Shown here piece after piece: positions 1 to 34,188 of a stretch of 34,188 nt of DNA. This DNA is from a virus. The translations under genes were made by a program, and so were the position numbers. The stretch lies in the IMG/VR virus record IMGVR_UViG_3300036829_000123, positions 1 to 34,188 of that record. The stretch is one strand, 5' to 3'. Under the pieces are notes generated by a model. The model saw only the letters and a list, made by a program, of their open reading frames with translations, had not been told where the DNA came from and searched no databases. Each line of letters starts with the position of its first letter. Position 1 is the stretch's first letter.

Positions 1-1716
1 CGCCGATGTGCCGCCATTGATCGTGGCATTGCCCTGAAACCGGTTGGTGGAAACGCTACCCCCTCCCTGTACGCCCATAATCATCTGCCAATTTGAACCA
101 GAGCCGTAGACAGCTTTGATCAGATCGGATACTTGCGCAACGCGCCCGCAGTAGCCGAGATCGCCGCTCAACGAGCCATAGAGGCGCGCGGCGTTTGATT
201 GCGCATAGGCCGTCTGCCAGAAGCTAGTTCCCGTGTTCCATCCAAGTTCGTTGCCGCTTTCAAAGCGGGGAATCAGGTTCGGATTGAGCGTGTTCCTGAC
301 GAGCGTCGCAAGCTGCGTCAAATGATTGTTGTCCGCCATGTAGTTGATGGTGAACCATGGATGCGATCTCGCATAGTTTGCCAGCGCAATCATTGCCTCG
401 TAGGGCAACCCGAGTTGCAGGACGTTGCCGTTGCCGTCGCCCGACACCATGAACACGTCAAAATTGGCATCATAGACCGCCGTTAACTGGCCGCCGCTCG
501 CGTAGTTGCTCCATTCCGAATTGAAATAGTTGACCAATCCCTTCCGCAGGCAGCGCTTGGTCGTGACACCATCGCTGATCTGAATTTGCGGGATTAGGCG
601 GAAGGTGCCGGATGGCGCGGCGAATCCGGTACTGTCCAGATTGATCGTGATCGTGTCGGCGTCTACGACCGTAACCGCGAAGGCGGGCGGCAATCCCGTC
701 GACGAACTCTTGGTGTTGAACGCCGTGTTCCACGACCCGCCGCCTGTCGCATCCTGATCGCCGCCGACCAGATTGCCGTTCGAAAGCCCGTGGCCCGTGA
801 TGGTGAACTGTGTCGGATTGCCCGCGATGGTTGCTGTAATGGCCTTGTTGATCGGCCTTGCTGGCATCCAGAATTGGACGATCTGGCCGTGCGTCAAGGT
901 GCCAAGCGATGTTGGCACCGTGTTTGTGTTGAGCGATTGGGTCGCCGTCCCGTACCAATAGGAGCCACGAAGGAAGTCACCCGCCCAATTGAAATCCGAG
1001 AGCGTGTGACGGTCCACCCAGAGATAATTTCTGGTATCGTTGCACTGGTGCCAATTCATGAATCGCAGAACGCCGAATGGCGATACCCGCGACAGGAAGT
1101 TCGGGTCGAAGATCGAAGTTGCCCCGGAGCCGTTGATCAGGCTCTCATAGCTCTTGTTGTAAAGCCGGTACTTTGTCGGCGCGACCGACATAGCCGAGAT
1201 TGTTACTTGTATCAGAAAGACCGGCTGCGCAGTGCCGTCAGCGCTGTTGGTAACGGGCGGCCCTGTCGCGATCGTATATTCAATACGGTTTGAACTTATA
1301 GGGTTTGCGGTGATCGATCCGCCAGTCGCGGCGCTGGCAAGTGCAAGCGTAGCCGCTCCATCCCAATCAAGAACGAACGTCGCGCCAAGAATGCTCGGCA
1401 TCCAAAGCTGCGCTGTCACCCACGTTGCACCGCCTCCGGAAGGCATCGCAGTCGGGATGCCATTGGAATTAAGCAGCGTAGGCCAATTGTTGTCGCTCGC
1501 TCCATTGGCCTTCCAGGTATGAAGCGCCATATTGAATAGATTGAGCGCCCACGGATCGACGTAGGGATAGGGAAGGTCAAGATTGACTTGGGCATTACCG
1601 GCGTTGAATGCAGCAAAAGCAATGAGGCCACGAGGACGAGCGCTGGCAGCTGAAATGGCGACTGCGCTGACGCCAGCTAGAAATGATCTCCTGTTGAGCA
1701 CTTGTCTACGGACCAT
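1..1716 (-). CDS. Exported glycoside hydrolase-like protein with Tat signal (partial, runs off left edge)
   Basis: The frame is open for 572 codons from ATG 1716 to base 1, so the C-terminus lies outside the window. The N-terminus has a twin-arginine signal (NRRSFLAG, residues 8-15) followed by a short Ala-rich hydrophobic stretch, so folded export to the periplasm is inferred. Residues about 310-330 read ITATIAGNPTQFTITGHGLS, a small beta-module type seen in phage adhesins. Near residues 487-493 the motif SGNELGWN resembles the Asn-Glu acid/base site of clan-A (beta/alpha)8 glycosidases, with Glu490 as candidate. The start overlaps the end of the preceding gene by 11 bp, implying coupled translation. 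It could be a capsule or exopolysaccharide depolymerase. The hydrolase assignment rests on motif appearance only; the Tat motif and open frame are directly seen. Confidence 0.75.
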   Translation of the reverse strand, partial: MVRRQVLNRRSFLAGVSAVAISAASARPRGLIAFAAFNAGNAQVNLDLPYPYVDPWALNLFNMALHTWKANGASDNNWPTLLNSNGIPTAMPSGGGATWVTAQLWMPSILGATFVLDWDGAATLALASAATGGSITANPISSNRIEYTIATGPPVTNSADGTAQPVFLIQVTISAMSVAPTKYRLYNKSYESLINGSGATSIFDPNFLSRVSPFGVLRFMNWHQCNDTRNYLWVDRHTLSDFNWAGDFLRGSYWYGTATQSLNTNTVPTSLGTLTHGQIVQFWMPARPINKAITATIAGNPTQFTITGHGLSNGNLVGGDQDATGGGSWNTAFNTKSSSTGLPPAFAVTVVDADTITINLDSTGFAAPSGTFRLIPQIQISDGVTTKRCLRKGLVNYFNSEWSNYASGGQLTAVYDANFDVFMVSGDGNGNVLQLGLPYEAMIALANYARSHPWFTINYMADNNHLTQLATLVRNTLNPNLIPRFESGNELGWNTGTSFWQTAYAQSNAARLYGSLSGDLGYCGRVAQVSDLIKAVYGSGSNWQMIMGVQGGGSVSTNRFQGNATINGGTSA

Positions 1717-2458
1717 ACGCCACAACACTGAGCGCCTGTGTCCCGGCGATATTCCATTGCATCGTCAGATTCTGACTACCGGTTAGCGCGCCAGCTGCTG
1801 AATGCGCTACACCGATCACGGTATTAGCTGCCGGCACGAGAGATGCATCGGTTGCAAATCCAGACGGACCGGCCGTCGCCGTTGTTTGTCCAGCGGCCTG
1901 ACTAGCACCAGCGCCCACTGCCGCACCGCCGGATGGCACTGTGACCGTCGCGGTTGCGGGGTTTGTGCCGCTCGTGGTGAAGTGAGCCGCGTTAGGTCCG
2001 GCATTTTGCCCCAACATCGAATAGACGCCGATGCCGAGCCGCGCTGGACCGGCTGAATAGGTGATGACGATATTACCCGTCGTGTGACCGCTGTCTGTGC
2101 CGACCGTCGCAACCCAAATTTCAGATGCGTTGTTGCTCGCAAGTGTGACGGAATTGGAAACTGAGGCGGCCGATATGCCATCCACCGTTACACTTGTGGC
2201 AAAGACAGTTGCCGTTCTCTCTCCGATCGCAACAATTATCTTACGAGATGCATCAGGCGTGCCGATGCTTTTCGAAGTAAATGTGATCGTATTTCCGGCA
2301 GTGTTATCCGTTCCGGTGTCGGTGTTAGTTATGGAAAATGGAGTGCTCGTTAAAGCAGGCATCCCCGGTCCCGGAAACGCCACGCCAATCTGAGCAATTG
2401 CAAGCGCCGGGAACAGCGTCAGCGCAAAGGTCAGCGTCCTGATAAATGCGACGCACAT
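1706..2458 (-). CDS. Exported beta-rich virion-associated-like protein
   Basis: The 250-aa product has a Sec-type signal: a short basic N-terminus, hydrophobic core LTFALTLFPALA and a likely cleavage after AIA at residue 22. The mature part is rich in Thr, Ser, Ala, Val and Gly with alternating polar/hydrophobic residues, as in beta-sandwich phage fibre or head-fibre domains. No catalytic motif is visible. The start overlaps the stop of the upstream gene as TGATG, and the end overlaps the next start by 11 bp, so it belongs to the exported five-gene set after the capsid gene. The family is not recognised; a structural or adhesin role is inferred from composition and position. Confidence 0.7.
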   Translation of the reverse strand: MCVAFIRTLTFALTLFPALAIAQIGVAFPGPGMPALTSTPFSITNTDTGTDNTAGNTITFTSKSIGTPDASRKIIVAIGERTATVFATSVTVDGISAASVSNSVTLASNNASEIWVATVGTDSGHTTGNIVITYSAGPARLGIGVYSMLGQNAGPNAAHFTTSGTNPATATVTVPSGGAAVGAGASQAAGQTTATAGPSGFATDASLVPAANTVIGVAHSAAGALTGSQNLTMQWNIAGTQALSVVAYGP

Positions 2459-3378
2459 CAGCGCACCACGCGCCAGTTCAGCGTTATCGCGCCGGGCGTG
2501 ATCGAAGCGCTCGTGTTATTGCAGACTAAAAAATTCACGTTGCCCGAAGTCGGATAGGCGATGATGGTGAGCATGCCTGTGGTGAGCGGCACATAGCCGG
2601 TCACTGCGTGCGGATCGCCGTTGAAGGATGCTGCGACAACATCGGTCGTGGCGGTGTTCGGTGCCGAGGTCGTCACGACAGTCGCGCAGGCCGCAGAGGA
2701 AATCGCACCCGTGCCGAGCGCCGACGTGCCGCTCGCGATGGTGGAGGTAAGGCCGCCTGCGCCAGAGAGAGCAACAGCAGCCGCAGCCGCTACGTTGGCG
2801 CCTGGGGTAACCGTCGCGAGCGCCCCGAGCCCGCACGTATTGCTCAGGGCCTTGTAGTTAGTTCCGTCAAAGTAAAGATCGGCACTCTGATTTTGCTTGC
2901 AGGCCACCGTCGCCGCACCGTCGATCGTTCCTGACGACGGGGTGTAAGTCGCAAGACCAGCACCCAAATTCTTGACAGTGAAATAATTGTTTATGGAAAA
3001 TCCAGCCGTGGTAATCGCGACTGCGACGGGCGATGCGTTGTTTTCCGTGACTGCCAAGCCACAATCGGAGGATGTGATAGTGTCCGTCGTGGCCGTAGTG
3101 TTGCGTTGGGCGATGGAGCCGGAGATCGTCCCCGTCGTGGTGATCGGGCCGCCAGAGACGCCGCAGGACGTGGCGATCGAGGTGACGGTGCCGCCGCCAA
3201 TGAAAGCCTTGAGTTGATCGACCGTGCATTTGTGGTTGACCGCGCTCTGCTCGCATTCCACCAGATCTCCGGTGCCGACCGATGACGCGGCCGGCAAGCC
3301 GTCGATGTTGACGTTCGCGGCATAGGCGGGCGCGGCAAATGCAAACGCCAGCGAGATCAGTATCGCGAGCTTTTTCAT
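2458..3378 (-). CDS. Exported tail-fibre-like protein
   Basis: The 306-aa product starts with a clear Sec signal (MKKLAILISLAFAFAAPAYA, cleavage after residue 20). The mature N-terminus (GLPAASSVGTGDLVECEQ) and the following GGGTVTSIATSCGVSGGPIT stretch look like the head of phage tail-fibre and host-specificity proteins, which usually read 'TVTSV..G.GL.GGPIT.TGTI'. The rest is low-complexity Ala/Thr/Gly-rich beta sequence with scattered Cys residues, which would suit an oxidising periplasm. It overlaps both neighbours (ATGA at its start, TGATG at its end). A fibre-like protein carrying a cleavable signal is unusual because virion proteins normally stay in the cytoplasm. Confidence 0.75.
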   Translation of the reverse strand: MKKLAILISLAFAFAAPAYAANVNIDGLPAASSVGTGDLVECEQSAVNHKCTVDQLKAFIGGGTVTSIATSCGVSGGPITTTGTISGSIAQRNTTATTDTITSSDCGLAVTENNASPVAVAITTAGFSINNYFTVKNLGAGLATYTPSSGTIDGAATVACKQNQSADLYFDGTNYKALSNTCGLGALATVTPGANVAAAAAVALSGAGGLTSTIASGTSALGTGAISSAACATVVTTSAPNTATTDVVAASFNGDPHAVTGYVPLTTGMLTIIAYPTSGNVNFLVCNNTSASITPGAITLNWRVVR

Positions 3379-3599
3379 GGTGCGATGATCCTTGAAGCGC
3401 CGGTGTCGGTGATGCGGAATGCGCCGGTGTCGGTGATGCGAGAATTGACGGAAGGCGCAGACCCGCTCCCCGTGCCCTTCATCACTCCCATCCGGCCGAA
3501 CCGGCCGCCCAGCCCGAGCCCGAAGCCGTGCGCGGCGCCGGCCAGCGCCAGCAGCAGCGCAAAGGCGATCACGTTGCGGCCCATGTTGTTGAAGATCAT
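3375..3599 (-). CDS. Small exported or membrane-anchored Gly-rich protein
   Basis: This is a 74-aa ORF with one hydrophobic segment (NVIAFALLLALAGAAHG, residues 9-25) that could be a signal peptide or anchor. A Gly-rich stretch follows, and then a tandem 8-residue repeat near the C-terminus (RITDTGAF, RITDTGAS). The ATG at 3599 overlaps the stop of the preceding gene as ATGA, and its own stop overlaps the next ATG as ATGA, so translational coupling supports a real gene. The product family is not recognised. The start codon is well placed, and the duplicated repeat is also visible in the DNA at about 3385-3440. Confidence 0.65.
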   Translation of the reverse strand: MIFNNMGRNVIAFALLLALAGAAHGFGLGLGGRFGRMGVMKGTGSGSAPSVNSRITDTGAFRITDTGASRIIAP

Positions 3600-3964
3600 G
3601 GGTTGCCGATCACGGCGATCTTGTCGCCGGGGGAGACGCCGATCACCTTCGGCGTCTTGGCCGGCAGCAGCAGGTTGGCGTTGGTCGCAGTCGGGCTGCC
3701 GGTGCCGACCACATAGGAGCAATCGGCATCGCTGACGATCTCGATGAAGCGCGTGGTCGCGGCAAACGCCACGGAGCGCGCCATGCCGCCGGAGAAATCG
3801 ACCGGCGCTTGATCGGCGCCGGGCTCCTTGGCGATCTGCGCCGGGGAGACGTTGAGCGGCGCGCCGGTGCCATAGACGGCAAACTCGCGGATGTAGAGCT
3901 TGCTGGCCTCGGCCTGCCCGGCAGCGAACAGCAGCAGGCTGGCAGCGATGATCATGCGCATCAT
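3596..3964 (-). CDS. Exported hypothetical protein
   Basis: The product is 122 aa from the ATG at 3964. The reading frame extends upstream, but this start places a Sec signal (MIIAASLLLFAAGQAEA) at the N-terminus. The mature part is a small domain of about 100 residues with an isolated Cys (DADCSYVVG) and an end reading KVIGVSPGDKIAVIGNP. This looks like a compact beta domain of the kind found in small phage proteins after the capsid gene. It is the first of five coupled genes with export signals, and it follows the paired-hairpin element and a short GC hairpin. The function is unknown. Confidence 0.65.
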   Translation of the reverse strand: MMRMIIAASLLLFAAGQAEASKLYIREFAVYGTGAPLNVSPAQIAKEPGADQAPVDFSGGMARSVAFAATTRFIEIVSDADCSYVVGTGSPTATNANLLLPAKTPKVIGVSPGDKIAVIGNP

Positions 3965-3998
3965 GGGCTCGGCCTCGAATGAACAGCGAAGGGGGTTT

Positions 3999-4028
3999 CC
4001 CGCGCGGCGGGGACATCGGCCGCGCGGG
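3999..4028 (-). other. GC-rich hairpin upstream of the exported-protein genes
   Basis: CCCGCGCGGC (3999-4008) pairs perfectly with GCCGCGCGGG (4019-4028) around a 10-base loop. On the transcribed minus strand no U-run follows, so it is not a canonical intrinsic terminator. It lies between the capsid gene and the first exported-protein gene, and could act as an attenuator or RNA-stability structure. Confidence 0.4.
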
Positions 4029-4060
4029 AGCAATGATCAGGTCATGAAAACCCGGAAGGC

Positions 4061-4228
4061 CTAGTGCCCACTTTCCGAAGTTCGTGCTCCATTGCCGCAC
4101 GACCGTTCACGAACTTCGGAAAGTCATGGGCACCAGCAAATCTATGATTCTAGTACCGCTTTCGATCTGAAGTCCCTGAACCCAATTTCGACGCGAGTGA
4201 GTCAGGGACTTCAGATCGGCGGTACTAG
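4061..4228. repeat. Paired-hairpin (BIME-like) element, copy A
   Basis: Two tandem long hairpins make up 168 bp. Hairpin 1: outer arms 4061-4070 and 4127-4136 (one mismatch), inner 16-bp perfect arms 4071-4086 and 4108-4123, a 3-base TCA bulge on the right, loop of 21. Hairpin 2: outer 10-bp perfect arms 4150-4159 and 4219-4228, TTT bulge on the left, inner 17-bp perfect arms 4163-4179 and 4202-4218, loop of 22. A 13-base AT-rich linker separates them. The left and right borders are CTAG. Hairpin 2 is an inverted relative of hairpin 1. Copy B (9518-9685) has the same length and layout. There is no ORF or transposase inside. The right border CTAG contains the TAG stop of the capsid gene. Confidence 0.9.
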
Positions 4229-5271
4229 TCCGCGTTGGTCCGCTTGCCCGACAGCAGCGCGCCCGGCATGGTGCAAACCGCCAGCGGATAGGAGAAGGTC
4301 TCGACGTCGGCCCACATGTCGCGCTTCTCGTCCAGCACGACCCACGAATAGGTCGGCAGCCCCAGCGTGTTGACGAACTCGAACCGCGGCGCCGGCGCGC
4401 GCGCAATCTGGAAGATGCCGGCGTTGGACGGGAAGAACTTGGCGCGGGTCGAGGGCACGCCGACCACCGGCGTGTCGGTGCCGTCGCCATCGTCGGTGGA
4501 GCGGTAGTTGCTCCACAGGATGTCGCCGAACTGGAAATCCTGCCAGGCATTGCCGCCACGCAGTTCGACCGCCGCACTCCAGTTCAGGTAGGTCTGCCGC
4601 ACCTCGGAATGCGCGGTGAAGGCATCCCAGAACTTGTCGCCGCAGACGGCGCGAACCAGGACATTGTTGCCGCCGACACCCAGCAGCTGACGCTTGATGT
4701 GGCGGACCACCTGGTTGCACTGTGCCCGCAACGCGCCGGCCGCCGGGTTGGCGGCCTGCAGATCGAAATTCACCTCCGCGCCCTGCGCCTGGTTGAACTG
4801 GACGTTCCAGTCATAGATGGTGGATCCATCGGCATCGAGCAGCTTGCCCTGGATAACGCCCAGCCGCCAATTTTCCAGCGTCAGCTCGACGTCGTTCTTG
4901 ATCAGCAGCTGACGCCGGGCCACCTCGGTCATCAGCGACTTGACCTCGGTCTCGGAGCCGAAGGCGCGGATGTTCTGCAGCTCGTCCGCCATGATGCGCG
5001 AGCCCTCGCCGAGCGTCATGGCGCGGAAGGCGCGGGCGCCGCGCTGCTCGCCGCCGCGCTGCTTCGGCGCCGCGGCGCGCTCGGTGGTCTGGATCAGGGC
5101 CGCGCTGTTCGACCGCTCCTCGATCCAGACCGTGGTGGTGCGAATCGGCACGTCGACGAACAGGCCGGGAATGCTGCCGAGGAACTGCGGCACATAGCCC
5201 ATCTTGTCGACGGCGGAAGTGAGTGACGTCGACGAGAAAGCGTCGGCGCGGAAGGCGTCCATTGTGATCAT
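4225..5271 (-). CDS. Major capsid protein, lambda GpE family
   Basis: The 348-aa product has the length and motifs of lambda GpE-type (HK97-fold) capsid proteins: an N-terminus with FLGSIPGLFVDVPIRTTTVW, the segment EERSNSAALIQTTERAAAPK that enters the fold, and RMTLGEGSRI-like AFRAMTLGEGSRIMADELQN before the spine helix. It assembles the icosahedral shell with the scaffold and GpD-like protein encoded upstream. A GGAG Shine-Dalgarno sits 7 bases before ATG 5271. Its TAG stop is the reverse complement of the CTAG that borders the paired-hairpin element, so the element abuts the coding end exactly. The order GpC-GpD-GpE matches lambda. Confidence 0.93.
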   Translation of the reverse strand: MITMDAFRADAFSSTSLTSAVDKMGYVPQFLGSIPGLFVDVPIRTTTVWIEERSNSAALIQTTERAAAPKQRGGEQRGARAFRAMTLGEGSRIMADELQNIRAFGSETEVKSLMTEVARRQLLIKNDVELTLENWRLGVIQGKLLDADGSTIYDWNVQFNQAQGAEVNFDLQAANPAAGALRAQCNQVVRHIKRQLLGVGGNNVLVRAVCGDKFWDAFTAHSEVRQTYLNWSAAVELRGGNAWQDFQFGDILWSNYRSTDDGDGTDTPVVGVPSTRAKFFPSNAGIFQIARAPAPRFEFVNTLGLPTYSWVVLDEKRDMWADVETFSYPLAVCTMPGALLSGKRTNAD

Positions 5272-5355
5272 CAGAGGTCTCCAGCCGGTGTAGCTGTCGC
5301 GCCGGCGCTAAGGGGGTTTCGGGAAGGAAGAGAAAGAGCGGCGAAAACAGACGCG

Positions 5356-5412
5356 CTGGCGACGACTAAGGCGTCGCCCAGACGCGATCTCCGCAAACGC
5401 GCTTTGCGCGTT
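5356..5412 (-). other. Two intergenic hairpins between decoration and capsid genes
   Basis: A first stem pairs CTGGCGACG (5356-5364) with CGTCGCCCAG (5372-5381) with one bulged C. A second, perfect stem pairs AACGCGC (5396-5402) with GCGCGTT (5406-5412) around TTT and touches the stop codon of the decoration gene. Neither has a U-run on the minus strand. They may stabilise or separate the capsid mRNA, which must be made in large amounts. Confidence 0.4.
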
Positions 5413-6088
5413 AGCGGATGACGATGCCGAGCGCCTCGAGCTGGCGGATGGCCTCGGCCTTCTGGACCGCGGTGATGCCGCCAGGCCAGGTCAGGTCGGA
5501 GCCGCGCACTTCGGCCGACCGGGTGATGACGACCGCCCGCTGGGTGTTGGCACCATCGGTCGTCACATTCTCCCAGAGAATGCCCGCGGCCCGCTGGGTG
5601 CCGTCCACCGCCGCCGGCGCGAGCACTGCGACCTGATAGTCGCTTTCCTCGATGCCGACCGTGACCGAAAAGGCGTCGCCGATGGTCCAGTCGGTCGCGC
5701 CATCCGCGATCACGAACTTGATCTGGTTGTTGAAGGTGGCGCCGACCGCGACGCGGCCGATCTCGACGCCGTCCGGGTCGAACACCTGAAATTCGCCGCC
5801 GTTGGCAGCGACCAGATCGTTGACCACGCGATAGACGCCGTCCTTGGCACCGGCGGCGACCGGAGCAACCGCGTCGATGGTGAAGACGCCGTTGCCGGTG
5901 TTGCCGGCATCGGCGGCGACCGCCGACGTGACCTGGCCAACCACGGCGGTCTTGCCGATCACCTGGCCGGCCACCAGCACCTGGTTCAACGCGACGGTGA
6001 ACACATCGCGCGAGCGGCGCACTTCGGCCTCGCTCACCATGAAGCAACCCGGATGCTTCGCTTCCGTCAAAACGATACCTGTGGGCAT
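5411..6088 (-). CDS. Head decoration protein, GpD family
   Basis: The product is 225 aa, longer than lambda gpD (110 aa). Its N-terminus is typical of the family (MPTGIVLTEAKHPGCFMVSE) with the conserved SRDVFTV segment that follows. GpD-like trimers stabilise the expanded capsid after DNA packaging. The extra length carries a beta-rich insert of small residues (about 40-160), while the C-terminal GGITAVQKAEAIRQLEALGI is the usual family ending. A strong AAGGAG Shine-Dalgarno lies 8 bases before the ATG. It lies between the protease/scaffold gene and the capsid gene, as expected. Confidence 0.88.
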   Translation of the reverse strand: MPTGIVLTEAKHPGCFMVSEAEVRRSRDVFTVALNQVLVAGQVIGKTAVVGQVTSAVAADAGNTGNGVFTIDAVAPVAAGAKDGVYRVVNDLVAANGGEFQVFDPDGVEIGRVAVGATFNNQIKFVIADGATDWTIGDAFSVTVGIEESDYQVAVLAPAAVDGTQRAAGILWENVTTDGANTQRAVVITRSAEVRGSDLTWPGGITAVQKAEAIRQLEALGIVIR

Positions 6089-6146
6089 TGGAGTGACTCC
6101 TTGAAGTTGACCGCATGAATGACGACGGAAAGGTCACGCCTTTTGA

Positions 6147-6195
6147 GCGCGATCCTTTTTCGGAAAAACCGGTTTCCACTTTTCCGGGATCACGC
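6147..6195. repeat. Rhizobiales-type chromosomal palindromic repeat
   Basis: The imperfect palindrome consists of GCGCGATCC and GGATCACGC outer arms around nested TCGGAAAA / TTTTCCGG arms with ACCGGTTTCC at the centre. This matches the pattern of an intergenic palindrome I know to be abundant in Bradyrhizobium, Rhodopseudomonas and relatives (GATC...GGAAAAGTGG...CCGGTTTTCCG...GATC). It fills most of the 170-bp gap between the protease/scaffold gene and the decoration gene. It indicates that a host repeat family has entered the prophage. Confidence 0.75.
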
Positions 6196-6258
6196 CCTAG
6201 CGACCGGCTCCGTCGTCGGACGGCCGGCGCTCTGGTTTGCAAAATCGGGAAAGAGCGG

Positions 6259-6834
6259 CTAGCGCCGCTGCGGCCTGGCTTGCGGCAGGCCTTCGTTGAT
6301 CTTGGCGACCACCTCGTTCCAGGCGGCGGCAACCGAAGCCTCGGTGTCGCCAGCCGGCTTCCCGGTGCCGTCGATCGCAACCGCATCGGCGGCTTTCGCG
6401 GACTGCGCCGCCAGCTCGGCGCGCACCTTGGCCAGCGGCGCCTTCGCCGTCACGAAGGCCTGCGCGGTCGATGCCGGCACCCTGGCGATGGCGCACAGCT
6501 CCAGCGTCTTGGTCATGGTCGCCATGGTGTAGTTGCCGGCAGCCGTCGCGTCGGGATCGTTCGGCATGCCATCGTCGTCATCGTCCGGCATCACCTGGCC
6601 GCAGGTGGCGCAGGCTTCGCCGGGCTTCGGCTTGGAGGCCGCGGCGGCGGCCGCGACCGCAGGCGCTGCAGCTGCCGCCGCGGCCGGCACGTCCGCAATT
6701 GCAGCAGCGGGTTTGGTGTCCACGGCCGCCTCGGCCGCCGGCTTGGTTTCCGCCGTCGCGGCAGCCGGATGATTGGCGGCGGCCGCAATGGCGCCGCCGG
6801 AGGCGCCAGTCAACAATTGATCCTCGTTCGTCAT
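6259..6834 (-). CDS. Nested scaffold protein made from an internal start (Nu3-like)
   Basis: Within the protease gene, ATG 6834 (MTNEDQLLTGASG) is preceded by AGGAG with 8-base spacing, better placed than most ribosome sites in this operon. It would give a 191-aa Ala-rich scaffold identical to the C-terminus of the protease. Lambda C/Nu3 and related phages use this same arrangement. The product would guide capsid assembly and then be removed by the protease. The Shine-Dalgarno is seen; expression is inferred. Confidence 0.65.
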   Translation of the reverse strand: MTNEDQLLTGASGGAIAAAANHPAAATAETKPAAEAAVDTKPAAAIADVPAAAAAAAPAVAAAAAASKPKPGEACATCGQVMPDDDDDGMPNDPDATAAGNYTMATMTKTLELCAIARVPASTAQAFVTAKAPLAKVRAELAAQSAKAADAVAIDGTGKPAGDTEASVAAAWNEVVAKINEGLPQARPQRR

Positions 6835-7770
6835 CGCTGACGCTCCTGGGTTTGGGGTGAACGAACTCTTGGAAATCTCGGCGGTCAGCGCCTTGAGCGC
6901 CTCGTCGAAAGTCTTGATGCCATCGGCGAGCTTGGCGTCGACCGCGGCCTGATCGGAATAGACCTGGCCATCCGTCGCAATCGCCGCCTTGGCGCTCATC
7001 CTGCCCTGGCGCCCGACCAGTTCGGCGAACACGTCGCGGATATGATCGACGCGGGCCTGCGCGGAGGCCTTGGCTTCCGGCGAGAGTGGCGCATGTTCCC
7101 AGCCATCAAGCTTGCGCGGGCTCGAAGATACGCCGGTGTATTTCAAGCCCCGCGCCTGGTCGGCCGCGGATTGATCGACGTGAATCATGAAGGCGCCGAT
7201 CGACCCGAGCTGACCCAGCACGGGCAGATAGAGTTTTTCGGCCGAGCCCACGAGCGCATAGGCAGCTGAAGCCGCGTAAGAATCGGCCACGGCCCAGACC
7301 GGCATCTTGTCTCGCGCCTTCAAAATCTGGTTGGAACATTCAAGCATGCCATCGGCCGCGCCGCCGGGACTCTCTGCGCGAAACAGCAGCGCCCGCGCGC
7401 GGTAGTCCGAGAGCGCAGCCTCGATCGATGCGGAAAGACCCTCATAGGTAGTGAAACCGCAGGCCGCCGCCAGCCAGTCGAAGCGCTTGGATAGGGCGCC
7501 CGCGATCGAGATGACGACGACGCCGTCGCTTGTGATCGCATATTCGGTCAGACCGTCGTTTGACCGGACGGTTTCTGCCGGAACCATCGCCAGCACCGGC
7601 GCCCTGCGAACGCGCTCCCGGTCTTTTCGTTTGGCATGAACCTCGAGTCGCTCGCCGGCCAGCACGCGCTGGCCGAGCGGCCCCTCGACAATCGCCCGCA
7701 ATGCGTTCGGCTCGATCGCATGGGCGCGACCGAACAGACGATCAGCAACATTGGGATAGGCGACGGCCAT
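6259..7770 (-). CDS. S49-family head maturation protease with C-terminal scaffold domain
   Basis: The product is 503 aa from ATG 7770; upstream in-frame sequence overlaps the portal gene and was not used. The N-terminal half is an SppA/ClpP-fold S49 peptidase like lambda GpC: residues 80-145 hold ITSDGVVVISIAGAL and RAESPGGAADG, and Ser168 (in SYAASAAYAL) and Lys220 (SSPRKLDG) are candidate catalytic residues. The C-terminal third is Ala-rich, with a short CATCG motif, an acidic DDDDDG run and a helical end, as expected for a scaffold. It processes the portal and scaffold during head assembly. A second start inside the gene encodes the scaffold alone (separate entry). Confidence 0.88.
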   Translation of the reverse strand: MAVAYPNVADRLFGRAHAIEPNALRAIVEGPLGQRVLAGERLEVHAKRKDRERVRRAPVLAMVPAETVRSNDGLTEYAITSDGVVVISIAGALSKRFDWLAAACGFTTYEGLSASIEAALSDYRARALLFRAESPGGAADGMLECSNQILKARDKMPVWAVADSYAASAAYALVGSAEKLYLPVLGQLGSIGAFMIHVDQSAADQARGLKYTGVSSSPRKLDGWEHAPLSPEAKASAQARVDHIRDVFAELVGRQGRMSAKAAIATDGQVYSDQAAVDAKLADGIKTFDEALKALTAEISKSSFTPNPGASAMTNEDQLLTGASGGAIAAAANHPAAATAETKPAAEAAVDTKPAAAIADVPAAAAAAAPAVAAAAAASKPKPGEACATCGQVMPDDDDDGMPNDPDATAAGNYTMATMTKTLELCAIARVPASTAQAFVTAKAPLAKVRAELAAQSAKAADAVAIDGTGKPAGDTEASVAAAWNEVVAKINEGLPQARPQRR

Positions 7771-7781
7771 GGGTAATCCGA

Positions 7782-9512
7782 TCAGGGTTTCGCTGGCGCC
7801 TGCGGCGCAACGGTCGGTTTCGGCGGCGCCTGCCTGGTCGGCGCGTTCAGTTTTTTGCCATTCGCATCCGGCGCGAGCTGCTCGTCGGGATCGTCGCCGC
7901 CTGGCGGCGGCGCGCCGATAATGGTGCGCAGACTTTGCGTGCCGGAAAACTGGATGCCGAGCCGATCGGCGCGCGCGGCATCCTCGGCGATGCGCTGGTC
8001 GACCTCGGCGGCGTCGTAACCCTCCTCCTCGATCGACATCGAGCGCGCCTTGAAGCCGGCGTCGACCGCGAGGATTTCGGCCTGGCGATCCTTGAGCGGA
8101 TCGATCCACATCCAGCGCGGCGGAATCCAGTCCATGTCCAGATAGTCGGCCGGATTGTCGGCATAGCCGTCGAAGTCCAGGCTGCCGGCAATATGCGCGA
8201 AGTCCATGAAGGCGCGGAACACCGGCAGGCAGAGCTGGAAGACAATGATGCTCTTCTGGATGGTCTCGCCGCGGCGCTTGGCCTCGATCATCGCGGCGCG
8301 CTGGTTGCCATAGTTGGCTTTCAGGATGTCGCCGGTGACGCCGGCAAACGGCAGGCCCAGCGCCGCGCAGGCCCGCGTCAGCTGCCGGTACTGGAAAGGA
8401 TCATAGGACGCGCCGCTTTCCGCCGGCGCCGCAATCTTGACGTCCTCGCCATCGAGCAGCACATGCGCGGTGCCTGGCTTGAGCACGACATCGGCCGCGC
8501 CGTCGTCGGTGCCCGCACCATCGCCATCGCCGCTGCGTTGCGCCGGCTTCTTCTCCTTGTTGAAAAATTCGCCGTCCGGGTCGGGCCGGGTGATGAACAC
8601 CGAAAACAGCGCCGCGGTTTTCTTGCGCTCCAGCTCGGCATCGTCATAGAGATCGAGCATCCAGAGCGTGACGATCGCCGGCGTCAGCCGCGACAACCCC
8701 CTGATTTGCCCGGCCTCCAGCGGATCATAGATGTGCAGAATCTGGCTCGCCGGCACCCGCGCGCGCTCGCCGAACTTCGGCGCCTGGGTCAGGTCGCCCG
8801 GATTGACCCGCCAGAAATGATAGGCGACGCGCCGCCCGATTCTGTTGAACTCGATGCCCTGCCTGATCCAGTTGCCGTTGGCGAGCGGCATGGTCAGCTG
8901 AATCGCCAGCTGCTCGCTCGGAAACAATTCCAGCTGCAGCGGCACCGACAGGCCATCCGACAGAAAGCGCGGCCGCAAGCGGACGAACACCTCGCCGGCA
9001 ATGAACAGCTCGCGCGCCACCCGCTTCTGCAGGCCGTAGAAATCGGTGACGCCCTCGGCGTCGCACTCCTTGGTCCACCGGTTCCACAGCTTGTGGACCG
9101 TCTTTTTCTGATCGGATGCGGCCTTGGCCGCGTCCTTGGCATTGTCGTCCAGCGGCGGGCCGCCATTGTCGCCGATGCCGCGCGTGTTCTGATCGGCCTG
9201 CTCGATGTCGGGCACCGGCAGCGGCGACTTCCAGCTCGGCTTGATGCCGGTGCCGATGATGTTGGCGGCGAAGCATTCGACCGCGCTGTTGGCATAGCCG
9301 TTATTGCGGGCCAGGTAGCGCGCACGAGCCAGCGTGTTCGGCCCGGACTGACTGATCAGCGTGTTGACGTGAACGCGGCTCGGAATCCAGCTGCCCAGCC
9401 GGCGGCCGACCCGCCCGGCCTCCAGCCCGATGCCGTCGCCGCCAAACGCCTGCGCCATCACGGCGCCGGCGGACCGCCGCAGCGCGCGGCCTGCATTCTG
9501 CAGAATGCCCAT
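7782..9512 (-). CDS. Portal protein, lambda GpB family
   Basis: The 576-aa product has hallmarks of lambda-type portals: RARYLARNNGYANSAVECFA followed by NIIGTGIKPSW near residues 60-90, RVAYHFWRVNPGD in the clip/stem region, VPASQILHIYDPLEAGQIRG near residue 260, and WIPPRWMWIDPLKD with the following EGYDAAEVD near the C-terminus. It forms the dodecameric channel at one capsid vertex, docks the terminase and holds the tail connector. The start is ATG 9512 (MGILQNAG), only six bases from the border of hairpin element B. A GGAG that could serve as its ribosome site is the last stem segment of that element. Confidence 0.93.
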   Translation of the reverse strand: MGILQNAGRALRRSAGAVMAQAFGGDGIGLEAGRVGRRLGSWIPSRVHVNTLISQSGPNTLARARYLARNNGYANSAVECFAANIIGTGIKPSWKSPLPVPDIEQADQNTRGIGDNGGPPLDDNAKDAAKAASDQKKTVHKLWNRWTKECDAEGVTDFYGLQKRVARELFIAGEVFVRLRPRFLSDGLSVPLQLELFPSEQLAIQLTMPLANGNWIRQGIEFNRIGRRVAYHFWRVNPGDLTQAPKFGERARVPASQILHIYDPLEAGQIRGLSRLTPAIVTLWMLDLYDDAELERKKTAALFSVFITRPDPDGEFFNKEKKPAQRSGDGDGAGTDDGAADVVLKPGTAHVLLDGEDVKIAAPAESGASYDPFQYRQLTRACAALGLPFAGVTGDILKANYGNQRAAMIEAKRRGETIQKSIIVFQLCLPVFRAFMDFAHIAGSLDFDGYADNPADYLDMDWIPPRWMWIDPLKDRQAEILAVDAGFKARSMSIEEEGYDAAEVDQRIAEDAARADRLGIQFSGTQSLRTIIGAPPPGGDDPDEQLAPDANGKKLNAPTRQAPPKPTVAPQAPAKP

Positions 9513-9517
9513 CGCGT

Positions 9518-9685
9518 CTAGTGCTCCGATTCCGAAGTTCGCATCATGTCGCGGCACCCTCGTTTGCGAACTTCGGAATCAGAGGAGCACTAGCAATCTC
9601 TAATTCTAGTGCGGCTTTGACTTTGAAGTTCCGATGAAAGAAATGTGAGGAACGACTGATCGGAACTTCAAAGTCGCCGCACTAG
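9518..9685. repeat. Paired-hairpin (BIME-like) element, copy B
   Basis: The layout and length (168 bp) are the same as copy A. Hairpin 1: outer 10-bp perfect arms CTAGTGCTCC (9518-9527) and 9584-9593, inner 16-bp perfect arms 9528-9543 and 9565-9580, right-side AGA bulge, 21-base loop. Hairpin 2: outer 10-bp perfect arms 9606-9615 and 9676-9685, left-side TTT bulge, inner 17-bp perfect arms 9619-9635 and 9659-9675, 23-base loop. The linker is 12 bases. The stems differ from copy A at several positions but remain fully paired. It fills the gap between gpW and the portal gene, and its CTAG border includes the gpW stop. Confidence 0.9.
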
Positions 9686-9900
9686 AGATCCTTGCACGAG
9701 CTGAAATTATAGGTGCGCAGCACCCTGCCGCCGCTCAATGCCGCGATGTCGGTCTCGACGTCCTTGATCGCCGCCTTCAATTCCACGACCGATCGATAGC
9801 GCGTCAGGCGCCCGGCATAGCTGACCTCGAGCCGGCCGCTGCCCAGCGTGGTCTTCAGCGCATCAAGCCGCGCCTGCAATGTCGGGAGATCAGCGGGCAT
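9682..9900 (-). CDS. Head-tail joining protein, gpW-like
   Basis: The product is 72 aa, close to lambda gpW (68 aa). Features are an N-terminal helix with LQARLDALKTTLGSG, a short beta hairpin (RLEVSYAGRLTRYRS), and a second helix VVELKAAIKDVETDIAAL followed by RVLRTYNFSSC. This helix-hairpin-helix layout, the position between terminase and portal, and the size all match gpW, which binds the portal and completes the head. The TAG stop lies in the CTAG border of hairpin element B. Confidence 0.85.
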   Translation of the reverse strand: MPADLPTLQARLDALKTTLGSGRLEVSYAGRLTRYRSVVELKAAIKDVETDIAALSGGRVLRTYNFSSCKDL

Positions 9901-9909
9901 TTGGAAAAC

Positions 9910-10140
9910 TTATCCGTTGGCCAGAACAAACATCGCGACTTCCAGAATCGTCGGGACGCCGAGACAGATCCAGCCGAGCGCCCACCTGCCGCGCTTTTGC
10001 CAGAGCAGGGTCAGCATCACGCCGACGAAGACGTGGGCGACGACGATGAAGATCATCGGGGCGGAATGACCGGCGGTCGGAATGAAAAGGCGGCCGACCG
10101 TCAGGGCGGCGGCCAGCGCGATCAGCAACAGGTTTGCCAT
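9910..10140 (-). CDS. Small membrane protein with three predicted helices
   Basis: The product is 76 aa from ATG 10140, preceded by GGTGAG at 7-base spacing. A GTG at 10152 overlapping the terminase stop is an alternative start that adds four residues. Three hydrophobic stretches are visible: residues 2-19, about 28-48 and about 54-74, separated by short polar turns (QKRGR). It lies between the large terminase and gpW, where lambda has nothing comparable. A holin-like or exclusion role is possible on size and topology, but nothing in the sequence proves it. Confidence 0.65.
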   Translation of the reverse strand: MANLLLIALAAALTVGRLFIPTAGHSAPMIFIVVAHVFVGVMLTLLWQKRGRWALGWICLGVPTILEVAMFVLANG

Positions 10141-10148
10141 GGTTTTTC

Positions 10149-12140
10149 TCACCAGTTCATCGTTGTCGATTTCCGCCGGCGGCCTTGCGGCTTCGGCGAG
10201 CGCGGCGGTTCGGGCGCCTGCGTGGCATCCTCGACCGGCTTCAGGCTTGCCGCCTGGAACGGTCTCGGCGTGAACAGGTCCGGCGTGCGCATGTCGGCCG
10301 GGATGCCGCGCTCCTTGGCGCGCTCGGCCCAGTCGTCGGCCGTGAACGCCGCGAAATAGATGTCGGCGACGGCCATGTTGTAGACGCGGCAGTCGAGGTA
10401 GTGGTTCGGCGCGTTGCCGCCCTGCTGTTTCCAGATTTTTTTTAGCCGACCCTTGACGATATCGTCGTCGAGATATTCCGCGGTGATCTGCTTGAAGTAA
10501 TCCTCATCGAGGAACATCGGCAGGTGGCAATAACCGGGCGGGTAGACCACGGAGTTGCTTTCGACGATCGGCGCACGCGCCAGATATTCGTAAAAGGTCG
10601 ACTTCAGGTCCCAGGTGCCGACCAGGCGCAGCTTGGCGCCGCCCTTGAACTTTTTTCCCTTGTAGTCGACATCCTGATCGGTGGCGACGCCGAGCGGCAC
10701 GCGACGCCAGCCGTCCGCGCCCTTGACCGCCTTCACGCCGGGATGCCGCCGCGTGAACATATAGACGGCGTCGGTATGATAGTTCGCGTCGATCACAAAT
10801 TCATCGAAGCGCCAGCGGTTGCCATAGGCGTCCGGCCATTCGCGGCGATACAGCTCGGCGAGCGCCACGAAGGCGCCGTCGTCGATATCCGTGGTCGCGC
10901 CATCGAGATAATCGATATAGATCGGCCAGGTCTGCTGATCGGGCTTGTGCGCCAGCACCTCGACATAGATGCCGCGCTTCTGCACGTCGGCAGCAATGGT
11001 CAACAGCAGATAACCCGGCGGGATGTGGCCCAGCCTGCCCTCGACACGCCGCGCCATCAGCGTCTCGACCTCGGGCGCCTCCCCGCGCATGTCGTAGGCG
11101 AGACCGAAGGTCAGATTGTTCAGAGTCTTCAGCTTGGCCGGGTCGGCGCCGGCATCGACGATGCGCTGCGCGATCACATCCCATGGCACGAACGGCGAGG
11201 ACAGCGCGTCGAAATGATAGGAGCGATGCTTGCCCGGCCCCGGTGCGGTGGCAACCCAACGTCCGGCCTTGACCAGATCGTTGCGTTCCCAGGAGTGAAT
11301 GACCGAACCGCAGCACGGCGCAACATAATGCGCCTCATAGGGATAGGTCTTGTTGAAGCAAAACCGGTCCGGATGCGGCGTGAAGTAGAATTCCTCCGGG
11401 CAATGCGGGCAGCGCACGTGCCAATAGCGGCGGTCGCCAGCCTCGAACTCGCTGTCGATGTGACAGGCACCCTTCACCACCGGCGTCGATATCTTCAGGT
11501 GCTTCCAGTCGCCGCTGGCCAGAAACGATTCATAGGCGCCGGCGATCATGTCATGCGGCGAGCCCTGCCCGCCCAGATCGTCCGGGTATTCCGAGGACTC
11601 GTCCTCGATCACTTTCTTGCGGGTCTTGCCGCGCAGATCTGCGGTCGAGGTCGCAATGCCCATCAACAGCGAACCGCCGGTGAAGCGCTTCGAATAGGTG
11701 GTCGATCCTTTGTTGGAGCGCGAGGTCTGCGTCCGGATTTTCCGTTGCAGCGCCGGCGAGCCTTCGATGGCGCGCTGCAGCTTTTCGCCGACGAAGTCGG
11801 AGAGGTTTTCCTGCGTCGGCTCGATCAGAAAGACGTCGCATGGCTCGACATCGGCGGTGAATCCGCAGGCCGCCATCGCCAGCGTGGTGAAGCCGGTCTG
11901 TTTCGATTTGCGAACGACCGCCTTGTTATCCGGGCAGGCATCCGAAAAGAAATTCAGCGGCTCGACCAAATACGGCGTCAGCTCGAGTGAGAACAACTCG
12001 CCGGCGCGCGGTCCATCCGGCACCACAAGATTCTGCGCGGCCCATTCGGCCGGCGTGATCTCCTCACCGGGATCGAAGATTTCGGCGCCCAGCCGCGCCA
12101 TCGCCTGCGCGACGGTCGGCGCCGGAAACTGGATGTTCAC
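10149..12140 (-). CDS. Terminase large subunit, GpA family
   Basis: The product is 663 aa, the usual length for lambda GpA-type terminases. The ATPase has an adapted Walker A near residues 77-86 (RKSKQTGFTT) and an acidic VIEDESSEYP Walker B region with a downstream coupling segment. A zinc-ribbon-like pair (CPHC, CCGS) lies near residues 245-285. The C-terminal nuclease begins at LLTIAADVQKRGIYVEV and includes the acidic DANYHTD segment. It cuts concatemeric DNA at cos-like ends and pumps it into the portal. The start is GTG 12140, and no strong Shine-Dalgarno is visible. The C-terminus is a basic, Pro-rich tail. Confidence 0.95.
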   Translation of the reverse strand: MNIQFPAPTVAQAMARLGAEIFDPGEEITPAEWAAQNLVVPDGPRAGELFSLELTPYLVEPLNFFSDACPDNKAVVRKSKQTGFTTLAMAACGFTADVEPCDVFLIEPTQENLSDFVGEKLQRAIEGSPALQRKIRTQTSRSNKGSTTYSKRFTGGSLLMGIATSTADLRGKTRKKVIEDESSEYPDDLGGQGSPHDMIAGAYESFLASGDWKHLKISTPVVKGACHIDSEFEAGDRRYWHVRCPHCPEEFYFTPHPDRFCFNKTYPYEAHYVAPCCGSVIHSWERNDLVKAGRWVATAPGPGKHRSYHFDALSSPFVPWDVIAQRIVDAGADPAKLKTLNNLTFGLAYDMRGEAPEVETLMARRVEGRLGHIPPGYLLLTIAADVQKRGIYVEVLAHKPDQQTWPIYIDYLDGATTDIDDGAFVALAELYRREWPDAYGNRWRFDEFVIDANYHTDAVYMFTRRHPGVKAVKGADGWRRVPLGVATDQDVDYKGKKFKGGAKLRLVGTWDLKSTFYEYLARAPIVESNSVVYPPGYCHLPMFLDEDYFKQITAEYLDDDIVKGRLKKIWKQQGGNAPNHYLDCRVYNMAVADIYFAAFTADDWAERAKERGIPADMRTPDLFTPRPFQAASLKPVEDATQAPEPPRSPKPQGRRRKSTTMNW

Positions 12141-12158
12141 GCCGCTGATGCCGTCGCG

Positions 12159-12341
12159 TCAGAGATGGCCGGAGGGATTTTCGGACGTCGGCCGAGGTTC
12201 GCGCGACGGCTCGTCGTGGACACGTACCCAACGACCGCCTTTCACTTCGAACAGCTGGCCGGTCGATCCATAGCGCCGGGCGCCTTCGCGCAATTTCGAG
12301 GCCGATCCTTTCGGAGGCCAATCAGAAGCTGAATGACTCAT
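12159..12341 (-). CDS. Small hypothetical protein between terminase subunits
   Basis: The product is 60 aa, hydrophilic, rich in Ser, Arg and Gly. The central SASKLREGARRYGSTGQLFE and following KGGRWVRVHDE suggest a small basic domain. Its ATG overlaps the stop of the small terminase gene (ATGA), supporting expression in the packaging operon. No family is recognised. Confidence 0.6.
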   Translation of the reverse strand: MSHSASDWPPKGSASKLREGARRYGSTGQLFEVKGGRWVRVHDEPSREPRPTSENPSGHL

Positions 12342-12907
12342 TGCACCCCGTCCTCAAATTCCGGCGCCGCGCTGTCGTCGACCTCTTCGCCATCGGCCAG
12401 CTTGCCGAATTCGCGCGCGGCGACCTTGCGCACATCGCGCAGCGCATCGCGCAGTGAAGCGCGCACGCCGGCGACGCCCTCCTTGCCGGCACGCGTATGG
12501 ATCTCTTCGGCGCGGCCGAGGATGCCGGTCATCGCGCGCAGCACCACTTCGAAACAGCGCTGCGCGCCGGCTTCGGTCTGCTCCAAAGGACGCAGCTTGC
12601 CGAGCTGCTTTTCATATTCGAGCTGCGCCAGGCGCGCGCGGTAAACCTCGGTCGCGGTGCGCGCCTGGGTCAGGCCCGCATTCTGCGGCGGTGGTCGGCC
12701 ACGATCGGGATCGTCCTCGCCGGCCAGCACCCGCTGCACATTGAGGCCGAGCGCCTGATCGGCTTCGGCCGGGTCGATGCCCTTGCGCCCGTCCTCCTCG
12801 CGCAGCTGAAACTTGCCTGCCTTCAGCGCCTTGTTGACGGCCTGGCGCGACACCCCGCGGTGCCGCGCATAATCGGCCTGGCTCATCAGGTCCATTTGGC
12901 CGATCAC
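12338..12907 (-). CDS. Terminase small subunit, Nu1-like
   Basis: The product is 189 aa from GTG 12907; ATG 12895 would remove four residues. The N-terminus is a winged helix-turn-helix (LMSQADYARHRGVSRQAVNK) like lambda Nu1, which binds the packaging site. The middle is a long charged helical region (TEVYRARLAQLEYEKQLGKL) for oligomerisation. The acidic C-terminus (EEVDDSAAPEFEDG) would contact the large subunit. It is the first gene of the leftward head operon. The cos/pac site is often next to this gene, so 12908-13045 is a candidate region. Confidence 0.85.
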   Translation of the reverse strand: MIGQMDLMSQADYARHRGVSRQAVNKALKAGKFQLREEDGRKGIDPAEADQALGLNVQRVLAGEDDPDRGRPPPQNAGLTQARTATEVYRARLAQLEYEKQLGKLRPLEQTEAGAQRCFEVVLRAMTGILGRAEEIHTRAGKEGVAGVRASLRDALRDVRKVAAREFGKLADGEEVDDSAAPEFEDGVQ

Positions 12908-13045
12908 TTTCGATCAGTAGCCCGGCCGAAAAGAGCAAGAAAATGATCCATTTCTCGGCTTCCGGACTCAACCATTCCGATCAATCTTTGGTTCGCTCGA
13001 TCTAGGCGATCATCGCCGGACGCAGCGAAGCCAAGGAGGCCTCTC
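12908..13045. promoter_or_regulatory. Divergent intergenic region between small terminase and DUF3489 gene
   Basis: This 138-bp gap is the only break between the leftward packaging operon and a rightward gene pair. It holds several GATC/GATCGA-centred half-palindromes, for example near 12909-12915 and around 13000-13015. It also holds the strong AAGGAGG ribosome site (13033-13039) of the rightward gene. A late promoter and possibly the packaging site are expected here by position, but no clear -35/-10 pair can be named. Confidence 0.35.
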
Positions 13046-13594
13046 GTGACCAACTACAGCCCGGACTTCACCGTCAAATCCAACGCGCGCCGCGCCGCCC
13101 GGAAAACCGGCATCGACCCTTCAAAGGTCGTTGCCGTCGTCAAGGCTGGCAAGACGCTTTACCGCTACCCGCTCGCTGACGTCGGCAAATTCAAGTCAAA
13201 TACTGACTACATAAAGAGCTTCAACAAGCCCAAGACCAAGACGCCTGCGAAGTCAGAAAAGAAAACGAAGATCGCCAAGCCAGCGAAGGCGAAGAAGGCC
13301 GCGGCGAAGGCGAAGGCCCCAAAGGATGCCGCACCGAAGAGCGACCGCGGTCTCAAGTTCATTGCCGTCGCCGCGCTGCTCCGCCGCGCCGGCGGCGCCA
13401 GCATCACGGAGGTGGTGGCGGCGACCGGCTGGAAGCCTCACTCGGCCCGCGCCCGCATTTCGGTCGACGTCTCCAAGCTGCTCGACCGCGGCGAAGAGAT
13501 TCAGCGAAGGCGCGAGAATGGCGTATCGCATTACGCGATCCTCAAGAGCAAGCAGCTGGAACTACCGGTCACCAACAAGGCGGAGGCGGCGTGA
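13046..13594 (+). CDS. DUF3489-domain protein with basic linker
   Basis: The product is 182 aa from GTG 13046, with AAGGAGG six bases upstream. The N-terminal part (about 1-60) is a small basic domain. Residues 60-98 form a Lys/Ala/Pro linker like a histone H1 tail. The C-terminal domain (about 100-170: IAVAALLRRAGGASITEVVA, TGWKPHSARARISVDVSKLL) matches DUF3489, a winged-helix-like domain common in alphaproteobacterial phages and mobile elements. DNA binding is therefore likely. It is transcribed against all nearby genes, so it may have its own promoter and regulate late expression or compact DNA. Confidence 0.85.
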   Translation: MTNYSPDFTVKSNARRAARKTGIDPSKVVAVVKAGKTLYRYPLADVGKFKSNTDYIKSFNKPKTKTPAKSEKKTKIAKPAKAKKAAAKAKAPKDAAPKSDRGLKFIAVAALLRRAGGASITEVVAATGWKPHSARARISVDVSKLLDRGEEIQRRRENGVSHYAILKSKQLELPVTNKAEAA

Positions 13595-13926
13595 TGCGCG
13601 CGCCATATCTGGTTTGCGACGATGGCAGCGAGCGCGAGCTGCCTTTCGTCTGGAACATCTGTGGCCGCTGTTCTGGCCATGGAAAATCCAGTGAATACCT
13701 CGGGGCGTTTACCGGCGAGCAGATGCGCGAAGACCCGGACTTCGCCGAAGCCTACTTGGCGGGCGAGTACGACCGGCGCTGCCAGTATTGCGACGGCGGC
13801 GGCAAGGTGATGGCGGTCGACTTCAAAAAGCTCTCAAAGAACGATGCGAAAGAGTACCGCGCCCAAATGCGTGCGGATCGCGAAATCGAAGCAGAACACG
13901 AGGCCGAACGCCGCATGGGCGCCTAG
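13594..13926 (+). CDS. Small Cys-rich (DnaJ-type zinc motif) hypothetical protein
   Basis: The product is 110 aa from ATG 13594, which overlaps the upstream stop as TGATG and has GGAGG at 7-base spacing; GTG 13591 would add one residue. Two CxxCxGxG-like motifs (CGRCSGHGK near residue 24 and CQYCDGGGK near residue 64) resemble DnaJ-type zinc-binding repeats and suggest one bound zinc. The C-terminus is a charged helix rich in Glu and Arg. Its TAG stop shares a CTAG with the stop of the convergent HNH gene. The function is unknown. Confidence 0.7.
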   Translation: MRAPYLVCDDGSERELPFVWNICGRCSGHGKSSEYLGAFTGEQMREDPDFAEAYLAGEYDRRCQYCDGGGKVMAVDFKKLSKNDAKEYRAQMRADREIEAEHEAERRMGA

Positions 13927-14357
13927 AACGGAACGTCCGCCATTTCGAGGCCCGCTTCATTCATGAGGCGGGCCTCAATTTCGTCCAGCGTCGGAATCTC
14001 GTGACGCCTGACCTTGATCGCCGCGTTCTGCTCCGGCGCCAGCCAGGCCAGGTTCGCGCTCCAGCGATTGTCGAGGCTTTGCCCGTTCATGTGGTGACCA
14101 TGATGCGCGCCGGCGAAGTCGGACGTCGCGCCGGTGTGCCGCAGCAGAATTTCGCGATGCATGTAGACCGTGAGCCGCGCGCGCCCCGTATTGCGCTTGG
14201 CATAGAACTTCCATTTGGTCTTGGCGTGCCAGCCAATGTTCCAGCGCCACTGCGACAGCCACTCGTAATCGGCGGCGTCGACCAGGCAGTAGACGTCGCG
14301 CCGCTCCGACAGCACGATGCGCCGCCATGGTAACGTGGGTGAAACCGTCTGCAGCAC
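13923..14357 (-). CDS. HNH endonuclease-like protein
   Basis: The product is 144 aa from GTG 14357. An N-terminal beta domain (VYCLVDAADYEWLSQWRWNI) precedes a His-rich core: VYMHREILLR, then GAHHGHHMNGQSLDNRWSAN and LAWLAPEQNAA. The spacing fits HNH_3-type nucleases (H-H-N with QN at the end), although the usual Asp-His pair reads His-His. Such phage enzymes are free-standing homing nucleases or packaging accessories. It starts three bases after the methyltransferase stop, so the two may be co-translated. Confidence 0.8.
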   Translation of the reverse strand: MLQTVSPTLPWRRIVLSERRDVYCLVDAADYEWLSQWRWNIGWHAKTKWKFYAKRNTGRARLTVYMHREILLRHTGATSDFAGAHHGHHMNGQSLDNRWSANLAWLAPEQNAAIKVRRHEIPTLDEIEARLMNEAGLEMADVPF

Positions 14358-14360
14358 GAG

Positions 14361-15725
14361 CTAGGCGGCTTGTTGTTCGAGCGCCCGTTCCGCCGCCACC
14401 TCGCCCCACGGCCTCTCGCCGGCGGCGAGGATCGCGGTTTTTTTGGTAAAACCCTCCCATCGCTTCACGGCGACGTCGACATAGGCCGGCATCAATTCCA
14501 TCGCCAGCACGCGGCGCGCCAGCATCTCGCCGGCGATGATGGTGGTGCCGGAGCCGGAGAACGGCTCATAGACGTGGTCGCCGGGCTTCGAATTGTTCTT
14601 GATCGGCCGCAGCATGCATTCAATCGGCTTCTGCGTACCATGGCCGGTGTCGCTCTTGCGATGCTCAATTTCCCAGAGCGTCGTTTCCGAGCGTGAGCCC
14701 TGCCAGTGTCCTGTCGCGCCCTTGCGCACCGCATACCAGCACGGCTCATGCTGCCAATGGTAATGCCCGCGCGAAACCACAAAGCGGGTCTTGGCCCAAA
14801 CGATCTGCGAATAGATCTCGAAACGCTCCGACTCCAGCGACGCGGCCACCACGCTCGAATGCAGCGCACCGTGCCACACATAGGCGACGTCGCCGGGAAA
14901 CAGCGCCCAGGCTTCACGCCAGTCGGCGCGACCATCGTTGGCCACCTCGCCGACCGCGCGGCCGCCGAAGTCGCCGAAGTCGCCGAACCCTCCCCCCAAT
15001 TCCGTCGCGCGATTGCGCCAGTCCGGATCGTAGTCAACGCCGTAAGGCGGATCGGTCACCATCAGGTGCGGCTTCGCCAGGCCGAGCAACGCCGCGACAT
15101 GATCGGCACTCGTGCTGTCGCCACACATCAGCCGGTGGTCGCCGAGCAGCCAGATGTCGCCGGGCCGCGAGACGATGGCGCCGCCGGCTGGGCGCCCAGC
15201 GCCGGCGTCCGGGTCGGCGTGACCCTCCCGCGCGACTTCAGGCAGCAATCGGTTCAGCTCGGCGTCGGAGAAGCCGAGCGAAGCAAGCGACGGAATTTCC
15301 GGCATGTTGGCCAGCGCAGCCAGCTCGATCGCGAGCAGCTCTTTGTCCCAGCCGGCGTTTTCGGCAACCTTGTTGTCGGCGATGCAGTAGGCGCGTATCT
15401 GCGCCTCCGACCATCCGCTTGCGACGATGCACGGCACCTCGGCCAGGCCAAGCAGCGCGGCCGCCAGCACGCGGCCATGGCCCGCGATGATGCCGTCCTG
15501 TTCGTCGAGCAGGACCGGAAAGGTCCAGCCGAACGTGGCGATAAGCCCGGCAATCTCCCGCACCTGGCGCTTGCTATGCGTCCGCGCGTTGCGGGCATAG
15601 GGCACTAGCTGCGCCACACGCCGCGCCTCCGGCGTGCACCAGGCCGGCCACGCCTCAACGGGCACCAGCAACGCCGGAGGCGGCAGCACGGCGGCTTTGT
15701 TGGTCTTGCGCGCCTTCGATGCCAT
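14361..15725 (-). CDS. ParB-domain DNA methyltransferase (beta-class, N6-adenine or N4-cytosine)
   Basis: The product is 454 aa. The N-terminal 170 residues are a ParB/Srx-like domain (YARNARTHSKRQVREIAG, DGIIAGHGRVLAA). The C-terminal part is a D12/N6_N4-type methyltransferase with TDPPYGVDY (motif IV, near residue 223) before FSGSGTT (motif I, near residue 387), the order of the beta class. It transfers a methyl group from SAM to adenine or cytosine in a specific site. No restriction enzyme partner is adjacent, only the HNH protein, so protection of phage DNA or gene control is more likely than a full restriction system. No clear Shine-Dalgarno is visible. Confidence 0.9.
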   Translation of the reverse strand: MASKARKTNKAAVLPPPALLVPVEAWPAWCTPEARRVAQLVPYARNARTHSKRQVREIAGLIATFGWTFPVLLDEQDGIIAGHGRVLAAALLGLAEVPCIVASGWSEAQIRAYCIADNKVAENAGWDKELLAIELAALANMPEIPSLASLGFSDAELNRLLPEVAREGHADPDAGAGRPAGGAIVSRPGDIWLLGDHRLMCGDSTSADHVAALLGLAKPHLMVTDPPYGVDYDPDWRNRATELGGGFGDFGDFGGRAVGEVANDGRADWREAWALFPGDVAYVWHGALHSSVVAASLESERFEIYSQIVWAKTRFVVSRGHYHWQHEPCWYAVRKGATGHWQGSRSETTLWEIEHRKSDTGHGTQKPIECMLRPIKNNSKPGDHVYEPFSGSGTTIIAGEMLARRVLAMELMPAYVDVAVKRWEGFTKKTAILAAGERPWGEVAAERALEQQAA

Positions 15726-15730
15726 GCCGT

Positions 15731-15768
15731 GTCAACCGCCGTCACGCGCGGCGTCAACCGCGTCAACC
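15731..15768 (-). promoter_or_regulatory. Three direct GGTTGAC repeats before the methyltransferase gene
   Basis: On the minus strand GGTTGAC occurs at 15762-15768, 15753-15759 and 15731-15737, immediately upstream of ATG 15725. The first two are 9 bp apart. TTGAC is also a -35-like element. The repeats could bind a regulator, possibly the methyltransferase or its ParB domain. This is inferred from position only. Confidence 0.4.
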
Positions 15769-15875
15769 TACTTTGGCGAAGATTCCGCTAGCGAAATCGC
15801 GGGGCAAATCTACCCGCGCACGATTCTGCGCCAGGGGGGACCCGCGAGCCCGTGACCATGGCCCGACCGATGCCA

Positions 15876-15927
15876 AACCGCCGGGACGGCGAACGCTAAG
15901 CACGTTCGGCCGTCCGCTTTGGCGGTT
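15876..15927. other. Long nested hairpin in a 367-bp gap
   Basis: The gap 15726-16092 has no convincing gene. Its main structure is a hairpin: outer AACCGCC (15876-15882) with GGCGGTT (15921-15927), inner GGACGGCGAACG (15884-15895) with CGTTCG-G-CCGTCC (15903-15915, one bulge), loop of 7 (CTAAGCA). It may be a terminator after the upstream regulator gene or a small structured RNA. A smaller palindrome GATCAC-G-GTGATC lies at about 15972-15984. Confidence 0.5.
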
Positions 15928-16092
15928 CACATGGCTTGAGACCTCGTGTTGGGCGGAGTCGAGTTTCAAGTGATCACGGTGATCCCTTGAAGTTCCATCG
16001 AACGCTCGTCCGAAACGCATCGCGGCCGGCGCTGATTCCAGCCCGGCCGCGATTCGACGATGCACAAGAATTGGCGTGAAGCCGTCGGCATG

Positions 16093-17076
16093 TCAAACGA
16101 TCTTCCTGCCAGCACTTCGGACGGCCTGATACAGGAGGGGATTATCGGCATAGCGCGACAGCTCGGCCACGGCATCGCGCGGCGGTCGCTTGCCTTTGCC
16201 TTTGGTTTCAACGCCCATGATGGCGACCAGCGTGTCCAGACACTCGCGCAACCGATCGCCGGTACGGCTGACACCACGCTCGCTGGCCTTGCCCATCATG
16301 GCCGCCACCTGGCCGACCGTCATGCGCTCGCCGAGAACGCGGCGGACCAACGAGGCGCCGACGCACCCGAGCAAACGGTCGATGCGTTCCAGTTCATTGA
16401 TCGCATCGATCTGCCGATCGCTCAACGGGTCGGTAAGCCGGCCGCCATCGACCTTTGCGTTCGAATAGTCGATGCCGCGCGAGCCGCCGATGCTGTGGGC
16501 AACATCGTACAGGTTTTGCCACTTGCGTCCGGCCTGCAGCTGCTCGGCTTCGATCTGGCCGCGCTTTTCCATCTGGCCTATCGGGTCATCGCGCAGGTTC
16601 ACAAGCTTGGCGCGCAACGGCTTCGGCTTGCGGCCGTTCTTGACCTCGAAAGGATCGTCGATCATCATAACGCCGACGTCATCCAGCTCTTTCAGCGAAG
16701 GCTTCGCGCCAATCTGCACGGCGGCCGCAGCGCGTTCGCGCGCCAGCTCGATCCGTGCGAGCTTTTCATCTCGCGATGTTTTGGCGGCGGTCTCGGCCTG
16801 GTTGCGTTCGGCCCGGACTTCCAGCCGCCCGGCAATTTCAACGACGTCCCGCTCGACATTGAACGAGCGCTCGATGTCCGCCGGTTGTGCTTTCGGCACG
16901 CGGCTCAGTCCATCAGACCGCGCACGTTCCGGCGGCATCTCCGACCACGCATAGAACGGCCGCGCATCGTGGCGGCACTTCACCATCACCAGCTCGGTCT
17001 TGGTCCCCTTGTGATGTTCGATCCAGGCATCCCAGCTTTCGGAGCCCGGTTCTATTTCAATCATGGTCCGCGCCAT
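16093..17076 (-). CDS. Possible phage late regulator (DUF6456-like C-terminus)
   Basis: The product is 327 aa from ATG 17076, with GGGGAG just upstream. The N-terminal half is charged and largely helical without a clear family. The C-terminal half (about 205-315) reads LQAGRKWQNLYDVAHSIGG, then DPLSDRQIDAINELERIDRL, LGERMTVGQVAAMMGK and GDRLRECLDTLVAIMG. That pattern resembles the DUF6456/antiterminator-like helix-turn-helix module found in Rhizobiales phages and sigma-like regulators. Its position between the replication genes and the late genes would suit a Q-like late activator. That role is inference; the similarity is by eye. Confidence 0.6.
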   Translation of the reverse strand: MARTMIEIEPGSESWDAWIEHHKGTKTELVMVKCRHDARPFYAWSEMPPERARSDGLSRVPKAQPADIERSFNVERDVVEIAGRLEVRAERNQAETAAKTSRDEKLARIELARERAAAAVQIGAKPSLKELDDVGVMMIDDPFEVKNGRKPKPLRAKLVNLRDDPIGQMEKRGQIEAEQLQAGRKWQNLYDVAHSIGGSRGIDYSNAKVDGGRLTDPLSDRQIDAINELERIDRLLGCVGASLVRRVLGERMTVGQVAAMMGKASERGVSRTGDRLRECLDTLVAIMGVETKGKGKRPPRDAVAELSRYADNPLLYQAVRSAGRKIV

Positions 17077-17223
17077 TGCACTCCCCTGCCAAGGCTAAAG
17101 ATCGATTTTTCATCAACGGGAGACGACCGGGATGGTCGCGGGATAGTTTCGCGATGCCCAAAACCGAACTCTCCCGCAACCAAAACGCAACTGACGCAAG
17201 CACTTTCAGAATTGATCGATTTA

Positions 17224-17391
17224 TAACGGGAGAGTCGGGAGGGTTTTTCTCATGTGCACGCGCTTGCGCTGCGCACACACACGCGCACGCAAGACAACAC
17301 GGCAAAAACCCTCCCAACACTCCCGTTACGTTTTGCCTCAACGACTTAACCCTCCCGTTCGACCATCCCGCCGGGAGGGTTAACCCTCCCG
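17224..17391. repeat. Cluster of GGGAGGGTT inverted repeats (candidate origin or control site)
   Basis: The 17077-17397 gap contains two large inverted repeats. Arms 17224-17248 and 17304-17328 match at 23 of 25 positions (TAACGGGAG...GGGAGGGTTTTT and its complement) around a 55-base loop of GCGCAC-rich sequence. A perfect 20-bp palindrome, CGGGAGGGTTAACCCTCCCG, lies at 17372-17391, with a further half site TTAACCCTCCCG at 17346-17357. Related copies occur inside the primase gene at about 19065-19085 and 19141-19150. The location beside a primase-helicase gene suggests an initiator-binding or replication-origin function; a strong bidirectional terminator is the alternative. Confidence 0.7.
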
Positions 17392-17397
17392 TTTCGC

Positions 17398-20300
17398 CTA
17401 AATCGGCACATCATCGTCGTCATCGCTTCGCGCCCGCGCGCGGGATGGTGGCGCGGTTTCGTCCCCCCCGGCGCTGACCAGCGGCCGTCCCTCGTGGTCG
17501 ATGAAGTCGTTGACGCTCTTGATCAGCTCGATGCCGAGCCAGAAATGCGTCGAGTTTTTGTGGCTGATGAAGCTGCGCTCGCGCATGGCTTTGCCGAAGC
17601 CGGTCGACGTCCACTCGCGCTCGCCGGCAACCTTGCACCAGGCGCAGAACAGCTGATGCAGCGCCGTGGAGCCGACCGCGCCGTCCTCTTTCAACCGGGT
17701 GCATTCGGCCAGGAAGCGGCCGAGCGGATCAGAGTCGACGCGGAACTCCTCGGTCGCCTTGGCGACCTCGTCGGGCAGCCGCAGACCATGGTCCATCCAG
17801 CGCGCCAGGCCCGCCAGCCAGCGATTGAGAATGCCGCTGCCCTCGGCCTTCAGCTTGCGGACCATGTCCTTGTCGCGCTCTAGCGGCGGAATCTTCACGT
17901 TCCACTTCACCAGCGTCATGCGGCGCCACATCCCGCTGTCGGCGTCGCCGCCGCCGATGTTCGGCTTGAAGTTGCCGTTGATGGAAAACTTGAACTCCGG
18001 CTTCAGCATGAAATAGGCGCGGTGCAGCTCGCGCACCGCCATCTCATCGCCGCCGGTCAAATTCTTGATCAGCCCTTCATTGAGCTTCCAGCCCTTTTCC
18101 GGCTCCGACGCCGCCAGGGTGCGCACCCGGCGCAGCATCGCCAGATCCGGCGTGGCCTGGCCGGCCGAGCGCGGCTTGCCCTGGTCGGCGAAAGTCTCGA
18201 TCGGAATCGAGCGGCCGTAGTCGCCGACCAGCGCCAGCCGCACGGCGAGCTCGGTCGACTTGCCGTTCTTGCCGGTGCCGTAGTGAAACACCAGCCGCTG
18301 CTCGCTGGCATCGCCGGTCAGCGAGTAGCCGTTCCAGTCGTCGAGGAAATCGCGCACCGCCGCATCGGGCTGCACCACTTCCATGAAGCGGTCGTAGATC
18401 GGGCATTCCGCCGCCGCGTCGAAGCGAAGCGGCGCGATTTTGGTGATCAGATCGTCCTGGTCGTGCGGCTTCAAGCGAATGTAGCGATTGACCTGGTGCC
18501 ATCGGGCCGGACACGGCTCGTTCCAAGACCGGCGCGCGATCAGCGTGCCGCTCACAATATTGATCGCAAACGGGTCGGCATCGAGCTGGTCGACCTCGAC
18601 CGCGAGATACGGCGCGGCGTGATCGTGCAAGGTCATCTTGGCCTTGGTCTCCGAGGCCCGGCCGAACGACTCGAGCAAATCCGACAGCAAAATCTCGATC
18701 GGATCGTCGTCTTTTTTCTTGCCGGGCTTGGTCTCGATGATCTCGTCCATATCGGCATCGCGAATGGCCTGGGCCTCGTCCTGAATCGCACGCACCACCT
18801 CGTGGCCGGCGGCCACCGCGGCGCCCTGCGCGCCGGTGCGGGTCCAGTGCGTCCCGTTCCACAGCAGCCAGCCGATGGCGTCGCAGAACTTCAGCCGTGA
18901 TTTCTGGCGCTGCACGAAGCGCTCGATCAGCCCCAGCTCGGTCATCGGAAAGAACGCCATCCAGCAATTCCATGCGTCCGGACCATCGCCATACTTGCGC
19001 GGCGGCCCGTCCCATCGCGCGCGGTTGGCGCTTCGCGTCCCCGGCCTCCCGCGTGACCGCTTCTCTCCCGCGCGGGAGGGTTTTTCCGATTCGTCCTGCG
19101 CCGGTGGCGCGCCGGCGGCGGCGAAAGCGGCAGAAGAAAAATCGGGAGGGTCGGCGGGGGAATCCGCCTTCGCCAAGGCTTCGGCGGACAGGGACAATCG
19201 GCCGCCGCCGTTGGCGGCGACGTCGGGCGCCGCGCTATTTGCCGCCCTGTCGGGCGGCAGCGCGGTCGCCATCGCCATCACTTGGTCCGGTGTCAGCGGC
19301 GCCGCCGCTTCCAGCAACGCACACACGGCCGCCGCATCGCGGCTGGCGCGCCAGATATCGTTGTAGTCGCTGCCATCGGGCGCCATGGCGACGGCAACCC
19401 GCCGGCCGGGCTTCTTGAACCTCAGGCAGCCCCGCGCCAGGGCGCAGCGCGTGGTGAAGGGGTCGCTGTCGCCGTCGCCGAGAATGACGATGTAGTCGAC
19501 GGTATCAGGCAATTCAAACGGCGCGGCCGGCGTCTCCGGCCATGGGCCAGGCACGCGCCTGGCGCGGCCGCGCTCATTCTTGAGCGTCGGATGTGGCACG
19601 CTATCCTTGGCCTTACCGCCGATGTTGCCGAGATCGCCCGCACAATAGAAAGCATCGGTGTCCCGCAATTGTCCGGCCGCCTTCAATGCGCAACAGACCG
19701 ACAACACGGTCTCGATGCCCTCGCCGATAAAAACCCGGCGAATGGCAATGCCCGACGTCGACGCCAGCAAAATGACGCCGCCGCTTTTGGATCCCCGCAT
19801 TTTCTTGGCCGGCCGCTCCTCGCCATCGGCGTCAGGCGGCAGCTGCAGCTTGCCTTTCGGCTGGTCCAGGTCGAGCCATGTGATGTGCAGCCCGGAAAAC
19901 TTGCCCGATCGCATGAACGGCGCCAGCATCGCCGGCCCGCGGTGGATGATCTCGGCATCGCGTTTGCCGCTGTCGTAATACGGCATCGCCTCGATGCAGC
20001 GCAGCGCGCCGATCGGCGCGTCTTCCAGCCCGCGCAGCCCCATGTACCGCACCAGGCTCGAGTCCGGCGCGTCCGTCAGCTTCCTGCCGTGTCGCCAGAT
20101 GTCATAGACCGTGCCGCGCTCGCGCTCGCGAAACTCGGCGGACGCCTTGTCCTGCTCGGCCTGCTTTTTCTCGCGTTCCGCCTTGCGGCGATCCGCTTCG
20201 GCCTGGTCGATCTCCTGCGCGCCGCCGAGCCATTCGATCGCTTCGCTGAACGATTTGCCCTCGACCTTGCGCACCAGCTCGATGACGTCGCCGCCGTCCA

Positions 20301-20496
20301 TGCAAACGGCGCACATCCAGCGCGCGTCCGTCGCCTTGAACTTGGTCGCGCCTTTCTTGGCCGTGTCGCGCGAGCACAGCGGGCACGGCCCGACAAAGGC
20401 ATCGCCGCGCTTACGCAAGGTCACCCATTTTGCCGCCACCTCGTGGCAGGGCATCCGGGCTTTCAGATCGTCGAGCGCGGCTTCGCTGATATTCAC
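17398..20496 (-). CDS. Phage P4-type primase-helicase
   Basis: The product is 1032 aa. The N-terminal CHC2-type zinc finger has Cys38, Cys41, Cys62 and Cys65. A coiled, charged segment follows (EADRRKAEREKKQAEQDK), then a Toprim domain with GEGIETVLSVCCALK near residue 255 and YIVILGDGDSDPF near residue 335. An Ala/Pro-rich linker (about 430-510) leads to a D5-type region and an SF3 helicase with Walker A GTGKNGKST near residue 737 and FKFSINGNFKPNIGG sensor region. It primes and unwinds phage DNA at the origin. GTG 20496 overlaps the preceding stop (GTGA). It is the last gene of the coupled early series. Confidence 0.93.
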   Translation of the reverse strand: MNISEAALDDLKARMPCHEVAAKWVTLRKRGDAFVGPCPLCSRDTAKKGATKFKATDARWMCAVCMDGGDVIELVRKVEGKSFSEAIEWLGGAQEIDQAEADRRKAEREKKQAEQDKASAEFRERERGTVYDIWRHGRKLTDAPDSSLVRYMGLRGLEDAPIGALRCIEAMPYYDSGKRDAEIIHRGPAMLAPFMRSGKFSGLHITWLDLDQPKGKLQLPPDADGEERPAKKMRGSKSGGVILLASTSGIAIRRVFIGEGIETVLSVCCALKAAGQLRDTDAFYCAGDLGNIGGKAKDSVPHPTLKNERGRARRVPGPWPETPAAPFELPDTVDYIVILGDGDSDPFTTRCALARGCLRFKKPGRRVAVAMAPDGSDYNDIWRASRDAAAVCALLEAAAPLTPDQVMAMATALPPDRAANSAAPDVAANGGGRLSLSAEALAKADSPADPPDFSSAAFAAAGAPPAQDESEKPSRAGEKRSRGRPGTRSANRARWDGPPRKYGDGPDAWNCWMAFFPMTELGLIERFVQRQKSRLKFCDAIGWLLWNGTHWTRTGAQGAAVAAGHEVVRAIQDEAQAIRDADMDEIIETKPGKKKDDDPIEILLSDLLESFGRASETKAKMTLHDHAAPYLAVEVDQLDADPFAINIVSGTLIARRSWNEPCPARWHQVNRYIRLKPHDQDDLITKIAPLRFDAAAECPIYDRFMEVVQPDAAVRDFLDDWNGYSLTGDASEQRLVFHYGTGKNGKSTELAVRLALVGDYGRSIPIETFADQGKPRSAGQATPDLAMLRRVRTLAASEPEKGWKLNEGLIKNLTGGDEMAVRELHRAYFMLKPEFKFSINGNFKPNIGGGDADSGMWRRMTLVKWNVKIPPLERDKDMVRKLKAEGSGILNRWLAGLARWMDHGLRLPDEVAKATEEFRVDSDPLGRFLAECTRLKEDGAVGSTALHQLFCAWCKVAGEREWTSTGFGKAMRERSFISHKNSTHFWLGIELIKSVNDFIDHEGRPLVSAGGDETAPPSRARARSDDDDDVPI

Positions 20497-21188
20497 GCCG
20501 AGGCCCCTGTAGTAACGGCGCCTTCCTGATCACTTTCGGGCGCGACTCGAGTCGACTCGTCCTCGCTTTGATCCGGTTTTGCCGCGGCATCGGCCGCTGC
20601 CCGCTCGCGCGCGATGTGCCGCAATTCGCCCTTGATGACGGCGCTGCCCGAACAGGCGTCGATCAGGCGCACCAGGCCGACGAACACGGCGACCTCGTGC
20701 GCTGCGACCATGTCGGCCGGCTGCGCCCGCAACTTGTGGCCGGCGGTCTCGGAGGCAGAGATGCAATACATCCGCGCCTGCACCAGCGTGGCCTGCGGCT
20801 GGCCGTCGACGTCGAAGGCCACCGGCGGCATGGTGTAGGTCGTGACCACGCCGTTCTGCTTCAGCCGCAGCACCACGGCCTCGACATCGATCGGGTTGAT
20901 GCTGACAACCTGCTTGACCCTGGCCTGCGAAGCGCGCGGCACCTTGCACAGCCGTTCGGCCTGCCCCGGTGCCAGCGGCTGGTGCGCGGCGTCGTACCAT
21001 TGCCGGACATGCGAGGTCAGCGCGGCCTTGCCGCCATCGGCATCGCCGGCGCCGCGGCGCCAAGCGACATCGCCTTCAAGGCCGGACATCCACTTGCCGG
21101 TCTCGCTGACCATGCCGACCACGTGCACGCCGAGAAAGCCGTACCACAGCCCGCCCTGTTGATGGAATTGCAGCAGCTGGCCGGTCAT
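20493..21188 (-). CDS. Hypothetical protein of early operon
   Basis: The product is 231 aa. Residues 10-40 contain QGGLWYGFLGVHVVGMVSE and a Trp-rich beta stretch. The middle holds EAVVLRLKQNGVVTTYTMPP, and the C-terminus is acidic and Ala-rich (about 190-231), probably disordered. No catalytic motif or known family is recognised. It is coupled on both sides: ATGA at 21188 with the upstream stop and GTGA with the primase start. That tight link to the primase suggests a replication accessory role, but nothing in the sequence proves it. Confidence 0.65.
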   Translation of the reverse strand: MTGQLLQFHQQGGLWYGFLGVHVVGMVSETGKWMSGLEGDVAWRRGAGDADGGKAALTSHVRQWYDAAHQPLAPGQAERLCKVPRASQARVKQVVSINPIDVEAVVLRLKQNGVVTTYTMPPVAFDVDGQPQATLVQARMYCISASETAGHKLRAQPADMVAAHEVAVFVGLVRLIDACSGSAVIKGELRHIARERAAADAAAKPDQSEDESTRVAPESDQEGAVTTGASA

Positions 21189-21448
21189 GCGGCCTCTGCG
21201 GAGCGACCGCGCAGAACGGCACGGATCAGATGCCAGCCGAAATCGGTTGGCTTGAAGAAAGGCCCGCGCGCGCCTTCACCGGGAATATGACGATACCAAA
21301 TCTCGATCAGCTCGCGCCGCCAGAGCGGCACCATCGCCTCGCGCTGATCTCGCGTAAGCCCCACAGCCTTGCCTGTGGCGCAGCAGATCGCGAGGTGTTT
21401 CAACGTCGCGATCTGCCTGTTGCTGAGGCGGGGCTTGCTCAGAGACAT
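21185..21448 (-). CDS. Small hypothetical protein of early operon
   Basis: The product is 87 aa from ATG 21448 (MSLSKPRLSNRQIATLKHLA). The frame is open further upstream, but this start overlaps the previous gene's stop (ATGTCTCTGA), as for other neighbours. The sequence has a helical N-terminus with ALKHLAICCATGKAVGL-like content and a basic middle with PLWRRELIEIWYRHI. It resembles a small winged-helix shape, but no family is recognised. Confidence 0.6.
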   Translation of the reverse strand: MSLSKPRLSNRQIATLKHLAICCATGKAVGLTRDQREAMVPLWRRELIEIWYRHIPGEGARGPFFKPTDFGWHLIRAVLRGRSAEAA

Positions 21449-21951
21449 TCTCCGATCACTTCCCGCTTGAGTGCGCCGATCTTGTCGTCTTGTTCCTGCA
21501 CATCGCCTATCAGCGCCACGATCCACCAGCGTTCGCCTTTCCATTTCGGCGGAACAAATGTGGCGTGCAGGGCTCGGTGAGTGCAGATTTTCAGCGGTCC
21601 ATCGACCACCTCGAGCGTGCCTGGCTTAACCGGCAAACCGGTGCCCCCATTGCACGCGCGACCTTTCTCATCCGACCGCCAGAAAGCGATCGTCGCCCCT
21701 TCTTTCTGAAGCTCGCGCAAGCGAGCTTGCATGGAGTCAGGCCACTTCCGTGCGAAGCACGGAATGGTGGCCTGCCAATATTCTTTCGAGCCGTAGCCGT
21801 AGCCGTCGCCGTCGCCGGAGCCGTAGCCGTAGCCGTAGCCGTAGCCGTAGCCGTAGCCGGAGCCGTAGCCGTAGCCGTCGCCGTAGCCGTCGCCGGAGAG
21901 CAACGAGTGCGGGACTTCGCCCCGCACGAGTCGTGCTTCAGTCAGCGCCAT
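21439..21951 (-). CDS. Protein with long Gly-Tyr/Gly-Asp/Gly-Ser repeat
   Basis: The product is 170 aa from ATG 21951 (MALTEARLVRGEVP), which overlaps the DUF6948 stop. Residues about 20-55 are 18 tandem dipeptides GY, GD or GS coded by a hexanucleotide array. A globular C-terminal domain follows, starting KEYWQATIPCFA and including ATIAFWRSDEKGRACNGG, GPLKICTHRALHATFVPP and WWIVALIGDVQEQDDKIGAL. Proteins with a G(D/Y/S) tract before an 'EYW.A.IP' domain occur in other actinobacterial and proteobacterial genomes, as I recall. The role is unknown. Confidence 0.7.
   Translation of the reverse strand: MALTEARLVRGEVPHSLLSGDGYGDGYGYGSGYGYGYGYGYGYGSGDGDGYGYGSKEYWQATIPCFARKWPDSMQARLRELQKEGATIAFWRSDEKGRACNGGTGLPVKPGTLEVVDGPLKICTHRALHATFVPPKWKGERWWIVALIGDVQEQDDKIGALKREVIGECL
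21790..21896. repeat. Hexanucleotide microsatellite (18 units) inside a gene
   Basis: On the plus strand, GCCGTA, GCCGTC and GCCGGA units are repeated about 18 times without interruption. The 6-base unit encodes dipeptides on the minus strand, so gain or loss of units keeps the reading frame and only changes tract length. Confidence 0.92.
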
Positions 21952-22256
21952 GGCGCTGACTCCCAAGCAGCCACAGCAGCGGTCGTGCACTCAGCAACCG
22001 ATGTGATGTCGCGCAGTTCGATAACGGCGGCCGGCCCGACGCGGGCGCCCTTGACCGGCCCCATGTTGGCGAGGCCCATGAAGCCCTTGTTCTCAGTCGG
22101 CCAAAACAGGCAGTTCCGGGCGGCGCGGAGTTTGATCACCGCACCCGACGTATCGATCGTATAGCCAAAGAAAACACCGCGATGGGCTGTAGTCACCAGC
22201 ACAGCACGTTCGGCATTATCGCCTTCAGATTTTTTACGGTTCGGATGGTTCGTCAT
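21942..22256 (-). CDS. DUF6948-domain protein
   Basis: The product is 104 aa from ATG 22256, preceded by CAGGAGAGAGG. The sequence RAVLVTTAHRGVFFGYTIDT, RAARNCLFWPTENKGFMGLA, GPVKGARVGPAAVIELRDIT and ECTTAAVAAWESAPW fits DUF6948, a small beta-rich phage domain family of unknown function. It is followed in overlap by the Gly-Tyr repeat protein, a neighbour pair I associate with this family in other phages. It begins a coupled block that ends with the primase. Confidence 0.8.
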   Translation of the reverse strand: MTNHPNRKKSEGDNAERAVLVTTAHRGVFFGYTIDTSGAVIKLRAARNCLFWPTENKGFMGLANMGPVKGARVGPAAVIELRDITSVAECTTAAVAAWESAPWR

Positions 22257-22310
22257 TTGCCTCTCTCCTGCCCCTGAAAATCGCCGAGGCGCACGAACGC
22301 ACAAAAAACG

Positions 22311-23213
22311 CTATGATCCGCGTCCCGGCACATAGAGCGCGCGCGGCTTGCCCTCGCCGTTCTTGACGCGCAGATATTTGTCGGTCTCGCAAAGGATGTT
22401 CGGCACGTCGGAAAAATCCATCGCGACGCCGGTCTCCGGGCTCACCACCTGATAGATGGCCCGCATTTCGCGCAGCGCGCGGTCCTGGCTCAACGCCGCG
22501 TCGACCGGGCGCCCGTGCAGCCGGTTCAAGCCGCGCAGCGTGCCAGGGCCTGCCGCCGCCCAGCTGGCGACATCCGGTGCGTCACAAAGGATCGATGTGA
22601 AGCGCATGTCGACCACGGCCTGGTAGGCCATGAACGCGCCCCAGCCATTAGACTCGCTGATCCACGAATGGATGCGCTGCAGACTCGGCGTCACGCGACG
22701 CGTCGAGTCGCCCGCAAGAGCTATCCAAATATTTCCGAAGCTTTGCCGTCGGCGCCACAGCGCGCCGATCACGGTCTCGGCGATGTATTGCTGCTTGTTG
22801 GCGCCCTTGGTCGACGGCGCCGAGATCATGTAGGCCCCGGTGTAAATCTTCTCGCCGAAATCTTTACGGACATTGAGAACGTGAGTGATGTTACGAGGAT
22901 CGAAGTTCGATCTATCCGGCCATGCCGCCAGCTCGGTGTCATCGATCAAGACCTTCAGCGTGTCCGGCCAGTTGATCTGCCGGGCAATGCACAGCATCAG
23001 CCAAAGATGCTCATGGCCGGCAAAGCGCTCTCGGATGTTTTGCCTGATCCAAACGGTGACCCGATCGTCCTCGCGCCGCACGTTGCAGAAGCGATAGGTC
23101 GCCAAGATCGGGGCGGCGCTGAACGGCGGCGGCGCGCCGTTGTCCTTGCGGATGCGCATCGCCTCGCGCTCGGTCACCCAAACAAACAGCGGCGCGTAAT
23201 CGGGCGCGGTCAT
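22311..23213 (-). CDS. 5-hmdU DNA kinase helical-domain family protein (thymine hypermodification related)
   Basis: The product is 300 aa from ATG 23213, overlapping the ASCH stop (ATGA); longer in-frame sequence upstream lies within the ASCH gene. Residues 10-60 read FVWVTEREAMRIRKDNGAPP, then FSAAPILATYRFCNVRREDD and RVTVWIRQNIR, and NWPDTLKVL follows at 81. This is the signature of the HMUDK_hel / alpha-glutamyl-putrescinyl-thymine pyrophosphorylase clade, a DNA-glycosylase-related fold tied to thymidine hypermodification in phages. No separate kinase P-loop domain is fused here. The family match is by recognised motif; a base-modifying activity in this phage is inference. Confidence 0.8.
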   Translation of the reverse strand: MTAPDYAPLFVWVTEREAMRIRKDNGAPPPFSAAPILATYRFCNVRREDDRVTVWIRQNIRERFAGHEHLWLMLCIARQINWPDTLKVLIDDTELAAWPDRSNFDPRNITHVLNVRKDFGEKIYTGAYMISAPSTKGANKQQYIAETVIGALWRRRQSFGNIWIALAGDSTRRVTPSLQRIHSWISESNGWGAFMAYQAVVDMRFTSILCDAPDVASWAAAGPGTLRGLNRLHGRPVDAALSQDRALREMRAIYQVVSPETGVAMDFSDVPNILCETDKYLRVKNGEGKPRALYVPGRGS

Positions 23214-23665
23214 GTGAACACCTTGGCCGTCGCTAGTGCTGGCTCCACAAAATCGCGAGGCAGACCTTGGTGACCTTTGAACGGGATGTGTTCCCGGAAC
23301 ACTTTCCATTCCGGCCCGCGCCGCCAGCCAAAACGGCCCTCGCTGAAGTCGCCGCAAACGAGATCGGTGCGGCCTTGATTAGTAATCGGCCTGGTTTTGC
23401 TCTCGTAGAGTCTTTCCGTCGGAATGCAGTCTTCCAGCGTAAGCAGCCCAATCAGAGCGCCAGTCGGCAGCTCCTGTCCCCAATGATTGCCGAACTCGCT
23501 GGAGAGGATGTCATCAAGCTCCGGATCAACATCACGCTCGAATCTCTTCGCCGCGTGCACCAGCAGCGGCCCGCGATGCTTCGTTGCCCAATGCCGGGTT
23601 TCGTGGCGCTTGTTCGGCGAGAGCCAGAGCGAGGCCCATGGTTGCCAGAGCGAGATGGCTTTCAC
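23210..23665 (-). CDS. ASCH-domain protein
   Basis: The product is 151 aa from GTG 23665, which overlaps the upstream stop as GTGA. The start KAISLWQPWASLW and the motifs KRHETRHWATKHRGPLLVHA, LPTGALIGLLTLEDCIPT and the final PFKGHQGLPRDFV are typical of ASCH proteins, a PUA-like fold. Relatives bind RNA or modified bases or hydrolyse N4-acetylcytidine. It is translated just ahead of the thymine-hypermodification-like gene with a 4-bp overlap. Together they suggest recognition or processing of a modified nucleobase; this is inferred from neighbours. Confidence 0.88.
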   Translation of the reverse strand: MKAISLWQPWASLWLSPNKRHETRHWATKHRGPLLVHAAKRFERDVDPELDDILSSEFGNHWGQELPTGALIGLLTLEDCIPTERLYESKTRPITNQGRTDLVCGDFSEGRFGWRRGPEWKVFREHIPFKGHQGLPRDFVEPALATAKVFT

Positions 23666-24132
23666 GCCGCGGCCTCCATCTTGCGATGGACGGCCTGCAG
23701 CGCTCCGAAGAACGTCACCCACCAATAGCCGTCATCCATCGGCCCAACGATGCCGGAGCTGTCGATCGACGGGTCGCAAACGATCTCGCCGTCGCAACAG
23801 ACCACGCTGTGATTGACATTGTTGCGGCTGCGGCCGCCGAGAATGAAGACGTGCGGGCCGCCGTTCGGGTTGCTGTTCTTGACGGACTGCAGCACCAGAT
23901 CGAACGATGTCTCGCCCGGAAACAGCACGTTGATGTGCGTCAACCCTCTCTCATTAAGCCACGCTTCAACCGCCCGATGCGACGCGTCGGCTTCGCAATC
24001 GTGCTTGCCATCCATGAAGTGCGGCACGTCCTTGGCGTCCATGTCGAGGACACAGGCAATTGCCGTGCGATGGCAGTCGCCGAAGATGCCTTCGTCCGGC
24101 CGATGCCGGTTCAATTGCTTTTGCACCTTCAT
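23662..24132 (-). CDS. Papain-fold-like phage protein (possible cysteine peptidase or transferase)
   Basis: The product is 156 aa from ATG 24132, overlapping the preceding stop (ATGA). The pattern GDCHRTAIACVLDMDAKDVPHF near residues 18-39 with candidate Cys20, NHSVV with His108, and CDPSID with Asp120 fits a Cys-His-Asp triad in a small papain-like or C39-like fold. Similar small phage proteins have the same 'GDC.R..IA..L......VPHF' start. The substrate is unknown. Confidence 0.7.
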   Translation of the reverse strand: MKVQKQLNRHRPDEGIFGDCHRTAIACVLDMDAKDVPHFMDGKHDCEADASHRAVEAWLNERGLTHINVLFPGETSFDLVLQSVKNSNPNGGPHVFILGGRSRNNVNHSVVCCDGEIVCDPSIDSSGIVGPMDDGYWWVTFFGALQAVHRKMEAAA

Positions 24133-24398
24133 GCCATGGCCTCTCGCTTGGCCTGTTCGCGCAGCTCGGCACTGATGATGTCCAGAAGATCGGCCAGCTC
24201 CGTCTTGTGCTTGGCTCGCATCAGGAGGCTGTGCAGAAAAATAGTAAGCGAAAGTTGCGTCTGCTTTTTCTGATCGTCTAAAACCCCAGAGCCCGCCGTG
24301 CTGACATACGTTGCGACAATGTCCGCCAGCACCCCGAGGGCCTGCCCCATGTTGACCGGGGCGAATGTCAGGTCGCTGGTCTGTTCCTTTTCGCTCAT
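24129..24398 (-). CDS. Small helical hypothetical protein
   Basis: The product is 89 aa, mostly helical by composition: FAPVNMGQALGVLADIVATY, LTIFLHSLLMRAKHKTELAD and DIISAELREQAKREAM. Both ends overlap neighbours as ATGA. No family is recognised; it may be a small accessory or a dimerising protein. Confidence 0.6.
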   Translation of the reverse strand: MSEKEQTSDLTFAPVNMGQALGVLADIVATYVSTAGSGVLDDQKKQTQLSLTIFLHSLLMRAKHKTELADLLDIISAELREQAKREAMA

Positions 24399-25804
24399 GC
24401 CGCGGCCTCCCCCGTTTTGCGCGGATGGCTTTCATCGTCCATCACTCCGCGAGCCCACAAATTGTTGCCGGCGTTAGGAGCCTCGTTGCCCCACACTTCG
24501 AATCCGGGCCGGGTCTGGCGCTCGAACAGCGCCAGCAGCAGGCCCTCCGCGGCATAGCGCGGATACATCGCCACGATGTCGGCATAGATCTGCGCGGGCT
24601 TTTCCGAATGCTCCAGCTCGCCTCTGCTGCGGATGTGATAGACCGAACGCGGCTTGTGATCCGGCAGCGCCAGACCGCCGCGGGTCATGATGACGATGCA
24701 CTCGTGATCGGTGCGCCAGTAATGGCCCATGCCGAGCGGGCCGCCGCCCTTGACGATGTCCTCCGGAGAACGCTTCTCCCAGATCGCCTGCGCGCGCGGG
24801 ACGAACCATTTGCCAGGGTCGCGCAGTAAAGGATCGCGCCAGTTCGGATCGCCCCAGGCCCGCCCGATCTGGTTCGGATAGCACAGCCCTTCCGGCGTTT
24901 CGCAGATCGCCAGCGGCTGCGGGATGTGCAGGAAGATCGCCGCGGCGTCCGCGACATATTTGTGAACCTGCATCGCCTCGATGTCGGCAAACGCCATGGT
25001 CGGATAATGCGTCTCGATCGATCGATCGGAAAACCCGACCAGCGGCCGCTCGTAGCGCCAGGGCGGGTCGGCCGAGACGATGACGAACTTGCGATCGAAA
25101 TGCAGCGGCCTGGCGCCCTTGGCGGCCGCGATGTGGCGCTCGACCTTGGCGTCCTTGCGCTCTTTCTGCCGGCGCGCGCGGATGTCCTTGGCCGCGGCCA
25201 CGATCTGCTTTTCGCCGCGCGCGACAATCTCCGCCTGCTGTTCCATCGGGACTTCACGGGCAATCGTCGCGGCGTGGTGGATCGACACCTGGCCAAGAGC
25301 AGCTGCATCCTGCAGCTCCTTGACGCCCTGATCGCGCACCGCGGCGGCCCTCATCAAGCTGCCGCGCGACAGATGACCCAACTCGGCCAGCTCGCTCCGC
25401 GAAAGCATTTTCGAACCGATGCCGCGCCGCTTGCCGCCATGCCCATATTCTTCAAGCTTGACCAACACCATCGCCCGTTGAGCAACCGTCATATGGCGGC
25501 GGCGCATGTTGGCCGACACCACAAAGGTGATCGGGTCTTTGCCGACAAACTCGCGATAGAGCATCGCCCGGCCGGTCTTGCGCGCGGCCAGCGTGCGATG
25601 GCGCCCCTCAAGGATCATGCCTTCGTAAAGCCAGCCGGCGTCGCGCACCCCGTTGGCCTTGATGTCGGCCTCCAGCGCCGCCTGCTCGTCATCGGGCAGC
25701 GCCGGGAAGGCCAGGCACAGCGGATGAAATTGCAGCTCGCCCTTGTCCAGCGGCACCACCTTGCAGTTGGCCCGCATCAGGGAGAATTGCGCCTCGCGGG
25801 CCAT
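24395..25804 (-). CDS. ParB-domain MT-A70-family adenine methyltransferase
   Basis: The product is 469 aa. The N-terminal ParB-like domain (FHPLCLAFPALPDDEQAALE, GMILEGRHRTLAARKTGR) is followed by a helix-turn-helix-like region (LSRSELAELGHLSRGSLMRA). The C-terminal half is an MT-A70 methyltransferase with the ADPPWRYE catalytic motif near residue 245 and EHSEKPAQIYADIVAMYP near residue 415. MT-A70 enzymes make N6-methyladenine in DNA or RNA. It is the second ParB-fused methyltransferase in the phage, of a different class from the one at 14361. Its neighbours include other nucleobase-handling genes. Confidence 0.9.
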   Translation of the reverse strand: MAREAQFSLMRANCKVVPLDKGELQFHPLCLAFPALPDDEQAALEADIKANGVRDAGWLYEGMILEGRHRTLAARKTGRAMLYREFVGKDPITFVVSANMRRRHMTVAQRAMVLVKLEEYGHGGKRRGIGSKMLSRSELAELGHLSRGSLMRAAAVRDQGVKELQDAAALGQVSIHHAATIAREVPMEQQAEIVARGEKQIVAAAKDIRARRQKERKDAKVERHIAAAKGARPLHFDRKFVIVSADPPWRYERPLVGFSDRSIETHYPTMAFADIEAMQVHKYVADAAAIFLHIPQPLAICETPEGLCYPNQIGRAWGDPNWRDPLLRDPGKWFVPRAQAIWEKRSPEDIVKGGGPLGMGHYWRTDHECIVIMTRGGLALPDHKPRSVYHIRSRGELEHSEKPAQIYADIVAMYPRYAAEGLLLALFERQTRPGFEVWGNEAPNAGNNLWARGVMDDESHPRKTGEAAA

Positions 25805-25806
25805 CG

Positions 25807-26187
25807 TCAGCGCCGCGTCCCTTCGGCGCCATTGAGCTTGCGATATTCGATCGGGACCTTGTTGAAGTCGGCCAGGCGAATGCCGGCCTCCATGCCGCTC
25901 GAAATGCCGCGATCGGTATAGACCACCATCGCGTCGGCATGATCGAGCCAGGCATGGCCGGCGTTGATGCCGTGGGCGCGCTCGTTCCGATCGGCGTCGT
26001 CGAGGATGCCGGCTTGCGTATAGAGCAGGTGCGACGCCAGCGGCGCCTCGCCGCGCAAGAGCGCGTCGCGCACGCAGGCCCGCGCATAGGCGATGTTGCC
26101 CTCGATGTCGCCGGCAAACGGCGACTCCAGAATGACCCGGCGCATCTGCCGCGGCGACAGTGTGTGATGGCGCTCGATCACGGTCAT
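25807..26187 (-). CDS. Nucleoside 2-deoxyribosyltransferase-like protein (DUF7768/DUF4406 type)
   Basis: The product is 126 aa. ATG 26187 overlaps the MazG-like stop as ATGA and is preferred over ATG 26202. The motifs RRVILESPFAGDIEGNIAYA, DALLRGEAPLASHLLYTQAG, ERAHGINAGHAWLDHADAMV and VYTDRGISSGMEAGI fit the small Rossmann-like family related to nucleoside 2-deoxyribosyltransferases, where bases are swapped on deoxyribose. The upstream MazG-like and downstream methyltransferase genes support a nucleotide-metabolism role. The catalytic activity has not been shown for this family. Confidence 0.8.
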   Translation of the reverse strand: MTVIERHHTLSPRQMRRVILESPFAGDIEGNIAYARACVRDALLRGEAPLASHLLYTQAGILDDADRNERAHGINAGHAWLDHADAMVVYTDRGISSGMEAGIRLADFNKVPIEYRKLNGAEGTRR

Positions 26188-26756
26188 GCCAGCGCGTGCC
26201 ATTGCCGCTGATAGGTCATCTTCTTTTCAGCGCGCGCCGCCATTGCCGCGGCATCGAGGCCGAACCGGACACTGATCAGTCGCGTCATCTCGATGGCGGC
26301 CGACAGTGTCTCACGCAGCCAGTCGCGGTTGAGCTTGCCGGTCACCGGCTCGCGCTCGTCAACGCCTTGAATGATACAGCGGGAGACAGCACTGCCGCAG
26401 TCGGCCAGGCGCTTAATCAGTTGGGCGAGAAATTCGCGATCGTTGTCGGCGATGATCGGCAACTGGACGACCGGAAGGGTCATTTCGGATTGATAAACCG
26501 CCCGCCTCTTCAGATCGAAGCGGATGGCGACAAGCTCGATATTGCCCCGGACGTCGGCAACCTCTTCCTGCAGCCATCGGCGCGTTGCCGTTCGCGGCGT
26601 CGGCTCGTCATCGCTCACGCCATAGATCAGGCAACAGGCGGCGCAGGCCACACACTCACTCAGTTCCTCGGCCAGCTTGCCGAGATGCTTCAGATCGACC
26701 TTGTTATCGATCGGATGCCACGGGCTCGCATCGCGCAGATGATCGGCGTCGCTCAT
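26184..26756 (-). CDS. Internally duplicated MazG-like NTP pyrophosphohydrolase-like protein
   Basis: The product is 190 aa from ATG 26756. Residues 22-91 and 108-180 are two copies of the same pattern: (L..L...L..C..A...C.I.GV.....P.T....R.WL.E....).(I.L...RF.L....). Copy 1 has the all-alpha NTP-PPase metal motif EELSE (30-34) and EEVAD (64-68). In copy 2 these positions read KRLAD (115-119) and RETLSAA (148-154), so the metal ligands are lost. MazG-type enzymes hydrolyse NTPs or dNTPs to NMP and PPi and normally work as dimers. Here one chain may supply a catalytic half and a structural half. Confidence 0.75.
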   Translation of the reverse strand: MSDADHLRDASPWHPIDNKVDLKHLGKLAEELSECVACAACCLIYGVSDDEPTPRTATRRWLQEEVADVRGNIELVAIRFDLKRRAVYQSEMTLPVVQLPIIADNDREFLAQLIKRLADCGSAVSRCIIQGVDEREPVTGKLNRDWLRETLSAAIEMTRLISVRFGLDAAAMAARAEKKMTYQRQWHALA

Positions 26757-26896
26757 GCCGCCCTCCAAAAGCATCGGGCGACGGCGGGGCACTTAGCGCG
26801 ATAACGCGCCCTTCCCGATGGAGCTGTCGCTGTAAAGAAGCCGCCCCATGTCATTGACCTGGGCTGTTGGATGCCAAGGCCGTCGCCCGAACTATC

Positions 26897-26937
26897 GGCC
26901 GCCGGCCCGCAACACGGACCCTCGCTTTCCGGCGGCC
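26897..26937 (-). terminator. Perfect 9-bp hairpin between SSB and MazG-like genes
   Basis: GGCCGCCGG (26897-26905) pairs with CCGGCGGCC (26929-26937) around a 23-base loop, in a 198-bp gap that is otherwise free of genes. No U-run follows on the minus strand. It marks a break between two coupled gene blocks and may be a pause or partial terminator. Confidence 0.35.
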
Positions 26938-26954
26938 GTCCGCGTCGCGCGGAA

Positions 26955-27401
26955 TCAGAAGGGGATGTCATCGTCGATATCCCCGCTTTGTGCTGAAGGT
27001 CCCGGCGGCTGATCGCCATAGCTGCCGTCGCCGGCCGGCGGCGGCCGGTCGGATGGCGCGCGGTCGAGCCCGACCAGCCGCGCATTGAAACCGGTCAGCA
27101 CCACCTCGGTCGTGAAGCGCCTGCCGCCGTCCTGATGCGTCCATTCGCGGGTCTGCATCTTGCCTTCGATGTAGACCTTCGATCCTTTTTTGAGCTGTTC
27201 GGCGAACTTGCAGATCGGCTCGCTGAAAACGACAACGCGATGCCACTCCGTGCGCTCCTTGCGCTCGCCGGTCGCCTTGTCGCGCCAGGATTCCGATGTC
27301 GCCACGCTCAAGGTGACGACCGGCGCGCCGGATTGCATCCGCCGGACTTCAGGATCGGCGCCAAGGTTGCCGACCACAATCGCTTTGTTGACGCCGGCCA
27401 T
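26955..27401 (-). CDS. ssb: Single-stranded DNA-binding protein
   Basis: The product is 148 aa from ATG 27401, which overlaps the upstream stop as TGATG. The OB-fold (AGVNKAIVVGNLGADPEVRR, TEWHRVVVFSEPICKFAEQL, KKGSKVYIEGKMQTREW) occupies about residues 1-112. A Pro/Gly-rich linker then leads to the acidic tip DIDDDIPF, the standard SSB tail that recruits replication proteins. It coats single-stranded phage DNA during replication by the primase-helicase and host polymerase. Confidence 0.95.
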   Translation of the reverse strand: MAGVNKAIVVGNLGADPEVRRMQSGAPVVTLSVATSESWRDKATGERKERTEWHRVVVFSEPICKFAEQLKKGSKVYIEGKMQTREWTHQDGGRRFTTEVVLTGFNARLVGLDRAPSDRPPPAGDGSYGDQPPGPSAQSGDIDDDIPF

Positions 27402-27760
27402 CAGCCCATGACCTCCAGCGATTTGCGCGCGTTGTTCAGGTCGACCTCGACCGCGGCGCGCAGATATTCGCCGAGCTTCTGGAAGCGATCGGCCTTGGTG
27501 ATGTTGCCGTCGGCGCGGTGCAGCTTGAGCAGCCGCGCCACCTGGACCAGCATCACCGCCTCGACATCGATCAGATTGTAGTCGCGCACCATCATGCGGC
27601 GCGCTTCCAGATCGTCGAGCATCGCGGCCAGCACGGCCTCCGAGACCGACACGCGGGCCGGGTCGGGATGCGTCCGGCTGGTGCGCTCGGGATAGATCAC
27701 CAGGCCGGCGGCGTCGGCGGCGCGCTGCAGATGATCGATATCGTCGGCCAGCGCGCTCAT
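27401..27760 (-). CDS. Hypothetical early protein
   Basis: The product is 119 aa and mainly helical (ADDIDHLQRAADAAGLVIYP, VSVSEAVLAAMLDDLEARRM, IDVEAVMLVQVARLLKLHRA). Both ends overlap neighbours: ATGA at its start and TGATG at SSB. The link to SSB suggests a replication or recombination accessory, but no family is recognised. Confidence 0.6.
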   Translation of the reverse strand: MSALADDIDHLQRAADAAGLVIYPERTSRTHPDPARVSVSEAVLAAMLDDLEARRMMVRDYNLIDVEAVMLVQVARLLKLHRADGNITKADRFQKLGEYLRAAVEVDLNNARKSLEVMG

Positions 27761-28143
27761 TCGACGGACTCCGCGACAATTGGAGGCCGCGAGCGATCAA
27801 CGTGCGGCAAGCCGAACCGGAACGCGGCGACGCTATCCACCAGGGCGCCGACCAGCGAGGCCCGCAACCGGTTCGGATTGCGCCGCAGCGCGTGTCCGAT
27901 CTCCGTGGCCTCGGCGCCGTGCTGCAGCAGCAGCGAGATCAGAATGGCGATGTCGCCGGCAAGTGCATCAAGGCCGGAGTCCACCACCTTGGCGTTGACG
28001 AACACTTCTGCCGGCAAGGCCGCCCCGGTTTCAACCAGCTCCAGCGGGTCGCACCCGATCATGATGGTGAATTTGTGTTTTTCCCATTCGAAGGAAAACG
28101 ACTCGCCGTGCCGGCGATCGGGCAACTTCATGCGCGCGTTCAC
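27757..28143 (-). CDS. TSCPD-like small protein
   Basis: The product is 128 aa from GTG 28143 (GTGA overlap). It contains HGESFSFEWEKHKFTIMIGC, LPAEVFVNAKVVDSGLDALA and DIAILISLLLQHGAEATEIG, which follow the TSCPD pattern found at the end of ribonucleotide reductases and as stand-alone phage proteins ('...AEVF......G...D......A.L.S..LQHG....'). The role of the stand-alone form is not established. Its position in the early operon fits nucleotide metabolism. Confidence 0.65.
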   Translation of the reverse strand: MNARMKLPDRRHGESFSFEWEKHKFTIMIGCDPLELVETGAALPAEVFVNAKVVDSGLDALAGDIAILISLLLQHGAEATEIGHALRRNPNRLRASLVGALVDSVAAFRFGLPHVDRSRPPIVAESVE

Positions 28144-28457
28144 AGCGCCCTCCGAAAGAAAGACGACAAAGCGGACGGCGGCGCGGCGACCTGCGCGCCT
28201 TCGCCAGGGGTACCTCCGCCCCGGCTATGGCGAACAAGTCGGCCGGCCGCCGTCCACGTCTCACCGGAGGGCATCTCCGACGAACTGCAATTTGCGAGGT
28301 CTTCGTTGCCGCAGCGATCGGCGACAATGAAGCCGCCGCGATCGACACGCCGCGGCTCCAGCGGCCACACGATGACGGTGATCAGTCCGGCAAGGCCAAG
28401 CGCCAGAACCACCGTCATCAGAAAATAGAATTGCGGGTCGGAGAGACGCTCGGTCAT
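28140..28457 (-). CDS. Small single-pass membrane protein
   Basis: The product is 105 aa with one clear transmembrane helix (FYFLMTVVLALGLAGLITVI, residues 11-30) and a basic, Gly/Ser/Ala-rich C-terminal tail that looks disordered. ATG 28457 overlaps the upstream stop (ATGA). The role is unknown; membrane proteins early in phage operons often affect superinfection or host membranes. Confidence 0.6.
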   Translation of the reverse strand: MTERLSDPQFYFLMTVVLALGLAGLITVIVWPLEPRRVDRGGFIVADRCGNEDLANCSSSEMPSGETWTAAGRLVRHSRGGGTPGEGAQVAAPPSALSSFFRRAL

Positions 28458-28852
28458 TCCGCCATCTCCCGCTGCATGGCCTCGATCGACTTCTGAGTCT
28501 GCGCGGCGGCCTTAACCAAAGCCGCCAGCTGCAGATGGCGGCTGAAGCCGACCCACCATGTGGGTTTCGCGTCACCCACCAGGGCAATGAGAATTTCTCT
28601 GCCGACATCCGAGCGCAGCAGGGCGGTGATCATTCGCTCGCCGGGCTGCTGAATGCCGGCAAGAACCTTTTCGCAGTAGCTAAAGCTTGCGCGAGTTCGA
28701 ACGGTCAATTCAGCAGCGGCGCCTTGTGGAAAAACAGTTTTGAATGCCGCGATGGCAGGATGAATCGACTTCCCTTTGATGCGGATTCCGCTTCCCTTTG
28801 AGGGCACCGGCGTTTTTGACCCGCCACGCGCGGGCTTTACCGTGCGGGTCAT
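28454..28852 (-). CDS. Possible helix-turn-helix regulator, second gene after cro
   Basis: The product is 132 aa. The central region (AAELTVRTRASFSYCEKVLA, then GIQQPGERMITALLRSDVGR and EILIALVGDAKPTWWVGF) has the 'AELA.RTG.S...AEKWL.G...P' layout of a phage XRE/CII-like DNA-binding domain. The N-terminus is basic. It follows cro with an ATGA overlap, where lambdoid phages place cII-type regulators. The assignment is by pattern and position. Confidence 0.6.
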   Translation of the reverse strand: MTRTVKPARGGSKTPVPSKGSGIRIKGKSIHPAIAAFKTVFPQGAAAELTVRTRASFSYCEKVLAGIQQPGERMITALLRSDVGREILIALVGDAKPTWWVGFSRHLQLAALVKAAAQTQKSIEAMQREMAE

Positions 28853-29103
28853 GCAGATTGCTCAACCAATTGAGGGGCCGGATAGACGTCCGGACGCAGT
28901 TCGTGACGCGGCACGCCGGTCATGTTTTCGATTAGTGGGCAAAACTCGGCCGGTACGCCCTTCTTCGATTTCAGCAACCAGTAAGAGACCTGCGACTGCG
29001 TGGTTTCGATGCCTTGAGCCAGCGGAACCTGACCGCCAGCAACATCGATCGCCCTTTGAAGGGCGGCGCGTTTTGCAGCAACGAGCGAATCAGAATCAGT
29101 CAT
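28849..29103 (-). CDS. cro: Cro-like repressor, YdaS family
   Basis: The product is 84 aa from ATG 29103; the longer in-frame sequence would run through the operators. The helix-turn-helix (RAIDVAGGQVPLAQGIETTQ, SQVSYWLLKSKKGVPAEFCP) and the end IENMTGVPRHELRPDVYP are typical of YdaS/Cro-type proteins. Its gene diverges from the repressor gene across shared operators at 29116-29197. It is expected to shut off the CI promoter and set lytic development. Confidence 0.85.
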   Translation of the reverse strand: MTDSDSLVAAKRAALQRAIDVAGGQVPLAQGIETTQSQVSYWLLKSKKGVPAEFCPLIENMTGVPRHELRPDVYPAPQLVEQSA

Positions 29104-29115
29104 GTCGCAAGCGTT

Positions 29116-29197
29116 ACCGAATTTTCGGTTTGATGCAAAGAAAATACCGAAATCTCTGTGGGAGTTTCGGTACCGAAGTTTCGGTAGCATTTCGGTG
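29116..29197. promoter_or_regulatory. CI/Cro operator cluster
   Basis: The half-site TTCGGT and its complement recur. Full sites ACCGAA-NN-TTCGGT lie at 29116-29129 and 29172-29185. Half sites occur at 29145-29152 (TACCGAAA), 29165-29172 (TTTCGGTA) and 29190-29197 (TTTCGGTG, touching the CI start). TTCGGTACCGAA at 29166-29177 is also a perfect 12-bp palindrome. These occupy the entire cro-cI gap, so bound repressor would cover both start regions. Confidence 0.85.
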
Positions 29198-29941
29198 ATG
29201 GCGAAGCCTTCGAAACCGAAATATCCCGTCGGACCGCGCATTGCCGGCCTACGTGCCGAGCGCGGGATTACGCAAACAGACCTCGCTGAAGCTGTGGATA
29301 TGACCCAGCAGGGCATTCAAAGCATCGAGGCTGGAGGGGTTAAGCGCCCGAAAAATCTTCGCGAGATCGCTGCTCGCTTAAGAACCACAGAAACCTGGCT
29401 GCTCGAACAAAAAGGCCCGCGCGACATCGATGACCTTGACGACCACATCGACAGCGCCGACGTCGGGTCAATGGGCCGCCCTTCCGGCGGCATCCGCGAA
29501 ATAGACGTACGCGCCGGTCTTGGTGGTGGTGGCACGACAGAAGGCCGAGAAGTCCGGCACCACGGCGACTACGCCGATCCCCTGAAGCCGGAAGCCTGGA
29601 AATTCCCGACACGATTCATGCGCGAAGAAATTCGCGGCACGGAGAGCCAGGTCATCATCCTTGAAACTGACGGCGATAGCATGGAGCCGACCATTGGTTC
29701 GGGCGAGCGCATTATCGTCCACACCGGCATGGTAACGCCATCGCCTGATGGCATTTTCGCTCTGCGCGACACGTTCGGAAACATTGTCGCGAAGAGGCTC
29801 CAGATACTTCGCAAGGGCGACAAGACTGACGTTCCCCGCGTCCTCATCATTTCGGACAACAAGTCCCACCCCACCGAAGAGGTCGGGCTCGACCAGATCA
29901 GCATTGTGGGGAGAGTGCTATGGGCACTAAAGCGGGTCTGA
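29198..29941 (+). CDS. CI-type repressor with S24/LexA-like self-cleavage domain
   Basis: The product is 247 aa from ATG 29198; the frame continues upstream through the operators, so this start is preferred. The N-terminal XRE helix-turn-helix (IAGLRAERGITQTDLAEAVD, MTQQGIQSIEAGGVKRPKNL) is followed by a linker with an Ala106-Gly107 cleavage site (VRAGLGG). The C-terminal peptidase has Ser161 (DGDSMEPTIGSGER) and Lys199 (NIVAKRL), the LexA-type dyad. It maintains lysogeny and is inactivated in the SOS response. Two cargo genes follow, so they may be expressed from the prophage. Confidence 0.93.
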   Translation: MAKPSKPKYPVGPRIAGLRAERGITQTDLAEAVDMTQQGIQSIEAGGVKRPKNLREIAARLRTTETWLLEQKGPRDIDDLDDHIDSADVGSMGRPSGGIREIDVRAGLGGGGTTEGREVRHHGDYADPLKPEAWKFPTRFMREEIRGTESQVIILETDGDSMEPTIGSGERIIVHTGMVTPSPDGIFALRDTFGNIVAKRLQILRKGDKTDVPRVLIISDNKSHPTEEVGLDQISIVGRVLWALKRV

Positions 29942-30303
29942 GCCTAGTGATGGCTCTGTGCCTTGCAGCCTGCGCGGTCCCACGCGCACCTGCGGATCTC
30001 CGTCAACAAAACGCGGTTCGCAGCTATCGATTCAATCAATCGTTGACCGCTACTAAAGCCTGCCTGATTCCAGGGCTTGATCGTTTAAGGCCCTTCACCA
30101 TCCCATCGACGGACACACGGCCGCCGTCGATTCGCGACATAGGCGGAAGGACGGAAATATTCGCACAAGACGAAACGATCACTTTGTATGTTGTCGATCT
30201 CGAGCCTGCCGGAACAACGGCGACCACCGCCGGCCTTTACACGGCCACGACCCGCGTGACTGAACAGTTCGATACAATTGCTAGAGGCTGCGGCGCCATT
30301 TGA
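29920..30303 (+). CDS. Lipoprotein of unknown function (lysogenic conversion candidate)
   Basis: The product is 127 aa. The start overlaps the CI end by 22 bp. A signal with lipobox LAAC (LSLVMALCLAAC) predicts lipid modification at Cys18 and membrane attachment. The mature part (LRQQNAVRSYRFNQSLTATK, IRDIGGRTEIFAQDETITLY) is a small beta-rich domain. It is co-oriented with the repressor and not needed for replication, so it is probably a lysogenic conversion (moron) gene. The base composition looks less GC-rich than the structural genes. Confidence 0.7.
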   Translation: MGTKAGLSLVMALCLAACAVPRAPADLRQQNAVRSYRFNQSLTATKACLIPGLDRLRPFTIPSTDTRPPSIRDIGGRTEIFAQDETITLYVVDLEPAGTTATTAGLYTATTRVTEQFDTIARGCGAI

Positions 30304-30320
30304 AAACTGCGAGGATGGTT

Positions 30321-30968
30321 ATGTGCTCAAAAGGCGTTTTCTTAATGCTTGCAGTCTCATTTGCTTTTTTTGGCTCGGAAGCTCACGCGCAATGGGAGCC
30401 TCTGGCTTTTGCGATCTGCAAAAAAATACAAGCCGACACGGCAAGGCTGAAATGCTTCGATGAAATTGGCGCGAAGAGCAGCGGCGGAAGCGAAACCGCC
30501 GAACCGCAACCCGTTCGAGGACGCTGGATCTACACCGAAAGCAAATCACCAATTGATGATTCCCCGCAGGTCAGCGCGATTATGCAGGGCGACACTCCCG
30601 AAATCATCCTCGTATTGCGCTGCCAGGAAAACAAGACAGAGGCGGCCTACTTACCGGGCCAATTCTTTTTCTCGACCAGCGGCCGGGTTGACGTTCTGAT
30701 GCGGCTCAATACTGAATCGCCTATTACAATTTCAATGATACCGGGCAGTAATAACAGATCGCTTTTCATTCCCGGCGCTCAAGAGTTCATGCGACTGCTG
30801 CCCGATGGCGGAAAACTTTTCTTCCGAGCCAAATTGAACAGCGGTACGCAGTCCGACGCAACATTCGACTTGGCCGACGTGTCCGCCGCGCGTGATCGCA
30901 TCGCGGACACATGCCACTGGACGACCCCAAAAACGTCCCGGCCCCCGCCCCCAAAACCGATCAAATGA
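30321..30968 (+). CDS. Exported protein, VasI-like (cargo gene)
   Basis: The product is 215 aa from ATG 30321, with GCGAGGA upstream; ATG 30315 and TTG 30300 are alternatives. A signal peptide (GVFLMLAVSFAFFGSEAHA) precedes ICKKIQADTARLKCFDEIGA, the 'A..C....D..RL.CFD' repeat-like start seen in exported type VI-associated VasI proteins. RGRWIYTESKSPIDDSPQVS and EIILVLRCQENKTEAAYLPG are consistent with that family. The C-terminus has a Pro-rich tail. As a cargo gene it may affect the host envelope. The family assignment is by eye. Confidence 0.6.
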   Translation: MCSKGVFLMLAVSFAFFGSEAHAQWEPLAFAICKKIQADTARLKCFDEIGAKSSGGSETAEPQPVRGRWIYTESKSPIDDSPQVSAIMQGDTPEIILVLRCQENKTEAAYLPGQFFFSTSGRVDVLMRLNTESPITISMIPGSNNRSLFIPGAQEFMRLLPDGGKLFFRAKLNSGTQSDATFDLADVSAARDRIADTCHWTTPKTSRPPPPKPIK

Positions 30969-30995
30969 CCGCCAACTGAATTATCGGTTGCAAAA

Positions 30996-31009
30996 ACCGA
31001 ATTTTCGGT
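30996..31009. promoter_or_regulatory. Second CI/Cro operator before the rightward operon
   Basis: ACCGAATTTTCGGT here is identical to the 14-mer at 29116-29129, about 1.9 kb away. It lies 33 bp before the ATG of the first rightward gene, followed by an AT-rich stretch and a GGGAG ribosome site. Repressor binding would silence the operon that ends with the integrase. Confidence 0.8.
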
Positions 31010-31041
31010 ATTGGATGATTTCCTAAATTTGGGAGTCGTCC

Positions 31042-31329
31042 ATGCGCACCAGCCGCCACTGCAACCGCCTTCCGGCCGCCAGGCGGCCCGCTACGGCCTA
31101 TTTCACCGTCCCTAGCTTCATAGATACCGCGCTGGTCGCACCGCGCTCCGGCCTTTCGCCAACGGCCGCCGTCAAGCGCATGGCCGACGACTTCCGGCAA
31201 GGCGCCCATCGCGAGGGCGGCATCACCGGCGACGACCTGGAAGCGCTGGGCTGGACCGCGGGCCAGGTCAAGACGCACGGCGCCGACGCCCGCGCGCTGG
31301 CGCAGCAGCTGGCGGGAGCCTCGCTGTGA
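31042..31329 (+). CDS. Small hypothetical protein, first of rightward operon
   Basis: The product is 95 aa, with GGGAG eight bases upstream. The N-terminus is basic (SRHCNRLPAARRPAT), with a helical C-terminal half (MADDFRQGAHREGGITGDDL, EALGWTAGQVKTHGADARAL). The shape suggests a small DNA-binding or accessory protein. It lies just after an operator copy, so it is probably expressed when the repressor is lost. The family is not recognised. Confidence 0.65.
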   Translation: MRTSRHCNRLPAARRPATAYFTVPSFIDTALVAPRSGLSPTAAVKRMADDFRQGAHREGGITGDDLEALGWTAGQVKTHGADARALAQQLAGASL

Positions 31330-31565
31330 AGTCCGCTCTTGCCGGCGAAACCTCGCGGCCGCGATGCAGCGACAATGTCGCTTCCGATCAGATCGTCGCG
31401 CAGATGGCCGACGACCTCATTCACCATCAGGCGCTCGGCGGCGAGCACGACGCTATCCGCCTGCTGATGGATCACGGCCGCTTCTGGTATGGCGACATTG
31501 CATCTCATGCCGGCGAGGCGCTGGCCGAAGCGCAACGCCGCGTGGCCCGCGCGAGGCGCGCCTGA
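31326..31565 (+). CDS. Small hypothetical protein
   Basis: The product is 79 aa from GTG 31326 with a GTGA overlap. Helical central part: SDQIVAQMADDLIHHQALGG, then DAIRLLMDHGRFWYGDIASH. No family is recognised. The coupling to both neighbours supports a real gene. Confidence 0.6.
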   Translation: MKSALAGETSRPRCSDNVASDQIVAQMADDLIHHQALGGEHDAIRLLMDHGRFWYGDIASHAGEALAEAQRRVARARRA

Positions 31566-31566
31566 C

Positions 31567-31749
31567 ATGGCCGGCCAGCCCGAACGCTATTTCCTGCGGC
31601 TGCTCAACCACAGCCCCTTTGAGCGGCGGCCGGCGGGCTGGCGGTTCGGCACGCGGCGCATCGCGGATGCGGTGGTCGCGCGCCTGATCGCCAGCGGCGC
31701 CGCCCGCGTCGACGGCGCGCATCTTCATCCGGTGGAGCGGCCGTCATGA
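31567..31749 (+). CDS. Small hypothetical protein
   Basis: The product is 60 aa from ATG 31567, one base after the preceding stop. Basic: RYFLRLLNHSPFERRPAGWR, then GTRRIADAVVARLIASGAAR. The layout resembles a small winged helix. The stop overlaps the next ATG (ATGA). Confidence 0.55.
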   Translation: MAGQPERYFLRLLNHSPFERRPAGWRFGTRRIADAVVARLIASGAARVDGAHLHPVERPS

Positions 31750-31829
31750 ACTGGCTTTTGATCGCCGGCCTGATGTTCAGTGCGGCCGTCTGGGGCGCCG
31801 TCATCACAATTGCGGAGCACGCGCTATGA
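31746..31829 (+). CDS. Tiny single-pass membrane peptide (27 aa)
   Basis: ATG 31746 overlaps the previous stop (ATGA), and its own stop overlaps the next start (ATGA). The product has one hydrophobic helix, LLIAGLMFSAAVWGAVIT, with charged ends. Coupling to both neighbours is the main support. The role is unknown. Confidence 0.5.
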   Translation: MNWLLIAGLMFSAAVWGAVITIAEHAL

Positions 31830-31948
31830 ACCGCGGCATCTGGACCGCCCTGCTCTGGCTCGCCATCGTGCTTGGCGTGCTGCCGCAGATCGTGCCGGCC
31901 GATCCGACCGGCGTCGCGCGGCTGCGCTACACCGAGGCCTCGCGATGA
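31826..31948 (+). CDS. Tiny single-pass membrane peptide (40 aa)
   Basis: ATG 31826 overlaps the previous stop (ATGA). One helix is visible (WTALLWLAIVLGVLPQIV, residues 6-23), followed by a short charged tail. It is adjacent to another tiny membrane peptide, and the two may act together. The stop overlaps the next ATG. Confidence 0.5.
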   Translation: MNRGIWTALLWLAIVLGVLPQIVPADPTGVARLRYTEASR

Positions 31949-32166
31949 CCCGGCTCCGTCAAGACGCGCAGCGCGCCGACATCGGTGATGACATCGTCCT
32001 GGTCTGCCGGCGCGCCCAGACCATTGCGCAAATCCTGCTGCTCCGGCTCGCCGACTACCCGGCGGAGCGCCACGACGCGAGCTGGCAGCGCTGCTGGAAC
32101 GCCGCGCTCGAGCTCAACGATGCCGCCACGCCAGCCGCGCTGCCGCCGGCGCGAGGCCAGGCGTGA
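31945..32166 (+). CDS. Small hypothetical protein
   Basis: The product is 73 aa from ATG 31945 with an ATGA overlap. Helical: ADIGDDIVLVCRRAQTIAQI, LLLRLADYPAERHDASWQRC, then an Ala/Pro-rich tail. No family is recognised. Its end overlaps the start of the excisionase-like gene. Confidence 0.55.
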   Translation: MTRLRQDAQRADIGDDIVLVCRRAQTIAQILLLRLADYPAERHDASWQRCWNAALELNDAATPAALPPARGQA

Positions 32167-32555
32167 CCCGGCTTCGCCAAGGAGGCTATGCCGGGCAAGC
32201 CGATCAGCCGCTGACCATGAACGAGGCGGCGGCGCATTTCCGGGTGTCAAGACGCTACTTCCAGGACTTTATTGCCGACCACCCGTTTTGTCGCATCATG
32301 GGTCGCCGTAAGCTGTTCTTCCCCGACGACCTCGACCGCATCCAGGAAGTGCTCGACCGGCCATGCCCCTCAAACTCAAAGCCCCGCGCCAGGGCAAATC
32401 GCCGAACTACAGCATCCGGGGCACCTACCTCGGAGTCTACGTTGACCGCACTGCGGGCACTCCTGACAAAAAGCTCGCCGGCGACCAGCTCAAGCTCATC
32501 AAACGATCAATCGAACGTGGTGAATATCAAAAGCCGGTCGAACCGGAGCCGGTAG
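32163..32555 (+). CDS. Excisionase-like helix-turn-helix protein
   Basis: The product is up to 130 aa from GTG 32163 (GTGA overlap). Residues 16-66 (PLTMNEAAAHFRVSRRYFQD, GRRKLFFPDDLDRIQEVLDR) fit the HTH_17/AlpA-Xis domain. The C-terminal half is a low-complexity Ser/Arg-rich tail that overlaps the integrase gene by 193 bp in another frame. It may therefore be a structural tail or the price of a compact overlap. Excisionase function is inferred from domain and position. Confidence 0.75.
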   Translation: MTRLRQGGYAGQADQPLTMNEAAAHFRVSRRYFQDFIADHPFCRIMGRRKLFFPDDLDRIQEVLDRPCPSNSKPRARANRRTTASGAPTSESTLTALRALLTKSSPATSSSSSNDQSNVVNIKSRSNRSR

Positions 32556-33508
32556 AGGCGCCGCGGCCGCCTACCTTCGCCGATGCTGCGCTGGCCTATC
32601 TGCGCGCCGATGGCGACCCCAAGGGACTGCACGAGATCATCGAAGCCACCGGCCAGCATGCGCTGCGCGACAAGGCGCTTGCCTCGATCGACCAGATCGC
32701 GATCGACAACGCCGCGCGCGCGCTCTACCCCACGGCCGCGGCCACCACGCTGAACCGGCAATTCTACACGCCGGTGTCCGCGGTGATGAAACGCGCCGGC
32801 GTCGAGCGCAAGATCAAACGGCCGAAGGGCTGGCGCGGCAGCAAGGCGACGTCGTGGCTGGACCCGGAGCCGGCATTCCGCGTGGTCGCCGAGGCCTATG
32901 CCATCGAGTACGAGTTCGGCCTGTTCTGCGAGACGCTGCTCTACACCGGCATGCGGTTGAGCGAACCGCTGCGCGCCAGGCTGCGCGACATCAGGCTGGA
33001 CCAGGCGCTGCTTTATATTGGCGACAGCAAGAACGGCGAGCCGCGCCCGGTGCACCTGCCGCCGCACATGGTCGATGCCTACCGCAACGCGCCGCCGCGC
33101 ATGGGCAGGCCGCGCAAGGCCGACGGGATGCCGCTGGGAAACGGCGCGGCCGGCCGGTCGCGAGGCAGCGCCGGCGTGCCATGGCTGGAACGCCAGCCCG
33201 ACGAAAAGCTGTTCCGGTTTGCGGCCGGCGGCCGGTTGCGCACAATGCTGAAGCTGGCGATGGCGCGCGCCGGCGTCGCGTTCCCGCGTCGCCAGGGCGG
33301 CTTCCATCTGTTCTGCCACACCTACGGCACCTGGATGACGCACTTCGGCGGGCTCGATACCTACGGCCTGGTGCGCACCAGGCGCTGGAAGGACCCGGAC
33401 TCCGCCGATCGCTACAACCACACCATGGCGACGCCGGAGGCGAAGCGGGCGGATCTGTTGCCGGTGCCGGTGAACCGAACGCAGCATCCCAAGACAAAGG
33501 CCGGGTAG
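32363..33508 (+). CDS. int: Tyrosine integrase
   Basis: The product is 381 aa. The N-terminal arm-binding part (KLKAPRQGKSPNYSIRGTYL) precedes a core-binding domain (about 70-160) and a catalytic domain. Visible catalytic residues are Arg198 (TGMRLSE), Lys223 (GDSKNGEPRP), His315, Trp342 and Tyr351 (DRYNHT). The second Arg of the HxxR motif is replaced: FHLFCHTYGT has Cys318 (codon TGC 33314-33316, one base from CGC). The enzyme recombines the tRNA-located attachment site, whose 3' part ends at 34168. The missing Arg could weaken or abolish activity, or be a lineage-specific variant. Confidence 0.92.
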   Translation: MPLKLKAPRQGKSPNYSIRGTYLGVYVDRTAGTPDKKLAGDQLKLIKRSIERGEYQKPVEPEPVEAPRPPTFADAALAYLRADGDPKGLHEIIEATGQHALRDKALASIDQIAIDNAARALYPTAAATTLNRQFYTPVSAVMKRAGVERKIKRPKGWRGSKATSWLDPEPAFRVVAEAYAIEYEFGLFCETLLYTGMRLSEPLRARLRDIRLDQALLYIGDSKNGEPRPVHLPPHMVDAYRNAPPRMGRPRKADGMPLGNGAAGRSRGSAGVPWLERQPDEKLFRFAAGGRLRTMLKLAMARAGVAFPRRQGGFHLFCHTYGTWMTHFGGLDTYGLVRTRRWKDPDSADRYNHTMATPEAKRADLLPVPVNRTQHPKTKAG

Positions 33509-33513
33509 CCGTC

Positions 33514-34041
33514 GTGGCCGAAAACCCTTCGATCAAAGATGTTGTTGTCGTCATACCGGTTATTGCCAGCTCGGTGGCGATGACATGGGAGGTAGGACGC
33601 TTTTCGTACTATGGTGGGTATCGATATTTTACGCTGACAGAGCATCTCGCTGCCGCTACGAACTACCTGCCGCTCGCTATCATTGTGAGCATACCCATAA
33701 TTGTTTTGATCTCGTTCGCTCGACTAATCGGAATTCCGTTTTTCAAAGATTCGTCCACAATCAAACCGTTCGGCGCGCTGATCGCTTTCGCGCTAGGCCT
33801 CTTTGTGACCTTGATACTGTCGGCCGCAAGCACACGAAACGAACTTTTGAGCCTCGCAAACAACCCCGATTCCCCCAGAAGCGTCATCGACATCAAGCTC
33901 AAGGATGGCGGGTCAAAATCAGCCGCTCTCATAATGTCAGGTGATCGCGGGATTCTTGTGTTCAACCCACATACCAGACGCTCAGAACTTATCAGATGGG
34001 ACGATATCAAGTCCCTCGACTGGCAAGACGACGATGGTTGA
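33514..34041 (+). CDS. Membrane protein between integrase and attachment site
   Basis: The product is 175 aa from GTG 33514. Hydrophobic stretches lie at about 9-23, 51-73 (LPLAIIVSIPIIVLISFARL) and 85-105 (GALIAFALGLFVTLILSA), followed by a cytosolic-type C-terminal domain of about 70 residues (SVIDIKLKDGGSKSAALIMS, RRSELIRWDDIKSLDWQDDD). The composition is less GC-rich than its neighbours, which suggests acquired cargo. Genes at this position, between integrase and att, are often phage-encoded defence or conversion genes, but no known family is recognised. The function is unknown. Confidence 0.65.
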   Translation: MAENPSIKDVVVVIPVIASSVAMTWEVGRFSYYGGYRYFTLTEHLAAATNYLPLAIIVSIPIIVLISFARLIGIPFFKDSSTIKPFGALIAFALGLFVTLILSAASTRNELLSLANNPDSPRSVIDIKLKDGGSKSAALIMSGDRGILVFNPHTRRSELIRWDDIKSLDWQDDDG

Positions 34042-34121
34042 GGCAGCCACAAGCCGGGGAAAAATCCGGGGAATGACGCCACACCCGAGAAAAAGATAAA
34101 TCATTTCAATAATAGGTCTCA

Positions 34122-34168
34122 CCTTCACACGGGAGAGGTCCAAGGTTCGATCCCTTGTGCGTCCACCA
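34122..34168 (+). tRNA. tRNA 3' fragment at attachment site (attR), probably tRNA-Val(CAC)
   Basis: The sequence from the anticodon-loop region (CCTTCACACGG) through a T-arm (CAAGG-TTCGATC-CCTTG) and acceptor strand TGCGTCC-A-CCA is a tRNA 3' half. The loop TTCACAC gives the anticodon CAC. No D-arm or 5' acceptor strand (expected GGACGCA) occurs upstream, so this is not a full gene. Phages of this type integrate into tRNA 3' ends; the intact tRNA should lie at the other end of the prophage, outside the window. Confidence 0.8.
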
Positions 34169-34188
34169 TGCTGCTACGCATGGCGCTG

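Follow-up and report, generated by a model that had tools for sequence, protein, structure and literature searches.

The window, the whole 34,188-nucleotide stretch of IMG/VR record IMGVR_UViG_3300036829_000123, represents a temperate phage whose head genes lie on the minus strand. The head-gene block includes genes for the terminase large subunit (10149–12140), the head maturation protease, and head decoration (5411–6088). The portal gene (7782–9512) and the major capsid gene (4225–5271; ORF call, PHROG 29, E = 1.4e-42) are on the same strand, as is a small head gene (9682–9900) that was read from the frame and is gpW-like by position and size only. An integrase (32363–33508) and a CI-like repressor (29102–29941) are also encoded. 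In addition, a separate 46-nt imperfect inverted repeat (76%), adjoined by CCCTCCCGTTA-like repeats, is located between two genes at 17224–17328, and an array of the hexanucleotide AGCCGT is present within an ORF at 21777–21920; its minus-strand reading is a Gly-Tyr rich repeat.

Structure and position of the two double-hairpin elements

A complete double-hairpin element of the form CTAG...CTAG, termed copy A, occupies 168 bp at 4061–4228 on the plus strand and was delimited by its sequence, its fold, and a covariance model (72.9 and 76.2 bits for the two units). Hairpin unit 1 (4061–4136, plus strand; supported in the same three ways) consists of an arm (4061–4086), a 21-nt loop (4087–4107), and a 3' arm divided into an inner arm (4108–4123), a 3-nt bulge TCA (4124–4126), and an outer arm (4127–4136), where the terminal CTAG has mutated to CCAG. 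After a 13-nt linker (4137–4149, plus strand) follows hairpin unit 2 (4150–4228), an inverted unit on the minus strand, whose bulge TTT (4160–4162) lies in the 5' arm as read on the plus strand. The folding energy of copy A was −54.5 kcal/mol versus a shuffled mean of −22.6 (z = −10.9), and no shuffle equalled it. Copy B, a complete element of another subfamily recognised by sequence and covariance model (82.9 and 74.7 bits), occupies 9518–9685 on the plus strand, with hairpin unit 1 at 9518–9593 (plus strand, AGA bulge in the 3' arm), a linker at 9594–9605 (12 nt, plus strand), and the inverted unit 2 at 9606–9685 (minus strand, TTT bulge in the 5' arm on the plus strand).

An earlier note on this DNA had described the two copies as alike in length, bulges, and linker type. 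Both are indeed 168 bp long, with bulges of the same size and TTT on the left, but the hairpin 1 bulge differs in sequence and the linkers are similar rather than equal in length. The note's view that most stem differences are compensated was borne out by the comparison of 52 stem pairs, with both sides changed in 15 of them and a single side in one; pairing is Watson–Crick in 51 of the 52 pairs of copy A and in all 52 of copy B.

Both elements lie at stop codons of the late operon. The right CTAG of copy A contains the TAG stop of the major capsid gene, and that of copy B contains the TAG stop of the small head gene; as the downstream genes are also intact, the reading frames are spared. The portal gene begins 5 nt downstream of copy B; the terminal GGAG of this copy (9513–9530, minus strand) lies approximately 11 nt ahead of the start codon and may serve as the ribosome-binding site of the gene. 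Five to seven phage relatives, with capsid genes 70–85% identical, were without the elements. Site A is empty in L010–L016, whose capsid genes terminate directly with TGA or TAA, and site B is empty in L011–L013, L015, and L016, where a few bases separate the small head gene from the portal gene. An intrinsic terminator was rejected, as neither copy has a T-run after it in the direction of transcription.

A CTAG-bounded repeat family in Hyphomicrobiales

BLASTN against phage and plasmid records returned no match. With the exact hairpin 1 pattern, at least 120 bacterial genome stretches were matched, nearly all from Hyphomicrobiales (Bradyrhizobium, Rhodoplanes, Hyphomicrobium, and Xanthobacteraceae), with some from Phenylobacterium and a few others; among viral contigs, the same pattern gave one other match (L138). 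Exact hairpin 2 and hairpin 1 right-arm patterns gave chance matches only among viral contigs, and a loose linker pattern was swamped by chance matches.

When hairpin 2 is reverse-complemented, it aligns with hairpin 1 as a single unit, which consists of CTAGTG, a 10-bp outer stem, an inner stem of about 16 bp, and a loop of about 19–25 nt, often with GCNGC. A bulge of 3–6 nt, rich in A, is present in the 3' arm of the unit only. The element is composed of one unit of 73–82 nt, a linker of 12–15 nt (from 198 element readings), and an inverted unit, and the bulges faced the linker in 110 of 117 adjacent unit pairs with a spacing of 8–20 nt. This architecture, the bulge position, and the CTAG at the unit ends are conserved across subfamilies. 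Single bulge-less hairpins resembling the fused outer arms of two units were seen at L199:1976–2047, L245:5381–5454, and L144:6012–6082, and are perhaps products of deletion or recombination.

The covariance model R1 detected units in 39 of 249 genomes drawn from the order Hyphomicrobiales, with a patchy spread. A phylum-wide draw with a stricter cut-off yielded units in 10 of 299 genomes, nine of which were already in the order draw. Seven carrier genomes each gave from 129 to at least 150 model matches, a count that exceeds the number of units because one unit can match on both strands; when the full match lists were resolved, about 69 units remained in G003 and about 80 in G006, with higher numbers in other genomes. 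Seemingly single units in these two genomes were mostly doublets whose second unit had been missed by the model.

The two phage copies belong to different branches of this family. Copy A differs at one of 72 arm positions from the family members L186, L187, and L252, and copy B at none of 72 from L196, versus 20 of 72 between A and B. The A-like L186 and L187 and the B-like L196 all come from one metagenome-assembled genome (MAG), Bradyrhizobium sp. clean1649. Since each copy matches a different element of this MAG, the paired differences between A and B are, judged by these sequence matches, those that separate two old subfamilies within a bacterial repeat. Copy A is therefore not a second, diverged copy of B, and the paired changes were not made within the phage; the two copies represent separate insertions of older host subfamilies.

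CTAG was present at both ends in 90 of 109 elements, and the flanks beyond were near random; the frequency of CTAG in the loci was 0.28 of expectation. Abutting elements share one CTAG at 24 junctions, some of which were perhaps counted from both strands, and CTAGCTAG was never seen at such junctions. Tandem chains whose neighbours have one common CTAG occur in L165, L171, L152, and L148. Since one CTAG is shared and CTAGCTAG is missing from these junctions, a single new CTAG appears to arise with each insertion, by duplication of the target CTAG or of the TA within it; this reading is drawn from the shared junctions and homologous sites, at which the duplication of TA and that of CTAG look the same. 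Beyond the CTAG of a unit, L180 (near 7771, minus strand) and L308 (after 3627) carry another insertion-sequence-like end, and these hairpin units seem to be landing sites for such CTAG-specific elements.

Maintenance of the paired stems

The earlier note had proposed a covariance check, and this gave very strong covariation for a structure that was named in advance. In 32 diverse units, 96.9% of stem cells were standard pairs, compared with 76.1% in shuffles and 25–40% in slid structures, and 21 of 26 pairs had changed on both sides. The number of double-change cells was 180, versus a shuffled mean of 54 (0 of 500 shuffles as high) and 4–39 in slid structures. These results support a structured family. 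Among 150 aligned units, 3,828 cells were Watson–Crick pairs, 23 were G–T, 26 were A–C, and 17 were of other kinds. Nearest neighbours differed by 12 paired and 47 one-sided changes, the latter including 19 G–T and 18 A–C.

Loci had been gathered by searching for the exact left-arm sequence of hairpin 1, and alignment A3 contained the best-scoring units only, both of which favour good stems; to limit this bias, we used the inner stems of hairpin 2, which lay outside both the search pattern and the detection rule. In these stems, 39 of 1,017 pairs had changed (3.8%) versus 14.3% per loop site, whereas about 26% of pairs would be expected to change if both sites evolved at the loop rate, and about 14% under perfect neutral copying between arms. 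The loops were best matched in direct orientation in 185 of 193 cases and inverted in eight, of which at least four look like reversed or rearranged units.

These data bear on two rival accounts of the paired changes. One is a conserved structured RNA in the phage mRNA, such as an RNase III processing site or an mRNA stabiliser, as T7 uses; the two copies are located between late genes, read in the direction of transcription, and as RNA their hairpins would be very stable. In an RNA helix, G–U would be tolerated far more than A–C, and no excess of G–U was seen. No Rfam family matched the window at the gathering threshold (0 matches), with only weak miRNA matches, far below the cut-off, around copy A; moreover, the elements are absent from the phage relatives, and most copies are in bacterial chromosomes. 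We consider a structured RNA highly improbable. In the other account, the paired changes arose solely by copying from arm to arm, through template switching or gene conversion, and the fold itself was not selected. Hairpins with compensatory changes can be created and preserved by template switching (PMC8794818), 12 paired changes already separate nearest neighbours, and G–T intermediates are not favoured. However, neutral copying predicts that pairs change as often as loop sites, several-fold more than was observed, and template switching between arms is reported to invert loops as well (PMC8604942), while the loops of the family are nearly always direct. The conservation of architecture, bulge place, and CTAG ends across subfamilies is a further point against arm copying as the sole cause, which is thus quite unlikely.

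Because G–T mismatches are no commoner than A–C, the fold appears to be kept strand-symmetrically as DNA and not as RNA. The earlier suggestion of selection for the folded form therefore holds as far as a structured family is concerned, but not for a fold of the RNA type. Homogenisation of inverted repeats, which the note had named as a refuting alternative, may be the source of some paired changes, with template switching as a possible helper to selection, but it accounts neither for the several-fold lower rate of change in stems than in loops nor for the near absence of inverted loops. Hence, selection acting on the fold as the elements spread is a better account than arm copying alone.

Known repeats and the search for a mobilising enzyme

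REPINs and GTAG-tagged REPs resemble the family in having two mirror-image, imperfect palindromes with a bulged stem, a short spacer, a short conserved outer tetranucleotide tag, many copies, and a patchy spread. If the elements were REPINs proper, the inverted REP units would be moved by a host Y1 transposase (RAYT/TnpA_REP), and bulged hairpins of single-stranded REP DNA are recognised by TnpA_REP (PMC8266576). However, the tag of REPs is GTAG (or degenerate GYRG) at the 5' foot of the palindrome, which is absent from the new family, tagged CTAG at both ends of each unit. Its units, with 26-bp stems, are twice as long as REP units, which measure 20–40 bp with stems of 5–13 bp (PMC3733652), and, unlike REPs, they have no G–T pairing in the stems and share CTAG between tandem copies. 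A Y1 transposase also went undetected in most carriers: Y1 (PF01797, IS200/RAYT) was unmatched in 18 of 23 carriers (4 of 7 and 14 of 16), although the same search was positive in the E. coli and Caulobacter controls. An IS200-like Y1 gene does adjoin a copy in two genomes; the gene encodes a Y1 transposase of 143 aa and is part of an IS200-like unit that stands directly after a double-hairpin copy and ends in CTAG (L259:1185–2013 and L260:1187–2013). The terminal CTAG of the element seems to have been the insertion site of this IS200-like unit, and other Y1 genes have no hairpin unit nearby. On the whole, REPINs proper are unlikely. Very unlikely is a MITE moved by a DDE transposase of the IS630/Tc1 type, which would target CTAG with TA duplication, as these transposases do. 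Such MITEs are likewise short and non-autonomous with terminal inverted repeats, and the single CTAG common to tandem neighbours fits TA duplication inside CTAG. Nevertheless, DDE_3 (PF13358, IS630-type) was unmatched in 14 of 24 carriers (4 of 8 and 10 of 16), no unit-like ends were seen at the IS630 loci examined in the first set of carriers, and a DDE element needs no pair of internal bulged hairpins. Both carrier searches included assemblies with chromosome-sized contigs among genomes of unstated completeness, and the absences are evidence against, not proof, as Pfam can miss distant relatives.

A composite autonomous element, CTAG–hairpins–tnpA–CTAG, was also considered for L259 and L260 and rejected: the tnpA gene looks like part of an ordinary IS200-like unit located at the terminal CTAG, and went undetected in most carriers. 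Clustering of the recurrent genes adjoining copies brought out no mobility gene.

CGTC-tagged REP families, found mostly in Alphaproteobacteria, are mostly head-to-head dimers and, like the new family, not associated with transposase genes (PMC3733652). They differ in having their own tag and bulges, stems of 8–9 bp, and loops of 4–5 nt. The Rhizobium-specific intergenic mosaic element (RIME), an element of about 110–130 bp in rhizobia, is the nearest rhizobial element by description alone; its likeness lies in its two large palindromes, and its distribution (Rhizobium/Sinorhizobium) appears different. We found no description of a CTAG-tagged repeat family in the open-access literature, although one may exist elsewhere. 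Our verdict is that the elements form an apparently new REPIN/MITE-like family.

Taken together, it is probable that copy A is a non-autonomous mobile DNA element whose family spread in Hyphomicrobiales and jumped twice into the prophage. The hairpins would arise where the DNA is single-stranded, as on the lagging strand or in an excised intermediate, and a host-encoded enzyme acting in trans would recognise the bulged stems and insert the element at CTAG, duplicating CTAG or the TA inside. Copies with a broken stem would stop spreading, so that paired changes would accumulate in the lineages still moving. The insertions would be tolerated by the phage because CTAG contains a TAG stop codon, with which the upstream gene retains its stop while the downstream gene is untouched. 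Of the readings offered in the earlier note, the best fit is that of independent copies kept by an enzyme that recognises their structure, although the searches above linked no mobilising enzyme to the family. More tentatively, a system that is neither RAYT/Y1 nor IS630 may recognise the bulged DNA hairpins of about 76 nt, insert mirror pairs at CTAG, have filled many Hyphomicrobiales genomes, and be able to enter phages; we regard this as possible rather than probable.

In this family, paired mutations maintain DNA hairpins without wobble intermediates, and do so with unusual clarity; as many subfamilies coexist in one genome, the data allow selection during transposition to be told apart from copying between arms. 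Should the elements prove to be moved by something other than RAYT or IS630, a CTAG-specific recombinase that recognises hairpins is still to be discovered in common bacteria of soil and nodules. The phage copies illustrate one way in which such repeats can pass from host to host, and how tightly packed genes escape damage when an insertion falls at a C-TAG stop codon.
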